DNA from: Maribellus maritimus
GTDB lineage: Bacteria; Bacteroidota; Bacteroidia; Bacteroidales; Prolixibacteraceae
Assembly (NCBI RefSeq): GCF_022267315.1
Contig: NZ_JAIKLE010000007.1
Coordinates: 62,001 to 126,000, forward strand
Length of the DNA stretch: 64,000 nt
Reading direction: 5' to 3'
Shown: piece by piece, positions 1 to 64,000 of the stretch
Numbering within the stretch: position 1 is the first letter of the stretch
Layout: every line of letters begins with the position of its first letter
Program-made: the position numbers and the translations under genes
The notes under the pieces: generated by a model
The model's database searches: none
Told to the model about the DNA's origin: nothing
Seen by the model: only the letters and a program-made list of their open reading frames with translations

Positions 1-1
1 A

Positions 2-697
2 TACCAGCGCTACATGAGAGATTATCTGGCATGTATATCAGCCGTTGATAAAAGTGTCGGTAAACTACTGGACTATTTAAAGGAAACCGGTCTGGATAAA
101 AATACAATAGTAGTTTACAGTTCCGACCAGGGTTTTTACCTGGGTGAACACGGATGGTTTGACAAACGCTGGATGTACAAAGAATCACTCAGAACGCCAT
201 TATTAATTCGCTGGCCAGGCGTTGTAGACCCCGGAACCATAAACAACGACCTTGTGTCCAACCTCGATTTTGGAGAGACCTTTATAGATATTGCCGGAGC
301 TGATGCCCCTCAGGAAATGCAGGGACGAAGCATACTGCCCATTTTAAAGGGAAAAACACCTGCTGATTGGAGAAAAGCACACTATTATCATTATTACGAA
401 CATCCGTCAGAACACAATGTAATGCGTCATTACGGAATTACCACCGACAAGTATAAACTTATTCACTTCTATTATGATATTGATGACTGGGAACTGTACG
501 ATTTGGAAAAGGACCCGATGGAAATGAAAAATGTTTATGATGACGCCGCTTACAATAACATAAAGAAAGAACTTCACGATCAGTTGGAAAAATTGAGAGA
601 AAAATATAATGACAGTGATACTTCAAACCAGCATTTTATAGAAGAATATAAGGAGAAAGTAAAAGCGAATCCAGGAATTGAATACTGGAAACGATAG
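2..697 (+). CDS. Sulfatase, C-terminal part (5' truncated by window edge)
   Basis: This is the C-terminal ~231 residues of a type I arylsulfatase-family enzyme, which hydrolyses sulfate esters, here probably on polysaccharides. The frame is open to the left edge (residues YQRY precede the first visible Met at 14), so the catalytic Cys/Ser region is outside the window. Visible family hallmarks are the segment [20 protein letters not shown], the [20 protein letters not shown] region that supplies active-site and metal-binding residues, a TPLLIRWPG segment, and the C-terminal signature [22 protein letters not shown]29 fucosidase lies about 4 kb downstream, so degradation of sulfated fucose-containing glycans is a reasonable inference. 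Export signal not visible. Family assignment is firm; substrate is unknown. Confidence 0.93.
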
Positions 698-756
698 CTT
701 CAAAAAACAAATTTGAACCAAAGCCCTTCATAGGCTAGAAAGAAAATTAATTTGAT

Positions 757-764
757 TAGTTTTG
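757..764 (+). promoter_or_regulatory. Putative -7 element for the ankyrin lipoprotein gene
   Basis: TAGTTTTG matches the Bacteroidota -7 consensus TAnnTTTG, 34 bases before the ATG at 799. I do not see a convincing TTG -33 box, so this is tentative. Confidence 0.35.
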
Positions 765-798
765 GCTAAAATATTAAAACATCAACTCTAATCTGAAA

Positions 799-1428
799 AT
801 GACTAAAAACAAAAATTCTGCAAATATTTTATCAATAAATACTTTTTTGATTCTGATAACTGTCTTTCTATTTGCTTGTTCCGGAGAGAAAAAAGAAAAA
901 AACAGCCAACCCTCGCCTTCAGAAAAACAACAACAAATAACGCAAAAGCAAACTGAATCAACACTTACAATATTGCCTTCTGCAAGCAACGGTGACCTGG
1001 AAAAAGTAAAAGAATTTCTTGAAAAAGGTGCTGATGTTAATGAAAAGGACGGAGATGGCCGCACAGCGCTCATGTACGCATCTTTCAATGGCTACAAGCA
1101 GATTGTTGAAGAGCTTTTAAAATACAATGCAGATGTTAACTTAACAGATATAAACGGGCGTTCAGCATTGATGTTTGCTGCTTCAGGGCCTTTCCCTGAA
1201 ACGGTAAAGATTCTCCTCGAGAAAGATGCAGAACCTAATATTCAGGACAAAGTGGAACATTTCACGGCTTTTATGTTTTCAGCAGCCGAAGGACAACTTG
1301 AAAACATTAAAATTCTTTTAGAGTATGGTGCAAACCCAAACCTAAAGGATGTTGACGGAGAAGATGCGCTGATGTTCGCTCAAAATAATGGCCACACCAA
1401 GGTAGTTGACTATTTAAAAAGTCTTTAA
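799..1428 (+). CDS. Ankyrin-repeat lipoprotein
   Basis: A 209-residue predicted lipoprotein. The N-terminus has a hydrophobic segment (about residues 10-26) ending in a lipobox-like LFAC with Cys27, so it is likely lipid-anchored in the envelope. Residues 30-55 are a low-complexity Lys/Glu/Gln linker. From about residue 58 to the end there are four to five ankyrin repeats, recognisable from repeated ALMYAS/ALMFAA/FMFSAA helices and GADVN, NADVN, GANPN turns. Ankyrin repeats are protein-binding modules; partner unknown. It stands alone after the sulfatase, with a TAnnTTTG-like box about 35 bases upstream and a long hairpin downstream at 1449-1491. Family is clear; role is not. Confidence 0.85.
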   Translation: MTKNKNSANILSINTFLILITVFLFACSGEKKEKNSQPSPSEKQQQITQKQTESTLTILPSASNGDLEKVKEFLEKGADVNEKDGDGRTALMYASFNGYKQIVEELLKYNADVNLTDINGRSALMFAASGPFPETVKILLEKDAEPNIQDKVEHFTAFMFSAAEGQLENIKILLEYGANPNLKDVDGEDALMFAQNNGHTKVVDYLKSL

Positions 1429-1448
1429 AAGATTATTTCCATATTACA

Positions 1449-1491
1449 GAATGAAGAGATTTTTTTGTAATACAAGGATTTCTCTTCATTC
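1449..1491 (+). terminator. Long hairpin downstream of the ankyrin gene
   Basis: Perfect 11-bp inverted repeat GAATGAAGAGA (1449-1459) / TCTCTTCATTC (1481-1491). The 21-base loop contains a second small palindrome, TTGTAATACAA. It lies 20 bases after the stop codon. There is no T-run after it, so it may be a 3'-end stabilising or weak termination structure rather than a classical intrinsic terminator. Confidence 0.5.
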
Positions 1492-1706
1492 CTCATCATG
1501 CCTTATTGACAGAAATACCTGACTAATTACCTCTTTACCATAGAATTTCAACCAATTAAAACAAAATATTCTAACAGATAATTTTAATCTTATCCCGGAA
1601 AAATTATTTGGAATAATTCTATTTTAAATTTGTCATCCAACGAAACGAAATTTGATATAAATTGGCTTTGGAAGTGTAAACTAATTTAAATAAAACTAAA
1701 CATGAT

Positions 1707-2966
1707 ATGGATTCAAGGCAACAATTTTTAAAAGCTGTAAATCATCAGCAACCCGACAGAATCGTAATTGATCTGGGATCGTCAGGGGTAACCGGTATTC
1801 ATGTGCAAACCATTTCTCGTTTACGAAGGCATTTTGGTCTTCAGCGAAAACCTATCCGGGTAATTGAACCGTTTCAAATGCTCGGTGAAGTTGGTTGGGA
1901 ACTTATCGATTCCATCGGCATTGATGTAGTTGGAGCCTGGGGTAAAAACAGCATGTTTGGCTTTTATAACCATGCACCTTACAAAGAATGGAAAACGCCG
2001 TGGGGACAGCGCGTTATGGTTCCGGTGAATTTTAATGTAACAACCGATGAAAATGAAAATACACTCATGCATCCGGAAGGCGATATCTCTGTTCCTGCCT
2101 CAGCAAAGATGCCAAAATCGGGATTCTTTTTTGATGCTATTATCCGCCAACAACCAATTGTTGAAGAGGAGTTAAATGTAGAAAATAATCTGGAAGAATT
2201 TGGATTAATAACAGATGACGAACTGGAACACTGGCGCGTTGAAGTGGACAAAGCTTATTTCTCAGGCAAAGCAGTAATTGCCAACTTTGGGGGAACTGCT
2301 CTTGGTGATATTGCCCTGATACCCGGAATTCAACTTAAAAACCCAAAAGGAATTCGTGACGTTGCAGAATGGTATATGAGCACCATTACACGGCCCGATT
2401 ATATAAAAAATATTTTTGAAAAACAGGTTGAAATCGCAATTGAAAACCTCCGCCGTATTTTTGCGGTTGTGGGCAACAAAGTAAATGCAGTTTTTATTTG
2501 CGGAACCGATTTTGGAACCCAAACTTCTACCTTCTGTTCACCGCAACAATTTGATGAAATGTGGCTCCCCTATTACAAAAAAATGAACGACTGGATTCAT
2601 GAAAATACTGACTGGAAAACATTTAAACATTCATGTGGTGCTGTTGAAACCTTTATGAATAGTTTTATCCGGGCAGGTTTTGATATCATTAACCCGGTTC
2701 AGATAAATGCAGCCGGAATGGATCCTAAAAAACTGAAGGAAAAATATGGTAACAATATTATTTTTTGGGGAGGCGGCCTTGACACACAAAAAATACTACC
2801 CTTTGGAAAACCAGAAGAAGTGCGTAAACACGTACTTCAAAATTGCGAAATTTTAAACAAAAACGGAGGTTTTATTTTTAATACGGTACACAACACCCAG
2901 GCAAATGTCCCGGCAGAAAATATTGTCGCCATGCTGGATGCAATCCGCGAGTTTAACGCAAAATAG
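1707..2966 (+). CDS. UroD-superfamily protein (corrinoid methyltransferase-like)
   Basis: A 419-residue protein of the uroporphyrinogen decarboxylase superfamily. The N-terminus MDSRQQFLKAVNHQQPDRI is the standard start of UroD-like MtaA/MtbA-type proteins. The C-terminal half carries KHSCGAVETFM (His308-Ser-Cys310) and a GGGLDTQKILPFG strand, matching the His-x-Cys zinc ligands of methylcobamide:thiol methyltransferases rather than true heme-pathway UroD. It is longer than HemE (~350 aa). In this family such proteins move methyl groups between corrinoid proteins and thiols; the actual substrate here is unknown, and no corrinoid protein gene is visible nearby. A TAAATTTG box at 1625-1632 may be its -7 promoter element. 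Neighbours suggest a role in glycan or sugar-derivative metabolism, by inference only. Confidence 0.85.
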   Translation: MDSRQQFLKAVNHQQPDRIVIDLGSSGVTGIHVQTISRLRRHFGLQRKPIRVIEPFQMLGEVGWELIDSIGIDVVGAWGKNSMFGFYNHAPYKEWKTPWGQRVMVPVNFNVTTDENENTLMHPEGDISVPASAKMPKSGFFFDAIIRQQPIVEEELNVENNLEEFGLITDDELEHWRVEVDKAYFSGKAVIANFGGTALGDIALIPGIQLKNPKGIRDVAEWYMSTITRPDYIKNIFEKQVEIAIENLRRIFAVVGNKVNAVFICGTDFGTQTSTFCSPQQFDEMWLPYYKKMNDWIHENTDWKTFKHSCGAVETFMNSFIRAGFDIINPVQINAAGMDPKKLKEKYGNNIIFWGGGLDTQKILPFGKPEEVRKHVLQNCEILNKNGGFIFNTVHNTQANVPAENIVAMLDAIREFNAK

Positions 2967-2984
2967 TTTTGTTACAGCAAAAAA

Positions 2985-3128
2985 AGAGACTGTCTCAAAA
3001 GTCTGTTTTGATGCCATCCAGAACTAACTTGATCCAAAATCCTCATGGCATTAGATATCTGATTATTTGGATTCTGAAATAAGTTCGGAAAGACGGCCTT
3101 TGGAAACTTTTTTGAGACAGCCCTCTCT
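2985..3128. mobile_element. MITE-like element with terminal inverted repeats
   Basis: A 144-bp non-coding segment between two convergent genes is bounded by imperfect terminal inverted repeats. The left end is AGAGACTGTCTCAAAAGT and the right end reads, on the minus strand, AGAGGGCTGTCTCAAAAAAG. The shared CTGTCTCAAAA core resembles insertion-sequence ends. No transposase frame is inside. A clear target-site duplication is not visible. It could also serve as a bidirectional terminator, since it lies between the ends of the UroD-like gene and the T9SS gene. Confidence 0.55.
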
Positions 3129-3150
3129 TAGACGAAAACCATATAAAGAA

Positions 3151-4536
3151 TTACTTTTTAATTAGCATACTTTTCGATTCAACAAAATAATCGGACCTTA
3201 ACCGGTAAAAATAAATTCCATTTTCTAATCCTTCTGCATTAAAATTAAATTTATGCTCTCCTTTTGCCATTTCTTTGTTCAACAATACTTTTAGCAACTT
3301 TCCTTCAACACTTAGTAAAGAAATACTTACCTGACTGTTTTGAGGCAGTTGGAATGGAATTATCGTATTTAACGAAACCGGATTGGGATAATTTTGTCCG
3401 AGAGAAAAAACGTTTTCGGAGTTATCAACAACAAACGCATTGGTCGCGGTTATGGTAACACTCATTATTGCGCTGTAATCCGACGTGGTTTCAGAAGTAT
3501 AGGCACTTATTCGGTAGGTATATTCAACATTCACCACAACAGAAGTATCAGTGTAAGTAGCAACATTAGCCCCGGTGCTGTCGATTAGCATAAAATCACC
3601 TCCATCATCAGAACGCTCAATATAAAAACCGGTTTCGTTGTCCGAATTATCGGTCCACATCAAATCAACATCTTCAGTCCCTGCCGTTGCTGACAAATCG
3701 GAAGGAGCATCAGGCGTTTCAACAACGTTTCCACCTCCTGTTCCTTCGGTCCAGCTTGCACTGGAAATAGCAATTGTTCCACTGGTTTCGTTATTATTTA
3801 CAGGGGTAACAAAAACAATCTCACCGGTTTTTGATATAAATTTAATCACAGTTGAACTTGTTTCAATTCCATTACTTGAAAAAGTTGTAACTTCTACTAT
3901 CCGGAGTGCATTAACTTGTTTTCCGCCCGGGAGCGTCATCACACCATAACCATCTACCTTTTGTGCAACACTAACATCCTGCTCTATTGTGTTCGTTACA
4001 TCACCACCACCGGGAATAGCAAAAGAAGTTTTTAAAGATTGTGTTCCCGAATATGTTTTTTCATCCTGATAGGTAACAGGAAACTGGTATTCTACCCACG
4101 CAGGCTCATACTTAATTACCGTCTCAACATCTCCGCTGGAGATATTTGCCACAGAAGCCGCGCCATAGGAAATCAAATCGCCTGTAATTGAGATATAAGA
4201 CCAGGTACTCACAAACACAGTATCAAAATTACCTTCGTGGAAGGAAACATATTCAGCATCCGGAAATTCGGAATCATAAGGAGAATTAGCCTTTTGTTGA
4301 TTTTCACTTTCGTACTCAATAGACACAGTCAGTCCCGTAAAGTCCCATGTGTTTTGTCCCTCAGAACCAATATTGATTTGTGTCGAACTTGTATCCAAAT
4401 AGGTCGTCATTTCTGTTCCTGTTTCCAACATACTTTCAAAATCAGCAGCAGTTAGTGAAATCTGAGATTGTGATTGTAAAAAAAAAGTAATACCTACAAA
4501 TAATAAAACAAATTTGATTGGAGTAAAATTTCTCAT
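3151..4536 (-). CDS. T9SS-secreted protein with fibronectin type III domain
   Basis: A 461-residue secreted protein. The N-terminus (MRNFTPIKFVLLFVGITFFL, then QSQSQ) is a signal peptide. Residues about 25-265 form an unrecognised domain rich in Ser/Thr and beta-strand-like sequence. A fibronectin type III domain follows at about 275-362 (APSDLSATAGTEDVDLMW...). The final ~80 residues are a type IX secretion sorting domain: LGQNYPNPVSLNTIIPFQLP, GKLLKVLLNKEMAKGEH and a GIYFYRL strand before the terminal SKSMLIKK. The protein is therefore expected to cross the outer membrane by T9SS and be released or attached to the surface. Function of the N-terminal domain is unknown; neighbouring glycosidase genes suggest but do not prove a glycan-related role. 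Confidence 0.88.
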   Translation of the reverse strand: MRNFTPIKFVLLFVGITFFLQSQSQISLTAADFESMLETGTEMTTYLDTSSTQINIGSEGQNTWDFTGLTVSIEYESENQQKANSPYDSEFPDAEYVSFHEGNFDTVFVSTWSYISITGDLISYGAASVANISSGDVETVIKYEPAWVEYQFPVTYQDEKTYSGTQSLKTSFAIPGGGDVTNTIEQDVSVAQKVDGYGVMTLPGGKQVNALRIVEVTTFSSNGIETSSTVIKFISKTGEIVFVTPVNNNETSGTIAISSASWTEGTGGGNVVETPDAPSDLSATAGTEDVDLMWTDNSDNETGFYIERSDDGGDFMLIDSTGANVATYTDTSVVVNVEYTYRISAYTSETTSDYSAIMSVTITATNAFVVDNSENVFSLGQNYPNPVSLNTIIPFQLPQNSQVSISLLSVEGKLLKVLLNKEMAKGEHKFNFNAEGLENGIYFYRLRSDYFVESKSMLIKK

Positions 4537-4793
4537 AATTATTATATTTTAAATTAGACAGCTTTTACACTTAAAAACTTCCTCTAGAAGGGGTTAAACC
4601 AGAAGGGCTCTCTTATATTTACTAACAATAAGCAACAAAAGATGTTTAGGTGTTTCTTAAAAGATGTATATGACGGCCAAATTGAAGATTACAGACACCT
4701 TTTTTTCCTCAAACAATCAAAAATTTTATAATATTGTAGGAACATTTTCTGAAACAGAAATAACAGTATAGTTTATATACCTAAACCAATAAA

Positions 4794-6170
4794 ATGAGAA
4801 AAATAGTTTTAATTGCAATTACCATTACAATTAGTTTAATATCATCAGCCCAAAAATACGAAAACAACTGGCAATCAATTGATAGCCGACCTGTTCCGCA
4901 GTGGTTTGAAGATGTAAAGTTTGGCATTTTTATTCACTGGGGAGTTTATTCAGTGCCTGCCTGGGCTCCAGCTGATGCGGACATAGGTGTTTACGCCAAA
5001 TATGCTGAATGGTACTGGTGGCGTAGTAATGAAGATAGCAAAGCGGGTAAACTCTTCCGCGACTACCACAATAAAACTTTCGGTGAAGATTTTAAATACC
5101 AGGATTTTGCCGCCAATTTTAATGCGAAACATTTTAATCCGGAACAATGGGCAGATGTTTTTAAAAAATCGGGGGCAAAATATATCGTTCTGACTTCAAA
5201 GCATCACGAAGGTTTCACTCTGTGGCCCAGCGAACAAAGCTGGAACTGGAACAGTGTTGATGTTGGCCCGCACCGCGATTTGTGCGGAGAGTTAACAAAA
5301 GCAGTTAAAAATGCCGGTCTTCACATGGGTTTTTATTACTCGCTTTACGAATGGTACAACCCGCTTTACAAAAGTAATTTTGAAAAATATGTAGACGACC
5401 ACATGTTTCCACAAATGAAAGATTTGGTTAACCGTTACGAACCCGATGTATTTTGGACCGACGGAGAGTGGGACTACCCAAGCGAAAAATGGAAAAGCAC
5501 CGATTTTCTTGCCTGGTTATATAACGAGTCTCCGGTTAAAGAAACCGTTTGTGTAAACGATCGCTGGGGAAAAGAAACCCGGGGAGTTCACGGCGGATTT
5601 TATACAACGGAGTACGATTTGGTTCATGACCAGGAAGGAGTGGGCGAAACCACTCGTCCCTGGGAAGAGTGCCGTGGAATAGGAACTTCTTTTGGTTATA
5701 ACCAGGTGGAAGATCTGGATAATTACATGACTTCAGATGCATTGATTGATCTACTGGTTGAAAAAGTAGCAGGAGGAGGAAACCTTTTACTTGATATCGG
5801 GCCAACAGCTGACGGAAGAATACCGGTAATTCAGCAACAGAGACTACTGGATATCGGAAAATGGCTCGACATAAACGGAGAAGCCATTTACGGAACACAA
5901 AAATGGGATGGCGCCGAAAAAAATACCGGAGAAAATATTTACTTTACACAAAAAGAAAATGATTTGTATGTTATTTGTACAAAATTCCCAGAAAAAACCC
6001 TTACAATAGAAGGAATCAACAAAACAGGGAATGTAATAATGCTGGGAGTCGAAGGAAATATAAAAACAAAAAAATCAGGAAATAAACTTATTATCTCTTT
6101 ACCCGATATTACACCCTTAAATAATCCAAGCGAATATGCATGGGTTTTCAAAATCGAAAATATTTTATAA
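4794..6170 (+). CDS. Alpha-L-fucosidase, GH29
   Basis: A 458-residue exported glycoside hydrolase family 29 enzyme, hydrolysing terminal alpha-L-fucose. Residues 1-20 are a signal peptide ending in ISSAQ. The family opening PQWFEDVKFGIFIHWGVYSV is at about 35-54; substrate-pocket motif SKHHEGFTLWPS follows at about 135-147. The likely catalytic nucleophile is Asp223 in DVFWTDGEW. GGGNLLLDIGPTADGRIP later in the chain is also typical. Length fits a catalytic domain plus a small C-terminal beta-sandwich. The hexokinase gene begins 18 bases after the stop, so the two are probably co-transcribed. With the sulfatase upstream this suggests use of fucosylated, possibly sulfated, glycans; no SusC/SusD pair is present in the window. 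Confidence 0.95.
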   Translation: MRKIVLIAITITISLISSAQKYENNWQSIDSRPVPQWFEDVKFGIFIHWGVYSVPAWAPADADIGVYAKYAEWYWWRSNEDSKAGKLFRDYHNKTFGEDFKYQDFAANFNAKHFNPEQWADVFKKSGAKYIVLTSKHHEGFTLWPSEQSWNWNSVDVGPHRDLCGELTKAVKNAGLHMGFYYSLYEWYNPLYKSNFEKYVDDHMFPQMKDLVNRYEPDVFWTDGEWDYPSEKWKSTDFLAWLYNESPVKETVCVNDRWGKETRGVHGGFYTTEYDLVHDQEGVGETTRPWEECRGIGTSFGYNQVEDLDNYMTSDALIDLLVEKVAGGGNLLLDIGPTADGRIPVIQQQRLLDIGKWLDINGEAIYGTQKWDGAEKNTGENIYFTQKENDLYVICTKFPEKTLTIEGINKTGNVIMLGVEGNIKTKKSGNKLIISLPDITPLNNPSEYAWVFKIENIL

Positions 6171-6188
6171 TCAAATAAATTACAAACT

Positions 6189-7472
6189 ATGAGCAAAATA
6201 GAGCAATTCTTAAAAGCACACAAACTGTCGGCTTCATTTTTAGATATGAAGTCAATAACCGACAATTTTATTGCAGATATGAAAGGTGGCCTCGAAGGCG
6301 AAAAAAGTTCCCTGATGATGATTCCCACCTATATCGGGGCCGAAGGAAGTATCAAACCCAATGAACCGGTAGTTGCCATCGATGCGGGAGGAACAAATTT
6401 CAGGGCGGTAAAAATGTCATTCGACGATAAAATGAATTTGGTGACTGAAAACCTTCAGCAAAGAAAAATGCCTGCCGTTGATGAAGAATTATCAAACAAA
6501 GAATTTTTTGCTACATTGGCCGCATACCTCACACAATATAAAGAAGTATCAGATAAAATAGGTTTTTGCTTTTCCTATGCTGTAGAAATTTATCCAAATA
6601 AAGATGGAAAGCTACTGGAATGGAGTAAAGAGGTAAAAGCCCCCGAGGTTATCGGACAAATGGTTGGCGAAAACCTGCTTCAGGCTATGGGAACACCCAA
6701 CAAACAAATCGTCCTGATGAACGACACTGTATCGACACTGTTGGCGGGGCAGGCTGCAACTGCGGGGCAGGAATTTGATACTTATCTTGGATTTATTCTG
6801 GGTACCGGAACAAATGTTTGTTACATCGAAAAAAATGCAAACATTACCAAAACACCAAACCTAAATCAAAATGAAAGTCAGATTATCAATATTGAATCCG
6901 GTAATTTTGATAAAATGCTTCGTACCGATATTGACATCGCCTTTGACAATACAACCAAAAACCCGGGAAGATATTCTTTTGAAAAAATGATCTCGGGTGG
7001 TTATTTTGGAGGACTGTGTACAACAGCGCTTAAAACAGCAGCCAACGAAGATGTATTTAGCGCCGAAACAAAAGTAAAACTGAAAAATGTAGGCGAGTTT
7101 ACATCGGAAGAGGTAAATAAATATGTCTGCGGAATTGAACTCAAAACAAATCCGTTGACAGACGTTTTTGTAACTGAAGAAGATGCTGCAGCCGCTGCTG
7201 AAATCATCAATGCCATGATTCAGCGTTCAGCCAAACTTACTGCTGCCAGCCTAGCCGCTGTTATTCTGAAAACCGGAAAAGCCAAAACTCCGGAAAAACC
7301 AGTTTTAATGACCATAGAAGGAACAACCTTTTATAAAATGAATAACTTCAGGATTCTGTTTGAAGCATTTTTGCAGGGATTTCTTTCAGGCGAAAACAAA
7401 AGATATTACGAAATCGTGGAAGTTCCTAACTCCAGCCTTATTGGAGCCGGAATTGCCGCGCTTGTAAACTAG
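6189..7472 (+). CDS. Hexokinase
   Basis: A 427-residue hexokinase-family sugar kinase, transferring phosphate from ATP to C6 of glucose or related hexoses in the cytoplasm. The phosphate-1 motif is AIDAGGTNFRAV (about residues 63-74), followed by CFSYAVEI, the phosphate-2-type segment VLMNDTVSTLLAG and adenosine-region FILGTGTNVCYIE. The eukaryote-type hexokinase organisation is known in Bacteroides, so this is not unusual for the phylum. It follows the fucosidase with an 18-base gap and no terminator, and is closed by a hairpin at 7482-7512, so it is the last gene of that unit. Confidence 0.92.
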   Translation: MSKIEQFLKAHKLSASFLDMKSITDNFIADMKGGLEGEKSSLMMIPTYIGAEGSIKPNEPVVAIDAGGTNFRAVKMSFDDKMNLVTENLQQRKMPAVDEELSNKEFFATLAAYLTQYKEVSDKIGFCFSYAVEIYPNKDGKLLEWSKEVKAPEVIGQMVGENLLQAMGTPNKQIVLMNDTVSTLLAGQAATAGQEFDTYLGFILGTGTNVCYIEKNANITKTPNLNQNESQIINIESGNFDKMLRTDIDIAFDNTTKNPGRYSFEKMISGGYFGGLCTTALKTAANEDVFSAETKVKLKNVGEFTSEEVNKYVCGIELKTNPLTDVFVTEEDAAAAAEIINAMIQRSAKLTAASLAAVILKTGKAKTPEKPVLMTIEGTTFYKMNNFRILFEAFLQGFLSGENKRYYEIVEVPNSSLIGAGIAALVN

Positions 7473-7481
7473 TAATTATTG

Positions 7482-7522
7482 CAGAGACATCATCTTCAGG
7501 TTGGTGTCTCTGTTCTTTCTCC
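7482..7522 (+). terminator. Intrinsic terminator after hexokinase
   Basis: Stem CAGAGACA (7482-7489) / TGTCTCTG (7505-7512) followed by a pyrimidine-rich TTCTTTCT tract, 9 bases after the hexokinase stop. Confidence 0.7.
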
Positions 7523-7659
7523 TCCCCTTATTTATTTCATCTTTAACCTTAGCTTCCAAGGGATGTTCATAAGTAACAAAATCTATTGACAATAAAATCG
7601 ATAGGGTTTGTCATTTTTAAGAAAAAGCCCGAAAAAGGTCTAAATCACCAAAAATCAGG

Positions 7660-7793
7660 GTAATACCTATTATCTAATAAAATGAGCCTTAAGTTCACTA
7701 TACTCCTCAAGCCTTTTCATTGGTATATCGGCATTAACTATTTTAATCTCAAAATTTCGATTAAAACTCATTTTGAAACAGAATTGGTATTAC
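7660..7793. repeat. Imperfect inverted repeat, 27-bp arms
   Basis: Arms 7660-7686 and 7767-7793 are inverted copies of each other. The outer blocks GTAATACC / GGTATTAC and inner blocks AAAATGAG / CTCATTTT match perfectly; the 11 bases between them are partly matched (about 21 of 27 positions in total). The centre is 80 bp. It may be a small mobile-element remnant or a structured RNA. Confidence 0.45.
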
Positions 7794-8162
7794 TACGTAT
7801 TTGGCAAGCTTTGGCTGTAATATAATATATATTTAATTGTGTAACAGCATAAAGGCAATATTTATTTATTTGACTATAAGCATATTGCATCACAGAGAAA
7901 AAGGTAACCCCTAAAATCGCATATTTCTAAACATTCGATTTTTAAGAAAATTAATAATCTACTATAAATCAAAACATTATTCAAATTGAAATATATAATC
8001 AACAAATAAAATCTTTGGCGATTTTTGACTTTCTAATTTTTCTATTTTATATTTATAATATCAATAAAAAACCCTCTGTCTTCGTACCCCGAAAACAGGA
8101 CGCAAAAAAACAAAAAGTGAAAACCTTAACTCTCACAGGAAAAAACAAATTCGTTGGGGTAA

Positions 8163-8211
8163 GCCTCCCCGGGGCAGTTCCACAGTTACTTTGTTCCCGG
8201 CCCGGGGAGGC
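8163..8211. repeat. GC-rich perfect inverted repeat
   Basis: GCCTCCCCGGG (8163-8173) pairs perfectly with CCCGGGGAGGC (8201-8211) across a 27-base loop. Nine of the 11 stem positions are G or C, which stands out in this AT-rich stretch. It has no T-run and no adjacent recognised gene. Confidence 0.5.
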
Positions 8212-8341
8212 AATTCAGGCTTTGTAAAGCCCATTGCGAAATTAACAGGTTTTAGTAAAAAAACTACCATCCGGGACACACTTTTACAAACTGGCAATTG
8301 TAAAAAGTCGGGGTTTGCTGAAGTATTAACACTTAAATTCT

Positions 8342-8500
8342 AAAATTATAAAAGAATTGAGTTTTGAAAAGATGGAAAAAACTACAGGGAGACTATCTTG
8401 TTTCTATTCGATACCAATTTGGTTACTGACCAGAACTACAATGCCTTCAGCAATTTCTATATGGGGTGACGTGTTTGATATTTATTGCAGAATAACATAA
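8342..8500 (+). pseudogene. Possible degenerate GG-leader precursor peptide
   Basis: A 52-residue open frame without an ATG at its beginning ends at a TAA (8498-8500), 12 bases before the intact precursor gene. It encodes KIIKELSFEKMEKTTGR near its N-terminus. That segment resembles the double-glycine leaders of Bacteroidota peptide precursors (typically a Lys/Leu/Glu-rich stretch, then Met-Glu, then Gly-Gly), but the second Gly is Arg and the start codon is missing (only an internal ATG at 8372). The remainder contains Cys and Trp but no recognisable core. I infer a decayed second precursor; the resemblance is short and could be chance. Confidence 0.3.
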
Positions 8501-8512
8501 TAATTTAATAAA

Positions 8513-8695
8513 ATGAAAAAAATAAACTTATTCCAAATGGAATCAATAAAAGGAGGAGGACACAATAATTCATGTAGATTTCTGGGAGGTGTTTGGCTTA
8601 CAGGCTTATTATCTGTAGGACTCACAGGAGGCATGGGAATCGGCATTGCTACCGGTGCTTGGGCAGGAGCAGTTGTCTACGGATGTTTTGATTGA
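8513..8695 (+). CDS. Double-glycine-leader peptide precursor (bacteriocin-like)
   Basis: A 60-residue peptide with the architecture of an exported class II bacteriocin-like precursor. Residues 1-15, MKKINLFQMESIKGG, form a short leader ending in Gly-Gly, the site normally cut by the C39 peptidase of a dedicated ABC exporter. The predicted core (about residues 16-60) is hydrophobic and Gly-rich, with repeated GxxxG-like spacing (GLTGGMGIGIATGAWAGAVV) and exactly two cysteines, Cys21 and Cys58, near its two ends, which could form a disulfide. A C39-type ABC exporter gene, although broken, lies 2.4 kb downstream, with a thioredoxin-like gene between. A 14-bp hairpin begins 6 bases after the stop. 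The target and activity of the peptide are unknown; a signalling rather than antibacterial role is possible. Confidence 0.75.
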   Translation: MKKINLFQMESIKGGGHNNSCRFLGGVWLTGLLSVGLTGGMGIGIATGAWAGAVVYGCFD

Positions 8696-8700
8696 ATAAA

Positions 8701-8738
8701 TAGGTATTACAGCATGTATCTCATTGCTGTAATACCTA
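8701..8738 (+). terminator. Strong hairpin directly after the precursor gene
   Basis: Perfect 14-bp inverted repeat TAGGTATTACAGCA (8701-8714) / TGCTGTAATACCTA (8725-8738), loop of 10 bases. It begins 6 bases after the precursor stop. There is no T-run, so it is more likely a stabilising or partial-termination structure that lets the peptide mRNA exceed downstream genes. Confidence 0.6.
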
Positions 8739-8831
8739 AATTATTGTTTGTCTCAAATCGTAAATATTGTTTCCAAAATTGTAGTTCAGTGCTAAACTAA
8801 TAAATGTTTTATTTTATGTACATAAATAACG

Positions 8832-9260
8832 ATGGAAAAAATCATGAAAGAAAAAGTAATTACAAAACTTAATCGGTATAAGATTAATTATAAGGAAAGT
8901 GGAAAAAGTGTAGTGATAAATCTTGGCTTGAACCAAGAAATCATAATTTTATTTTTAGATAACGAAAAAATAAAAATCACAGATAAGTTACGGGGTTGGA
9001 ATTTACTTTCAGGGATGTTGGAGGTAAGTTTAAAAAAAGTAATGATTCTACAATTCATTTTTGTAGTAATCACCTGTGCTCTTCTATTCATTATACTTTA
9101 TTACACAGGTTTTGATTTCAATACGATGCTTAATATTATAACATTAGTTGCAATTTTCAACTGGGGCTACGTAATATACTGGACTAATTATTATCACGTT
9201 AAAGCCGAAAATTTCAAAAGTATGGTCATGAATTGGATAGAAAATGACTTAATTAAATAG
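8832..9260 (+). CDS. Small two-helix membrane protein, immunity candidate
   Basis: A 142-residue protein of no family I recognise. Residues 1-75 are soluble and mixed (VVINLGLNQEIIILFLDNEK is beta-like). Two hydrophobic helices follow, roughly residues 76-98 (ILQFIFVVITCALLFIILYY) and 104-124 (MLNIITLVAIFNWGYVIYW), then a short cytoplasmic-like tail. It is the first gene after the peptide precursor and its hairpin. In bacteriocin loci a small membrane protein in this place is often the self-immunity factor; that is an inference from position only. ATG codons at 8832 and 8844 are both possible starts. Confidence 0.65.
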   Translation: MEKIMKEKVITKLNRYKINYKESGKSVVINLGLNQEIIILFLDNEKIKITDKLRGWNLLSGMLEVSLKKVMILQFIFVVITCALLFIILYYTGFDFNTMLNIITLVAIFNWGYVIYWTNYYHVKAENFKSMVMNWIENDLIK

Positions 9261-9347
9261 AAATAGGGTTGTTGTGACCATATGAAAAGTATCTAAATCA
9301 ATTTTGCTTTTTGAGTTTCACGTTATTCTTAACATTTATTATTACAA

Positions 9348-10012
9348 ATGAATGAATATCTTATACAATCTAATGGGTGGAAAACGTATATTATATTGTC
9401 AGTATTATCTATTTTGATTACATACGCTATTAATTCCATTTTCTTAACGACTGATTTATATTATCAGTTGTTTGGAGAAAGGCTTGCATTTGAACGAATT
9501 GATGACATGTTAAATATCCATAAAAGATTGCAAGGGGTCAGCTATATTATTTTACCTTTTTTGTTCTTTTGAGAGCGTTTTATACTAGTATTTTCCTTTA
9601 TATTGGAATATTCTTCACAGAACTGAAAATAGAATTCTGCAAGATTATAAAAGTTGCTTTGTTGTCTGATTTTATCTACATACTAGCCGGACTCGTCAAA
9701 CTCATCATCCTTATTTTTTTTAAACAGGTCAACACTTTAGACGACTTACAATTTCAACCCTTCTCAATAATGGAGTTGCTGAATAAAAACACGGTTGACC
9801 CGCTGTTTCTTTACCCGCTAAGTTTAATAAACATTTTTGAACTTGGTTATTTCCTCATACTGGCCTGGCTTTTAGTGGGTGTAATTAACGAAACCAACGG
9901 AGAACGGCCTGTAAAATTTGGTAAATCGCTGCAACTGGTAACGACTTCCTATGGCAGCGGTTTATTACTTTGGGTGGTGTTGGTAATGTTTATAACCTTA
10001 AACCTGAATTAG
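9348..10012 (+). pseudogene. Polytopic membrane protein gene interrupted by a frameshift
   Basis: Two overlapping frames together make one plausible membrane protein of about 220 residues. The first (9348-9572) encodes a Trp-Lys-Thr N-terminal region with one transmembrane helix and ends ...IILPFLFF. The second (9569-10012) lacks an ATG, opens with RAFYTSIFLYIG and carries about four more helices, ending LLLWVVLVMFITLNLN. The junction lies at a T-rich run near 9555-9570, so a one-base indel is the simplest explanation. The arrangement recalls Yip1-like membrane proteins found beside peptide exporters in Bacteroidota, but I am not certain of the family. The TTG at 9569 could alternatively be a true start with translational coupling. 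The downstream thioredoxin gene starts 4 bases after the stop. Confidence 0.6.
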
Positions 10013-10015
10013 CCT

Positions 10016-10552
10016 ATGAGAAAGTATTACAAAGGCATTATAATTGCAATTATATCTGTTATAGGCGGATTCTTAACCTATCAGGTTATAGAAGGCTATA
10101 ACGAAAAAAAAGAAGCCGAAAAAAACGTTCAAGTTTTACCTGATATTTCATTCAATTCTATATCGGGGAGTCCGGTCAACCTTCACGACTTTGATCAAAC
10201 TTTACCCTTGATAATCGTATATTTCCACCCGGAATGTGAACACTGCCGGTATGAAGCGCAGGAAATCGGGCAAAATGCAGACGCCTTTAATCATTGCCAG
10301 TTGGTAATGGTTACACCCGACGATTCGTTGCAACGGGTGGAGAACTTTTGCTCGGATTACCATTTATGGGAACTGGATAACTGTGAGGTTTTACTTGATA
10401 CAAAAAACCGGTTTCAAAAAGTTTTTGGAAAAGCCATAATACCCTCGGTTTATATTTATGCAACCAACAGAAAACTCATCACGCATTTCCTTGGAGAAAC
10501 CAAATCCGAAGCAATTATTAATGCTACAAACAACACATTTACAAAGCACTAA
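10016..10552 (+). CDS. Membrane-anchored thioredoxin-like (TlpA/redoxin) protein
   Basis: A 178-residue thioredoxin-fold protein tethered by one N-terminal helix (about residues 7-23) with the domain on the periplasmic side. The domain starts at LPDISFNSISGSPVNL and carries the redox motif C74-E-H-C77 within YFHPECEHCRYEAQ. A cis-Pro-type segment AIIPSVYIY follows. Such proteins reduce or form disulfides in envelope proteins. Here it sits between the peptide precursor, whose predicted core has two cysteines, and the broken exporter, so a role in disulfide control of the peptide or exporter is a reasonable inference. The gene begins 4 bases after the preceding membrane gene and appears intact. 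Confidence 0.85.
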   Translation: MRKYYKGIIIAIISVIGGFLTYQVIEGYNEKKEAEKNVQVLPDISFNSISGSPVNLHDFDQTLPLIIVYFHPECEHCRYEAQEIGQNADAFNHCQLVMVTPDDSLQRVENFCSDYHLWELDNCEVLLDTKNRFQKVFGKAIIPSVYIYATNRKLITHFLGETKSEAIINATNNTFTKH

Positions 10553-10601
10553 AACAAAACATACTTTAAATCTTAATTATTAATCTTTAAACTCATTTAT
10601 T

Positions 10602-11042
10602 ATGACGCGTTTTTTTTATGTTCTTGGCTTTTTGCTGGCAAGCTTGCTGACTATGGCCCAAACTGACGATTTTGAAAACGACATTGAAAAACTTTTAGCC
10701 ATTAACGGAAGTTCGGCAGCTTACGATATGGCATTCGACCAAATGGTTGCCCAGTTCAAAATGATGAAAACCGAAGCGCCCGACGAAGTTTGGAAACAGG
10801 TGCGCACCGAAGTTTTCGATACGGAAATTGAGGAATTGACCAAACAACTTATTCCGGTGTATAAAAAACACTTTACCCACGACGACATTAAAGAACTAAT
10901 TGCTTTTTACGAGTCCCCATTAGGACAACAAATGACTGACGCTACAGGTAAAATTTCAAAAGAAACCATGCAAATGGCTCAAACCTGGGGGATGCAGTTA
11001 GGTGGCAAAATCAATACGTTCTTGCAGGAAAAAGGATATTGA
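10602..11042 (+). CDS. DUF2059 family secreted protein
   Basis: A 146-residue exported protein. Residues 1-19 are a signal peptide ending in TMA before QTDDF. The rest is alpha-helical and contains the DUF2059 hallmark FTHDDIKELIAFYESPLGQQ (about residues 90-109), followed by an amphipathic tail. DUF2059 proteins are periplasmic or outer-membrane-associated and of unknown function. It lies between the thioredoxin-like gene (49-base gap) and the exporter remnant (67-base gap), in the same direction, so it is likely in the same unit; whether it takes part in peptide export is unknown. Confidence 0.85.
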   Translation: MTRFFYVLGFLLASLLTMAQTDDFENDIEKLLAINGSSAAYDMAFDQMVAQFKMMKTEAPDEVWKQVRTEVFDTEIEELTKQLIPVYKKHFTHDDIKELIAFYESPLGQQMTDATGKISKETMQMAQTWGMQLGGKINTFLQEKGY

Positions 11043-11109
11043 ATTATATTATTTTCGAACAGACCCTCAAGGTGTATGAGCCCTTGGTTGTTTTTTAAAA
11101 TTCAACTTT

Positions 11110-13308
11110 ATGCCTTCTGATCTCAACATTCACCACATAAAACAAACCTTTGTAAAACAGCACAGCCAGTTTTATTGTGGCCTGGCATGCCTGGCATCCA
11201 TTGTAAAGTATTACGGGGGTGAAACCACACAGGAAAAACTGCAGGAGCAAAGCGGCACCACCCTAAACGGTACAAGCCTTTTGGGCTTGTACCAGGCGGC
11301 GTAAAATCTGGGTTTTGATGTGGCCGGATATGAAGCGGAAACTAAAAACCTGAAAGAATTAAAAGAGCCGGTAATACTGCATATTTTAAAAGATGAAAAG
11401 CTGGAGCACTTTGTGGTTTGTTATGGTTTTAAAAATGGTAAATTTATCATCGGCGATCCCGGCTGGGGGATAACACAATACGCCGAAGAAGAACTGGCAG
11501 CCGTATGGAAAAGCAAAGCTTTGTTAAAACTCGTGCCCGGTAAAAATTTCGTAACCAAAAAAAATGAGTCTCAAAGCAAACGGAAATGGTTTTTACAACT
11601 GATTAAAGATGATTACCCGGTATTGGGAATCGCTGCTTTTCTTGGGATCGTAATTTCGGCGCTGAGTTTAGCTACGGCAATTTTTTCGCAAAAGCTAATC
11701 GACCAGATTTTACCTGAAAAAAATATCCGCACCCTTGTATTTGGAGTAATTATTTTTGGTATTATTTTGTTGGCAAGATCATTTATCAGTTATGTCCGTG
11801 GCATCTTCCTCGTGCGTCAAAGCAAGGAAATGAATACCCGATTGATTTCAAACTTTTTTGGCAAACTGCTTTACCTGCCTAAACCTTTTTTCGACAGTAC
11901 CTCAACCGGCGATATGGTAGCCCGCATGAACGATGCCCAACGTATTCAACGGGTGGTTGTCCAGTTGAGCAGTCAAATAGTTATCGATGTGCTGGTGGTA
12001 TTGATTTCCGCCGGTTATATCTTTTTCTATTCCGTTTCAACCGGTTTTATCAGCTTATTTTCTATCGCAATTTTCGGGTTGCTGGCCTGGCGTTACAACC
12101 GTAGGGTAATTGTCGCACAACGGAATGTAATGCAATCGTATGCCGCCACCGAAAGCAAATACATCGATGCCATTACCGGGGTAAAAACCATAAAAACTTT
12201 TCACCGCGAAAACCTGTTTGCCAAAGTGGTAAATACAGTTTACGAATTTTTTATGCAAAAAGTGTTTGAATTGGGTTTACTGGGAGCAAAAATCAACCTT
12301 TGGATTTCAGCCGCCAGCGCAATGCTGCTTACCGGAATAATTTCATGGTCTGCGTATCTCGTTTTAAACGACCAAATCATGTTGGGACAGATGATGGCCA
12401 TCATCACCCTGATCGGCAGCCTGGGGACATCAGTGGTAAATATTGCCATGGCAAATATTCAGTTTCAGGAAGCAAAAATTGCATTTGACAGAATGTATGA
12501 ATTTGCATCGGCAAAGCCCGAAACTGAATCCCAAAATAAAAATGAAAAGTTCAGCTCCGACAATTCCTCAACTTCATTAAACGAGTTACGTGTCGAAAAT
12601 CTAAACTTCCGATTTCCGGGGAAAAGCCTTCTCCTGAAAAATATCAATTTCAATGTAAAAAAAGGAGAAATTATTACACTTTTTGGTGAAATTGGTTGTG
12701 GGAAAAGTACCTTGCTTTCCATTCTTCAACGGTTTCATTCATTTGAATCCGGGAAAATAAAAATTAATAACGAAAATTGGGATAACACTTCCCTGTATCA
12801 ATGGAGAGAAAAGGTTGCTTCTGTTTCCCAACACGTGCAATTATTTAACGGGACCATTCTGGAGAACATTTGTTTGGAAGAAAATCCGGATGCAGAAAAA
12901 GTAGTTCAATTCTGTCAGGAATATGGTTTTCATTCCTTTATTATGGAATTTCAACAAGAATATGCAACTATTGTTAATGAAAACAGTACCAACCTGTCGG
13001 GAGGACAATGACAATTAATAGCGCTTGCCCGGGCATTGTACAGCTATCCCCAGCTTCTGTTATTAGACGAAGCAACGGCTGCCATGGGGCGACGGACGGA
13101 ACATTTTGTTATCGAACTGCTTCAACGCATAAAAACTGATATGACAATTATATTTGTCACCCATCGTCCTCAACTTGCCCGGCATACCGACAGAATTTAT
13201 GTCATTGAAGATAAAACTGTTTCCGCAGTTGGAAATCATGAAAAATTAATTCAAATAAACGAATTTTACAAAGATACATTTCTGGAACTGGTAAAAGATC
13301 AGGCCTAA
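11110..13308 (+). pseudogene. C39-peptidase bacteriocin ABC exporter, two in-frame stops
   Basis: One continuous reading frame of about 732 codons, the normal length of a peptidase-containing ABC transporter, is interrupted twice: TAA at 11302 (after GLYQAA) and TGA at 13009 (immediately after the ABC signature LSGGQ). Domain order is intact: C39 peptidase with Cys23 in FYCGLACLASI, the catalytic His in LEHFVVCYGF and Asp in IIGDPGWG; a six-helix transmembrane domain (about codons 155-440); and an ATPase with Walker A GEIGCGKST, LSGGQ, Walker B LLLLDEATAAM and switch His in VTHR. The D-loop Asp is replaced by Gly (13087-13089). Both stops could arise by single substitutions from CAA/CGA codons. 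This protein would cut GG leaders and export the peptide; as written no full-length product is expected. Readthrough or assembly error are the alternatives. Confidence 0.85.
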
Positions 13309-13345
13309 AAATTATCTCACTCCTTTTTAAAAACCGCTTGATATT

Positions 13346-13365
13346 AAAAACGTCTTGATGTTTTT
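13346..13365 (+). terminator. Probable terminator after the exporter remnant
   Basis: AAAAACGTC / GATGTTTTT form a short stem with one G-U pair and a very small loop, ending in TTTTT, 37 bases after the exporter stop codon. No gene is evident between here and 13516. Confidence 0.4.
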
Positions 13366-13516
13366 GGTGGTGGGTGAAGAGCAGGGATAGGACGGCAGAA
13401 CGTTAAGAGTTAAACGAAAAAATGCTGTATCTCAACGAAGACCGCTAAAAAGTTATTAAGTTACTAATGGCCAGTGACCAAAAATGAATGACCGTCAGCC
13501 AGAAGCCCATCGCCTT

Positions 13517-14329
13517 TCACACCAACTCAAACACCTCCGCCTTTATCAAATCAAACAAAAACACGTGCTGGAAAAGCGATTGAAAATGATGGTTCATGAT
13601 TTTATTGGGGAGGTTAAAATTCTTCACGCCTCGCAGGCGGTCGGTGGTAATCAGCAGCCAGTAATAATTGAGCCTTTGTTTTTGATACAATTTTAGTTTT
13701 TCGTCTTTTTTATGAATGGCTTTTTTGATATCGTCTACCACATCGTTGGAAATACCCAGATTATTGGAGCGTTCCCAAATGGACACCGTCAGCGCCGGGT
13801 GCCCAATAATTAAAATATTTTGAATGCCTTGAGGCAATTCGCCGTCGTATAAAGAAATCTGAAAAAAACTGCCTGGCTTTTTATTTTTTAAGGCCTGCCG
13901 AATGAGTTTTGCTGTTTGCAGCGACGCCATCATTTGGCGTTCACTTGTTATCAAAACTTCATCCGAAAACAAAAATTTCACAAACAAACGATGCGGATTT
14001 TCACGTTCGAAAATATGCTGAGCCAATTCGATAAAATGTTCCCGCTCCTTGTTCACTTCTGTTTGTCTTTTATCAGGTATACTTGCATTTCCGGGATTTA
14101 AACGGGTCAGTTCAATCCCAATTTTCTGACGATTCTTTTTCAGCGAGAGTATAAAATCCGGCGATTCCGCCGCATCCAGATTCCCTTTGGGGAAAGTTGG
14201 CAACTGTTCCCGGAAATAATATACCAACAGAATTTCGAGTTGTTTTTTGAGTTCTTGCATATGTTTTTCAATGCTGTCCAAATTACGAAAGAAAAACGGG
14301 ACAGAGGCATTTCTGTGAGGCTTTTCCAT
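13517..14329 (-). CDS. Hypothetical protein, possible PD-(D/E)xK-like fold
   Basis: A 270-residue soluble protein I do not recognise. The start at 14329 (MEKPHRN) is chosen because the longer frame would run into the divergent hydrolase gene; a second candidate Met is 23 residues later. Residues 57-76 show ESPDFILSLKKNRQKIGIELT with Pro57-Asp58 and Glu73-Leu-Thr75; a D-x(14)-E-x-T/K spacing between a beta-hairpin pair is seen in PD-(D/E)xK-type nuclease folds, but Lys is replaced by Thr, so this is only a suggestion. The C-terminal half has several hydrophobic strands (GIQNILIIGHPALTVSIWE) and a Lys-rich helix. The 5' ends of this gene and the next are only 35 bases apart, so they share a promoter region. 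Confidence 0.7.
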   Translation of the reverse strand: MEKPHRNASVPFFFRNLDSIEKHMQELKKQLEILLVYYFREQLPTFPKGNLDAAESPDFILSLKKNRQKIGIELTRLNPGNASIPDKRQTEVNKEREHFIELAQHIFERENPHRLFVKFLFSDEVLITSERQMMASLQTAKLIRQALKNKKPGSFFQISLYDGELPQGIQNILIIGHPALTVSIWERSNNLGISNDVVDDIKKAIHKKDEKLKLYQKQRLNYYWLLITTDRLRGVKNFNLPNKIMNHHFQSLFQHVFLFDLIKAEVFELV

Positions 14330-14364
14330 GCAAAATTGATTAGCTTTACGTAAAAACCGATACG

Positions 14365-15768
14365 ATGAGACAGCAACGATTTCTATCCGCCTTTGTTCTG
14401 TTTTTTTTCCTCCAAACAATAAGCTTCGCGCAGGAAACAAACCAACAAAGAGTCCTTGGAAACTGGAGCGGAAATATTGAACTTCCAACCGCAAAGCTGG
14501 GAGTTATTTTCAGAATAAGCGCAGAAGACGACAGCCTTTCCTGCAAAATGGATGTGCCATTGCAGGGGGCAGAAGACTTGCCTGTTAGTAAAGTTTCGCT
14601 GGAAAAAGAAAAAATAATACTCACTGTAAAAATGATTCAGGGAGTTTATGAAGGTCAATTAAAAAACGACTCTACCCTTGAAGGAACATGGGAACAGCGG
14701 GGAGCAAAATTTCCGCTTACATTAAAGAAAACAAAAACCATTACCAAACTAAAAAGACCACAAACACCGCAAGGCCCGTTTCCCTATTTGTCGGAAGAAG
14801 TGGAGTATTCCAATCCGAAATCCGGTTTTCTACTGGCCGGAACGCTAACGATTCCTGAGGATACCAACAATTGCCCGGCAGTCATTTTAATTTCAGGCTC
14901 CGGTGCTCAGGACCGCGATGAAACCATTTTTCAACACAAGCCCTTTTGGGTCATTGCCGACTTTCTCAGTCGTAACGGAATTGCGGTTTTACGTGTTGAC
15001 GACCGTGGAGTGGGTGGTTCTGAAGGCCATTTATCAGAGGCAACCAGTGAAGATTTTGCCGGCGACGTTATTGCCGGAATTGATTTTCTAAAGTCAAAAG
15101 ATAGAATTAATCCGGAGAAAATTGGTCTCATCGGACACAGCGAAGGTGGGTTGATTGCGCCTCTTGTTGCCAGCCAAACGAGAGATGTTGCGTTTATTGT
15201 TCTTCTGGCAGGACCAGGAATTACGGGCGAACAAATTCTATATAAACAAAACGATTTGTTGCTGGCCGCAATGGGGATGGACCAAAATGCGATTGATAAA
15301 AATAGCAAATTACAGCAAGCCATTTTTAATATTATTCAGACAGAAAAAGACTCCGCCAAACAAATTGATCGGCTACAGCGTGCCTATTCCAACGGAATGT
15401 ACCCAATGTTAAATGCAGAACAAAAAGTCGCAATTGATGCACAGGTTGCGGAAGTAAACAATGCCTGGTTTCGCTTTTTCCTCTCTTACGATCCGGCGCC
15501 AACATTAAAAAAAGTAAAGTGCCCGGTACTCGCGCTAAACGGAGCAAAAGACTTGCAGGTTCTGGCTAATATTAACCTGAATGCCATAAAAGAAGCGCTT
15601 AAAGAAGGAGGAAACACAAACTTCAAGACCATAAAACTGGAACAGCTGAACCACCTTTTTCAACAGTGTAAAACCGGCGCCGTTGCCGAATATGGCGAGA
15701 TTGAAGAAACTATTTCGCCGGAAGTTTTGGAAATAATAAAAAATTGGATTGGAAACGTTTCAAAGTAA
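14365..15768 (+). CDS. Secreted alpha/beta hydrolase (serine esterase/peptidase-like)
   Basis: A 467-residue exported hydrolase. Residues 1-22 are a signal peptide (FVLFFFLQTISFAQ). Residues about 30-125 form a beta-rich N-terminal domain (LGNWSGNIELPTAKLGVIF, LEGTWEQRG), as in bacterial proteins where a lipocalin-like domain precedes an alpha/beta hydrolase. The hydrolase domain follows from about 150, with the oxyanion strand PAVILISGSGAQDRDE, the nucleophile elbow GHSEGG (Ser259), a likely acid in LNGAKDLQV and the His in EQLNHLFQ. The probable activity is esterase or acyl-peptidase; substrate unknown. It is monocistronic, divergent from the hypothetical gene to its left. Confidence 0.88.
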   Translation: MRQQRFLSAFVLFFFLQTISFAQETNQQRVLGNWSGNIELPTAKLGVIFRISAEDDSLSCKMDVPLQGAEDLPVSKVSLEKEKIILTVKMIQGVYEGQLKNDSTLEGTWEQRGAKFPLTLKKTKTITKLKRPQTPQGPFPYLSEEVEYSNPKSGFLLAGTLTIPEDTNNCPAVILISGSGAQDRDETIFQHKPFWVIADFLSRNGIAVLRVDDRGVGGSEGHLSEATSEDFAGDVIAGIDFLKSKDRINPEKIGLIGHSEGGLIAPLVASQTRDVAFIVLLAGPGITGEQILYKQNDLLLAAMGMDQNAIDKNSKLQQAIFNIIQTEKDSAKQIDRLQRAYSNGMYPMLNAEQKVAIDAQVAEVNNAWFRFFLSYDPAPTLKKVKCPVLALNGAKDLQVLANINLNAIKEALKEGGNTNFKTIKLEQLNHLFQQCKTGAVAEYGEIEETISPEVLEIIKNWIGNVSK

Positions 15769-15870
15769 TTAAGGTTAATCTTTTTACAATTTCTGAGAAT
15801 CTAATGCTTTTCCTTCTCTGAAAATTTATTTGTCGTTGGATATTTGTATTTTGGAAGCTCAAATCAAATT

Positions 15871-17187
15871 ATGTCAACAAAAAAACGTATTCTCAACATC
15901 CTTTTTTGGTCGGTTGTATCGGCGGCTTTTATTGGACCGGGAACCATCACAACGGCTGCCAAATCAGGCGCTGCATTTGGCAATGAATTACTTTGGACTT
16001 TGCTTTTTTCCACGCTGTCCTGTTTGTTGTTACAGGAAGCCGCCGCGCGGCTGACAATGGTTTCAGGGAGAAACCTTGGGCAAGCGATTGTGGAACAGTT
16101 CAACGCCAGCAAATCAAAATGGCTGGTTTTGTCGCTGGTTTTGGGAGCCATTGTATTGGGAGCCGCCGCTTACGAAATGGGAAATTTACTTGGCGCCGTT
16201 GCCGGTTTTCAATTGATCTCTAATTTGCCCTCCTACGTTCTGGTGCTGACAATCGGAGCTGTAGCAGCCATAATTCTGAGCATTCCCTCACTCAAAATAA
16301 TTTCCACCATCATGGGATTTTTAGTGGTAATTATGGGAGTTGGATTTCTTATAACGGCTTTTCTGATTCAACCATCTTTAAACGAAATTGTAAAAGGAGC
16401 CTTTGTTCCCCGAATTCCGTCGAAACCGGAAGCAGGAGTCCTGATGCTCGGACTAATTGGAACGACCATTGTTCCCTACAATCTGTTCCTGGGGTCGGGA
16501 ATTTCAACGCAAAAACAAAGCATCAAAGAAATGCGTTTTGGACTGGCCGTTGCGGTTTTATTGGGTGGACTTTTCTCGATGGCTGTTTTAATTGTGGGTA
16601 CTTCGGTTGCCGGAAAATTTTCTTTTGAGGAACTCTCGCTGGCACTGCAAAAGCGAATGGGAATCGGCGGAAAATATTTATTGGGTTTTGGTCTTTTTGC
16701 TGCCGGATTTACCTCAACAATCACAGCACCTCTAGCAGCTGCAATAACACTGAGAAGTTTGTTTGGAAGCAAAAATCCGGAAAAATGGGAAGCCAAATCA
16801 CTCAATTTTAAAATCGGATGGATCGTTGTTTTATTTGCAGGAGTTGCCTTTGCTGCAGGAAATGTAAAACCAATTCCGGCTATCATTCTGGCGCAGGCAC
16901 TCAACGGATTCCTGCTGCCTTTTATAAGTATATTTTTGTTTATCGTCATCAATAATTCGGGAATAACAGGGAAGGAAAATTCAAATTCGCTCTGGCTAAA
17001 TATTTTGATGATTTTAGTAATTTTCATAACCTTGATTATTGGGTTAAACAGCGCGGTGAAAGCGGTTTATTCGGCAATTACGTCAGGAAGCATTTCAGGG
17101 AACAAGTATCTTATATTCATCGGAGTGACTTCTGCAGTTATTTCCATTTATATATGGATAAAAGCCCGCCGCAGGAATAATGATTAA
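15871..17187 (+). CDS. Nramp-family transporter lacking canonical metal ligands
   Basis: A 438-residue polytopic membrane protein with the Nramp fold (about 11 helices). The start is set at ATG 15871 (MSTKKRILN), matching the family start just before TM1. In Mn/Fe Nramps TM1 carries Asp-Pro-Gly-Asn and TM6 Met-Pro-His. Here TM1 reads Gly22-Pro-Gly-Thr25 (AAFIGPGTITTAA) and TM6 reads Val201-Pro-Tyr-Asn204 (GTTIVPYNLFLGSG), so the Asp, Asn and Met metal ligands are all absent. It is therefore unlikely to be a standard manganese or iron importer. The 5-oxoprolinase-type gene starts 9 bases after its stop, pointing to a shared job; Nramp-like YcsG beside the 5-oxoprolinase genes of Bacillus subtilis is a parallel. 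Transport of 5-oxoproline or a related compound is my inference. Confidence 0.88.
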   Translation: MSTKKRILNILFWSVVSAAFIGPGTITTAAKSGAAFGNELLWTLLFSTLSCLLLQEAAARLTMVSGRNLGQAIVEQFNASKSKWLVLSLVLGAIVLGAAAYEMGNLLGAVAGFQLISNLPSYVLVLTIGAVAAIILSIPSLKIISTIMGFLVVIMGVGFLITAFLIQPSLNEIVKGAFVPRIPSKPEAGVLMLGLIGTTIVPYNLFLGSGISTQKQSIKEMRFGLAVAVLLGGLFSMAVLIVGTSVAGKFSFEELSLALQKRMGIGGKYLLGFGLFAAGFTSTITAPLAAAITLRSLFGSKNPEKWEAKSLNFKIGWIVVLFAGVAFAAGNVKPIPAIILAQALNGFLLPFISIFLFIVINNSGITGKENSNSLWLNILMILVIFITLIIGLNSAVKAVYSAITSGSISGNKYLIFIGVTSAVISIYIWIKARRRNND

Positions 17188-17196
17188 TAAAATTTT

Positions 17197-20100
17197 ATGA
17201 GCACAACATATTTTCAGCTTTTTGTGGATACAGGAGGAACATTTACCGATTGTATTGGAATAGACAATCAAGGAAAAGAGTACCGGCAAAAAGTTTTAAG
17301 CAGTAGCAGTTTGCGGGGAACCATTAAAAGAAGAATTTCCGCTTCTGAGTTTAAAATTACGGAATCGTGGAACCTGAAACGGGATATTTTAAGCGGCTTT
17401 TCATTTCGTTTACTCGGAACAGAATACAAAAATATAAAAATTGAATCTTACGATTTAAAAAACAAAATTCTCCAGCTGAATCAGGCAATTTCAAACACAG
17501 AAGAAATTGAAGGAAAAAACTTTGAAATTACATCAAACGAAGAGGCTCCGGTTTTGGGCGCCCGCCTGATTACACAGACCGGGTTAAACGAAACGTTTCC
17601 CGACCTTTCACTAAAACTGGGGTCGACTAAAGGAACCAACGCACTGCTGGAAAGTAAAGGAGCAAAAACTTTGTTTGTTGTAACCAATGGATTCAAAGAT
17701 TTACTGGAAATTGGAACACAGGCGCGCCCCGATATATTTGCACTGAATGTTCAAAAACGAAAACAAATTGCAAGGCACATTATTGAAATAGATGAACGTA
17801 TTGATGCAAAAGGCAACGTTTTAAAAGAGATTGATATTGAATGCATTAAAAAGCAACTTCAGCCTTTCAAAAATGAGATCGAAGCGGTTGCTATTACTTT
17901 AATGAATTCTTACATCAATCCGGTGCACGAAATGCTGCTGGCTAAAACTTTGAAAGAGGAAGGTTTCAAGTTTGTTTCTACTTCCACAGAACTTTCACCG
18001 CTGATAAAGATTCTGAACCGAGCGGAAACAACGGTTGTAAATGCCTACCTCTCTCCGATTATTCACAATTATGTAAATCGTATTTCTGAAAAAATTGGCG
18101 ACCAGTTGTTTCAAATTATGACCAGCGCCGGCGGGCTGGTTTCTGCCGGGAATTTTTTCCCCAAAGACAGTTTATTGAGCGGCCCGGCAGGCGGTGTTGT
18201 TGGCGCAAAAAAGATTGGAGATGAAAGCGGTTTTCAGAAACTCATTACTTTCGATATGGGCGGCACCAGCACCGATGTGTCGCGTATTGACGGCGAGTTT
18301 GATTATCGTTTTGAACAGGAAGTAGGCGATGCAAAAATTAATAGTCCGGCTATAGCCATTGAAACGGTTGCAGCGGGCGGAGGCTCTATCTGTGGATTCA
18401 ATGGATACAAACTGTTTGTTGGCCCCGAAAGTGCCAGCGCTTATCCCGGACCGGCATGTTACGGGGCTGGAGGTCCGCTTACAGTTACTGATGTTAATCT
18501 ACTTTTACACCGTTTGGACACACGCCAGTTTGGTATTCCTGTTTTTCGGAAAGCTGCAGAAAAAAAACTAAATGAATTAATTATCCAGGTTCAGGAAAAA
18601 ACCGGAGTGGAAAGAAAACCGGAAGAAATACTGAATGGATTTATTGATATTGCCAACGAAATTATGGCCGGAGCCATTCGAAAGATCTCCATTTCAAAAG
18701 GCTATAATCCCAAAGATTTTGCCTTGGTAGCTTTTGGTGGTGCCGGTGGTTTGCATGCCTGCGACATCGCTGAAATTCTCGGAATAAAAACTGTTCTCCT
18801 TCCTAAAGATGCAGGTTTGCTGAGTGCTTACGGAATTGGAAATGCAGCCGTAGAACGCTTTGCTGAAAAACAAATCCTGAAAAATCTAAAAGAGGTTCAA
18901 AATAACATCACTAAATATTTTTGTAAAATTGAAATTAACGCAATCAAACAGCTAAAAAACGAAGGCTTCAACAAAGAAGAAATTGAAGTGAGACAACGAA
19001 TGGTATTTCTTCGTTTTAAAGGTCAGAATTCAAGTCTGGAGATTCCTTTTTCGCAGTCGGATAAACTGGTTGCCGATTTTACGGAACAGTATAAAAAAAT
19101 ATACGGACATTCAGTTTCCAATCGCGAAATAGAAGTAGAAGCGCTGCGTGTAGTTGCCTCTGTTCAAACAGAAAATGAAAAAAGAGTACAAAACTCAGCG
19201 GAACATTACAGCCCTGAACCATCATTTTTTTCACCAAACCAAACTCCGGGATTTTCACGCGATATTTTAAAAACAGGCGCGACTTTTTCCGGTCCTGCAA
19301 TTTTTGCAGATAATTTCTCAACCACCTTTGTAAAACAAGGCTGGAACCTGCAATTACAAAATAACGGAACAGCCATTTTAAAGAACTTCAAAACCAAAAC
19401 AACGGCAGCAAAAATACAAACCGTTGAAACCGAGTTGGAGCTGTTTACCAACCGTTTTATGGCGATTGCTGAAAACATGGGCGCACTGCTACAGCGAACT
19501 TCGCTCTCGGTAAACATAAAAGAACGACTGGATTTTTCGTGTGCCCTGCTTGATGCTAAAGGGCGATTGGTTGCCAACGCTCCACATATCCCGGTTCACC
19601 TGGGCGGACTGGGTATTTGTGTACAAACTTTACTCAGGCATTTTTCTTTTGAAGAAGGCGACACAATTGTTACCAACCATCCAAAATATGGCGGTTCCCA
19701 CCTCCCCGATGTCACCGTAGTAACGCCTGTGTTTTATAGAGAGGAACGCGTTGGTTTTGTTGTGAACCGCGCCCACCACAGTGAAATAGGAGGAATTAGT
19801 CCTGGTTCGATGCCACCCAGTGCAAAAAATCTGGAAGAAGAAGGAGTGGTTATTTCACCATTTTACCTGGTTAAAAGTGGCAAAGTTAATTGGGAAGGAA
19901 TGCGAAAGATATTACTTGAAAGTACTTATCCGACACGTTCCGTTGAAGAAAACCTCGCCGATTTAAATGCAGCACTGGCCGCCAATAGGAATGGCTCAAA
20001 TGCTTTACTTTCGCTAATTCAAACGCATGGCAAGGAAACCGTACAGAAATACCTGGATTTGCTGCGAAACCACGCTTTCAAAAAAATGCAAGCCACTCTA

Positions 20101-20952
20101 AAAACTTTCAAAAACGGCATTTATTCAGCTACTGAATTTCTGGATGACGACTCGCCGCTGAAAGTAAATATCACGCTAAAAGATGGAAAATGTAGCTTTG
20201 ATTTTACAGGAAGCTCACCTGTGCATCCGGGAAATATGAACGCAACGCGCGCTATTGTGAATAGTGTAAGCATTTATGTGCTGCGATTGTTGCTCAACGA
20301 GCCAATTCCGCTAAATGACGGATTGTTGGAACCGGTTTCATTTATTTTACCGGAAGGGTTGCTCAATCCTGATTTTGATGACGACCCCAAAAATTGCCCG
20401 GCAGTGGTTGGCGGAAACGTGGAAATAAGTATGCGCTTGACTGATACATTGCTCAAGGCTTTTGGTATTGTTGCCGCGAGCCAGGGAACCATGAACAACA
20501 CGCTGTTTGGCAATAAAAACTTTGGATACTACGAAACCATTTCCGGAGGCTGTGGTGCTGGCGAAGATTTTAACGGTGCCAGCGCTGTTCATCACCATAT
20601 GACCAACACCCGCATTACCGATCCAGAAATTCTGGAACACCGCTATCCTGTTCGTTTGGAGCAGTTTGCAATTCGAGAGAACTCGGGTGGAGCAGGAAAA
20701 TGGTGCGGTGGAGACGGAGTCGCCCGTGAAATCACTTTCCTTGAACCGGTAAATCTTTCTGTCCTTTCTCAGCGCAGAAAATCAGGTCCGTTTGGAATCA
20801 ATGGAGGAGAGCCTGGAAAATCGGGTAGCCAGAAAGTAGTTCGTAAAAACGGGGAAGTAATTCAATTGGATTCCATTCAAAATATCAATCTGGAAGCCGG
20901 TGACAAATTTATAATTAAAACACCGGGCGGTGGTGGTTTTGGAACAATATAA
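17197..20952 (+). CDS. Fused HyuA-HyuB hydantoinase/5-oxoprolinase family enzyme
   Basis: A 1251-residue cytoplasmic ATP-dependent amidohydrolase of the 5-oxoprolinase/N-methylhydantoinase family with both halves in one chain. The HyuA half (about 1-720) has the actin-like phosphate-binding start LFVDTGGTFTDCIG, LGSTKGTNALLESKG, the second ATP loop FDMGGTSTDVSRIDGE, and AIETVAAGGGSICGFNGYK. The HyuB half (about 740-1251) opens with TELELFTNRFMAIAENMG and includes ANAPHIPVHLGGLG, the histidine-rich NRAHHSEIGG and a Gly-rich C-terminus. Single-chain fusion resembles eukaryotic OPLAH and some bacterial oxoprolinases. The likely reaction is ATP-driven ring opening of 5-oxo-L-proline to glutamate, although hydantoin-like substrates cannot be excluded. 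It is translated 9 bases after the transporter gene. Confidence 0.92.
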   Translation: MSTTYFQLFVDTGGTFTDCIGIDNQGKEYRQKVLSSSSLRGTIKRRISASEFKITESWNLKRDILSGFSFRLLGTEYKNIKIESYDLKNKILQLNQAISNTEEIEGKNFEITSNEEAPVLGARLITQTGLNETFPDLSLKLGSTKGTNALLESKGAKTLFVVTNGFKDLLEIGTQARPDIFALNVQKRKQIARHIIEIDERIDAKGNVLKEIDIECIKKQLQPFKNEIEAVAITLMNSYINPVHEMLLAKTLKEEGFKFVSTSTELSPLIKILNRAETTVVNAYLSPIIHNYVNRISEKIGDQLFQIMTSAGGLVSAGNFFPKDSLLSGPAGGVVGAKKIGDESGFQKLITFDMGGTSTDVSRIDGEFDYRFEQEVGDAKINSPAIAIETVAAGGGSICGFNGYKLFVGPESASAYPGPACYGAGGPLTVTDVNLLLHRLDTRQFGIPVFRKAAEKKLNELIIQVQEKTGVERKPEEILNGFIDIANEIMAGAIRKISISKGYNPKDFALVAFGGAGGLHACDIAEILGIKTVLLPKDAGLLSAYGIGNAAVERFAEKQILKNLKEVQNNITKYFCKIEINAIKQLKNEGFNKEEIEVRQRMVFLRFKGQNSSLEIPFSQSDKLVADFTEQYKKIYGHSVSNREIEVEALRVVASVQTENEKRVQNSAEHYSPEPSFFSPNQTPGFSRDILKTGATFSGPAIFADNFSTTFVKQGWNLQLQNNGTAILKNFKTKTTAAKIQTVETELELFTNRFMAIAENMGALLQRTSLSVNIKERLDFSCALLDAKGRLVANAPHIPVHLGGLGICVQTLLRHFSFEEGDTIVTNHPKYGGSHLPDVTVVTPVFYREERVGFVVNRAHHSEIGGISPGSMPPSAKNLEEEGVVISPFYLVKSGKVNWEGMRKILLESTYPTRSVEENLADLNAALAANRNGSNALLSLIQTHGKETVQKYLDLLRNHAFKKMQATLKTFKNGIYSATEFLDDDSPLKVNITLKDGKCSFDFTGSSPVHPGNMNATRAIVNSVSIYVLRLLLNEPIPLNDGLLEPVSFILPEGLLNPDFDDDPKNCPAVVGGNVEISMRLTDTLLKAFGIVAASQGTMNNTLFGNKNFGYYETISGGCGAGEDFNGASAVHHHMTNTRITDPEILEHRYPVRLEQFAIRENSGGAGKWCGGDGVAREITFLEPVNLSVLSQRRKSGPFGINGGEPGKSGSQKVVRKNGEVIQLDSIQNINLEAGDKFIIKTPGGGGFGTI

Positions 20953-20953
20953 A

Positions 20954-20985
20954 AAAGGCCGCCCAAAAATTGAGCAGCCTTTGTA
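20954..20985. terminator. Bidirectional terminator between oxoprolinase and tsf
   Basis: AAAGGC (20954-20959) and GCCTTT (20977-20982) pair, extended inward by GC pairs with one mismatch. A-rich and T-rich flanks lie on both sides, so it can serve both converging genes. Confidence 0.7.
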
Positions 20986-21006
20986 TATCTCTTCTTCAGC
21001 TTCTAA

Positions 21007-21834
21007 TTATACATTCAACGTGTAACGTTCAAATGCCGTAACAGTAAGCTCGCTGTCGTTTTGTTTCAGGAAATCTTTGATAGAAATTTTTCCGTCTTTT
21101 ACGTAAGTCTGGTTCAACAAAGTAACTTCTTTGTACCATTTATTTAAAGAACCCTGTGCAATTTTATCCAACATTGCTTCAGGCTTACCTTCCTGACGGT
21201 ATTTTTCTTTAGCAATTTCCAGCTCTTTATCAATTTCTTTTTGTGGAATAGAGTCTTTATCAACAGCCACCGGAGCCATTGCTGCAACTTGCATCGCTAC
21301 ATCCTTCGCAACCTGAATTTCTACTTCACCTTTATTAAAACCAACCAAAGTAGCCAGCTTATTTCCCGGATGGATATATGAAACTACCGTCTCAGCTTCT
21401 ATCTTATTGTAGTATGAAAGTTCAATTTTTTCGCCGATAACACCAGTTTGTTCTGTTACCTGGGCTTCAATTGTTCTTCCGTCAAGTTCCATTGCACTAA
21501 GAGCATCAAGATTTTCAGCCTTATTTACCAAAGCCACATTTAAAATGCTGTCGGCAAAAGCTACAAAATCATCATTTTTAGCAACAAAGTCGGTTTCGCA
21601 GTTTAGCACAACCAATGCGCCAAATTTACCATCTTCATTAACTTTAGCCAAAACAACACCTTCAGATGCTTCTCTGTCAGCACGTTTATTGGCAACTAAT
21701 TTTCCTTTTTCGCGGATAATTTCAAGGGCTCTGTCAAAATTACCTTCGGCGTCTTTCAGGGCATTTTTACAATCCATCATCCCTGCACCGGTTGCTTTAC
21801 GCAATTTAACTACGTCGGCTGTTGTAAATGACAT
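21007..21834 (-). CDS. tsf: Translation elongation factor Ts
   Basis: A 275-residue EF-Ts, the nucleotide-exchange factor that recharges EF-Tu with GTP. The N-terminal UBA-like region has VVKLRKATGAGMMDCKNAL and the core has the invariant EF-Tu contact motif TDFVAKNDDF (about residues 80-89). Length and start (MSFTTADVVK) are normal for the phylum. It is the last gene of the rplM-rpsI-rpsB-tsf unit, 51 bases after rpsB, and is closed by the terminator at 20954-20985. Confidence 0.98.
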   Translation of the reverse strand: MSFTTADVVKLRKATGAGMMDCKNALKDAEGNFDRALEIIREKGKLVANKRADREASEGVVLAKVNEDGKFGALVVLNCETDFVAKNDDFVAFADSILNVALVNKAENLDALSAMELDGRTIEAQVTEQTGVIGEKIELSYYNKIEAETVVSYIHPGNKLATLVGFNKGEVEIQVAKDVAMQVAAMAPVAVDKDSIPQKEIDKELEIAKEKYRQEGKPEAMLDKIAQGSLNKWYKEVTLLNQTYVKDGKISIKDFLKQNDSELTVTAFERYTLNV

Positions 21835-21885
21835 AATAAAATTTCGTTTTTAAATGGTTTTATAGAATTAATAACCTGTTCTTAA

Positions 21886-22704
21886 TTAATCTTTGTCAGA
21901 CTCATCATTTTCCTCGTCGGCATCAACATCTTCTTCATCATCAATGTCTTCGTTTTTTGCTTTTTTCTTAGCTTTTTTTGATGAAGGAGAGTCAACGTCT
22001 TCTTTTTCTTTCTCAGCTTTTCTTTCGTTCAGCCCTTCACGAATTGCATCGGTCATTGCACCTACAATCAGTTTAATCGACTGGGAAGCGTCGTCGTTCG
22101 CAGGAATTACAAAATCAATTCCTTCCGGATTCGAGTTGGTATCTACAATTGCAAAAACAGGAATTCCCAAACGTTGAGCTTCGCGAACTGCAATTTTTTC
22201 TTTCAACACATCAACAATAAACAATGCCGCTGGCAAACGGGTAAGATCGGAGATACTACCCAGTATTTTTTCCAATTTGGCACGTTGTCTTGTAATCTGC
22301 AGTTTTTCTCTCTTCGACAAGTTATCCCAACTTGAATCTTTCATCATTTTGTCGATGGAGATCATTTTTTTCACTGCTTTCCTGATGGTTGGAAAGTTGG
22401 TAAGCATACCTCCAGGCCAACGTTCTGTAACGTAAGGCATTCCCACACTTTTCACTAAATCGGCAACCAAATCTTTTGCCTGTTTTTTAGTGGCTACAAA
22501 TAAAATCTTCCGACCTGATTTAGCAATTTGTTTGATTGCTTTTGCTGAATCGTCGATTTTTACTATTGTTTTTTGAAGATCGATAATGTGGATTCCATTT
22601 TTTTCCATGAAAATATAAGGCTCCATGTTTGGATTCCACTTTCTTTTCAGGTGACCAAAATGTACACCTGCATCCAATAATTCCTGAAAATTTGTTCTTG
22701 GCAT
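21886..22704 (-). CDS. rpsB: 30S ribosomal protein S2
   Basis: A 272-residue S2 protein. Recognisable segments are the start MPRTNFQELLDAGVHFGHLK, KRKWNPNMEPYIF, and the conserved RWPGGMLTNFPTIRKAVKK and FVIPANDDASQSIKLI. Residues up to about 230 are the conserved fold; the last ~40 are a low-complexity Lys-rich then Asp/Glu-rich tail (DIDDEEDVDADEENDESDKD), a lineage-specific extension. It pairs with tsf as in most bacteria. A hairpin lies in the 102-base gap after rpsI. Confidence 0.98.
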   Translation of the reverse strand: MPRTNFQELLDAGVHFGHLKRKWNPNMEPYIFMEKNGIHIIDLQKTIVKIDDSAKAIKQIAKSGRKILFVATKKQAKDLVADLVKSVGMPYVTERWPGGMLTNFPTIRKAVKKMISIDKMMKDSSWDNLSKREKLQITRQRAKLEKILGSISDLTRLPAALFIVDVLKEKIAVREAQRLGIPVFAIVDTNSNPEGIDFVIPANDDASQSIKLIVGAMTDAIREGLNERKAEKEKEDVDSPSSKKAKKKAKNEDIDDEEDVDADEENDESDKD

Positions 22705-22733
22705 CTGTTTACTTTTTTTATGTTCCTAAAAGC

Positions 22734-22773
22734 AACCGTTGAGTAGTCCCGTAATCCAGGAATCTCAACCGTT
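22734..22773 (-). promoter_or_regulatory. Hairpin in the rpsI-rpsB intergenic region
   Basis: AACCGTTGAG (22734-22743) and CTCAACCGTT (22764-22773) pair with one mismatch over a 20-base loop. It lies in the transcript about 30 bases upstream of the rpsB start. It may tune S2 translation or be a processing site; function is not shown. Confidence 0.4.
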
Positions 22774-22806
22774 TTAGACCCATATTTTTTTGATAAAATA
22801 AATATA

Positions 22807-23193
22807 TTAACGTTTTGAGAACTGGAAACGTTTTCTTGCTTTTGGCTGCCCTGGCTTTTTACGTTCCACTTCGCGCGGATCTCTTGTTAAGAATCCTTCC
22901 GGTTTCAGTTCTTTTCTGGCTTCCGGATCAATTTCAATCAATGCTCTTGAAATCGCCAAACGTAAAGCTTCAGCTTGTCCTTTCGGGCCACCGCCGTTCA
23001 AATTTACTTTAATGTCATATTTTTCAGCAACATCCAATAAATTCAAAGGCTGTTTAACAATGTATTGTAAAGTTGTAGTTGGGAAATATTCATTTAATTC
23101 CCTTTTATTAACAGTAATGTTACCTTTTCCTTCGCTCAGGTAAATCCGTGCTACTGCTGATTTTCTACGTCCTATTGTGTTTACTACTTCCAT
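22807..23193 (-). CDS. rpsI: 30S ribosomal protein S9
   Basis: A 128-residue S9. It has the typical start [20 protein letters not shown], the [19 protein letters not shown] core, and the basic C-terminus ending [11 protein letters not shown], whose terminal Lys-Arg reaches the P-site tRNA. It begins 5 bases after rplM, an almost universal pairing. Confidence 0.99.
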
Positions 23194-23198
23194 TTTGC

Positions 23199-23654
23199 TT
23201 ATTTAATCGTATTTAAATCAACAACTTTTGGCTGCTGAGCTTCATATTTATGCTCTGCACCAATTACTACATGCAAGTTGCCATAAAGCTTCCGTCCCAA
23301 TTTGTTTTTAGGGAGCATTCCTTTTACAGCTTTTTCAACTAATCTTTCCGGATATTTTGCTAAAATATCTTTCGGAGTTTGAGAACGTTGTCCTCCAGGA
23401 TAACCCGAGTGACGGATATAAACTTTATCTGTCATTTTCTTTCCTGAAAGCTGAACTTTTTCAGCATTGATAACAATTACGTTGTCACCACAATCAACAT
23501 GAGGAGTAAAATCCGCTTTGTATTTCCCTCTCAACATTTTAGCCACTTTGCTGGCCAAACGTCCTAAAACCATATTTTCAGCATCAACCACTACCCATTC
23601 TTTATTAACGGTAGCTTTATTTGCCGAAACTGTTTTATAACTAAGTGTATCCAC
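23199..23654 (-). CDS. rplM: 50S ribosomal protein L13
   Basis: A 151-residue L13. The conserved features are [20 protein letters not shown], the [16 protein letters not shown] stretch, [20 protein letters not shown] and the [20 protein letters not shown] segment. It is the first gene of the unit and follows a leader of roughly 130 bases from a promoter at 23797-23827. Confidence 0.99.
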
Positions 23655-23796
23655 TTGTTCAAATTTTTGTTGTTTAACACTTTTGAAATTCCTAAAGCCG
23701 TTTTTCCGGTTAATACGGAATACTTAACCAAAATTCGTTACTCCAAGTAAATCAACTATTTATACATCCTATTAATAAGGATAATAATCGGGACTG

Positions 23797-23827
23797 CAAA
23801 AGTATTTTCTTTTTTCGTATTTCCAAA
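23797..23827 (-). promoter_or_regulatory. Bacteroidota-type promoter for rplM-rpsI-rpsB-tsf
   Basis: On the minus strand a TTTG box (23827-23824) is followed after exactly 19 bases by TACTTTTG (23804-23797), a full match to the TTTG / TAnnTTTG pattern. Transcription would begin near 23790, leaving a leader of about 135 bases. Within it, the near-palindrome ATCCTATTAATAAGGAT (around 23767-23783) could fold. Confidence 0.75.
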
Positions 23828-23927
23828 AAAATAATGTCCAAATTTTCAGGGTTTTATATTCAGTTTACACAATAATTGCATTTCTCCTGCCAATTCCTAA
23901 AAATAAGGGTTAGGATTTAAGTTCCGC

Positions 23928-23959
23928 TTGACTTATTCTTTTTTTATTTTATACTTTTG
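23928..23959 (+). promoter_or_regulatory. Bacteroidota-type promoter for ftsX
   Basis: TTG (23928-23930), a 21-base spacer, then TACTTTTG (23952-23959), a full -7 consensus, 31 bases before the ftsX ATG. With the divergent rplM promoter it accounts for the 336-base gap between the two genes. Confidence 0.75.
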
Positions 23960-23990
23960 CTTCAGCGGTTAAAATAGTTTAAACTCTAAA

Positions 23991-24866
23991 ATGGCAAATC
24001 AAAAGCCCAAAAAATTAAAAAAACGGATTTTTAGTTCCTGGCTCACTTCAATGGTTAGTATCTCGCTGGTTCTGATAATGCTTGGAACACTTGGGTTAAT
24101 TTTGATTAACGCCGGAAGATTGTCGGAATATGTAAGGGAAAAAATTGGTTTTACAGTTGTTTTGCAGGATAATTTAAATGAAGTTGATATTATTCGGTTT
24201 CAAAAAGCTTTGAATGCTACCGACTATGTAAAATCGACCCGCTACATCGACAAAGAAGAAGCAGCACAGGAGTTGACAGAGCAGTTGGGCGAAGATTTCA
24301 CCGGCTTCCTGGGATACAATCCCCTGTTTGCCTCAATAGATGTTAAACTTTACGCACCTTACACACATCCCGACAGTTTGATGCTGATAGAAAAAAATTT
24401 TCAGGAGTATTCGGAAGTAAAAGAAGTATACTATCAAAAAAACCTTGTTTCTGTAATTAACAAAAATGTGAGCAAAATAAGTTTGGTTCTCCTAATAATA
24501 AGTGCATTACTGATATTCATTTTTGTGGCGCTGATAAACAATACCATTCGCATTTCTATCTATTCACAACGATTTACAATTAATACGATGCAAATGGTTG
24601 GGGCCAGCCACTCGTTTATCAGAAAACCCTTTTTGCAGCAAAGTCTGTACTGGGGAGTTTACGGGGCCTTTCTGGCGAATATAGTCGTTTTAGGAACTTT
24701 TTATATTTACAAAAAAGAACTTACAGGCATCATTTCTCAAAACGATATCAGTGTCGCAGTAGTCGTTTTTGCAATGGTTATTTTGTTAGGAATGCTCATT
24801 TCATACTTTTCAACAATGTTAGCAGTAAACAAATACCTGAGATTGAAATTTGATGAATTATTTTAA
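23991..24866 (+). CDS. ftsX: Cell division protein FtsX
   Basis: A 291-residue membrane component of the FtsEX complex, which couples septation to activation of peptidoglycan hydrolases. It has an N-terminal cytoplasmic segment, TM1 at about residues 20-43, a periplasmic loop containing IGFTVVLQDNLNEVDIIRFQ and a partner-binding region, then three more helices (about 165-190, 215-240, 255-280). The segment NTMQMVGASHSFIRKPFLQQ is the conserved coupling loop. FtsE is not in the window. Genes for DUF3098, UppP and TruB follow in the same direction with short gaps, a common Bacteroidota order. Confidence 0.93.
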   Translation: MANQKPKKLKKRIFSSWLTSMVSISLVLIMLGTLGLILINAGRLSEYVREKIGFTVVLQDNLNEVDIIRFQKALNATDYVKSTRYIDKEEAAQELTEQLGEDFTGFLGYNPLFASIDVKLYAPYTHPDSLMLIEKNFQEYSEVKEVYYQKNLVSVINKNVSKISLVLLIISALLIFIFVALINNTIRISIYSQRFTINTMQMVGASHSFIRKPFLQQSLYWGVYGAFLANIVVLGTFYIYKKELTGIISQNDISVAVVVFAMVILLGMLISYFSTMLAVNKYLRLKFDELF

Positions 24867-24897
24867 TCATTATCTTTAACCCGTCAATCAAAAAAAT

Positions 24898-25152
24898 ATG
24901 GCTAAAAAAGAAAAAGAAATAAAATCAGCAGGATTTGCCCTTGGCAAAGAAAATTACAAACTAATGGCCATTGGTTTTGCCATTATTGTTATCGGATTTA
25001 TCTTAATGGCAGGAGGAGGAAGTGATGATCCAAATGTTTTTAATCCCGACATCTTTAGTTTCAGGCGCTTAACAATTGCTCCCGTTATATTACTGATTGG
25101 CTTCGTTTTCGAAATATACGCCATCATGAAAAAACCCAAAGAAGATAAATAA
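24898..25152 (+). CDS. DUF3098 family small membrane protein
   Basis: An 84-residue protein with two transmembrane helices (about residues 20-38 and 57-75) joined by GGGSDDPNVFNPDIFSFRR, ending in a Lys-rich tail. The motif NPDIFSFRRLTIAPVILL matches the DUF3098 family, typically encoded between ftsX and uppP in Bacteroidota. Its position suggests an envelope or division role, but none is established. Confidence 0.85.
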   Translation: MAKKEKEIKSAGFALGKENYKLMAIGFAIIVIGFILMAGGGSDDPNVFNPDIFSFRRLTIAPVILLIGFVFEIYAIMKKPKEDK

Positions 25153-25162
25153 TTCGATATTT

Positions 25163-25945
25163 ATGAATGAAATCCAGGCACTAATTCTCGGACTTTTACA
25201 GGGTCTTACTGAATTTCTTCCGGTTAGCTCAAGCGGACATTTAGAGATTGGACATGTGATACTTGGGGTTCAATCGGAAAACAATTTACTTTTTGATATT
25301 ACTGTCCATGTAGCTACAGTTTTAAGTACACTGGTAGTTTTCAGAAAAGATATTGTCTCGCTTTTTAAAGGCCTGTTTGCTTTTCAGTGGAATGAATCAA
25401 CCATATTTGTATCAAAACTTCTGCTATCGGCTGTACCGGTAATGATTCTTGGTCTGCTATTTAAAGACCAGGTTGAAAAGTTATTTACCGGCAATCTTCT
25501 TTTGGTGGGAAGTATGTTACTGGTTACTGCACTTTTACTAAGTTTCGCTCATTTTGCTAAGAAAGGAGAAAAGAAAATAACCTTTGGAAAGTCGCTTATT
25601 ATAGGAATAGCGCAGGCACTGGCGGTTATGCCCGGTATCTCAAGAAGTGGAGCAACTATTGCTACCGGCTTGTTGTTAAAAACCAAAAGAGACGAAGTTG
25701 CCCGATTTTCTTTTTTAATGGTGTTAATTCCTATTTTAGGCGCTGCTTTTCTCGATATCGTTGGCGGTGATTTTACTTCTGGTGAAACCATAGGCACAAT
25801 TCCTTTGCTTGTTGGTTTTCTTGCTGCATTTGCCTCCGGCCTTCTGGCATGCGCGTGGATGATAAGAATTATCAAAAAAGGAAAACTAATTTATTTCGCA
25901 ATTTACTGTTTAATTATTGGCCTAATTGCTATCTTTGCAGCCTGA
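25163..25945 (+). CDS. uppP: Undecaprenyl-diphosphatase
   Basis: A 260-residue integral membrane phosphatase that recycles undecaprenyl pyrophosphate to the monophosphate carrier used for peptidoglycan and O-antigen. Both signature motifs are present: LTEFLPVSSSGHLEIG (residues 15-30, with the catalytic Glu17 and His26) and MPGISRSGATIATGL. The chain is about eight helices, of standard length. It starts 10 bases after the DUF3098 gene. Also known as BacA; overproduction gives bacitracin resistance in other bacteria. Confidence 0.96.
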   Translation: MNEIQALILGLLQGLTEFLPVSSSGHLEIGHVILGVQSENNLLFDITVHVATVLSTLVVFRKDIVSLFKGLFAFQWNESTIFVSKLLLSAVPVMILGLLFKDQVEKLFTGNLLLVGSMLLVTALLLSFAHFAKKGEKKITFGKSLIIGIAQALAVMPGISRSGATIATGLLLKTKRDEVARFSFLMVLIPILGAAFLDIVGGDFTSGETIGTIPLLVGFLAAFASGLLACAWMIRIIKKGKLIYFAIYCLIIGLIAIFAA

Positions 25946-25990
25946 TTTTTGCAAAAATTCCATAAGTAGCTGTAGATTAGATCATTGACA

Positions 25991-26704
25991 ATGAACAACC
26001 TCAAAAGGGCGTACGATTTTTTGGGAGGAGAGATTTTGTCGTTTGACAAAGACCTCAACTGGACATCGTTTGATTTGGTTCAAAGGGTACGAAATTCACT
26101 GTGCCGGAAAATGGGAATCAAAAAGATGAAAGTAGGTCATGCAGGCACCCTGGATCCCCTAGCCACTGGCCTCATGATATTATGCACGGGAAAAGCTACA
26201 AAAAAAATTGAAGAACTACAGCTCGGGAAAAAAGAATACTTCGCAACGTTTAAAATAGGAGCTACTACACCCTCATTTGACATGGAAACAGAGGAGGATA
26301 AAACTTTTGATTATTCCCATGTTAATGAAAAATTAATATTTGAAACTTTAAAAAAATTTGAAGGAGAAACAGAGCAAGTCCCTCCGGTTTTTTCGGCTGT
26401 AAAAGTTAAAGGAAAAAGAGCATTCGAATATGCAAGAAATGGAGAAGAGTTAAAACTTCAAGCCAAAAAAATTGTTATTGAAAAAATTGATATTGAATCA
26501 GTTGAGCTCCCGTTTTTAAAAATAAAAGTAGTTTGCAGCAAGGGAACGTACATACGGGCTTTGGCGCGAGATATTGGAGAAGAACTAAACTGTGGAGCTT
26601 ATTTGACAAATTTACGAAGGACAAAAATTGGAAATTATAGAATTGAAGATGCTGTAAAAGTTGACTTTTTTTTGGAAAATTTACATTTATTTGTAACTAA
26701 TTGA
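25991..26704 (+). CDS. truB: tRNA pseudouridine(55) synthase TruB
   Basis: A 237-residue TruB, which makes pseudouridine 55 in the T-loop of tRNAs. The start ATG 25991 (MNNLKRAYDF) is preferred to the in-frame TTG two codons upstream. Key features are DLNWTSFDLV, the catalytic motif GHAGTLDPLATGL with Asp55, PPVFSAVKVKGKRAFEYAR and CSKGTYIRALARDIG. Short relative to E. coli TruB because no C-terminal PUA domain is evident, as is common in this phylum. The gap to queA is 103 bases. Confidence 0.95.
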   Translation: MNNLKRAYDFLGGEILSFDKDLNWTSFDLVQRVRNSLCRKMGIKKMKVGHAGTLDPLATGLMILCTGKATKKIEELQLGKKEYFATFKIGATTPSFDMETEEDKTFDYSHVNEKLIFETLKKFEGETEQVPPVFSAVKVKGKRAFEYARNGEELKLQAKKIVIEKIDIESVELPFLKIKVVCSKGTYIRALARDIGEELNCGAYLTNLRRTKIGNYRIEDAVKVDFFLENLHLFVTN

Positions 26705-26807
26705 TTTTTCCTCCGTAAAACGAGGCCTGAACCAAAAAACCAACTGCGATACAAAATAGTACAGCCTGAAAAATAAAATCGAAATATAAAAATTAAAATA
26801 TTGGTTT

Positions 26808-27857
26808 ATGAAATTATCGAAGTTCAAGTACGATTTAAACGAAAAAAGAATTGCCCTACACCCGGCCGACAACAGGGACGAATCCAGATTGATGGTATTA
26901 GACAGGGCAAACAAAACCATTGAGCATAAGTTATTTAAAGACCTGCTTGACTATTTCGATGATAAAGATGTAATGATATTTAACGACACCAAAGTTTTTC
27001 CGGCCCGTTTGTACGGCAACAAAGAAAAAACAGGTGCAGAAATCGAAGTCTTTCTTTTACGTGAGTTAAACCGGGAACAACGCTTATGGGATGTTTTGGT
27101 TGACCCTGCCAGAAAAATCCGAATTGGTAATAAATTATACTTTGGCGAAGACGATTTGTTGGTTGCCGAGGTGATTGACAATACAACATCAAGAGGAAGA
27201 ACATTACGGTTTTTATTCGACGGCCCATATGACGAATTTAAAAATACATTATACGGATTGGGAGAAACACCGCTTCCAAAATTTATAAGTCGTCCGGTAC
27301 AACCGGAAGACAAAGATCGTTATCAGACCATATTTGCAAAACACGAAGGAGCCGTTGCTGCGCCAACCGCAGGGTTACATTTTAGCCGCGAATTATTAAA
27401 ACGACTGGAAATCAAAGGTATTGATTTTACTTACATTACACTTCATGTTGGATTAGGAAATTTTAGAAGTGTAGATGTTGAGGATCTGACCAAACATAAA
27501 ATGGACTCAGAGCAAATTTGGATTCGCGATGAAGCATGTGACGTTGTAAACAATGCAAAAACAGAAAAGAAAAATGTTTGTGCAGTAGGGACAACTGTTA
27601 TGCGTACCCTGGAAAGTTCAGTTTCAACACAAGGTTTTCTGAAACCGTTTGAAGGCTGGACAAATAAATTTATTTTTCCTCCATATGATTTCAGGGTAGC
27701 CAACCGTATGATTACCAACTTTCATCTGCCATATTCAACACTTTTGATGATGGTTGCTGCATTTGGTGGTTACGATTTTGTAATGGAAGCATACAAAACC
27801 GCTATAAAAGAAGACTACCGATTTGGTACTTATGGAGATGCAATGCTGATAATTTAA
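26808..27857 (+). CDS. queA: S-adenosylmethionine:tRNA ribosyltransferase-isomerase QueA
   Basis: A 349-residue QueA, which transfers and isomerises the ribosyl moiety of SAM onto preQ1-modified tRNA to give epoxyqueuosine. The N-terminus [19 protein letters not shown] is characteristic, with further conserved segments [34 protein letters not shown] and [17 protein letters not shown]. QueG, which acts on its product, is also encoded in this window (51627-52571) but in a different unit. A terminator follows at 27879-27911. Confidence 0.97.
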
Positions 27858-27878
27858 CTTTTTTTCAATATTTTTTTG

Positions 27879-27911
27879 AACCACGGGAACAACTGTTTTC
27901 GTGGTTTTTTG
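27879..27911 (+). terminator. Intrinsic terminator after queA
   Basis: AACCACGGGAAC (27879-27890) pairs with GTTTTCGTGGTT (27895-27906) with two mismatches, followed by a run of T, 22 bases after the queA stop. Confidence 0.8.
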
Positions 27912-27939
27912 TTTATAGTGTCAAATACCTTACACTTAA

Positions 27940-28695
27940 ATGAATTTAAAAATGAGACTATCGTATCTTTTAGTTTTCTTTTTTGTTATCGGAGCACTTA
28001 CTGTCGATGCGCAAAACGGAAGTGGACGAACCATACAGGTTAATGGAAGTGCCGAAATGGAAATCGAACCCGATGAAATTAAATTTGTCATTGAAATTGA
28101 AGAGTACTGGGAAGAAGAGTTTAAAGAAGAAAAGCTGCCCGGCGAGTACACTGAAGAGGAAATGGAGAAAAAAACCAGATTTGAAGAGTATCGAACCAAA
28201 GTACCTTTGGCTACAATAGAAGACAATTTAATAAAAACACTTCGGGAAGTTGGAATCGGAAAAGATGAAATCGTGGTAAGCAATTTAGGAAATTACTGGC
28301 GTTTTCGTGGAAAAGAGTTTTTATACCGCAAACAGTTTATTATCACCATTTCCGACTTTTCAAAAATAAACGAACTAGCCAAAATAATGGATGCGAAAGG
28401 CATTAAATATATGAATATTGGCGAACTAACTCACTCAAATATTGAAGATTACCAAAAAAAGGTAAAGATAAATGCGCTACAGGCAGCCAAAGAAAAAGCA
28501 CTCTATTTGGTTGAAAGTATGGGGGAAGAACTTGGCAGTGTTGTTTCTATTGTAGAGATGGGTGAAGGAATCAATCGCCCTGTGTTTGCAAGGGCCATGT
28601 TACGGACGGTACAAACAACCCAGCAGGAAAGCATCAATCAGGTAAAAAACATTAATCTTTCATACCAGGTACAAGCAAAATTCGCTATAAAATGA
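27940..28695 (+). CDS. SIMPL-domain (DUF541) periplasmic protein
   Basis: A 251-residue exported protein. The N-terminal hydrophobic stretch (RLSYLLVFFFVIGALTVDAQ) is a signal peptide; ATG codons at 27940 and 27952 are both usable. The mature part opens with RTIQVNGSAEMEIEPDEIKF, the usual first strand of SIMPL domains, and continues to the conserved helix KVKINALQAAKEKALYLVES and LGSVVSIVEMG. An acidic insertion (EEYWEEEFKEEKLPGEYTEE) precedes the second strand. SIMPL proteins are periplasmic or surface proteins of mostly unknown function. The methyltransferase gene follows after 55 bases. Confidence 0.85.
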   Translation: MNLKMRLSYLLVFFFVIGALTVDAQNGSGRTIQVNGSAEMEIEPDEIKFVIEIEEYWEEEFKEEKLPGEYTEEEMEKKTRFEEYRTKVPLATIEDNLIKTLREVGIGKDEIVVSNLGNYWRFRGKEFLYRKQFIITISDFSKINELAKIMDAKGIKYMNIGELTHSNIEDYQKKVKINALQAAKEKALYLVESMGEELGSVVSIVEMGEGINRPVFARAMLRTVQTTQQESINQVKNINLSYQVQAKFAIK

Positions 28696-28750
28696 ACTTA
28701 TGCAATATTTGCACAGGTAAGTTTTGTTATCTTGCGGCAAATTTTCAGAA

Positions 28751-29644
28751 ATGGCAAAATTCAATGTTCTTCAGTGTCCCGTGTGTGGCAGCGAAACTTT
28801 TTCACCCTTTTTAAAATGTAATGATCATTTTGTCAGCGGAGAAGAGTTTCAAATAAAAATATGCAAATCCTGCGGATTCAAAATCACAGAGGACATCGAA
28901 GACGAGGAAAATATTGGCTCGTATTATCAGTCGGACGAATATATTTCACACTCCAACACTTCTAAAGGACTGGTAAACTCGGTATATCACCGAGTACGAA
29001 AATATATGTTGAGGCAAAAAAGAAAGCTGGTTGAAAAAACTTCTCCGGAACAAAAGGGAAGCATTCTGGACATTGGTACCGGCACTGGTTTTTTCCTCAA
29101 TGAAATGAAACAACACGGGTGGCAAACAACAGGAACAGAAAAAAATACAGAAGCAAGGCAGTTTGTAAAATCAGAATTTAATCTTGATGTTTTCCCTACT
29201 GAACAACTTTTTGGTTTCAAAGAGCATAAATTTGATGTGGTTACTTTGTGGCATGTATTAGAACACATTCATCAGCTTGATGCAAATATGGAAACCTTTC
29301 ATAAAATTTTAAAAGCCGAAGGAAAACTAATCATCGCAGTGCCTAATAACTCATCGTATGATGCAGAACATTATCGTGAATATTGGGCTGCTTATGATGT
29401 TCCCCGCCACATCTGGCATTTTACTCCGGAACAAATGGAATCTTTTGGAGAAAGATTTGGTTTCAAGCTTACAGAAGTTCACTCCATGCCATTCGACTCG
29501 TTTTATGTATCGCTTCTTAGTGAAAAATATAAAAAGTCGACATTGGCACTTGTAAAGGGAATCATCCACGGAACTGTCTCATGGTTTGCCAGTTCGTTCA
29601 AACCCGGTCGTTGTAGTTCAGTAATCTATGTTTTTGGAAAATAG
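28751..29644 (+). CDS. Class I SAM methyltransferase with zinc-ribbon N-terminus
   Basis: A 297-residue methyltransferase. The start ATG at 28751 (MAKFNVLQ) is preferred over an upstream TTG because it sits directly before the zinc-ribbon-like region Cys9-x2-Cys12 and Cys38-x2-Cys41. The SAM-binding domain follows with motif I ILDIGTGTGFFLNEM, the acidic residue in TGTEKN, and post-motif DVVTLWHVLEHIHQLD. The C-terminal part (NNSSYDAEHYREYWAAYDVPRH) is typical of SAM methyltransferases acting on sugars or small molecules in Bacteroidota. Substrate unknown. It converges with the large minus-strand gene, ending 3 bases from it. Confidence 0.85.
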   Translation: MAKFNVLQCPVCGSETFSPFLKCNDHFVSGEEFQIKICKSCGFKITEDIEDEENIGSYYQSDEYISHSNTSKGLVNSVYHRVRKYMLRQKRKLVEKTSPEQKGSILDIGTGTGFFLNEMKQHGWQTTGTEKNTEARQFVKSEFNLDVFPTEQLFGFKEHKFDVVTLWHVLEHIHQLDANMETFHKILKAEGKLIIAVPNNSSYDAEHYREYWAAYDVPRHIWHFTPEQMESFGERFGFKLTEVHSMPFDSFYVSLLSEKYKKSTLALVKGIIHGTVSWFASSFKPGRCSSVIYVFGK

Positions 29645-29647
29645 ATG

Positions 29648-32437
29648 CTAATTTAATGTATAATTGAAGAGATTACCTCCATCACTTCCTACCAGCAGAC
29701 TCAAACTACCTGTAGCTTCAGACATTTTTCCGATGCTAAACTGACTGCTCCCCTGTAAAGGAAAACCGTCGTGAAGATGTCCCTCAGGATTATATAAATA
29801 AATACGATTTGACGATTCATCCACAACACCGACCTTTTTCATTTTCGGACCAAAAATATAAATATTAGGAGGGTCTTTAATTAAATTATCAAATTTTTCA
29901 GCGTAAAGCTTTTTCCCGTTTTCATCCATTACTTTTAATTCATTTCCGTCAATAAATACAAAATCAGGAACTCCGTTTCCGTTTAAATCGTCGCAGGTAA
30001 AAAAGTGGTCTGCTCCGAATTTGCCTATTTTCTTTTCAGAATACTTTCCGTCAAAGAAAATGTAATACACCTTTCCTGTTACATCTGTTGCAACAATTTT
30101 AGGTATTCCATCCAAATTTAAAATCAGCGGATTCCGTGAATTTTCAAAAGTCGCAGAAGTGTTTACCCGGCTGTTTCCTCTTCTGTCCAATATATAGATT
30201 CTGGATTTGTCTTTAAAAACAATAAAGTCCCTTCTTCCAACCCTGAAGTGTTGTATCGGGGTTGTCACCAAATGGTCAGTTTGTTTAAAAATCCAGCCAC
30301 TCACAACTTTCCCGGTATAGTCATACGCAACTACCTTTTTATTTTCATGAGGAATAAAATAACGATAGTTCCGGTTGTTATCGTAGTCGAAAACATTTAC
30401 ACCTGCAGTGGCAGGTGAGCTAAACACCACAGGAAAATGCGCTACGTTATTTCCATTTCTGTCAATTAAATACAGTCTATTTTTTGTATTAAACAGGTAC
30501 TGAAGTTTTCCGTTTTTGTAATAATCCACCTGGAAAATCTCGCCAATAACAGGCTCTGCAACAGATATTGTCCACCGCACGCGGCCTTCATTGGTAATCT
30601 GGTAAAGATTATTTTGTTCGTCCTGCAAAATCACTTCTCGATTCGCAGGATTATCGTGATTAACAACTATCTGTGGTTTAAATTGAATTGAGTTTCCAAT
30701 GTTACTTTGCCAGGTCGTTTGGGCTTCTTCCTGTGCTTTAGGATTGAAAGCCAAAACCATCGAATTAAAAAATAACTCTTTGTCGTGGATGATTTGCCAG
30801 TTAACTGCCTGTATTTTTCGCAAAGCCTCTTCCTTTTCCTCCACCTCCCGGGTTATCTCCGGGTTAAAAAGTTGCTTACTGAAACTATAAGCACGGTTGA
30901 CGTCGATATACGTATTTACATTGGAACGATTTGCGATGTTTTGTTTGAATTTCAAATACCGTACCTCGTGGTCTAAACTTGCATCCAAAACCATATTGTG
31001 AAGGTATTCCTCCAGTCCTTTTTCTGAATTCGAAAAAACCATGTAGTTATCATGAAAAGCAACAAAATTTGCTTTTGCTGCAGCAAATGGTTTCCCCAGC
31101 CAAATTCCCGGAAATGAAGGATACGGAAACTCATAAATGGTAAATTTAGTTTCTCTGTCCACCGAATAAATTTTGCTTAATGAACTCAGTTCTGCTCCTT
31201 TTCTTGCTGCATATGATGACAGCCAACTTGTGAGCTGTTCCACAGCAAGCGTTCGACCTTCCGTATGAAGGATAAAAAAAGTTGTCATATGGGAAGGATC
31301 AACGGGAATCGTTGTTGCCGCAACAATAACTTCATCATTTACAATTCCCTTCAGCGACTCTTTAAAATCAGTACGCAGTCCTGTTTCAATCTTTTTTATT
31401 TGTTCTTCGCGTTTATAATACGAGTCAGTATGAGAAAAGTATCGTTCGAGATTTTCGAAAAAAATGTTTTTATCAGAAAATGAATAACTTACAAAAAAAG
31501 ATGTATTTTTCGGGAGTACTTCGTCAGCTTTGGAATTCACAGCATCCTGCCCGTCGAAAACAGACAAAAAATGGTTTAAGGAATCATCAGCAACAGAAAC
31601 ACCATTGAACAAAATTTTGTCATCATCAAACTCAACATCCAGTTCAGTCCATGAAGCAAAATCTCCAAAACTTTCGGTGCGATTCTTATAATTCAACCTA
31701 ACGGTCTCACCAAATTCATTAACGCTTTGGGTCGATTTTCTATTCATCCAGTTACCAACCAACTCCGGAAAATTAACATGGTTTATGTATAATGAGACAT
31801 CGGATTGCAGGGTTACAGTCTTGTTAACTTCAGTAAAGAAACGGTCATTTAATATGGTGTAAGTATTCATTTGCCGGATAGCCTGCTCAACCATTGTTGC
31901 TTTTGGACTTGCCAGAAATATACCTTCGCTAAAACAAAAAAACAGAACAGATGAATTTTCTTTTGATACGGCAGTGATTTTATTACCGCTGTAGTTACTC
32001 TCTTCATATCTGTATTGAGAGACGGGATAAAGTAACTCGATTAAGTTTTTTACACTTGTTTTTTTGTTATTTGTATTTGCATTTTTTATAAAAAGTGGAA
32101 TCAAATCAGTTTTGCCTGAAAAATTAAACGCCAGAATAAAGGATTCATTTCGCAATCCACTTTGAACATCGTTGTTGTCTTTCACCAATGAATCCATTTG
32201 AGTAATTAATCCCAGAAACGAATTTCCAATATTTGAATCCTTCATTTCCTTAATTATCGGATTATCAACAGGAATTGATTTCAATGAACGAAATTCAAAA
32301 AAACCGGGAGTAGTTACGGGTACAGCTTTATATACCGATGTTTCTTTTATAAAAGTCACTTCGTCCTTTGTAAAGTATATAAAACCGGCGACCAATGCCA
32401 CTACAAAAATCAGAAATAAAATCAGATTTCGTTTCAT
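29648..32437 (-). CDS. Large membrane-anchored protein with C-terminal propeller-like repeats
   Basis: A 929-residue protein with one N-terminal helix (residues 5-22) and no lipobox, so it is anchored with the bulk in the periplasm. I do not recognise a named family with certainty; residues 30-600 resemble DUF3352-like bacterial proteins (LNDRFFTEVNKTV, NTSFFVSYSFSDKNIFFENL). From about 610 to the end there are repeated short blades such as NREVILQDEQNNLYQITNEG, YRYFIPHENKKVVAYDYTGK and KSRIYILDRRGN, i.e. a PQQ/WD-like beta-propeller. Function unknown; it stands alone, upstream of infB's terminator, in reverse orientation to the methyltransferase. Confidence 0.75.
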   Translation of the reverse strand: MKRNLILFLIFVVALVAGFIYFTKDEVTFIKETSVYKAVPVTTPGFFEFRSLKSIPVDNPIIKEMKDSNIGNSFLGLITQMDSLVKDNNDVQSGLRNESFILAFNFSGKTDLIPLFIKNANTNNKKTSVKNLIELLYPVSQYRYEESNYSGNKITAVSKENSSVLFFCFSEGIFLASPKATMVEQAIRQMNTYTILNDRFFTEVNKTVTLQSDVSLYINHVNFPELVGNWMNRKSTQSVNEFGETVRLNYKNRTESFGDFASWTELDVEFDDDKILFNGVSVADDSLNHFLSVFDGQDAVNSKADEVLPKNTSFFVSYSFSDKNIFFENLERYFSHTDSYYKREEQIKKIETGLRTDFKESLKGIVNDEVIVAATTIPVDPSHMTTFFILHTEGRTLAVEQLTSWLSSYAARKGAELSSLSKIYSVDRETKFTIYEFPYPSFPGIWLGKPFAAAKANFVAFHDNYMVFSNSEKGLEEYLHNMVLDASLDHEVRYLKFKQNIANRSNVNTYIDVNRAYSFSKQLFNPEITREVEEKEEALRKIQAVNWQIIHDKELFFNSMVLAFNPKAQEEAQTTWQSNIGNSIQFKPQIVVNHDNPANREVILQDEQNNLYQITNEGRVRWTISVAEPVIGEIFQVDYYKNGKLQYLFNTKNRLYLIDRNGNNVAHFPVVFSSPATAGVNVFDYDNNRNYRYFIPHENKKVVAYDYTGKVVSGWIFKQTDHLVTTPIQHFRVGRRDFIVFKDKSRIYILDRRGNSRVNTSATFENSRNPLILNLDGIPKIVATDVTGKVYYIFFDGKYSEKKIGKFGADHFFTCDDLNGNGVPDFVFIDGNELKVMDENGKKLYAEKFDNLIKDPPNIYIFGPKMKKVGVVDESSNRIYLYNPEGHLHDGFPLQGSSQFSIGKMSEATGSLSLLVGSDGGNLFNYTLN

Positions 32438-32555
32438 TCAATCAAGTTTTACTCAAAAGTACAAAATACAAAACGCGTTCGATCCTAATTTTCGTTTATA
32501 AAATAAAACATGAATTGTTAATAACCCGGTAAATACACCATTTTCGCGGGTAAAA

Positions 32556-32582
32556 ACAAAAAAGGCCGGAAAATCCGGCCTT
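32556..32582 (-). terminator. Rho-independent terminator of infB
   Basis: AAGGCCGGA (32562-32570) and TCCGGCCTT (32574-32582) form a perfect 9-bp stem with a 3-base loop. On the minus strand it is followed by TTTTTT. It lies 20 bases beyond the infB stop. Confidence 0.95.
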
Positions 32583-32601
32583 AACTATATTTTATTAAAT
32601 T

Positions 32602-35598
32602 CTACAAATGCTTTGCTACTTCCACTTCGTGATAGGCTTCGATGTGATCTCCAACTTTAATATCATTGAAGTTTTCGATGTTCAATCCACATTCATAACC
32701 GTTTTTCACTTCTTTTACATCGTCTTTGAAACGCTTAAGAGAACCAAGCAAGCCGGTATAAATTACAATACCGTCACGAATGATCCGAACTTTTGAGTTT
32801 CTCGCCACTTTCCCGTCTCGAACGATGCAACCGGCAACAGTACCAACTTTTGTAATTTTAAAGGTTTCAAGAACCTCAACAGTTCCGGTAACTTCTTCCT
32901 TGATGTCAGGAGAAAGCATACCTTCCATTGCAGCTTTAATTTCATTAATTGCATCGTATATAATAGAGTACAACCGAATGTCAATCTGCTCTTTTTCTGC
33001 AAGTTTCCGGGCATTTAACGAAGGGCGAACCTGGAAGCCGATTACAATGGCTTCAGAAGCTGCAGCAAGCAAAATATCAGATTCGGAAATCTGCCCTACG
33101 GCCTTGTGCTTAATGTTCACCTGAATTTCTTCTGTTGATAACTTAATCAATGCGTCGGATAACGCTTCAATAGAACCGTCGACATCACCTTTTACAATCA
33201 GGTTCAATTCCTGGAAATTACCAATTGCAATTCGTCGGCCAATTTCGTCGAGTGTAATATGCTTTTGTGTACGAAGTCCTTGTTCCCGTGCCAACTGTTC
33301 ACGTTTATTGGCAATATTTCGGGCTTCGCGCTCAGAATCCATCACATTAAATTTATCGCCTGCCTGCGGAGCACCATTTAAGCCAAGTATAATTGCCGGT
33401 TGTGCGGGTCCAACTTCGTCAATCCTCTGGTTACGTTCATTAAACATCGCCTTAACGTGTCCAAAATACTGACCTGCCAAAACGATGTCGCCAATATTTA
33501 AAGTTCCTGACTGCACCAGCAGCGTTGCAACATAACCTCTACCACGATCTAACGATGATTCAATGATAGTACCCGTTGCATTTTTATCCGGATTTGCTTT
33601 TAGCTCCAGCATTTCAGCTTCCAACAACACCTTCTCCAACAGTTCCTCAACTCCAATACCTTGTTTGGCTGAAATATCGTGTGACTGGTATTTTCCTCCC
33701 CACTCTTCAACCAAATAATTCATATTGGCCAGCTCTTCTTTTATTTTTTCGGGATTTGCACCGGGTTTATCAATTTTGTTTATTGCAAAAACAATCGGAA
33801 CACCGGCCGCAGAAGCATGGTTAATTGCTTCAATAGTCTGCGGCATCACATTGTCGTCGGCAGCAACAATAATAATTGCAATATCGGTAATCTGAGCACC
33901 ACGGGCACGCATCGCAGTAAATGCCTCATGCCCCGGAGTGTCCAGGAAAGTGATATCTTTTCCGTCATCAAGAGTCACATGATAAGCTCCGATATGCTGC
34001 GTAATTCCCCCGGCTTCACCAGCAATAACGTTTGTACTTCGAATGTAATCCAACAAAGAAGTTTTACCGTGGTCAACATGTCCCATGACTGTTACAATCG
34101 GCGAACGAAAAACCCGATTCTCGTCACTTTCTTCATTTTTGTCATCAATTGCCTCCTGAATATCCACACTTACAAACTCGACTGTATAACCAAATTCATC
34201 AGCTACAACCGACAATGTTTCTGCATCCAGTCGCTGGTTGATTGAAACAAAAAGTCCGAGACTCATACATGATGAAATAACTTCGTTAACACTAACACTC
34301 ATCATGTTGGCGAGCTCGTTTACTGAAACAAACTCAGTAACTTTTAATACCTTTTTCTGTTCGTTTTGTTTTTCAATGTCAGCTTGTATCTTTTCACTTG
34401 CTGCAGCACGTTTATCTCTCCGGTGTTTTGAGCCTTTTGATTTTCCTTTTGCTGTTAAACGTGCAAGAGTATCTTTAATCTGCTTCTGAACATCTTCTTC
34501 GTTCACCTCTTTTTTTAGAGGTCTTCTCTTTTTCCCATGTTGTTTATTAACCTGGAAATTAGGTTTTGACTTGTTGTCTCCTTTTTTATCTTCAAAATTG
34601 ATCCGACCACCATCTTTTGGGATTCTTTTTCTACGCTTTTTATTCCCTCCCTGATCTGATGAACCTTGTTGTTTTTTATCTCTTCTATCCGGCAGATCAA
34701 TTTTCCCGACCACAGTAGGCCCGTTCAGCTTGTTTGCCTGAGCTTTTACTACATTTTCGCTACTTCCGGTTTTGGTGCCCTTATCTTCTCTTTCAACTTT
34801 ACCCTGATATTCTGCCTTTCTCGCAGCTTTTTGCTTCTGACGTTCTCTCCGCTCTTTTTCCTTTTCTTCTTTTGTTTTTTTTGCGGGTCGGGTTTTCTGA
34901 TTAATATTTTTCAGGTCGATCTTCCCAACTACTTTAATCTCATCGACTCTAGGAACCTCAGTTTCAACAACTTCTTCCTTCTGGCTAAATTCTTCTTTTT
35001 TCACCGGTTCTTCTTTCGGTTTTTCAGGAGCAGCTTTCTCAGCGACTGGTTCCTCAGCAACTGGTTTCTCAGCGGCAGGCTTTTCCTCAATAATTTTTTC
35101 TTCTTCTTTTTCTGTTTTTGGCACTTCTTTTTCCGGAACCGGCTTTTCCTCCTTTTTCGGCTTTCCAACCTGATCCAAATCGATTTTCCCCAATACTTTT
35201 AAGCCCTCTTCTTTTGGTTTTGTTTTTTCCGATTCAACCGGCTTTTCTTCCTCCACCTTTTTTGTCACTTCAGGCTTTATCTCTTTTTCTTTAGGCTTTT
35301 CTTCTGCTTTTTCAGGTGATGATGATTCACCAACCTCAGCTTCCTCTTCTTCATCAATCGTGATAACTTCTTTTTTCGGGCGTTGGCTCTTTAAACTAAT
35401 TTTCTCTGATTCTTTTTTCAAAGAAATATCAATTTTGTACTCTTTTTCAAGAAGTTGAACCGCCTCCTCATTAACTTTAGTATTCGGATTTGAATCAATA
35501 TCAAAACCTTTTTTATGCAAAAATTCTACAATGGTATGAATACCAACGTTAAATTCTCTTGCAAGTTTACTAAGCCTTATTGTCTTACCAGCTACCAT
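32602..35598 (-). CDS. infB: Translation initiation factor IF-2
   Basis: A 998-residue IF-2, the GTPase that places initiator tRNA on the 30S subunit. The N-terminal winged-helix region ([20 protein letters not shown]) is followed by a ~350-residue charged, low-complexity linker. The linker contains three copies of a short motif: VLGKIDL (135-141), VVGKIDL (223-229) and VVGKIDL (296-302). The GTPase domain has G1 GHVDHGKT near residue 505, G3 DTPGHEAF and G4 NKID, then the IF-2 beta-barrels and C-terminal tRNA-binding domain. It ends the rimP-nusA-infB unit and has a strong terminator. Confidence 0.98.
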
Positions 35599-35623
35599 AA
35601 AAAAATTTAATTTTTCTTAATCC

Positions 35624-35689
35624 AAATGCTAAAGTTTAACGGTACAATTTTAACAAAAATGATTAAACCATACTTCAATTTTAGCATTT
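35624..35689 (-). promoter_or_regulatory. Long-range hairpin between nusA and infB
   Basis: AAATGCTAAA (35624-35633) and TTTAGCATTT (35680-35689) are perfect inverted copies across a 46-base loop and span almost the whole nusA-infB gap, reaching into the nusA stop codon. It could fold in the message between the two coding regions; a role in processing or coupling is only a possibility. Confidence 0.4.
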
Positions 35690-36924
35690 TATTCAAATTC
35701 CGACTTCAGGATACTCAGCACATTATCTATAGTTTCCTCTTCAAAATCGGTTCTTTTAATCAGTTCGTTACGCGGAATACTCAGCACATTCTTTGCGGTA
35801 TCACAACCAATGGCTTTTAATCCGTCTATTACCCAGTCTTCAATTTCGTCAGCAAATTCGTCGAGGTTTACATCTTCCTCGTCTTCTTCCATCTCGCGGT
35901 AAACATCTATTTCGTAACCAGTTAACTGGCTGGCGAGCCTGATGTTCAAACCACCTTTCCCAATTGCCAGAGAAACCTCTTCTGGTCTTAAATAAACCTC
36001 GGCTTTTTTATTATCTTCAATTATTTTGATTGAATTAATTTTTGCCGGGTTCAGTGCTCTTTTTATAAAAAGCTGAACATTTGAAGAATAGTTAATTACG
36101 TCAATATTTTCATTTCTCAATTCCCGGACAATTCCATGAATACGGGAACCTTTCATTCCCACACACGCGCCAACGGGATCAATTCTTTCATCGTACGACT
36201 CAACGGCAACTTTCGCTCTTTCTCCCGGAACCCTTACAATTTTCTTAATGGTAATCAAACCATCAAAGATTTCAGGTATTTCCAGTTCAAATAAACGCTC
36301 AAGGAATACCGGCGCTGTTCGCGACAATATAATCAACGGATTATTGTTTCGCAACTCTACTTTGTATACGATAGCGCGAACGGTGTCTCCTTTTCTAAAA
36401 TAGTCAGACGGAATTTGTTCTCCTTTAGGAAGAATCAGTTCATTTCCCTCATCGTCAAGAATGAGGATTTCTTTTTTCCAAATCTGATAAACTTCTCCGG
36501 TAACAATGTCACCAATTTTATTTTTGTATTTACCGTAAATATGATCCTTTTCAAGTTCGAGAATCTTACTTGCCAGGTTCTGACGTAAGTTCAAGATGGC
36601 CCGACGCCCAAAATCCGCAAGTTTTACCTCATCAGTAACTTCTTCGCCAACTTCGTAGTCGTCATCTATTTTTAGTGCTTCAGTTAATGTTATCTGCAAA
36701 TTCGGTTCTTCTAGTTCGTCGTCTGCAACAACTTCCCTGTTTCGCCAAATTTCAAAATCACCCTTGTCAATGTTAATAATTACATCGAAGTTTTCATCAG
36801 TGCCAAACTGTCTGATCAGCACACTGCGAAAAACATCTTCAAGTACACTCATCATTGTAACCCGGTCAATGTTTTTCAACTCTTTGAATTCGGCAAAAGT
36901 ATCAATCAGGTTAATATTTTCCAT
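35689..36924 (-). CDS. nusA: Transcription termination/antitermination factor NusA
   Basis: A 411-residue NusA, binding RNA polymerase to control pausing and termination. The N-terminal domain begins MENINLIDTFAEFKELKNI; an S1 domain (about 130-200) with GDIVTGEVYQIWKKEILILD precedes KH domains with RIDPVGACVGMKGSRIHGIV and VSLAIGKGGLNIRLASQLTG. The acidic C-terminal extension is shorter than in E. coli. It follows rimP after 11 bases, the standard order. Confidence 0.97.
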   Translation of the reverse strand: MENINLIDTFAEFKELKNIDRVTMMSVLEDVFRSVLIRQFGTDENFDVIINIDKGDFEIWRNREVVADDELEEPNLQITLTEALKIDDDYEVGEEVTDEVKLADFGRRAILNLRQNLASKILELEKDHIYGKYKNKIGDIVTGEVYQIWKKEILILDDEGNELILPKGEQIPSDYFRKGDTVRAIVYKVELRNNNPLIILSRTAPVFLERLFELEIPEIFDGLITIKKIVRVPGERAKVAVESYDERIDPVGACVGMKGSRIHGIVRELRNENIDVINYSSNVQLFIKRALNPAKINSIKIIEDNKKAEVYLRPEEVSLAIGKGGLNIRLASQLTGYEIDVYREMEEDEEDVNLDEFADEIEDWVIDGLKAIGCDTAKNVLSIPRNELIKRTDFEEETIDNVLSILKSEFE

Positions 36925-36935
36925 CTTTCATCAGT

Positions 36936-37400
36936 TTATTTAAAAGTAATAACTGCTTTCGCACTTTTTATTTCGTTATATTTAATATTATGTTCCCGAA
37001 CAATTAACTGTTTCTTTTTATGTCCTTCCACTTTTTCGCGTTTTGATGTTTCCAGAATAATTTCATCATCATCAACTTCTTTCAGCACTCCTTCAAAATG
37101 TTCACCTGTTTTTAAATCTACCTCGATTTCGCGATTTTTATATTTAACATACTGCTGCCTCACTTTAAACCCCTCTGTTAAGCCCGGGGACGAAACCTGC
37201 AGCTCAAAATCTTCAATATCGCGATCGAGATTGTGTTCCACGTTTCGGCTAATTTCAATACATTTCTCAATGGTCACCCCATCAAAGCTGTCAACATACA
37301 CGTTAATAACGTTACTCTTATTTACCGAAACATCAACAAGAAACATCTTCTCGTCTAATTTTTCTTCAACCAGTTTTATTACTTTTTCCTTATCAATCAT
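36936..37400 (-). CDS. rimP: Ribosome maturation factor RimP
   Basis: A 154-residue RimP, required for 30S maturation. Segments FLVDVSVNKSNVINVYVD, VTIEKCIEISRNVEHNLDR and the conserved DFELQVSSPGLTEGF are present; the C-terminal half forms the SH3-like domain. First gene of rimP-nusA-infB. Its upstream region has a TATTTTTG -7-like box on the minus strand (37471-37464) and a short hairpin-capable GGGAACCAGAGGTCCCC at about 37420-37436 in the leader. Confidence 0.95.
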   Translation of the reverse strand: MIDKEKVIKLVEEKLDEKMFLVDVSVNKSNVINVYVDSFDGVTIEKCIEISRNVEHNLDRDIEDFELQVSSPGLTEGFKVRQQYVKYKNREIEVDLKTGEHFEGVLKEVDDDEIILETSKREKVEGHKKKQLIVREHNIKYNEIKSAKAVITFK

Positions 37401-37669
37401 TCATTATTAGTAACAAAATAGGGAACCAGAGGTCCCCTAAAGCAGGTTTTTCCAAAATCATCGCAAAAATAGTAAAATAATTGATTAATAAAAAAATAGC
37501 AACACATATAAATTACTGATTTTAAAGAAATAATAATTCCATAAAAAGCCGTTTCCCAGAAGCAGACCAATTCATTATCAGTTGATTTTCCAGACTTTTG
37601 TGTATTAAAAAGATACATTTCCTGATTTACGAAAGTTTTGTACTTTTATCACTCAAGAAGAAACGATTT

Positions 37670-38926
37670 GTGAACTCTTTTCAAATAAATAAGAAAAAAA
37701 TCATCAACGACCCCGTTTTTGGTTTTATAAACATTCAATCGGAGCTGGTTTTCGACCTGATAGAACATCCTTTTTTTCAACGTTTGCGAAGGATAAAACA
37801 ACTTGGGCTTTCATTTCTGGTTTTCCCGGGAGCAAATCATACCCGTTTTGAACATGCTTTAGGTGCGGTACACTTAATGAGACAGGCCATTTCGGCACTT
37901 CAACTTAAAGGACATAAAATAACGCCTGAGGAAGCCGAGGCTGTTACTGTTGCTATTTTGCTTCACGACATAGGACATGCGCCTTTCTCGCATGTTCTAG
38001 AAAACACACTGGTTGAAATTCCACATGAAGAGATATCTCTTTTATTAATGGAACAGCTAAACCTGGAGTTTAACGGAAAACTTGATTTGACCATTGAAAT
38101 TTTTAAAAATCAATACAGAAAGAAATTTCTACATCAATTGGTGGCCAGTCAGCTTGATATGGACAGGTTGGATTACCTGAGCCGCGACAGTTTCTTTACC
38201 GGTGTAACAGAAGGCCAGGTTGGAATAGAACGTATCATAAAGATGCTGAATGTTGTTGATGATCAACTCGCAGTAGATGTAAAAGCCATCTATTCGATTG
38301 AAAAATTCCTGATTGCACGCCGCTTAATGTACTGGCAGGTTTATTTACATAAAACGGTTGTCTCTGCGGAATTTCTTTTAATAAACGTTCTGAAAAGAGC
38401 GAAAGAACTGACCACTTCCGGTGAATCAATCTTTGCTACGCCAACACTCAATGTCTTTTTGAACAATAGCTTTTCAAGCGATGATTTTATTAAAAACAAG
38501 TCTGTTTTAGGAAAAAACATATTACAATGGTATACTTTACTTGATGATAACGATATTTTAACATCGGTAAAAGAATGGCAATATCACCCCGATTTAGTAC
38601 TCTCAACACTGGCCCAAAGTATTACCAACCGGAAACTGTTTAAAACAAAAATGAAGACAAAACCTGTTTCAAAATCCTGGAAAGAAAAAATGCTGGAAGG
38701 GATTTCGGAAAACATAACAGGTGATAAAAACTTAGCACCCTATTTTTTGATCACCGGAGAAATAACCAATAACGCACTTAACCGCGACAGCGAAAACATT
38801 CTTATCCTGTTTAAGAACGGAAAAGTGAAAGATATACGAAAAGCTTCCGATATTAATTTAACTGCACTTACTAAAACCGTGAGGAAATATTTTGCCTGTT
38901 ACCCCAAAGAATTGGACTTTTATTAG
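37670..38926 (+). CDS. HD-domain phosphohydrolase (dGTPase/SAMHD1-like)
   Basis: A 418-residue HD-superfamily metal-dependent phosphohydrolase. I choose GTG at 37670 (NSFQINKKKIINDPVFGFI) since homologues begin near INDPVFGF; an upstream TTG at 37598 gives a longer but unlikely N-terminus overlapping a TACTTTTA -7-like box at 37641-37648. Visible ligands are the first His in HTRFEHALGAVHL, the HD pair in AILLHDIGHAPFSH and the Asp in DMDRLDYLSRDSFFTG. The family includes dNTP triphosphohydrolases and related nucleotidases; exact substrate unknown. It precedes the lpx genes in the same direction, but they have their own promoter. Confidence 0.88.
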   Translation: MNSFQINKKKIINDPVFGFINIQSELVFDLIEHPFFQRLRRIKQLGLSFLVFPGANHTRFEHALGAVHLMRQAISALQLKGHKITPEEAEAVTVAILLHDIGHAPFSHVLENTLVEIPHEEISLLLMEQLNLEFNGKLDLTIEIFKNQYRKKFLHQLVASQLDMDRLDYLSRDSFFTGVTEGQVGIERIIKMLNVVDDQLAVDVKAIYSIEKFLIARRLMYWQVYLHKTVVSAEFLLINVLKRAKELTTSGESIFATPTLNVFLNNSFSSDDFIKNKSVLGKNILQWYTLLDDNDILTSVKEWQYHPDLVLSTLAQSITNRKLFKTKMKTKPVSKSWKEKMLEGISENITGDKNLAPYFLITGEITNNALNRDSENILILFKNGKVKDIRKASDINLTALTKTVRKYFACYPKELDFY

Positions 38927-38942
38927 TTAAAACCTATATTTG
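38912..38942 (+). promoter_or_regulatory. Bacteroidota-type promoter for the lpxD-lpxC/fabZ-lpxA unit
   Basis: TTG (38912-38914), 20-base spacer, TATATTTG (38935-38942), a full -7 consensus, 21 bases before the lpxD ATG. It overlaps the 3' end of the HD gene. Confidence 0.65.
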
Positions 38943-38963
38943 CAACGCCAAAATAAAAAATGA

Positions 38964-40004
38964 ATGGAATTTAAAGCTACAGACATTGCAGCATTTCTCA
39001 ACGGAGAAGTTGTTGGAAATGAAGATGTCAAAGTTTCCTATGTATCAAAGATAGAGGAAGGTAAGCCGGGGACACTTGCATTTCTTGCCAATCTGAAATA
39101 CGAACATTATATATATGAAACCAAAGCCTCGATTGTTTTGGTAAATAAAACGTTTGAACCCCGAAAAGAGATTTCTGCAACACTTATTAAAGTTGATGAT
39201 GCTTATCAGGCTTTTGCTTCGCTGCTTGAATTAGTTCAACAAGCAAAATCCACTCAAAAAACAGGCATAGAGAATCCAAGTTTTATTCACGAAACCTCTT
39301 CTGTAGGAGATGACATTTATCTTGGTGCTTTTGCCTACATAGGGAAGAATTCAAAAGTAGGTAACAATGTAAAAATTTATCCCCAGGCATTTATAGGCGA
39401 CAATGTAACCATTGGCGACAATTGTATTATCTACGCCGGTGTAAAAATATACGACGATTGTAAAATAGGAAACCAATGTATTCTGCACGCCGGATGCGTT
39501 ATTGGTTCTGATGGATTTGGATTTGCTCCTCAACCCGATGGAACGTACAATAAAATTCCTCAACTGGGTAATGTTATCCTCGAGGACAATGTTGAAATAG
39601 GTGCAAACACTACAATAGACTGCGGAACCATGGAATCGACGATTATCCGCAAAGGTGTAAAACTGGATAATCTGGTTCAGGTTGCGCACAATTGCGAAAT
39701 CGGAGAAAATACAGTTATTGCCGCTCAGGCAGGAATGGCCGGAACGACAAAAATTGGAAAAAACTGCAGACTTGGTGGACAAGTTGGACTTGCCGGTCAT
39801 TTAACCATCGGCAATAATGTACAGATTGGAGCCCAATCTGGCCTATCCTCAAATGTAAAAGACAACGAAACTTTACTTATGACACCGGCTTTTAACATAA
39901 AAGATGCCGTTAAATCAGCCATAATATTTAAAAAGCTTCCTGAATTGAGGGAGGATGTTATTCAACTAAAAAGAGAGGTGAAATCACTGAAGGAAAATAA
40001 ATAG
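38964..40004 (+). CDS. lpxD: UDP-3-O-acylglucosamine N-acyltransferase LpxD
   Basis: A 346-residue LpxD, adding the N-linked hydroxyacyl chain in lipid A synthesis. Residues 1-100 are the uridine-binding domain ([20 protein letters not shown]). The rest is a left-handed beta-helix with many hexapeptide turns ([20 protein letters not shown]), the catalytic His in [12 protein letters not shown], and the C-terminal helix ([18 protein letters not shown]). Next gene is 21 bases away. Confidence 0.97.
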
Positions 40005-40025
40005 TTTCTATTAAGAGAACTTGGC

Positions 40026-41420
40026 ATGACAGTAAAACAAAAAACGCTATTAAATTCATTTGAAATAAAGGGTGTAGGTTTACACACCGGTGTAAATGTC
40101 ACCATGAATTTCCTCCCTGCCCCTGAAAATCACGGATTCAAATTTAAAAGAATCGACCTTGAAAATCAACCGGTAATTGATGCGGATGTAGATTTGGTTA
40201 TCGATACATCCAGAGGGACCCTGCTTGAAAAAGACGGAGCAAGAATTGGCACAATAGAACACGCTTTGGCTGCTTTAATAGGAATGGATCTTGACAATGT
40301 ACTTATTGAAGTTGATAACGAAGAGGCACCAATAATTGACGGAAGTTCAAAATATTTTATCCAAGCAATTGAAAAAGCCGGAATTATTGAGCAAAACGCA
40401 GAAAGGGAATACTTTGAGATAAAAGACAAAATTGAAATCTATGATGAAAAATCAGATTCAACAATCGTTGCATTGCCCGATGACAGTTACCGCTTAAATA
40501 TTCTGATTTCTTTTAAATCGAATGTTTTAAACAACCAGTTTGCAACACTGGAAAACATTGCAGATTTTAAAACAGAAATTGCCATTTGTCGCACTTTTGT
40601 CTTTTTGCACGAGCTTGAAATATTGATGAGCCAAAACCTGATAAAAGGAGGAGAGCTGGACAATGCAATTGTTATCATCGATAAAGAAGTAAGCCAGAAA
40701 GAACTTGACCGTCTGGCTGATCTTTTCAGCCACGAAAGAGTAGAAGTAAAACCACAGGGAATTTTGAACAACCTTGATTTACATTTTGATAATGAATGCG
40801 CCAGACACAAATTGCTGGACGTAATTGGAGATCTGGCCCTATGCGGGAAACACATTAAAGGTAGAATTATTGCTACAAAACCCGGACACAGGCCAAACAC
40901 AATTTTTGCAAAGAAATTAAAACAGGCATACAAGCAAACACTTGAGAATGCTCCGGATTATGATCCCAACCTGCCACCTTTAATGGATGTAAGCCAGATT
41001 AAAGAATTTCTGCCACATCGTTATCCCTTTTTGATGGTAGACAAAATAATTTCGGTGACCGAGGATGAAGTGATAGGGGTTAAAAGTGTTACCGTAAATG
41101 AACCTTTTTTCCAAGGCCACTTCCCTGATGAGCCGGTTATGCCGGGAGTTTTGCTGGTTGAAGCAATGGCACAAACCGGAGGACTACTGGTTTTAAGCAG
41201 GTTAGAAGGAAAACACTCAACCTATTTCATCCGTATCGACAATGTTAAATTCCGTAAAAAAGTTGTACCCGGAGATACTTTGATTTTTAAATTAACTTTA
41301 AATTCGCCGATCCGAAGAGGTATAGCAAATATGAAAGGAATAACCTACGTAGGAAATAAAGTTGTGGCTGAAGGTGAATTTATGGCCCAATTAATAAAAC
41401 AGACAGAAAAAGAAAACTAA
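40026..41420 (+). CDS. lpxC/fabZ: Bifunctional LpxC deacetylase / FabZ dehydratase
   Basis: A 464-residue fusion of two enzymes. Residues 1-300 are LpxC, the zinc-dependent deacetylase that commits to lipid A synthesis, with zinc-ligand His79 in TIEHALAALIGMD and the HKLLDVIGDLALCGKHIKG helix containing further ligands. Residues about 315-464 are FabZ, the beta-hydroxyacyl-ACP dehydratase, with LPHRYPFLMVDKI and the active-site segment FFQGHFPDEPVMPGVLLVEA. This fusion is characteristic of Bacteroidota. Fusion links lipid A and fatty acid precursors at the branch point. Confidence 0.98.
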   Translation: MTVKQKTLLNSFEIKGVGLHTGVNVTMNFLPAPENHGFKFKRIDLENQPVIDADVDLVIDTSRGTLLEKDGARIGTIEHALAALIGMDLDNVLIEVDNEEAPIIDGSSKYFIQAIEKAGIIEQNAEREYFEIKDKIEIYDEKSDSTIVALPDDSYRLNILISFKSNVLNNQFATLENIADFKTEIAICRTFVFLHELEILMSQNLIKGGELDNAIVIIDKEVSQKELDRLADLFSHERVEVKPQGILNNLDLHFDNECARHKLLDVIGDLALCGKHIKGRIIATKPGHRPNTIFAKKLKQAYKQTLENAPDYDPNLPPLMDVSQIKEFLPHRYPFLMVDKIISVTEDEVIGVKSVTVNEPFFQGHFPDEPVMPGVLLVEAMAQTGGLLVLSRLEGKHSTYFIRIDNVKFRKKVVPGDTLIFKLTLNSPIRRGIANMKGITYVGNKVVAEGEFMAQLIKQTEKEN

Positions 41421-41439
41421 TACTTTTAGAAAATAAATT

Positions 41440-42222
41440 ATGAAACAACCGTTAGCATACGTACACCCTGATGCAAAAGTTGCAGATAATGTTGTAATTG
41501 AACCATTTGTTTCCATCGACCATGATGTGGAAATTGGTGAAGGAACCAGGATTGGCTCCAGCGTTACAATACTCCCCGGTACAAGAATTGGAAAAAACTG
41601 CAACATTTTTCCGGGAGCTGTAATCGGTGCCATCCCTCAGGATTTGAAATTCAGAGGAGAATATACAACCGTAGAAATCGGCGACAATAATACCATTCGT
41701 GAAATGGTTACCATTAACCGGGGAACTGCCTCAAAAGGTAAAACAGTACTCGGAAACAATAACCTGATTATGGCTTATGTACACATCGCACACGATTGTT
41801 TTTTAGGAAATAATATTATCCTTGGTAACAATACCAACATGGCCGGAGAAGTTATTGTGGACGACTGGGCTATCATCTCCGGGATGACTGGTATTCATCA
41901 ATTTTGCAGAATTGGCTCCCATGTAATGATTGGTGGAGGCTCGTTGGTTCGAAAAGATGTTCCTCCTTTTATTAAAGCTGGCAGGGAACCTCTGTCTTAC
42001 GTCGGTATAAACTCCATCGGCTTGCGTCGGCGTCAATATAACAATGAAAAAATTCGTGAAATACAGGACATTTACCGGTATATCTACCAAAAAGGATTAA
42101 ATACTTCGCAAGCTGCTGAAATTATTGAAGCAGAAATGCCGGCGTCTACAGAACGTGATGAAATATTACTGTTTGTAAAAGATTCAAAACGCGGAATTAT
42201 CCGGGGATATTATCCGGATTAA
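41440..42222 (+). CDS. lpxA: UDP-N-acetylglucosamine O-acyltransferase LpxA
   Basis: A 260-residue LpxA, which adds the first hydroxyacyl chain in lipid A synthesis. Hexapeptide beta-helix turns run through residues 1-185 (VEIGEGTRIGSSVTILPGTR), with the catalytic His in MAYVHIAHDCFLGN and GVHQFC-type segment TGIHQFCRIGSHVMIGG. The C-terminal helical domain starts at LRRRQYNNEKIREIQDIYRY. It begins 20 bases after lpxC-fabZ and is followed by a terminator. Confidence 0.98.
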   Translation: MKQPLAYVHPDAKVADNVVIEPFVSIDHDVEIGEGTRIGSSVTILPGTRIGKNCNIFPGAVIGAIPQDLKFRGEYTTVEIGDNNTIREMVTINRGTASKGKTVLGNNNLIMAYVHIAHDCFLGNNIILGNNTNMAGEVIVDDWAIISGMTGIHQFCRIGSHVMIGGGSLVRKDVPPFIKAGREPLSYVGINSIGLRRRQYNNEKIREIQDIYRYIYQKGLNTSQAAEIIEAEMPASTERDEILLFVKDSKRGIIRGYYPD

Positions 42223-42244
42223 ATTCAACAAAATATTCTGAAGA

Positions 42245-42276
42245 ATGCTGCTCCTCCGGAGTGGCATTTTTATTTT
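42245..42276 (+). terminator. Intrinsic terminator of the lpx unit
   Basis: ATGCTGCTCC (42245-42254) pairs with GGAGTGGCAT (42258-42267), including two G-U pairs, then TTTTTATTTT. It lies in the short gap to the convergent thiL gene and extends into that gene's 3' end. Confidence 0.8.
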
Positions 42277-43304
42277 CCATGATTCCATCCCTGTGCCTCT
42301 AACGGAACAGCCGAACCTGCATTTGTTATTAAATTGGTACCCTCTGAAACATTCGTCATGTGACCAATTACTGTAAAATCCGGATCATTTTTAATCTTTT
42401 CATAATCTTCAAGCGAAATTGTAAATAACAACTCATAATCCTCCCCCCCATTTAACGCAGCAACCAAAGGATTAATACTTAATTCCTCAGCCATTTTTTT
42501 TGTTTGAAAATCCATAGGAATTTTGTCTTCATACAGATTACAACCGGTATTAGAATTTTTACATAAATGCATTATTTCCGATGAGAGGCCATCCGAAATA
42601 TCAATCATGGAGGTAGGTTGAATACCAATTTTTTTGAATGCGGCAATAATATCGCCACGAGCTTCCGGTTTTAACTGCCTTTCTAAAATATAATCGTAAC
42701 CCTGCAACTGAGGCTGCATATTTTCATTCACTTTAAAAACCTCATTTTCCCTTTCCAGCAGCTGCAACCCCATATAAGCGCCTCCTAAATCGCCCGAAAC
42801 ACAAAGTAAATCGTTTGGACCTGCCCCACTACGGTAAACCAAATCCTCTTTCTCTGCCTCTCCAATAGCAGTTACACTAATCGTTAATCCGGTTAACGAG
42901 CTTGTTGTATCCCCGCCAATTAAATCAACCCCGTACTTTTCGCAGGCCAAATGAATTCCTGAATAAATCTCTTCCACTGCTTCTACCGAGAATTTGTTCG
43001 ACAAAGCAATATTTACCACAATTTGACAAGGAATAGCATTCATGGCAAAAATATCGGAAAGATTTATAACTACAGACTTGTATCCCAGATGCTTCAACGG
43101 AACATACATCAAATTAAAATGAATCCCCTCAGTAAGTAAATCGGACGAAACAACCACCTGTTTTTTATTAAAATTCAGTACCGCGGCGTCATCGCCAACA
43201 CCTTTTAAAGTACTTTCATTCTTAATCTGAATATTTTTTGTTAGCCTTTCAATCAATCCGAACTCTCCAACTTCGGAAATCTGGGTCTGCTTTTCGTTTT
43301 TCAT
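42270..43304 (-). CDS. thiL: Thiamine-monophosphate kinase
   Basis: A 344-residue ThiL, phosphorylating thiamine monophosphate to the active diphosphate. Start set at 43304 (MKNEKQTQISEVGEFGLIER) because ThiL begins near GEFGLI; an open extension to 43451 has no family support. Motifs: LKGVGDDAAVLNF, the SSDLLTEGIHF metal-binding loop, GGDTTSS, and SMIDISDGLSSEIMH. It is divergent from sufB. Confidence 0.95.
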   Translation of the reverse strand: MKNEKQTQISEVGEFGLIERLTKNIQIKNESTLKGVGDDAAVLNFNKKQVVVSSDLLTEGIHFNLMYVPLKHLGYKSVVINLSDIFAMNAIPCQIVVNIALSNKFSVEAVEEIYSGIHLACEKYGVDLIGGDTTSSLTGLTISVTAIGEAEKEDLVYRSGAGPNDLLCVSGDLGGAYMGLQLLERENEVFKVNENMQPQLQGYDYILERQLKPEARGDIIAAFKKIGIQPTSMIDISDGLSSEIMHLCKNSNTGCNLYEDKIPMDFQTKKMAEELSINPLVAALNGGEDYELLFTISLEDYEKIKNDPDFTVIGHMTNVSEGTNLITNAGSAVPLEAQGWNHGK

Positions 43305-43440
43305 CTGATGTAACAATACTAAATAATTAATACAAATACCTGTATAAGCTACTGTCTTCAATATTCCTACTGCTCCATGAATTAAAGACAAAAAGGTATT
43401 ATTTATTTTACTTCTTCGGACAAAATTACCTATAGTTTTA

Positions 43441-43448
43441 TATCTTTG
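43441..43448 (+). promoter_or_regulatory. Putative -7 element for the suf operon
   Basis: TATCTTTG, an exact TAnnTTTG match, 60 bases before the sufB ATG. The -33 region is weak (TTC at 43415-43417), so this is a moderate call. Confidence 0.55.
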
Positions 43449-43508
43449 CAATTAATTTTTAAACAGTCCAATTAAGCTGTTGTTATATAGAAAAGAAAAC
43501 TTAAAAGG

Positions 43509-44954
43509 ATGGTAGAACAAGATAAAATATTAAACGAGGTTACGCAAAGCGAATACAAATACGGCTTTATAACTGAAATAGATACAGACATCATTGACAA
43601 AGGTCTGAATGAAGACGTTGTCCGAACCATTTGGAAAAAGAAAAATGAACCTGAATTTATGTTGGGATTTCGGCTGGAAGCTTTTCGCAAATGGCAAAAA
43701 ATGAAAATGCCAAACTGGGCTTACCTGAAAGTCCCGCCAATTGATTTTCAGGAGATCAGTTATTACGCTGCACCAAAGAAAAAACCTCAGTATGAGAGCC
43801 TTGATGAAGTGGACCCGGAATTAATCGAAACATTTAACAAACTGGGAATCCCGTTGGAAGAACAAAAACATTTAGCCGGTGTCGCTGTCGACGCAGTAAT
43901 TGATAGCGTGTCGGTCAAAACAACGTTTAAAGAAACATTGGCGGAACAGGGAATTATTTTCTGTTCTTTTAGTGAAGCTGTTCAGGAACATCCGGATTTA
44001 GTTCAGAAATATTTGGGACAGGCGGTGCCAGTTGCCGACAATTATTTCGCAGCCTTAAACTCAGCCGTTTTTAGCGATGGATCATTTTGCTACATCCCAA
44101 AAGGCGTAAAATGCCCGATGGAATTATCGACTTATTTCAGAATAAACGCGGCAAATACAGGTCAGTTTGAACGTACATTAATTGTTGCTGACGATGATAG
44201 CTACGTAAGTTACCTGGAAGGTTGTACCGCACCTATGCGGGATGAAAACCAGTTACATGCTGCAGTTGTAGAAATTATCGCGCTTGATCGGGCTGAAGTA
44301 AAATATTCTACCGTTCAGAATTGGTATCCCGGAGATAAAAACGGAAAAGGCGGAATTTACAATTTTGTAACAAAACGTGGTGTTTGCCGAGGTGTTTCCT
44401 CTAAAATTAGCTGGACTCAGGTTGAAACAGGTTCTGCAATTACCTGGAAATACCCAAGTTGTATTTTAATGGGTGATAACTCTGTTGGTGAGTTTAATTC
44501 AGTGGCTGTAACCAACAATCATCAACAAGCCGATACAGGTTCCAAAATGATTCACATTGGCAAAAACACAAAAAGTACCATTATTTCTAAAGGTATATCG
44601 GCCGGTAAAAGCGATAACTCCTACCGGGGTCTCGTAAAAGTTTTGCCGGGAGCAATTAATTCAAGAAACTTTTCTCAATGTGACTCGCTGTTGTTAAACG
44701 ATACCTGTGGTGCACACACATTTCCTTATATCGAGGTTGGCAACAAATCTTCAATTGTTGAACACGAGGCAACCACCTCAAAAATTGGGGAAGACCAGAT
44801 TTTCTATTGCAACCAGCGTGGAATAGATACAGAAAAAGCCATCGGCATGATTGTAAACGGTTATGCCAAGGAAGTGTTAAACAAACTCCCAATGGAATTT
44901 GCAGTTGAAGCACAAAAGCTTCTGCAAATCAGTTTAGAGGGAAGTGTTGGATAA
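43509..44954 (+). CDS. sufB: Fe-S cluster assembly scaffold protein SufB
   Basis: A 481-residue SufB, the scaffold subunit of the SufBCD complex. Typical stretches are [48 protein letters not shown]-type [18 protein letters not shown], the [16 protein letters not shown] core and the C-terminal [20 protein letters not shown]. It is the first gene of sufBCD; a 71-base gap leads to sufC. Confidence 0.98.
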
Positions 44955-45025
44955 AAAGTTCAGAAAAAAATAATCGATGTCAAATAGGTGATGAAAAAGT
45001 TCATCCTAAAAATCTCAATAATAAA

Positions 45026-45778
45026 ATGTTAATAATAAAAGACTTATATGTTTCCGTTGAAGGAATGGAAATCCTTAAAGGGATCAATCTGAAAGTAAAA
45101 CCGGGTGAAATCCACGCCATAATGGGGCCAAATGGCTCAGGCAAAAGTACGCTTGCAAATGTGCTGGCAGGAAAAGAAGAATATGAAGTTACTTCCGGGG
45201 AAGTAACATATACCGGAGAAGACCTTCTTGAAATGTCTCCTGAAGATCGTGCCAGAGAAGGTTTGTTTTTGAGTTTCCAGTACCCGGTTGAAATTCCCGG
45301 AGTACCCATGGTAAATTTTTTGAAAACATCAATAAACGAACAACGAAAATACCGGGGACAGGAAGAACTTACTGCCGGTGAATTCCTGAAATATATGCGC
45401 GAAAAAATGGAGTTGGTGGATATGCATACAAAACTGACCAACCGTTCGGTAAATGAAGGATTCTCAGGTGGGGAGAAGAAAAAAAATGAAATCTTTCAGA
45501 TGGCACTGCTGGAGCCCAAATTGGCCATTTTGGATGAAACCGATTCAGGCCTTGATATTGATGCGCTAAAAACCGTTGCCCGTGGCGTAAATACTTTACG
45601 CAGTCCTGAAAATGCAACCATTGTAGTTACACACTATCAGCGTTTGCTCGATTATATTATTCCCGATTATGTTCACGTTCTTTATCAGGGTAAAATTGTA
45701 AAATCAGCCGGTAAAGAGTTGGCACTTGAGCTTGAAGAAAAAGGATACGACTGGATAAAAAAAGAAATGGCGGTTTAA
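45026..45778 (+). CDS. sufC: Fe-S assembly ATPase SufC
   Basis: A 250-residue ABC-type ATPase that powers the SufBCD scaffold. Walker A is GPNGSGKST (residues 34-42), the signature is EGFSGGEKKKNEIFQM with the characteristic SufC lysines, Walker B is LAILDETDSGLDIDAL, and the switch His is in IVVTHYQRLLDYI. It has no transmembrane partner, as expected. sufD starts one base after its stop codon, indicating translational coupling. Confidence 0.98.
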   Translation: MLIIKDLYVSVEGMEILKGINLKVKPGEIHAIMGPNGSGKSTLANVLAGKEEYEVTSGEVTYTGEDLLEMSPEDRAREGLFLSFQYPVEIPGVPMVNFLKTSINEQRKYRGQEELTAGEFLKYMREKMELVDMHTKLTNRSVNEGFSGGEKKKNEIFQMALLEPKLAILDETDSGLDIDALKTVARGVNTLRSPENATIVVTHYQRLLDYIIPDYVHVLYQGKIVKSAGKELALELEEKGYDWIKKEMAV

Positions 45779-45779
45779 T

Positions 45780-47147
45780 ATGAGTGTTTTAGTAGAAAAA
45801 GCGGATTTATCGCTCAAATATACGGGGCATTACAACGAAGTGAAAGACCTTTTGTTTGAAGGCTCTTCCCATGTTTTAAATGCTCAAAGAAATAAAGCTT
45901 TTCAGGATTTTGTAATGCAGGGCATTCCTACACGAAAAAATGAAAATTATAAATACACCAATCTGCAGCCGCAATTTTTGCCTGAATATAAATTTATTCA
46001 CCAAAGAGAAGAGGTTGAAGCAGATTTAAACGAAGTGTTTCGTTGCGATGTTCCTCAGCTGAATACCCACCTCACGTTGTTAATCAACGGGTGGTATTAC
46101 CAAAAAAATAAAGAGGCAGAATTACCGGAAGGCGTTATACTTGGAAGCCTGGAAGAGATTGCCAATACCAATCCGGAACTGATTGAAAAGTACTACGCAC
46201 AAATTGCCAAAACAGAAGAAGATCCTTTGGTAGCCTTAAATACAGCCTTTGCAAAAGACGGATATTTTTTGTACGTCCCAAAAAATGTAACGATTGAAAA
46301 ACCGTTGCAACTTATTAATTTATTGCAATCGAATAAAGATACTTTTGCCACTCAGCGTAATTTAATTGTAGTAGAATCAGGAGCAAGTTTGCAACTTTTG
46401 TTGTGTAACCACACACTGGATTTGAATACCTATCTAAGTAACTCTGTTACTGAGATTTTTGTAGGAGAAAATGCTCATTTTGATTATTATACACTTCAAA
46501 ATGAACACAACAAAGCTACATCACTGAATTCTGTTTTTATTCAACAGGAAAGAGATTCTACTGCCACCACACATACTTCGTCATTACATGGCGGACTGAT
46601 TAGAAATAACCTGAAATTTATACTCAACGGCGAAAATGCTGAATCCAATATGTATGGGATGTCGTTTATCGATAAAAAACAGCATGTTGATAATTTCACT
46701 CAGGTTATTCATGCCCAACCTCATTGCCAGAGCAACCAGTTGTATAAAAATGTGCTCAACGACCAATCTACCGGAGCATTTGCAGGAAGAATACATGTAA
46801 TGCGCGACGCACAAAAAACCAACGCATTTCAACGAAACAACAATTTGTTACTCACCGATGCAGCTACTATGCAAACCAAACCTCAGCTGATTATTGATGC
46901 TGATGATGTAAAATGCAGCCATGGTGCTACAGTTGGTCAAATCGACGAAGAGGCCTTGTTTTATTTGAGAGCCCGGGGAATTGGCGAAGATAAAGCACGG
47001 TTAATGATGATGAATGCGTTTGCACACGAAGTAGTGCAAGAGATAAAAATTGAAGCTCTTCGCGAGCGGATTGATGATCTGGTTGACAAACGTTTAAAAG
47101 GCGAAGTAGCACGTTGCCACGAATGTGCGTACAACTGCGAATGTTAG
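45780..47147 (+). CDS. sufD: Fe-S cluster assembly protein SufD
   Basis: A 455-residue SufD, partner of SufB in the scaffold. The N-terminal helical part contains QGIPTRKNENYKYTNLQPQF; the beta-helix core includes LNSVFIQQERDSTATTHTSS; and the C-terminal signature DADDVKCSHGATVGQIDEEA is conserved in SufD. The extreme C-terminus has a Cys-rich RCHECAYNCEC that I do not know from E. coli SufD. A terminator-like hairpin follows before sufS. Confidence 0.97.
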   Translation: MSVLVEKADLSLKYTGHYNEVKDLLFEGSSHVLNAQRNKAFQDFVMQGIPTRKNENYKYTNLQPQFLPEYKFIHQREEVEADLNEVFRCDVPQLNTHLTLLINGWYYQKNKEAELPEGVILGSLEEIANTNPELIEKYYAQIAKTEEDPLVALNTAFAKDGYFLYVPKNVTIEKPLQLINLLQSNKDTFATQRNLIVVESGASLQLLLCNHTLDLNTYLSNSVTEIFVGENAHFDYYTLQNEHNKATSLNSVFIQQERDSTATTHTSSLHGGLIRNNLKFILNGENAESNMYGMSFIDKKQHVDNFTQVIHAQPHCQSNQLYKNVLNDQSTGAFAGRIHVMRDAQKTNAFQRNNNLLLTDAATMQTKPQLIIDADDVKCSHGATVGQIDEEALFYLRARGIGEDKARLMMMNAFAHEVVQEIKIEALRERIDDLVDKRLKGEVARCHECAYNCEC

Positions 47148-47166
47148 CCAAATAAAAATTCTTCAG

Positions 47167-47213
47167 ATATTCCCGTAGGATTCAGTTGTTTGAACTTGCG
47201 GGAATATTTTTTT
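47167..47213 (+). terminator. Terminator-like hairpin between sufD and sufS
   Basis: ATATTCCCG (47167-47175) and CGGGAATAT (47199-47207) form a perfect 9-bp stem with a 23-base loop, followed by a T-run ending at 47213. It lies between sufD and the sufS ATG, so transcription of sufS may be partly separated from sufBCD. Confidence 0.75.
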
Positions 47214-47255
47214 GCCGCAAAATTATCTACCTTTAGTTTTCTTTACAGGATTAAA

Positions 47256-48473
47256 ATGGATTACAACATTCAAAAAATAAGAAGCTATTTTCCCGTTCTG
47301 AACCAAAAAGTTTACAACAAACCGTTTGTATATTTCGACAACGCCGCATCGGCTCAAAAACCAGTGCAGGTCTTAATGACGGAAGAGCGGCTTCACAACG
47401 ATTTTTACGGGAATATCCACCGGGCAGCGCATTACATGGCCGACCAGGCAACCGTCGAATTTGAAGCAGTTCGTATTAAACTCCAGAAATTTATTAAAGC
47501 AGGAGTTCGGGAAGAAATTATTCTTACCAAAGGAACTACTGAAAGCGTAAACCTGGTTGCCCATTCTTTTGGTGAGAAATATATTCAGGAAGGCGATGAA
47601 ATTATCGTTTCCGAAATGGAACATCATTCAAACATTGTTCCCTGGCAACTGGTAGCAGGCAGAAAAAATGCAACGGTTATAAAACTCCCTTTTACCGATT
47701 CGGGTGAACTTCAGTTGGATGTTTTGGAAAAGTTGATCAATCACAAAACAAAAATTATTGCATTGGCACATGTTTCCAATGTTTTGGGAACAATCAATCC
47801 TGTAGAAAAGATAGTTCAGATAGCTCATCAAAAAAATGTTCCTGTTTTTATCGACGGGGCACAAGCTGTTCAACATATTCCCGTTGACGTTCAAAAACTG
47901 GATGCTGACTTTTATGCCTTTTCTGCACATAAAATGTACGGTCCAAACGGCGTTGGTGTTTTGTACGGTAAACGAAAATGGCTGGATGAAATGCCTCCCT
48001 ACCAAGGCGGTGGCGAAATGATTTCGGAAGTTTCATTTGAAAAAACAACCTTTAATGAAATACCTTACAAGTTCGAGGCAGGAACACCAAATATTACCAG
48101 TGTAGTTGCGTTTGGTTCCGCAATCGATTTGATTACTGAGATTGGGCTGCAAAATATTGGAAAATGGGAAAAGAATATCCTAACTTATGCTGCTTCAAAA
48201 TTAAAGGAGATCTCCGGAATAAAAATCTATGGTGAGGCACCGGAAAAATCGGGTGTCATTTCATTTAATGTTGGCAATACCCATCCCTACGATATCGGAA
48301 TGTTACTTGATAAAATGGGAATTGCCGTTCGAACGGGTCATCATTGTGCCGATCCGGTTATGCAACACTACAAAGTTCCCGGAACGATTCGTATTTCCTT
48401 TGGAATGTACAACACAAAAGAAGAAGTTGATCTTTTTATCGAGGCATTGAAAAAAGTGCTTGTGATGTTATAA
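47256..48473 (+). CDS. sufS: Cysteine desulfurase SufS
   Basis: A 405-residue PLP-dependent cysteine desulfurase of the SufS/CsdA type, supplying sulfur for Fe-S assembly. Start at ATG 47256 (MDYNIQKIRSYFPVL); an earlier in-frame ATG at 47190 lies inside the terminator hairpin. The PLP lysine is Lys226 in FSAHKMYGPNGVG, and the persulfide Cys is Cys364 in RTGHHCADPVM, placed as in type II desulfurases that need SufE. Its 3' end overlaps the convergent DUF6132 gene by 6 bases. Confidence 0.96.
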   Translation: MDYNIQKIRSYFPVLNQKVYNKPFVYFDNAASAQKPVQVLMTEERLHNDFYGNIHRAAHYMADQATVEFEAVRIKLQKFIKAGVREEIILTKGTTESVNLVAHSFGEKYIQEGDEIIVSEMEHHSNIVPWQLVAGRKNATVIKLPFTDSGELQLDVLEKLINHKTKIIALAHVSNVLGTINPVEKIVQIAHQKNVPVFIDGAQAVQHIPVDVQKLDADFYAFSAHKMYGPNGVGVLYGKRKWLDEMPPYQGGGEMISEVSFEKTTFNEIPYKFEAGTPNITSVVAFGSAIDLITEIGLQNIGKWEKNILTYAASKLKEISGIKIYGEAPEKSGVISFNVGNTHPYDIGMLLDKMGIAVRTGHHCADPVMQHYKVPGTIRISFGMYNTKEEVDLFIEALKKVLVML

Positions 48474-48692
48474 ATTCTCTGGTTTTGGTGAAGATTCCTT
48501 TTTTCCTTTTTTAGAACTGTTTGGAAAAACATACCCGATCAATGCGCCATAAAGTGTACTGGTATGCCAGTTCGACTGAATCGGGCAGGTTCCGGAAGTA
48601 CAGCCAATATAATACCAGTAAAGAAATCCGGCCAATGCGCCCAGGAAAAGGCCCACTACTTTCCACTTATACCTCAATAGAAACTGTTTCAT
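48468..48692 (-). CDS. DUF6132 family small membrane protein
   Basis: A 74-residue protein starting at 48692 (MKQFLLRYKWKVVG). One helix at about residues 10-27 precedes the family signature YYIGCTSGTCPIQSNWHTST with two cysteines, and a second hydrophobic segment LYGALIGYVF follows. This signature matches DUF6132, small membrane proteins common in Bacteroidota with unknown role; the paired Cys may bind metal or sulfur. It overlaps sufS tail-to-tail. Confidence 0.75.
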   Translation of the reverse strand: MKQFLLRYKWKVVGLFLGALAGFLYWYYIGCTSGTCPIQSNWHTSTLYGALIGYVFPNSSKKGKKESSPKPENL

Positions 48693-48796
48693 AACAAAAA
48701 ATTTCCACAAAGAAACGCAGAATAGAAAAAATTGAAAGTGATTTGAGTCACATTGAAAAGCGCTTCTCTGCGGATTATAAAAACAGTATTTTTGAA

Positions 48797-49372
48797 TTAG
48801 TAATTACTTGCTGCAATTTCAAAATAAGCCTGGTCATGCAAACAGGCCGGACATTTTTTGGGTGCGACAGTCCCTTCGTGTATAAAACCACACTTGCGAC
48901 ATTTCCAGATTACCTTCTCACCACGTTTAAATACCTTCCCCTCTTCCAGATTTGTATATAATGTGCGATACCGTTCTTCGTGTTCTTTTTCCACCCGGGA
49001 AATTAATTTAAAAGCATTGGCAATTTCTTTAAAACCTTCCTCCTCGGCTATCCGGGCAAATTCAGGATACAAATCGGTCCACTCTTCGTTTTCACCATCG
49101 GCAGCAGCCTTCAAATTTTCAAGGGTAGTCCCAACTTTTCCGGCCGGATACGAGGCTGTGATTTCCACCATTCCACCTTCCAGAAAATCGAAAAACCGTT
49201 TAGCGTGCTGGCGCTCGTTTATTGCAGTTTCTTCAAAAATTGCAGCAATTTGTTCCAAGCCTTCTTTTCGCGCTTTTTTAGCAAAATAATCATACCTCAT
49301 CCGTGCTTGTGATTCACCTGCAAATGCTTTCAATAAATTTTCTTCGGTTTGTGTTCCTTTTAAACTATTCAT
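48797..49372 (-). CDS. rbr: Rubrerythrin
   Basis: A 191-residue rubrerythrin, a non-heme diiron peroxidase that protects anaerobes from hydrogen peroxide. The four-helix ferritin-like domain (residues 1-140) has ligand motifs [29 protein letters not shown] and [13 protein letters not shown]. The C-terminal rubredoxin-like domain has KCRKCG-type [20 protein letters not shown] with the second Cys pair in CPAC. Its neighbours are Fe-S assembly genes, consistent with redox defence, and suggest an anaerobic or microaerobic lifestyle. Confidence 0.96.
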
Positions 49373-49548
49373 ATCTAAAGATTTTAACTTTTGGTTTTGA
49401 ACATAAAACTATAAAAAATTAATAACAGACTTTAAGTCAATATTAAGAGTATCCACCTCATTTTAAAGATTCTTAATATGACTAAGAATAGCCATTGTTA
49501 AAAAGTAAAATTTTGCGAACTTTGAGTTTTTGTTAAAAGCTAAGATTC

Positions 49549-49971
49549 ATGTCGATAGAAGAAATACAACAGGAAATTATTGATGAATTCTCCATCTACG
49601 AAGATTGGATGGACAAATACTCGTATTTGATTGAATTGGGAAATGATTTGAAAAATTTGGACCAAAAAGATAAAAACGACCAGAATTTAATAAAGGGATG
49701 TCAATCACGGGTTTGGTTGGTTGCCGAGATGAAGGATGGAAAAATTTATTTCAGGGGAGAAAGTGATGCAGTTATTGTAAAAGGGCTGGTTGCATTGCTT
49801 TTACGTGTTGTTTCAGGAAGAACTCCCAAAGAATTGATTGAAAATGATCTTCATTTCATCGATGATTTGGGGCTCAAACAACATCTCTCGCCAACACGCT
49901 CAAATGGATTGCTGGCCATGGTAAAACAAATTCGTTTATATGGTGTTGCTTATAGCAAGATTGCAGATTGA
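49549..49971 (+). CDS. sufE: Sulfur acceptor protein SufE
   Basis: A 140-residue SufE, accepting persulfide from SufS. The active cysteine is Cys51 in LIKGCQSRVWLVAE, and SPTRSNGLLAMVKQIRLYG is the conserved C-terminal helix. It is separated from sufS by about 1.1 kb holding two minus-strand genes, and is followed after 16 bases by the DUF59 gene, which has a clear GGAGG ribosome binding site. Confidence 0.95.
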   Translation: MSIEEIQQEIIDEFSIYEDWMDKYSYLIELGNDLKNLDQKDKNDQNLIKGCQSRVWLVAEMKDGKIYFRGESDAVIVKGLVALLLRVVSGRTPKELIENDLHFIDDLGLKQHLSPTRSNGLLAMVKQIRLYGVAYSKIAD

Positions 49972-49987
49972 GGAAGGAGGAATTAAA

Positions 49988-50293
49988 ATGGACAAAAGAA
50001 TAGACTTAATTATAAACAACCTGAAAGAAGTATACGACCCGGAGATTCCGGTAAACATATACGACCTTGGATTGATATATAATGTTGATGTTGACGAAAA
50101 AAACAATGCGAATATTGTAATGACGCTTACAGCACCGGGCTGCCCTGTTGTTGATATTTTAATGGATGATGTAACGGCAGCAACGCGTGCAGTGGAAGGA
50201 ATTGAAAATGTAAACATTGACCTTACCTTTGATCCGCCCTGGGATAAATCGATGATGAGTGAAGAAGCCAGGCTGGAGTTGGGTTTCTTTTAA
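49988..50293 (+). CDS. DUF59/MIP18-family Fe-S assembly protein (SufT-like)
   Basis: A 101-residue DUF59 protein, of the type named SufT or PaaD-like, involved in Fe-S cluster maturation. Start at ATG 49988 (MDKRIDLIINNLKEVYDPEI), 7 bases after GGAGG, an unusually good Shine-Dalgarno for this phylum. Signature segments are DPEIPVNIYDLGLIYNV, MTLTAPGCPVVDILMDDV (with the conserved Cys) and LTFDPPWDKSMMSEEA. Co-transcribed with sufE; a weak hairpin (ACGACG / CGTCGT, 50307-50326) follows. Confidence 0.93.
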   Translation: MDKRIDLIINNLKEVYDPEIPVNIYDLGLIYNVDVDEKNNANIVMTLTAPGCPVVDILMDDVTAATRAVEGIENVNIDLTFDPPWDKSMMSEEARLELGFF

Positions 50294-50338
50294 AGACCAA
50301 ATTCTGACGACGGTTACAAACGTCGTTTTGGAGGAGGT

Positions 50339-51598
50339 TTACCCTTTAACCAACTTGTGCTTTCCAATAAATTCCGGATCAACTTCAACTCCCAGCCCCG
50401 GACCTGACGGAACTTTTACAACACCCTCATTGCTTTTTAAATCTGAAGTTTTACACTCCAGTGGAATTTCTCTGTTAAATCCTTTAAATTCATGAAACGG
50501 CCCGGCATTTGGAATCGCCGAAACAAAATGCATCATGTACAAATACCCCAAACCGGACCCTGAAATATGGGGAACACAAATTTTCCCTGAAGCGTCAGCC
50601 ATACGCGCCACTTTCATGGAACGAAGCATTCCGCCAAAATAAAAAATATCGGGCTGTACAATCTGCAACGCATCATGGGCAATCAGCCACCTAAAATTAT
50701 ACATGCTGGGTTCCTGTTCGCCACCGGCAATAGGTACTGTCAGTGCTTTTGCTACTTCAAGCGTTTCTTCATACCAATCAAACGGAACGGGTTCTTCATA
50801 AAAATCAATTTTATACTCTTGCAAAATTCTCCCTATCCTGATGGCTTCCTCAATCGTATAAGATCCGTTGGAATCTGCATAAATTGTCATATTCTCTCCA
50901 AATGTTTTACGAACAAGCGGAATCAACTCTTCCGTTCTTCCCGGGGGATAATCGGCATTATTACTCATTCTTCCGCCAATTTTAAATTTCACGGCTTTTG
51001 ACTGTGTTTCTCCCACCTGTCTTTTTATTCCCTCAATAGACTCCTTTGCTGTTTTTCCTCTGAAATTATTTGCCTGATATACCGCAATTTCAATTTGATG
51101 AATTTCTCCGATTAGTTCCCCCATCGGTTTTCCGGCAATTCTCCCTAACATATCCAAAATAGCAAATTCGATGGTAGCCAGCGGAACCCAAAGCGCCAGA
51201 CTTTGCAATTTATAGTTGCTTTGATAAACATACACCTCATCCAGAATTTTTTCCAAATCGCGGGCATCTTTCCCCGGGAAAAATGGCTGAAGCCGCTTAG
51301 TAAAAATGGGATACAAAGAAATCATCTGCATGTTGTTTCCAACGGATATTCCTTCCGCACCCCCGGTTGACCTTACCCTGCAAATAAAATTATCTTCGTA
51401 TCTTAATAATTCCAATGTTTCAATAATTACGGGATCAGGGAATAGTTCCTTTTTTAGAACCTGCTTTGTCAGCATCTTATCGAGCACTGAATAATCCATT
51501 TTATCATTACTCTGAAATGCAGATGAAGGATTTGACACAGCAGTTCCGACAACTGCGAGCGAAGAGCTTTTTAAAAAGTTACGGCGATTTAGGTTCAT
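50339..51598 (-). CDS. Enolase-superfamily enzyme (mandelate racemase/muconate lactonizing type), Tat-exported
   Basis: A 419-residue member of the mandelate racemase/muconate-lactonizing family. The start at 51598 gives MNLNRRNFLKSSSLAVVG, a twin-arginine (Tat) signal; a longer upstream frame overlaps the divergent queG start. The catalytic features visible are the KxK motif in AVKFKIGGR, metal ligands in IYADSNGSYT, YEEPVPF and PIAGGEQEPS, and the general base region VPHISGSG. These enzymes abstract an alpha proton for racemisation, dehydration or epimerisation of acid sugars or similar. Export of such an enzyme is less common; substrate unknown. It is divergent from queG, with only 28 bases between start codons. 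Confidence 0.88.
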   Translation of the reverse strand: MNLNRRNFLKSSSLAVVGTAVSNPSSAFQSNDKMDYSVLDKMLTKQVLKKELFPDPVIIETLELLRYEDNFICRVRSTGGAEGISVGNNMQMISLYPIFTKRLQPFFPGKDARDLEKILDEVYVYQSNYKLQSLALWVPLATIEFAILDMLGRIAGKPMGELIGEIHQIEIAVYQANNFRGKTAKESIEGIKRQVGETQSKAVKFKIGGRMSNNADYPPGRTEELIPLVRKTFGENMTIYADSNGSYTIEEAIRIGRILQEYKIDFYEEPVPFDWYEETLEVAKALTVPIAGGEQEPSMYNFRWLIAHDALQIVQPDIFYFGGMLRSMKVARMADASGKICVPHISGSGLGYLYMMHFVSAIPNAGPFHEFKGFNREIPLECKTSDLKSNEGVVKVPSGPGLGVEVDPEFIGKHKLVKG

Positions 51599-51626
51599 TT
51601 TGTTTAGTTTACTATTTTTATAAAAC

Positions 51627-52571
51627 ATGCAGGAAAAAAAACACTTATCAAATATACTAAAATCCAAAGCGAAAGATTTAGGCTTTCTGGAATGTGCTGT
51701 ACTTCAGGTCCAAGAGCTGGTCGGTGAGAAAGAGTATTTTCATAAATGGCTTAACAAAGAGATGCATGGTGAAATGGGCTACATGGCAAGAAATATCGAC
51801 AAACGACTGAATCCTGAGTTGTTAGTAGAGAATGCCAAAACAATAATTATAGTTCTTCAGAATTACTATCCTCAAACAAAACAAAAAAATTCCGATGCCC
51901 CGATACTTTCAAAATATGCTTACGGGACCGACTATCATTTTGTAATGAAAGACAAGTTAAAAAAGCTGCTTTCTTTTATTCAGAATGAGATTGAACCTTG
52001 CAACGGACGACCCTTTGTTGATTCGGCACCTGTCTTGGAACGTGCCTGGGCAAAATGTGCCGGATTGGGCTGGATTGGTAAAAACAGCAATCTTATCTCG
52101 GTAACACACGGAAGTTTCTTTTTTATCGGGGAACTAATTCTTGATATTGAACTTCCCTACGACGAAGCCAAACTGGTTCGCGACCACTGTGGAAATTGTA
52201 CACGCTGCATTGATGCCTGCCCAACAAAAGCAATTGTTACCAACCATGTAGTTGATGCCCGAAAATGTATTTCCTATCAAACCATTGAATTAAAAGGAGA
52301 TTTGGATAAAAATCTAAAAGGACTATTTGAGAACCGCGTGTTTGGTTGCGACATTTGCCAGGATGTTTGTCCCTGGAATTTAAAATCGACGGCACACAAC
52401 GAGCCCAATTTTGAACCTCGCCCTGAATTAATGGAATTGTCAAAAAAAGATTGGCTTAATATCGAAAAACCATTGTTTAACGAACTATTTAAAAATTCGG
52501 CGGTAAAACGAACCGGATTTAAAGGCTTGAAACGCAACCTCAAATTTCTTCAGCAGGAAAACGATGACTAA
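51627..52571 (+). CDS. queG: Epoxyqueuosine reductase QueG
   Basis: A 314-residue QueG, which uses cobalamin and 4Fe-4S clusters to reduce epoxyqueuosine in tRNA to queuosine. The likely acid is Asp132 in RPFVDSAPVLERAWA. The two clusters are bound by C188-x2-C191-x2-C194-x3-C198 (CGNCTRCIDACPTKAI) with Cys248, and C241-x2-C244 with Cys214 and related residues. It completes the step after QueA. Its 3' end overlaps the next gene by 8 bases. Confidence 0.96.
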   Translation: MQEKKHLSNILKSKAKDLGFLECAVLQVQELVGEKEYFHKWLNKEMHGEMGYMARNIDKRLNPELLVENAKTIIIVLQNYYPQTKQKNSDAPILSKYAYGTDYHFVMKDKLKKLLSFIQNEIEPCNGRPFVDSAPVLERAWAKCAGLGWIGKNSNLISVTHGSFFFIGELILDIELPYDEAKLVRDHCGNCTRCIDACPTKAIVTNHVVDARKCISYQTIELKGDLDKNLKGLFENRVFGCDICQDVCPWNLKSTAHNEPNFEPRPELMELSKKDWLNIEKPLFNELFKNSAVKRTGFKGLKRNLKFLQQENDD

Positions 52572-53028
52572 AAAATACGAATACGAAACCGTTCTGCTTA
52601 AAGGGCCGCAACTGGGTGTTTTTGCCGAATTCCCTTATGAAAGTGCAAAGGAATTTGGCACACGAAAAGCCATTCGTGTAAAAGCTGCATTCGACGGAAA
52701 AATGTACCGGATGAGTTTACTTCCTCACGGAAACGGCACCCATTGGCTGCACCTGAAAAAAGACATCCGCGATGCGATTGGAAAAACCGAAGGAGACAGC
52801 GTTCATATTGTTGTTGAAAAAGATGAAGCTCCCCCGGAAATTAAGGTTCCGGAATATTTGCAATGGCTCCTCGATGATGACCCGAAAATGATGAGAGCAT
52901 TTAATAAACTGAGCTATTCTGCTAAAAAATTCTGGGTCGGATTTATTGACGAACCAAAATCAAAAGACGGGAAAGTTACACGTGTGAACCGTTTTTTTGA
53001 ATTTCTGATGGAAAACAAAATGAAGTGA
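52564..53028 (+). CDS. YdeI/OmpD-associated family protein (DUF1905)
   Basis: A 154-residue cytoplasmic protein. The N-terminal DUF1905 part includes LLKGPQLGVFAEFPYES and GTRKAIRVKAAFDGKMYRMS; the C-terminal helical YdeI part has VPEYLQWLLDDDPKMMRAFN and KKFWVGFIDEPKSKDGKVTR. Function unknown. It overlaps queG by 8 bases and so is translationally coupled to it. Confidence 0.85.
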   Translation: MTKKYEYETVLLKGPQLGVFAEFPYESAKEFGTRKAIRVKAAFDGKMYRMSLLPHGNGTHWLHLKKDIRDAIGKTEGDSVHIVVEKDEAPPEIKVPEYLQWLLDDDPKMMRAFNKLSYSAKKFWVGFIDEPKSKDGKVTRVNRFFEFLMENKMK

Positions 53029-53127
53029 AATGATTTCTCCAAACCATATTTCAGAACAAAAGTGATTGCAAAGGCATATGTTTTGGAACAATTTTTGCTG
53101 ACAATCAGCCAACTAAACTAATCCACT

Positions 53128-56100
53128 ATGCCAACACACCGTATTATATTACTGCTTATTTTGTTGGAAAATGTTTTTGCAATTCATTCCCAAAATGTGG
53201 AAGCATTTATAAAAGAGCCAAACACCATGAGATTTCAAAAACTCTATCTCCACACCGACCGGGAATTTTATTTTTCGGGAGATACCCTGTGGTTTGCAGC
53301 TTATCTTGTTGAAGGACAATCACACATACCGGTCTCTGAGTCGTGTAACTTATACGTCGATTTAATTGGTGAAGATGGTGAAATTATAAAAAACGAAATA
53401 TTTCTAATTCAAACAGGATTGGGCCGGGGTTGGCTTTCGCTTTCCAATTCCACTGAACTGGAAGGAAACTATTTGCTGCGTGCCTATACCGACTACCTAA
53501 AGAACTTTGGCGACGACGCCTTTTTCACCAAAACCATCAGAATTTCCACCGTTAAAAATTCTTTTGAACTATCTTCGAGCCAGCTGAGTATTGATAAAGA
53601 CTGGGCTCTTGACACACTAAGTCAAATTTCAGCCGGAGAATCACTGGAAACCAGAATCGATGTTTCATTTCTTCCGGAAGGTGGTTTTCTGCTTGTCGGC
53701 GAATCGAATTGTGTAACGTTTAAAGCAACTGATAAATCAGGAAAAGGAATTCCGGTTTCGGGAACTCTCCTGGATGAAAAAAAACAACCAGTATTAACTT
53801 TTCAATCCATTTACAAAGGTGCCGGAAAGTTTTATTTCTATCCAAAAGCCGGGGAAACATACACTGCACAAATTGGAGAAACCCATTTTGAACTTCCTGA
53901 GGTAAAAGAAAGTGGCGCAAAACTAAAACTGGTAAATCAGGGAAAACGACAGATACAATTGGTTGTTCAGGGGAAAGATACGGGCCGAGGACAGTGGACT
54001 CTTGTTGGGATGAATAGAGGCAGGGGTTTATTTTACTTGGAAATCACCCGCAAAAAAATAAATTCCATTCTTAAAATAGACATTGAAAAACTGCGGAGTG
54101 GAATCAACCGACTGGTACTGCTTGACGACAATTTAAAGCCGGTTTCCGAGCGACTGGTTTTTATTAGCGACAATATTAACCATCTGCAGGTCCGGTTAAA
54201 CGACAAGCAACTGTCAACCCGCGAAATCGTTCAGGTAGATATTCAAGACACAGTCGGTTCCGAGATATCATTTCTCTCAATGGCTGTAGTCGATGAAAAC
54301 TACCTGAATGCCACCGGAGTTTCACAAAACATGGCTTCATATTTACTGCTTGATTCAGAGTTAAAAGGCCATATTGAAACACCGGCCGATTATTCTATTT
54401 CCGACGATTCGCTCGACTCGCAAACCAAACTAGATTTGCTGATGACAATAAACGGATGGAGCAATTACATTTGGAATGATTTAGATAAAGATTCTGCAGA
54501 AATAAAGTTTGAGCCACAACTGGGATTTAGTTTTCAGGGACAGGTAAAACGAGCAATCGGAAACAAAACTCTCCCTGAAGGCGATGTTACCATGATGCTT
54601 TTTAAAAACGACAGTACAACTCAAATCATTGACCAGCCGCTTGATAAAAACGGAAATTTCAAATTCAGTAAGATCTTTTTTACCGACTCAGCCTCTGTTT
54701 TTGTTCAGGCACGCAATAAACGAAACAAAAACAGCGTACAGTTTGAAATGGAACTACCACAAATAACTCCTCCTCCAATCGACAATCAACAATTACATGT
54801 TTTACAGGATTTTACCGGTATTCCTTTATCTCTATACCGGCAACGCTACCTGAATGACTTACGGTTAAAGGAATTTTACCCGAACAGAGATACACGATTG
54901 ATTGACGAAATTAATGTTACAGCGCGAAAACCCGAACCAAAAATAAAAACCGGAACACCTCAGAAAAATAAAGGCGCATATCAATTAACGGGGGAAATGA
55001 CCGCCGGCAGCTTAGACATTGTGCAATATCTTGCTACAAGAGTCCCCGGTGTTTATTCTTTTCTAATATGGAATGAGGAGAAAAAAAAGAACGAAGTATT
55101 TATTAAAGTAAGAACCGGAGAAACGAGTGGAATTGCAAATTTTTTTATTGACGGTTACCGGTACATAGAATACGATGAAGCCCGAAGTTACAACATCAGT
55201 GATATCAAAACAATTGAGATTATCTCTCCACCAATGTCTTATGCTTTTGGAGCACGTGCAATGTGGGGAGCAATAAACCTAACCTTTAAAACCAGTGAAG
55301 AAAGAGCTTTGGACAGGCCACTGTTAGGTGGAATGGTAGAAAAGATAGAAGGTTTTGCATCCTTTAAAGAATTCTATTCACCGGAATACACAACGGAAAA
55401 TGTAAAAGATGAAGCGCCTGATTTCAGAAATACTTTATACTGGAATCCGAATCTTATTTTAGGAAATGGCGTTGCGGAAGTTTTATTTTTTACCTGCGAT
55501 AATGTTTCGCGCTACAAAGTTCTGGTGGAAGGAATTTCGGGAAACGGGCAGATTTGTTTGGGAAGTGCTGATTTTACTGTTGCCCGGTTCCGAAATTCAG
55601 ACGCAGATACAGAAAATTCAACAATAGAAAAAAGGAAAAATACAGCGGATTCAAAAACAGTTAGTCCTGAAAGCAGTATGCAGGCGGAGAATGATATTGA
55701 AAGAACAATTTCCGGAGAAAGTAAAAGCACCGGCAAAAACGTTATTTCCGGAACAGTTCTAAACAACAACGGCACTCCGGTTGAATTTGCCACGTTGTAC
55801 AACCTAGGGAGAAAAACTTCGTGTATTACCGATGAGAATGGATTTTTTAGACTTGAAGCGCAGGTAAACGATTCGATTGAAATAAAACATTTAAATTATA
55901 AAAAAACACGTTTCCTGATCGATAATAAAATCGAAAATTTTGTTCTTTCATCCAAAGACTTTCAAATTGAAGAAGTATTGGTTTCACCACAATTTGCTTT
56001 CAACCTTTTTAACAGAAGCTGCGAAAACACCTGGAAAACATTTGAAGATGAAAACGTCTCCCGGGCTTATGCAAAATGTACCCGAAAATTATATGGCGAA

Positions 56101-56823
56101 ACAGTTGCACAGGAGGCCTTTTTGGATTTGGATATTGTTCAAAAAAAACTTCGCTCATACAAAAAGGGCGAAAAAACAAATATTTACCGGATTCAGGAGA
56201 AAATAGAAAAAAACGGAGAAATTCAGGACAACGATTTTTTGATTGATTTGAATTTATTCTACCCGCCCGTTCAGCAAATTTACTGGGTTGATTTACCCAA
56301 ACAATTCAACTATCTGAAAAAAGAAGAAAGTAACTTTATAAAATTAATTCTTGCCAGCAAAACAAAGTACGATCACAAATGTAACATTGAAGTAATCATT
56401 AATAAAAAAGATACTACGCTGCTTTCGTTTGCGATGGTAAAAAAAGACATTAAACTTCCCTATTTACATTCAAAACTGGTTTTTGAAAAAGCACAGGAAG
56501 TATGGGATACAATTCCTGTTCAGAAAACGTATCATTACATTAAGTATGATTATTCTGATGGATTTGGATATTTATCGGAATACGTGCAGGGTGCGGTTAT
56601 TAGTCCGGGGCGGGAAATAGAAGTTTCTGAACATTTAAAAACATACAAAAACGGCGTTGAATCGCTGGCAATCCGAAAAAACCGTAAACGTATTTTTGGC
56701 AACAGAATTATTTTACGTTCAATTCAAAACCGATACGAAACCGAGTTTTGGGAAAACCAGTATGCAACAGGAACATCTCCTTATGATTTTAATACTTTGG
56801 AAAATCTAAAAATAAAAGACTAA
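53128..56823 (+). CDS. Surface protein: MG2-like, TonB plug and CarboxypepD_reg domains, no barrel
   Basis: A 1231-residue exported protein (signal peptide residues 1-21). An N-terminal alpha-2-macroglobulin-like MG2 part (LYLHTDREFYFSGDTLWFAAYL) is followed by other beta-sandwich regions. At about residues 590-730 is a TonB receptor plug-like domain (IDEINVTARKPEPKIKTG, AFGARAMWGAINLTFKT). A carboxypeptidase-regulatory-like domain (VISGTVLNNNGTPVEFATLY) follows at about 870-950, then a C-terminal domain of about 280 residues with no recognised family. The outer-membrane beta-barrel expected after a plug is absent. Such plug-bearing MG2 proteins are widespread in Bacteroidota with unclear function, probably on the periplasmic or surface side of the outer membrane. 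Confidence 0.82.
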   Translation: MPTHRIILLLILLENVFAIHSQNVEAFIKEPNTMRFQKLYLHTDREFYFSGDTLWFAAYLVEGQSHIPVSESCNLYVDLIGEDGEIIKNEIFLIQTGLGRGWLSLSNSTELEGNYLLRAYTDYLKNFGDDAFFTKTIRISTVKNSFELSSSQLSIDKDWALDTLSQISAGESLETRIDVSFLPEGGFLLVGESNCVTFKATDKSGKGIPVSGTLLDEKKQPVLTFQSIYKGAGKFYFYPKAGETYTAQIGETHFELPEVKESGAKLKLVNQGKRQIQLVVQGKDTGRGQWTLVGMNRGRGLFYLEITRKKINSILKIDIEKLRSGINRLVLLDDNLKPVSERLVFISDNINHLQVRLNDKQLSTREIVQVDIQDTVGSEISFLSMAVVDENYLNATGVSQNMASYLLLDSELKGHIETPADYSISDDSLDSQTKLDLLMTINGWSNYIWNDLDKDSAEIKFEPQLGFSFQGQVKRAIGNKTLPEGDVTMMLFKNDSTTQIIDQPLDKNGNFKFSKIFFTDSASVFVQARNKRNKNSVQFEMELPQITPPPIDNQQLHVLQDFTGIPLSLYRQRYLNDLRLKEFYPNRDTRLIDEINVTARKPEPKIKTGTPQKNKGAYQLTGEMTAGSLDIVQYLATRVPGVYSFLIWNEEKKKNEVFIKVRTGETSGIANFFIDGYRYIEYDEARSYNISDIKTIEIISPPMSYAFGARAMWGAINLTFKTSEERALDRPLLGGMVEKIEGFASFKEFYSPEYTTENVKDEAPDFRNTLYWNPNLILGNGVAEVLFFTCDNVSRYKVLVEGISGNGQICLGSADFTVARFRNSDADTENSTIEKRKNTADSKTVSPESSMQAENDIERTISGESKSTGKNVISGTVLNNNGTPVEFATLYNLGRKTSCITDENGFFRLEAQVNDSIEIKHLNYKKTRFLIDNKIENFVLSSKDFQIEEVLVSPQFAFNLFNRSCENTWKTFEDENVSRAYAKCTRKLYGETVAQEAFLDLDIVQKKLRSYKKGEKTNIYRIQEKIEKNGEIQDNDFLIDLNLFYPPVQQIYWVDLPKQFNYLKKEESNFIKLILASKTKYDHKCNIEVIINKKDTTLLSFAMVKKDIKLPYLHSKLVFEKAQEVWDTIPVQKTYHYIKYDYSDGFGYLSEYVQGAVISPGREIEVSEHLKTYKNGVESLAIRKNRKRIFGNRIILRSIQNRYETEFWENQYATGTSPYDFNTLENLKIKD

Positions 56824-58053
56824 TTAAGAAAGAGCCTGCTTGATATCTGCAATCAAATCTTCCACGTTTTCAATCCCAACGGAAAGCCGCATCATGGTAT
56901 CACGCACGTCGGCAATTTTCCTTTCTTCTTCCGAAAATTCAGCGTAAATTGTTGAATACGGGTGGATAATCAGTGTTTTGTTATCATTTAAATTGGTGGC
57001 CCGCCGGATTATTTGCAACTTGTTCATAAACGCAAAACAAGCTTCTTTTGATTCAAGGTCGAAGGTCATAATTGTTCCCGGAATTCCGTTAAAATATTTT
57101 TGTGCGAGAAAGTTTCGCGAATCGAATTCCAAACCCGGATACCCAACCTTTTTTACTTTCTGATTAGAGCTTAAGAATTTTCCCAAAGCCAGGCAGTTTT
57201 GATAACATTTTTCGACCCGAAGCTCCAGAATATCCAACCCCTGGATCAGAAACTTTGCGGTTTGAGGTGCCATGCTTCCCCCGGTGTTGCGGTAAATATT
57301 TTTGCGGAGTTTTACAATAAACGAATTGTCCTTAAATTTCTCTATAAATTTTTTTAAGTTGGGATTCAGACGCCAATCGTAATTTCCGTGATCGATAACA
57401 ACGCCACCAAAAGCAGTTCCACCAGAGATGTGTTTGGTTGCTGAAAAAACCTCAATATTTACCCCCAACTTCCTGGCATTAAAAACATTGGGAGGGGTTA
57501 CGGTGCTATCTGATATTAAAAGAATTCCATGTTTGCGGGAAATTCCGGACAACATCTCAATATCAGCAATTTCCAACTGCGGATTGGTAACTGTTTCAAA
57601 ATAAATGGCTCGCGTATTTTTATCAATCAGTTTTTCAACCTCCCTGCTGTCCTTCAAATCAGAAAACCGGACATCTATTCCAAAATCCGGCAATGTTTGC
57701 TGAAATAACGATAGGGTATGTCCAAACAATTGATTCCCTGAAATGATATTATCTCCCGATTTTGAAATAGCCAGAATTGTATTTGAAATGGCAGCCATAC
57801 CCGAACTTACCGCCAATACTCCATTGCTTTGGGTTAACGTTTTTATTTTTAACTCAAAAAATTCTACTGTCGGACTCGATGCACGTGAATAAGTATGAGC
57901 CACATATTCGCCTTTAAAATTGGCCTCGATTTGTTCTGCTGAATCAAATTCAAAAGCAACACTCTCATAAAGCGGAATCTGTAAGCTTTTATGAGGGTCT
58001 TTTTTGGGATAGGGTATATTTAAAGAAAGTGTTGTGAATCCTGCTTTTTCCAT
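56824..58053 (-). CDS. Cys/Met-metabolism PLP enzyme (methionine gamma-lyase / sulfhydrylase-like)
   Basis: A 409-residue PLP enzyme of the Cys/Met metabolism family. The start at 58053 (MEKAGFTTLSLNIPYPKKDP) is chosen over an extended version. The PLP lysine is Lys207 in SATKHISGGTAFGG; phosphate contacts YVAHTYSRASSPTVEFFE and SSGMAAISNTIL are visible. Family members include O-acetylhomoserine sulfhydrylase, cystathionine synthases/lyases and methionine gamma-lyase; sequence alone does not decide among them. It converges with the preceding surface-protein gene with no gap. Confidence 0.88.
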   Translation of the reverse strand: MEKAGFTTLSLNIPYPKKDPHKSLQIPLYESVAFEFDSAEQIEANFKGEYVAHTYSRASSPTVEFFELKIKTLTQSNGVLAVSSGMAAISNTILAISKSGDNIISGNQLFGHTLSLFQQTLPDFGIDVRFSDLKDSREVEKLIDKNTRAIYFETVTNPQLEIADIEMLSGISRKHGILLISDSTVTPPNVFNARKLGVNIEVFSATKHISGGTAFGGVVIDHGNYDWRLNPNLKKFIEKFKDNSFIVKLRKNIYRNTGGSMAPQTAKFLIQGLDILELRVEKCYQNCLALGKFLSSNQKVKKVGYPGLEFDSRNFLAQKYFNGIPGTIMTFDLESKEACFAFMNKLQIIRRATNLNDNKTLIIHPYSTIYAEFSEEERKIADVRDTMMRLSVGIENVEDLIADIKQALS

Positions 58054-58125
58054 ACAATTCATATTTCGGGGCAAGTTACACAAACTTCAAAAAAACAAAA
58101 CAAGAATTACAAAAATTTATTCCAA

Positions 58126-60513
58126 CTAAAATACGACTCGAAATAAAGCTGTTGGCAAAAAACCTTGCTGATAAGTATACAATGTTTTTCCAGTTGCCGG
58201 ATCAAATGTTTCCGAAAAGATATTATCACGGTCAGTTACATTTATAAAATCAAGAGCGAGTTCTGCACTTACCCCTTTCATGTTATGCTTAAATGTAACT
58301 TTTGAATCTGCTTTTAAATAATCTTTATTTCGCTTAGAATATGCTTTCGAATCATCATAAACGACTTCTCCTGCCATCAAAGAAGCTTCTTTGTCGACGT
58401 AAAGCGCACGTATTCCACCACTCCAAACAACCCTAAAATTAAAATCTAGTGAACTTCTTCTTCCGATAGGAAATTCAAAACCCAACAAACCATTTGCGGC
58501 ATAGTTTGAGGCAAATACAGTATGCCTCCATACACCATCGCTGGGTTTATAACGTGAGTCAAACAATGACGTCGTCATCAAAAAATACCAATTACTGCTT
58601 AAATACTTCTCAAGAGTCAACTCAACACCATAGTTTTTACCAAGTCCTTCATTTACCAAACTATCGTTGTCGTATGTGCCGTTATAATAAGATGCACCTA
58701 AATTGACCACTGAAAATGTTGAAGACTTTGTTTCAACCGGAATATTCCATAAATCCTGCAGATATCCTTCGATTTTAAGGCTCCAGTTGTCAGCAATTTT
58801 ATTTGTGTAGCCAACAATAAAATGTTGTGAATGCGAAAACTCCAAATCATCGCAAGTTCGCCAGTATTCGGTTCTGTCCTCATTTGCTGTTTCCACAAAA
58901 TACACAGGCAATGTTTGTGTTTGTGAATGGATACCATACCCCAACCTTAACGATTGAGACCTTCCGAAGCTCCAGCTAAATCCAACCCTTGGCTCAAAAG
59001 AATTGGTTTCATTAAGAAGGAGATATTGACTGTGTAATCCAGCATAAATATCTGTTCGGCTTGAAAAACGATGTTTCCATTCTGCAAACCCCTGGAGTAA
59101 ATCAAGTGCCTCGTTATCCAAATCAATCAAATAATAAAATCCGCCCAAGTGATCAACACTGTCAATTTGGTCAATCCATTTATGCTTTAAAGATGCTCCT
59201 ATCGAAAAAGTATTTTTTGAATTTATTTTTTTCGTAAAATGCATCGACATTGAAGCCTGCTGCTCTACCGTATTTGAAGAATAATATAACTCCTGCGTAT
59301 TATCCGGCATAATCGAATCGAGAGAGATGTTTGATTTTTGACCTGAATATGAGAAGGACGTTAAAAGGTTTGACTTTTCTCCAAATAATATTTTATGCGT
59401 CAAGCCCGCCACTCCCATTTTAGTCTGATTGGTCAGATCGGTATTTTCGATTGGATTAAACTGGTCCGTAGAATTTTCTGCTCCTACTTTAATATCGTCA
59501 ATTCCCCCCAAGCCAAAAATAGAAAATGTACCTAGCTTTTCGGTCGGGAAAAAAAACTTGAAATTAATGTCAGTGTAAGTAGGAATGGCACCTCCAACAA
59601 TATCAAAACCTAAATCTTGCAGAACATCCAGAAACGAATATCGCCAGTTTATCATATACGATGCCTTATGTTTTTTTGAAAATGGTCCTTCCAGCCCTGC
59701 TTCGTATCCGTTAAGTCCGGCCTGAAGCACAAATTCATGCTTCTGTGTGTTCCCGTTTCTCATGTTTAAATCGAAAACTCCTGCCAGTGCATTTCCATAT
59801 TGTGCAGGAAAGGCTCCCGTAAAAAAATCGGAGCGGGTTAGCAAGTTACTGTTAAGCATACTTACGGGTCCTCCTGAAGTTCCCTGAACTGCAAAATGAT
59901 TTGGATTAGGGATATCAACGCCTTCTAACCTCCAAAGCAGACCTGTAGGAGAGTTTCCCCTTATAATAATATCGTTCCTGGTATCATTACTGGAAGTAAG
60001 AACCCCTGCAAAGTTGGTTGCCATTCGGGCCGGATCCGACCAACTTCCCGCATAACGTTCCGTTTCTTCAATCGTAAACGAGCGAGCGCTAATGGTTGCC
60101 ATTTTATTGATTACTTCTCCTTTTTTATATGCTCTGACAACGACCTCATCCAAATTGGTTACACTCTCAACCATTTCTACATTAAGAATTGCTTCCTTTC
60201 CTGAACTTACGATTATATTTTGCATAAAAACAGGTTCATAACCAATGAAGGTAAACATAAAGTTATTCCTCCCAACCGGGACATTTTTTAACACAAACTC
60301 ACCATTTGCATCAGATGCAGTCCCAACATTGTCAGAGGGGTTGTTTAAAATTATGTTTACTCCGGGAATTGATGCAGAGGTTACCTTATCTATTATTTTA
60401 CCTCTAACTGTCTGGGTATATTGGGCTCTTACAGAAACACATCCAACAAATAAAATCCCGAAAATCAATAAAACCTTATTCCCTGTAGGCCCACTAAATT
60501 TTTCTGTTTTCAT
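58126..60513 (-). CDS. TonB-dependent receptor
   Basis: A 795-residue outer-membrane TonB-dependent receptor. The signal peptide (to VSVRAQ at about residue 30) is followed by a carboxypeptidase-regulatory-like domain (VRGKIIDKVTSASIPGVNI, 35-115), a plug (VTNLDEVVVRAYKKGEVINK, to about 255), and a beta-barrel ending GFLPTALFRVVF with terminal Phe. It is shorter than SusC and there is no SusD partner, so a non-glycan ligand such as a metal chelate or vitamin is as likely as a sugar; ligand unknown. It is monocistronic, 73 bases upstream of the PLP enzyme in the same direction. Confidence 0.93.
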   Translation of the reverse strand: MKTEKFSGPTGNKVLLIFGILFVGCVSVRAQYTQTVRGKIIDKVTSASIPGVNIILNNPSDNVGTASDANGEFVLKNVPVGRNNFMFTFIGYEPVFMQNIIVSSGKEAILNVEMVESVTNLDEVVVRAYKKGEVINKMATISARSFTIEETERYAGSWSDPARMATNFAGVLTSSNDTRNDIIIRGNSPTGLLWRLEGVDIPNPNHFAVQGTSGGPVSMLNSNLLTRSDFFTGAFPAQYGNALAGVFDLNMRNGNTQKHEFVLQAGLNGYEAGLEGPFSKKHKASYMINWRYSFLDVLQDLGFDIVGGAIPTYTDINFKFFFPTEKLGTFSIFGLGGIDDIKVGAENSTDQFNPIENTDLTNQTKMGVAGLTHKILFGEKSNLLTSFSYSGQKSNISLDSIMPDNTQELYYSSNTVEQQASMSMHFTKKINSKNTFSIGASLKHKWIDQIDSVDHLGGFYYLIDLDNEALDLLQGFAEWKHRFSSRTDIYAGLHSQYLLLNETNSFEPRVGFSWSFGRSQSLRLGYGIHSQTQTLPVYFVETANEDRTEYWRTCDDLEFSHSQHFIVGYTNKIADNWSLKIEGYLQDLWNIPVETKSSTFSVVNLGASYYNGTYDNDSLVNEGLGKNYGVELTLEKYLSSNWYFLMTTSLFDSRYKPSDGVWRHTVFASNYAANGLLGFEFPIGRRSSLDFNFRVVWSGGIRALYVDKEASLMAGEVVYDDSKAYSKRNKDYLKADSKVTFKHNMKGVSAELALDFINVTDRDNIFSETFDPATGKTLYTYQQGFLPTALFRVVF

Positions 60514-60609
60514 TAAAATTTAAAAAATGTCTTTTCTATTCCGAAAAAAAACAAAGATAATTCTTAATTTTACATCTGGAAATAAACATCCGTTCAAAAT
60601 TTAGGAATA

Positions 60610-61422
60610 GTGGAAACAGTATCAAATGGAGCACGTTTGAAATACAAAAAATATTTTATTGCTCCCGAAAAAGACTGGGTTGTTTTTGTTCATGGGATTG
60701 GTGGCGACTCCCGAACATTTAGCCCTCAACTAAAAGCATTTAAGCCGCATTTTAACTTACTCTTCCCTGACTTGCGAGGTCATGGGGCTTCGAACAATTT
60801 ACCGATACCAGACGATGGGAAATACTCTTTAAATTTGATTGCGGAAGATTTATTTTCATTAATGGACGACTTAGGAATCAAAAAAGCCCATTTTATTGGT
60901 GGTTCTTTCGGAGCAACATTGATTCGTATAATGCAAGAAATAGCTCCTGAACGATTTATAAGCGTTGTTAGTGCAGGTGGAGTACTTCGCCTGAGCATAA
61001 GCATTTATACTGTTTTTAATTTTGGAAAGTTAATGGCACCGTATATAAATAACCATTTTCTGTACAAAATAATGGCATATATCATAATGCCCAGAAAAAA
61101 TCATGCTAAATCAAGACAAGTTTTTATCAATACCGCTAAATCGATTAATGAAAAAGAATATGCATCATGGCTTTTTATTTTAAGTGAAGTGAAACATAAT
61201 CTTGATAAACTTTTTTGCGAACCGTTTAAAACGCCGGCTCTCCTAATTGTTGGAGATCAAGATCATGCTTTTGTAAAAGATAGTATTCGATTTTGCGAAA
61301 AAAATCCAGAAACAGAATTACTTGTCATACCTTCTTGCGGCCATCTAAGTAATATCGAAAAATACACGGAATTTAATAGCTCAGCTTTAAATTTTTTATT
61401 GAATGATTCCCGAAAAAACTAA
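60610..61422 (+). CDS. Alpha/beta hydrolase
   Basis: A 270-residue cytoplasmic alpha/beta hydrolase. The start is GTG (60610, METVSNGARLKYKKYF); no ATG is better placed. Residues 22-33 carry the oxyanion-hole motif VVFVHGIGG, the nucleophile is Ser99 in FIGGSFGATLIRI, the acid is in LIVGDQDHAF and the His in IPSCGHLSNIEKY. Substrate unknown. Its stop overlaps the next ATG by one base, so the two are translationally coupled. Confidence 0.85.
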   Translation: METVSNGARLKYKKYFIAPEKDWVVFVHGIGGDSRTFSPQLKAFKPHFNLLFPDLRGHGASNNLPIPDDGKYSLNLIAEDLFSLMDDLGIKKAHFIGGSFGATLIRIMQEIAPERFISVVSAGGVLRLSISIYTVFNFGKLMAPYINNHFLYKIMAYIIMPRKNHAKSRQVFINTAKSINEKEYASWLFILSEVKHNLDKLFCEPFKTPALLIVGDQDHAFVKDSIRFCEKNPETELLVIPSCGHLSNIEKYTEFNSSALNFLLNDSRKN

Positions 61423-62378
61423 TGACACAAAACCAAAGCATATTAACCTTTTCACTTTTCTTTTTCTTATTGATTAAATCATCATTCGGTCAAGATAAAA
61501 CCAGTAACGTTACGGGGCAATTACCCTGCTCTAACTTTGATATCTGGCATTTTAAGGAATGCAAAGAATCATCGCTCGTAGGGGGAGAAACAAAAAAAGT
61601 CTTTGAGCTTGGCTTTGAAAACCAGGAGAATGACAACATCAACGAAATTTCACCTTGGGGAACAACAAATATACATGCCAAACTTGCTGTAGATATATAC
61701 AATACTTGTGTATTTCCTGAAAAGAATGAAAATGGTTACTCCTGTAGAATGGAAACAAAAGTGCGAGAAATTCGTGTTATGGGCCTAAAGCTAAAAGTTT
61801 TAGTTTCGGGTGCACTTTTTCTGGGAGAAATGGAAGAACCAGTCAGAAGTGTAAAAAATCCCATCCAAAAAATCAACCACGGGATTCCGTTTACAGAAAG
61901 ACCCAGGGCTATTCAATTTAATTATAAATATAACGCTGGAAAAAAAAGAATTAAATCGATTTACAACTCAGAACCGATTAAGGGCTGCGATAAGGCAGAA
62001 TTGTGTTTACTTCTCCAAAAAAGATGGGAAGACGAAAAAGGAAATGTTTATGCTACAAGAATAGGAGGAGTACGAAATTTTTTCGACGACACAAATAATT
62101 GCTGGCTAAAAGACACTATTATTGATATAAAATACGGAGATATAACAAACGAACTGTTTTATGATTCGGCGACAATGGGCTTAATTCCAAGTGTAAGTGA
62201 ATTATATGTCAAAAATAGTCAGGGGAAAATGGTTCCTCTAATCGAAACAGGATGGGATACAAAAAATGAAAATCCTACCCATCTGGTATTGTATTTCACG
62301 TCAAGCTACGAAGGAATTGAATTTATTGGATCGCCCGAGTCAGTTTTATGGGTTGATGACATTCAGTTTGTCTATTAG
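61422..62378 (+). CDS. PCMD-family secreted protein
   Basis: A 318-residue exported protein (signal peptide residues 1-23, ending in SSFGQ). The mature part has a beta-sandwich pattern ending in LWVDDIQFVY, which with LPCSNFDIWHFKECKE and GALFLGEME matches the putative carbohydrate metabolism domain (PCMD) seen in Bacteroidota. The usual biochemical role is not established. It begins at the base where the preceding hydrolase ends, so both likely act together. Five or more cysteines are spread along the chain. Confidence 0.75.
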   Translation: MTQNQSILTFSLFFFLLIKSSFGQDKTSNVTGQLPCSNFDIWHFKECKESSLVGGETKKVFELGFENQENDNINEISPWGTTNIHAKLAVDIYNTCVFPEKNENGYSCRMETKVREIRVMGLKLKVLVSGALFLGEMEEPVRSVKNPIQKINHGIPFTERPRAIQFNYKYNAGKKRIKSIYNSEPIKGCDKAELCLLLQKRWEDEKGNVYATRIGGVRNFFDDTNNCWLKDTIIDIKYGDITNELFYDSATMGLIPSVSELYVKNSQGKMVPLIETGWDTKNENPTHLVLYFTSSYEGIEFIGSPESVLWVDDIQFVY

Positions 62379-62661
62379 CAGCATTTTAAATTATGATAAT
62401 TTTTTAAACAAAGCGGCTAAAAAACCTTATTTACAAAAAATCGTTTCTACATAACCTAAAATTATAGAATCCAAACAACTTACTAGAATATTCGACTTAT
62501 AAATTCGACTATGTTCATTACAGCTTTCAAAAAATCGTTTTTTTTCCATTTTTATCAAAAAATATACAATTCACGTTAGGGTTAAACTAAACTTAATTGT
62601 AAATTATATGTCAGTTTCCAGCTGAAAGATGCAATTGTGGTATAATTATTGCATTTCAAAC
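62379..62661. other. Non-coding stretch upstream of a structured element
   Basis: About 280 AT-rich bases after the PCMD gene. I see no gene, only short direct repeats such as ATTCGACT (twice near 62490-62510) and AAAAAATCGTTT (twice). It precedes the hairpins at 62662-62737. Confidence 0.5.
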
Positions 62662-62737
62662 ATTGGTTTTAAATTAATAATTAAACAGCATTAAGAAACC
62701 AATTTTAAGCCATGGTGTCCCCCACCATGGTTTTTTT
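62662..62737 (+). ncRNA. Candidate small RNA or 3'-UTR element ending in an intrinsic terminator
   Basis: Two consecutive hairpins: ATTGGTTTTAA (62662-62672) pairs with TTAAGAAACCAAT (62691-62703, one bulge), then CCATGGTG (62710-62717) pairs with CACCATGG (62723-62730) with loop TCCCC and a run of seven T. The terminator is 332 bases beyond the nearest upstream stop codon and 150 bases before glgB, so it is not an ordinary end of the PCMD gene. It could be an independent small RNA, a leader element, or a long 3' UTR. Promoter not certain; TATAATTATTG near 62641 is one possibility. Confidence 0.4.
62710..62737 (+). terminator. Intrinsic terminator before glgB
   Basis: Perfect 8-bp stem CCATGGTG / CACCATGG with a 5-base loop and a T7 tract. 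Confidence 0.85.
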
Positions 62738-62843
62738 ATTTTCTTCAACTAAAAAAACAAAAAGATTAAATATTTCATTTCAAACCTTTTGTACAAATCC
62801 GACCCGAAAAAACAAATAATTTCAAAGTTGTTTTTACTTCAAC

Positions 62844-62876
62844 TTGATGGACTTTATGTGCTATTCTTTATCTTTA
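62844..62876 (+). promoter_or_regulatory. Putative glgB promoter
   Basis: TTG (62844-62846), 22-base spacer, TATCTTTA (62869-62876), one base off the TAnnTTTG consensus, 12 bases before the ATG. The short implied leader makes this tentative. Confidence 0.4.
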
Positions 62877-62888
62877 TAAAAAAAGAAT

Positions 62889-64000
62889 ATGAGTAGCATA
62901 CTTCCAAAGCTTATCCAAGATGATCAATGGCTGCAACCATTTACCGGATTTATTCAACATTGGATAGAACTGGCAGAAAAAAAAGAAAAAGAACTGATAG
63001 GAAAAGGTTCTCTGGACGATTTTGCTTCAGGTTATCTTTATTTTGGTTTACACAAAACCGAAACAGGGTGGGTTATCAGAGAATGGCTTCCAAATGCCAC
63101 CCACATTTTTTTAATTGGCACTTTTAACAACTGGCAGGAAGAGAAACAATACGAATTCAAACCTTTGGGTAACGGAGTTTGGGAGTTACAACTTGAAAAA
63201 ACCGCACTAACCCACGGCGATTTATATGCTTTAAATGTACATTGGGCTGTAAATTTTGGGAAAAGGATACCGGCCTGGGCTACCCGTGTAGTTCAAGATT
63301 CGGAAACAAATATATTCAATGCTCAGGTGTGGGCGCCCGATAAATTTTATGAATGGAATTATCCTGAATTTAAAAAAGCAGAAGAACCTCCGTTAATTTA
63401 TGAAGCCCACATCGGGATGGCTGGAGAAGAAGAGCGCGTGCATACTTATAATGAATTCAGAGAAAAAATGCTGCCGCGAATTAAAGCCAACGGCTATAAC
63501 ACGGTCCAGTTAATGGCTATCCCGGAACACCCGTATTATGGTAGTTTTGGGTACCATGTTTCCAGTTTTTTTGCAGCATCTTCGCGTTTTGGAACTCCCT
63601 TCGAATTAAAACAGCTGATAGACGAAGCACATGGAATGGGGATGGCTGTCATCATGGATTTGGTACATTCTCACGCCGTAAAAAATGAAATTGAAGGTTT
63701 GGGAAAATACGACGGAACGCGTTTCCAGTTTTTTCATGACGGCCCCAAAGGCGAGCATCCGGCATGGGATTCTTACTGTTTTAATTATTCTAAAAACGAA
63801 GTTCTCCATTTTCTTTTGTCAAATATTAAATACTGGCTTGAAGAATATAAATTTGATGGATTCAGGTTTGATGGCGTAACAAGTATGTTGTATTTTGATC
63901 ATGGTCTGGAAAAAGCATTTACAAACTACCATGATTATTTCGGGTCAAATACCGACCTGGAGGCAACCACATACTTTCGGCTGGCCAATAAATTAATCAA
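62889..64000 (+). CDS. glgB: 1,4-alpha-glucan branching enzyme (3' truncated by window edge)
   Basis: The first 370 codons of a GH13 branching enzyme, which makes alpha-1,6 branches in glycogen. Residues 1-40 are an extra N-terminal helix region (MSSILPKLIQDDQWLQPFTG), then a CBM48-type domain with EWLPNATHIFLIGTFNNW, then the GH13 barrel with region I MAVIMDLVHSHAV and region II DGFRFDGVTSMLYFDHG. Region II gives the predicted nucleophile Asp328. The arrangement resembles the eukaryote-type (GH13_8) enzymes. The acid/base Glu lies beyond the window. Confidence 0.93.
   Translation, partial: MSSILPKLIQDDQWLQPFTGFIQHWIELAEKKEKELIGKGSLDDFASGYLYFGLHKTETGWVIREWLPNATHIFLIGTFNNWQEEKQYEFKPLGNGVWELQLEKTALTHGDLYALNVHWAVNFGKRIPAWATRVVQDSETNIFNAQVWAPDKFYEWNYPEFKKAEEPPLIYEAHIGMAGEEERVHTYNEFREKMLPRIKANGYNTVQLMAIPEHPYYGSFGYHVSSFFAASSRFGTPFELKQLIDEAHGMGMAVIMDLVHSHAVKNEIEGLGKYDGTRFQFFHDGPKGEHPAWDSYCFNYSKNEVLHFLLSNIKYWLEEYKFDGFRFDGVTSMLYFDHGLEKAFTNYHDYFGSNTDLEATTYFRLANKLI

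Follow-up and report, generated by a model that had tools for sequence, protein, structure and literature searches.

The closest described systems to the locus analysed here are the bacteroidetocins, which kill Bacteroidales with BamA as the target (PMC8546649). In the portions of the published accounts drawn on here, the bacteroidetocin region comprises genes for a GG-leader peptide, a 5-TM protein, a thiol oxidoreductase and a C39 ABC transporter, with no HlyD named (Coyne et al., 2019, PMC6671954). The cores of this class (IIf) are given there as about 42-53 aa long and as carrying two or more Cys (PMC6671954, PMC8546649), and the same portions describe loci with no immunity gene, whose peptide inhibits its own producer (PMC6671954).

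We analysed a 64,000-nt stretch of the Maribellus maritimus genome (contig NZ_JAIKLE010000007.1), referred to as the window. A preliminary description had placed a 60-aa GG peptide, a membrane protein, a broken polytopic gene, a thioredoxin-like protein, a DUF2059 protein and a C39 exporter on one strand, and every one of these genes was confirmed in its place on the + strand (Table 1). That description could not put a name to the accessory gene set; the GG peptide, 5-TM protein, thiol oxidoreductase and C39 ABC transporter make up the four-gene region as published for bacteroidetocins (PMC6671954). We therefore regard the locus as probably a decaying bacteriocin cassette of the bacteroidetocin type (class IIf) that is controlled by a leader-peptide RNA switch; the class is assigned from the published gene set.

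Table 1. Features of the locus, with positions in the window and the basis of each assignment.
Feature	Position	Strand	Basis
Leader RNA element: uORF, hairpin P1, pseudoknot helix P2	8114..8314	+	Conservation upstream of precursors, model R2, covariation
Degenerate uORF	8117..8227	+	Comparison of uORF stops across loci
Second precursor, probably dead	8348..8500	+	Relative of 50-aa MKELSFEKMEKTTGG frame in G031
Intact 60-aa GG-leader precursor	8513..8695	+	Leader scan, PF10439 23 bits, identical protein in G031
142-aa membrane protein, putative immunity	8832..9260	+	Position and type as small membrane genes behind hydrophobic precursors
5-TM protein gene, two frames (9348-9572, 9569-10012)	9348..10012	+	Families A1/A5; unbroken 221-aa copy in G031
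Thioredoxin-like thiol oxidoreductase, CEHC motif, intact	10016..10552	+	AhpC/TSA match
DUF2059 protein with signal peptide, intact	10602..11042	+	DUF2059 E 1e-20
C39 peptidase ABC exporter (PCAT) interrupted by two in-frame stops	11110..13308	+	Profile match; stop-free same-genus copies

Precursors and their gene neighbourhood

The intact precursor consists of the leader MKKINLFQMESIKGG, 15 aa long as in the class (15-16 aa in the portions of the accounts used), and a 45-aa core with two Cys. A protein search with this peptide returned the peptide itself and one shorter copy, and its score against PF10439 (Bacteriocin_IIc) is under the curated cut-off of 27.1 bits. By sequence comparison the peptide is not an orphan, since the sister genome G031 has an identical copy and a Chitinophaga MAG a weakly related peptide (L083, 54% over 26 aa). 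Its gene differs from that of G031 by one synonymous and no nonsynonymous change, too few for a test of neutral conservation in a segment that was seemingly exchanged recently. The preliminary description had overlooked both the conserved leader RNA and the second precursor frame; the latter departs from its intact counterpart in G031 at only two of 153 nt, in the start codon and in the second Gly of the GG, and is probably dead through the loss of both. A frame at locus L225 also has GR for GG, and the Gly loss in the second precursor of the window is maybe not decisive alone.

When 74 loci were scanned with a leader PSSM trained on 26 distinct leaders, 60 precursors (one dubious) were found on the exporter strand and none on the opposite strand, the training set itself being 29 forward and 0 reverse. 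Among loci of the window exporter's clade with at least 1.3 kb upstream, the window and G031 included, 39/48 keep a precursor with its GG frame beside the exporter. The preliminary description would have been refuted had no related genome kept such a frame, which is not the case. Beside 44 of 48 exporters in the clade stands a 5-TM gene, and beside 44 of 48 an oxidoreductase gene; both genes track the type of cargo, not the exporter; the gene order around the exporter is partly kept in same-genus genomes, as far as their contigs reach. The cores are mostly hydrophobic, Gly/Ala-rich and highly variable between loci, with weak matches to the Bacteriocin_IIc profile in 11/29 precursors (E up to 0.1) and to the lactobin-cerein profile TIGR03949 in 8/29. 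The window peptide shares with class IIc a hydrophobic Gly/Ala-rich core behind a GG leader, but differs in its Gram-negative host, its sub-cut-off PF10439 score, and its Cys pair with a thiol oxidoreductase.

This oxidoreductase is membrane-anchored and matches the AhpC-TSA profile (E 3.6e-10), and both Cys and one downstream Pro were invariant in 14 aligned sequences. With the 5-TM and oxidoreductase genes present, at least two Cys were found in 45 of 46 unique cores and an even Cys number in 41, as against at least two Cys in one of nine cores without the oxidoreductase (Fisher 6.5e-8, uncorrected for descent). Within the same exporter clade alone, the count without the oxidoreductase was 1/4 cores (p 8e-4, again uncorrected for descent). 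These counts suggest that Cys pairs in the cores travel with the oxidoreductase gene. At one exceptional locus, L080, the core has four Cys and no oxidoreductase was found.

One profile family covers both the 5-TM gene and its TM counterpart at L115 (E 1e-33), a Prevotellaceae locus whose genes stand in the published order, TM-peptide-oxidoreductase-ABC. Family members matched the YknW profile NF052650 in 5/21 cases (best E 5e-4) and the Yip1 profile in one of 21 (E 0.4), so that the protein is perhaps Yip1/YknW-like; a structure search gave no clear match to it among solved structures. No HlyD gene was found beside the window exporter, as the preliminary description had noted; this absence is a trait of the exporter clade and not decay. 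Across 58 loci of this clade a single weak HlyD match was obtained (L072, E 2.5e-7), located 2.6 kb past its exporter, and by this comparison the lack of HlyD is normal for the clade. In contrast, HlyD lies beside the exporter in 16/16 loci of the other C39 clade. The HlyD-type exporters of the phylum (L067 in this genome, L153-L167, and the plasmid loci L228 and L229) are likewise C39 ABC exporters, about 28-32% identical to that of the window. GG-like peptides were present in four of the 16 loci, which gave no 5-TM or oxidoreductase match and five precursor-like frames with 0-1 Cys.

The window agrees with the bacteroidetocin region, as far as the published portions describe it, in its 15-aa GG leader, a similarly sized core bearing a Cys pair, a candidate orthologue of the 5-TM gene, its oxidoreductase, C39 exporter and lack of HlyD. 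It differs in its order (precursor, membrane gene, 5-TM, oxidoreductase, DUF2059, exporter), in a broken exporter and 5-TM gene, in having a candidate immunity gene and DUF2059, and perhaps in its leader RNA. Its core is hydrophobic and Gly-rich, in contrast to the cores of analysed loci with the published gene order. Of the 54 precursors examined, 26 have a small membrane gene behind them (23 different genes), and each of these 26 has a hydrophobic core; at a few loci the gene in this position is an ABC transporter. Core and membrane gene were conserved jointly across loci in two pairs, but 18 weak core-core matches lacked a match between the genes behind them. From its position and type, the small membrane protein behind the precursor is a putative immunity protein; its window gene shows one synonymous difference from G031. 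The DUF2059 gene is the only DUF2059 match in this genome, and in 22 exporter-bearing genomes 13 of 16 such matches lie within 5 kb of the exporter; judged by this neighbourhood, DUF2059 is a recurrent accessory of hydrophobic-core variant loci.

A conserved leader upstream of the precursors

In leader-peptide attenuators (erm, tetQ, tnaC, secM), a short uORF ends with its stop codon against a hairpin that lies ahead of the controlled gene. The present leader resembles them, by comparison among relatives, in a conserved uORF end and an adjoining RNA structure, the stop being lost in the window; it differs in being a pseudoknotted RNA with no Rfam match and in its cargo of exported peptides and secreted proteins within one bacterial family. 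The element is conserved upstream of precursors in 20 loci, and model R2 gave 152 bits on the window copy, which was among the nine sequences used to build it. P1 pairs 8163-8173 with 8201-8211, and P2 pairs 8195-8200 with 8271-8276.

In relatives, the uORF has 7-15 codons and ends in NKF(V/I)-stop directly against the pseudoknot. Changes were counted at 71/186 third positions versus 10/372 first and second positions (p 3e-28). The stop is kept in 19/20 loci, the window being the sole read-through: there, counted from the N of NKF, the frame (GKNKFVG) stays open over 27 codons, where the normal stop comes after 4-5. Over 60 element copies, 49 kept the stop and 11 were without a short uORF. Covariation was seen in P1 and P2 among relatives, and G031 has mismatches in P1. 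For P2, whose columns were picked in a best-helix scan, double changes occurred in 20 cells against 5.5 in shuffled alignments, with two of five measures not clearly above shuffles (double-change pairs 153/500, pair types 89/500). Comparison in relatives thus supports the uORF and the RNA structure, from which we infer a switch.

An Rfam search of window positions 7400-9400 gave no match at E up to 1, and five other copies gave two chance-level matches, both outside the element; a literature search found no description of such a uORF-pseudoknot element. The element model matched 84 times in 50 of 140 family genomes. When 60 matches were inspected, 25 lay before GG precursors and 29 before proteins that have a signal or TM stretch at the N terminus, the cargo including GG-leader bacteriocins, small Cys-rich secreted peptides, a C10 protease with a Spi inhibitor domain, and T9SS-tailed and fn3 proteins. 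We see about an even chance that the leader belongs to a class of translation-coupled RNA switches that has not been described and that stands almost exclusively ahead of exported products in one Bacteroidota family; in such a switch, a uORF pause would gate secreted weapons and perhaps read translation or export stress.

Decay of the locus and competing readings

Two in-frame stops (11302-11304 and 13009-13011) interrupt the exporter, which is 73-75% identical to copies in eight same-genus genomes, none with an internal stop (one, in G018, is cut by a contig end). With damage in the exporter, in the 5-TM gene, in one of the precursors and at the uORF stop, bacteriocin production is very likely off in this genome; as the 60-aa peptide and the putative immunity gene are intact, the strain may once have been a producer and have kept its immunity. 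Some lesions could be sequence errors, and the assembly has 201 contigs, while the G031 copy has a frameshift and a DUF2059 stop of its own. That the whole locus is intact in the cell is, however, quite improbable: several lesions fall inside 5 kb, and four flanks (6189-7472, 13517-14350, 14365-15768 and 15844-16990) show no indel against G031. The two differences in the second precursor sit exactly at its start codon and GG site, the sister genomes carry different lesions, and exporters are split in 9/58 loci of the window's clade against 0/16 in the other (by reading; small numbers, some MAGs). The earlier view of a GG-leader export locus with a decaying exporter is thus upheld by the exporter stops, the 5-TM break and the precursors of relatives.

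The preliminary description had left open a bacteriocin-like or a signalling peptide, and of these the bacteriocin-like part has held. GG-leader/C39 export is also used by pheromones, and a short peptide identical in G031 would suit a core that is sensed by kin and does not kill. Such a role is nevertheless unlikely, given the variable, mostly hydrophobic Gly/Ala-rich cores, the weak Bacteriocin_IIc matches and the small membrane protein or ABC transporter behind most hydrophobic cores; no kinase/regulator pair was noticed among frames inspected by eye. A DNA recombination or cassette-exchange site in place of the RNA switch is a doubtful alternative. In its favour, cargo genes of very different kinds lie behind one and the same element, and divergence is lower in the precursor/immunity segment (8348-9260) than in its flanks, which fits swapped cassettes. 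Against it stand the codon periodicity of the uORF substitutions, the compensatory pairing seen in both P1 and P2, and the widely kept uORF stop. The two roles could coexist.

Proposed working and meaning

In a working bacteroidetocin-type locus with this switch, transcription would start upstream of 8114, and a ribosome on the short uORF would stop at the start of P1, deciding whether the P1/P2 pseudoknot forms and so setting expression of the precursor operon. By homology, the C39 exporter would cut the precursors after GG and release the core into the periplasm. There the anchored CxxC thioredoxin-like protein may close a Cys6-Cys43 disulfide in the core, as the co-occurrence suggests; the 5-TM protein may aid the exporter in a cargo-matched manner, and the small membrane protein behind the precursor may provide self-protection.

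A formerly unnamed gene set is now named, and bacteroidetocin-type machinery now includes a broad variant that has hydrophobic cargo, candidate immunity genes and DUF2059. The shared occurrence of Cys pairs and the oxidoreductase provides a testable basis for bacteriocin disulfide bonding in Bacteroidota. The uORF-pseudoknot leader would help to find unannotated secreted peptides and to ask how Bacteroidota time weapon production.

Locus content, relatives and kind of system

The GG-leader peptide locus with a decaying exporter, as the preliminary description had it, was real: all of its named genes were found on the plus strand of the window by Pfam matches and reading frames. Its inventory was correct for the genes listed and lacked a leader RNA and a further, probably dead, precursor frame; its guess at the kind of system was right, but the gene set it left unnamed has a near name, the bacteroidetocin type (class IIf).

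Features of the window locus (plus strand, window positions)
Feature	Position	Observation
Leader RNA (uORF, hairpin P1, pseudoknot helix P2)	8114-8314	uORF stop lost
Second precursor frame	8348-8500	153 nt
Precursor (60-aa GG-leader frame)	8513-8695	Bacteriocin_IIc at 23 bits, below the cut-off of 27.1 (Pfam)
Membrane protein (142 aa)	8832-9260
Polytopic membrane gene (5-TM)	9348-10012	broken into two frames
Thioredoxin-like oxidoreductase	10016-10552	AhpC-TSA 3.6e-10 (Pfam)
DUF2059 protein	10602-11042	DUF2059 1.2e-20 (Pfam)
C39 ABC exporter	11110-13308	two in-frame stops; Peptidase_C39 ~3e-12 either side of the first, ABC_membrane 1.5e-31 (Pfam)

Exporter matches with E ≤1e-60 were obtained in 61 of the 199 genomes searched as relatives, and with E ≤1e-120 in 30 of 140 family genomes. 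Stop-free copies of 73-75% identity were present in eight same-genus genomes (the G018 copy being cut by a contig end), and the exporter pieces of the sister genome G031 were 94 and 96% identical to the window exporter. We assembled 74 loci, 58 from the window's exporter clade (identity down to ~36%) and 16 for comparison from another C39 clade, picked from exporter matches of 28-32% identity plus the genome's own second exporter. The clade loci included 21 of the 80 loci of a wider set, among them Flavobacterium, Tenacibaculum, Pedobacter, Larkinella and Prevotellaceae records. When at least 1.3 kb of upstream sequence was available (48 clade loci), the 5-TM gene was found in 44, the thioredoxin-like gene in 44 and a GG precursor in 39. 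The precursor scan gave 60 hits on the same strand as the exporter, of which one is dubious, and no hit on the opposite strand; leaders of the window's family were mostly near-invariant, MKELSFE(K/R)ME..GG, and the cores diverged widely.

The own genome held one further C39 match at E ≤0.001, L067 (G000:C157), followed immediately by an HlyD gene; the 19 kb examined there contained no leader-PSSM precursor. Action of this exporter in trans on the window peptide is possible but unlikely.

Bacteroidetocin regions, as Coyne et al. (2019; PMC6671954) describe them, combine a small GG peptide with a C39 ABC transporter, a thiol oxidoreductase and a 5-TM protein whose function is unknown; activity was abolished by transposon insertions and attenuated by deletions, and the four genes were sufficient in E. 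coli. This is the same gene set as that of the window locus. The published loci lack immunity, in contrast to the putative immunity genes behind 26 hydrophobic cores here (see below). The published gene order was present in L065 and L115, and likewise in L080 without a detected oxidoreductase; their cores were hydrophilic, of KFWG/KFIG type, with 2-4 Cys. Likened by published gene set rather than published sequences, the window locus is taken to work like a bacteroidetocin (class IIf) system and probably belongs there.

Genes that accompany the peptide

The 5-TM and oxidoreductase genes tracked cargo type, not the exporter. L039 has a bacteroidetocin-like core. Its exporter shared 71-74% identity with the exporters of four hydrophobic-core loci of the same genus, its 5-TM protein only 17-22% with theirs; the L039 5-TM protein was 63% identical to that of L148, which has the same kind of core. 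Where two exporters were 70-90% identical, their 5-TM proteins shared on average 57% identity if both loci had hydrophobic cores (22 pairs), against 26% if the loci were unlike (20 pairs, from 17 to 65, with L049 as an odd one). A DsbB-like partner role for the 5-TM protein is unlikely, because the family keeps no Cys. Its structure model was confident (pLDDT 90.5), comparison with solved structures gave no informative fold, and profile matches were weak, toward YknW/Yip1; YknW is part of a Bacillus peptide-toxin efflux pump (PMC4887032).

Among 46 unique cores with both 5-TM and oxidoreductase genes, two or more Cys were present in 45, and the Cys number was even in 41. Without an oxidoreductase (two cores with 5-TM only, two with neither, five in HlyD-type loci), at least two Cys were found in one of nine, L080 (Fisher 6.5e-8), or one of four within the same clade (p 8e-4); these p-values are optimistic because the loci share descent. 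In 14 aligned oxidoreductases the two Cys and a Pro downstream of them, taken as the cis-Pro, were invariant. The two precursor-holding exporter loci lacking both genes, L051 and L052, had cores with 1 and 0 Cys. Glycosyltransferase-looking genes were seen by eye in L051 (10284-11648), in L052 in the same order, and in L050 (3107-4450) besides its 5-TM and oxidoreductase genes; a glycosylated variant is possible.

DUF2059 gave 16 matches in 22 genomes that bear the exporter, and 13 of these lay no more than 5 kb from it. The oxidoreductase-exporter gap of L036, L037, L040, L041 and L053 held 49-87 aa frames with, by eye, a DUF2059 signal-peptide-like start, which resemble the remains of a DUF2059 gene that was deleted.

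As the next gene behind each precursor we took, by a mechanical rule, the largest frame with its start inside 400 nt. Behind 26 of 54 examined precursors it encoded a small protein (≤160 aa, at least one predicted TM stretch), representing 23 different genes, and all 26 cores concerned were hydrophobic (GRAVY ≥0.64). In two cases core and membrane gene were conserved together between distant loci: L057 and L059 share 70% identity in the core and 35% in the partner, L045 and L062 61% in the core and 62% over 45 aa in the partner. In 18 weaker core-core matches the partner genes did not match. On balance, this pairing fits the prediction of cognate immunity, and the small membrane protein is a putative immunity protein. 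Hydrophilic cores were followed by a 293-447 aa protein in nine of ten cases, L049 being the tenth; all six scanned matched CarbopepD_reg_2, four above the curated cut-off. Such a protein, outside the published four-gene set, is possibly an immunity or outer-membrane partner. It lay directly behind the core in L039, L046, L065, L075, L080 and L115 and, on inspection, in L083, L148, L149, L051 and L052. ABC transporter genes followed precursors in L047 and L074 (Pfam ABC_tran) and, on inspection, in L049 and L053.

The leader RNA

A conserved region of ~200 nt, independent of the cargo, was shared by 20 of the 42 stretches examined ahead of first precursors; all 20 belong to the window's family. 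In 19 of the 20, the window being the exception, it carried a short frame ending NKF(V/I) (NRFV in L050), at most one further residue and a stop, 174-228 nt before the precursor. The uORF stop lay 0-4 nt from the foot of P1, an 11-bp GC-rich hairpin whose sequence was unlike between two groups with pairing kept in both; group 1 had both-side changes in four pairs (11 cells vs 1.9 shuffled). Part of the P1 loop base-pairs with a stretch 3' of P1 (pseudoknot helix P2). The P2 columns were those of the best helix in a scan; in group 1 that scan also gave other six-pair helices of equal length. Both-side changes in P2 affected four pairs and 8 cells in 11 sequences, and in group 1 8 cells vs 2.3 shuffled. 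In 31 distinct sequences, aligned with a model that did not contain P2 and with the training sequences among the rows, 20 cells vs 5.5 shuffled had both-side changes, and pair and pair-type counts were not clearly above shuffles (153 and 89 of 500). The N-K-F codons had changed in 71 of 186 cases at position 3 vs 10 of 372 at positions 1-2 (p 3e-28, for related copies). The uORF was kept in 49 of 60 copies, 46 with an ATG start.

Covariance models R1 and R2 gave 44 matches in 23 and 40 matches in 29 of the 140 family genomes, together 50 genomes, with one place common to both. In an even draw of 295 order genomes R2 gave three matches, all in the family, and R1 none, which shows little because no known R1-matching genome was among those listed. 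Extra copies preceded second or third precursors in L151 and L057. Behind the 60 copies read, the next gene encoded a GG precursor in 25 cases and, in 29 (including L225, behind a GR frame), a protein whose N terminus has a hydrophobic signal or TM stretch; three copies were followed by another gene (in one case the second peptide of the window itself) and three by no gene. In control loci the same signal/TM threshold was passed by 40 of 93 ORFs (≥150 aa, not size-matched). Pfam matched four of the ten cargo proteins scanned: one C10 peptidase that carries a Spi inhibitor domain, one Sel1/T9SS-tailed protein and two fn3 proteins. Secreted Cys-containing peptides of 65-77 aa followed the element in L172, L175, L186, L196, L197 and L217 (no Pfam match in the two scanned), and a secreted family of 241-242 aa in L210, L211, L215, L223 and L224 from several genomes (no Pfam match in the one scanned).

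The leader RNA, which may resemble erm/tetQ/tnaC-type attenuators, is the most novel part of the locus; Rfam gave no match for it, and our literature search found no description of such an element. Comparison of relatives supports the gene set as well as the predicted uORF, hairpin and pseudoknot and where they lie. Translation of the uORF would melt P1 and thereby switch downstream expression; the oxidoreductase would close the disulfide, the exporter would, by homology, cut after GG and export the core, the 5-TM protein would assist the exporter in a cargo-matched manner, and the small membrane protein would confer immunity.

Probable decay of the window locus

Compared with G031, the window had a frameshift in the 5-TM gene and two stops in the exporter. 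In G031 itself the exporter is frameshifted and DUF2059 carries a stop; the sister lineages therefore carry different lesions. An exporter in more than one frame was read by us in 9 of 58 clade loci (window, L043, L046, L066, L072, L079, L081, L088, L149) vs 0 of 16 HlyD-type loci, and such splits may mean that production was lost repeatedly, or may be errors in MAGs. Only two differences separate the second precursor from that of G031: one hits its start codon, the other its GG site. Like this precursor, a 62-aa precursor-like frame ~230 nt after the element start in L225 (G201:C10) reads GR instead of GG, so the change is either recurrent loss or tolerated. Taken together, the best explanation, which we hold with good though not full confidence, is a bacteroidetocin-type bacteriocin locus in decay, under a leader-peptide RNA switch; we go no further because P2 is a chosen helix and the GR frame of L225 weakens one lesion.

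Segment 8348-9260 was 0.2-1.3% different from G031 and the neighbouring segments 1.6-13%, which suggests that a peptide/immunity cassette was recently exchanged. The intact peptide and putative immunity gene had no nonsynonymous and two synonymous differences from G031; over a divergence time too short for a selection test, this is compatible with a former producer that, through its putative immunity gene, would still be immune.
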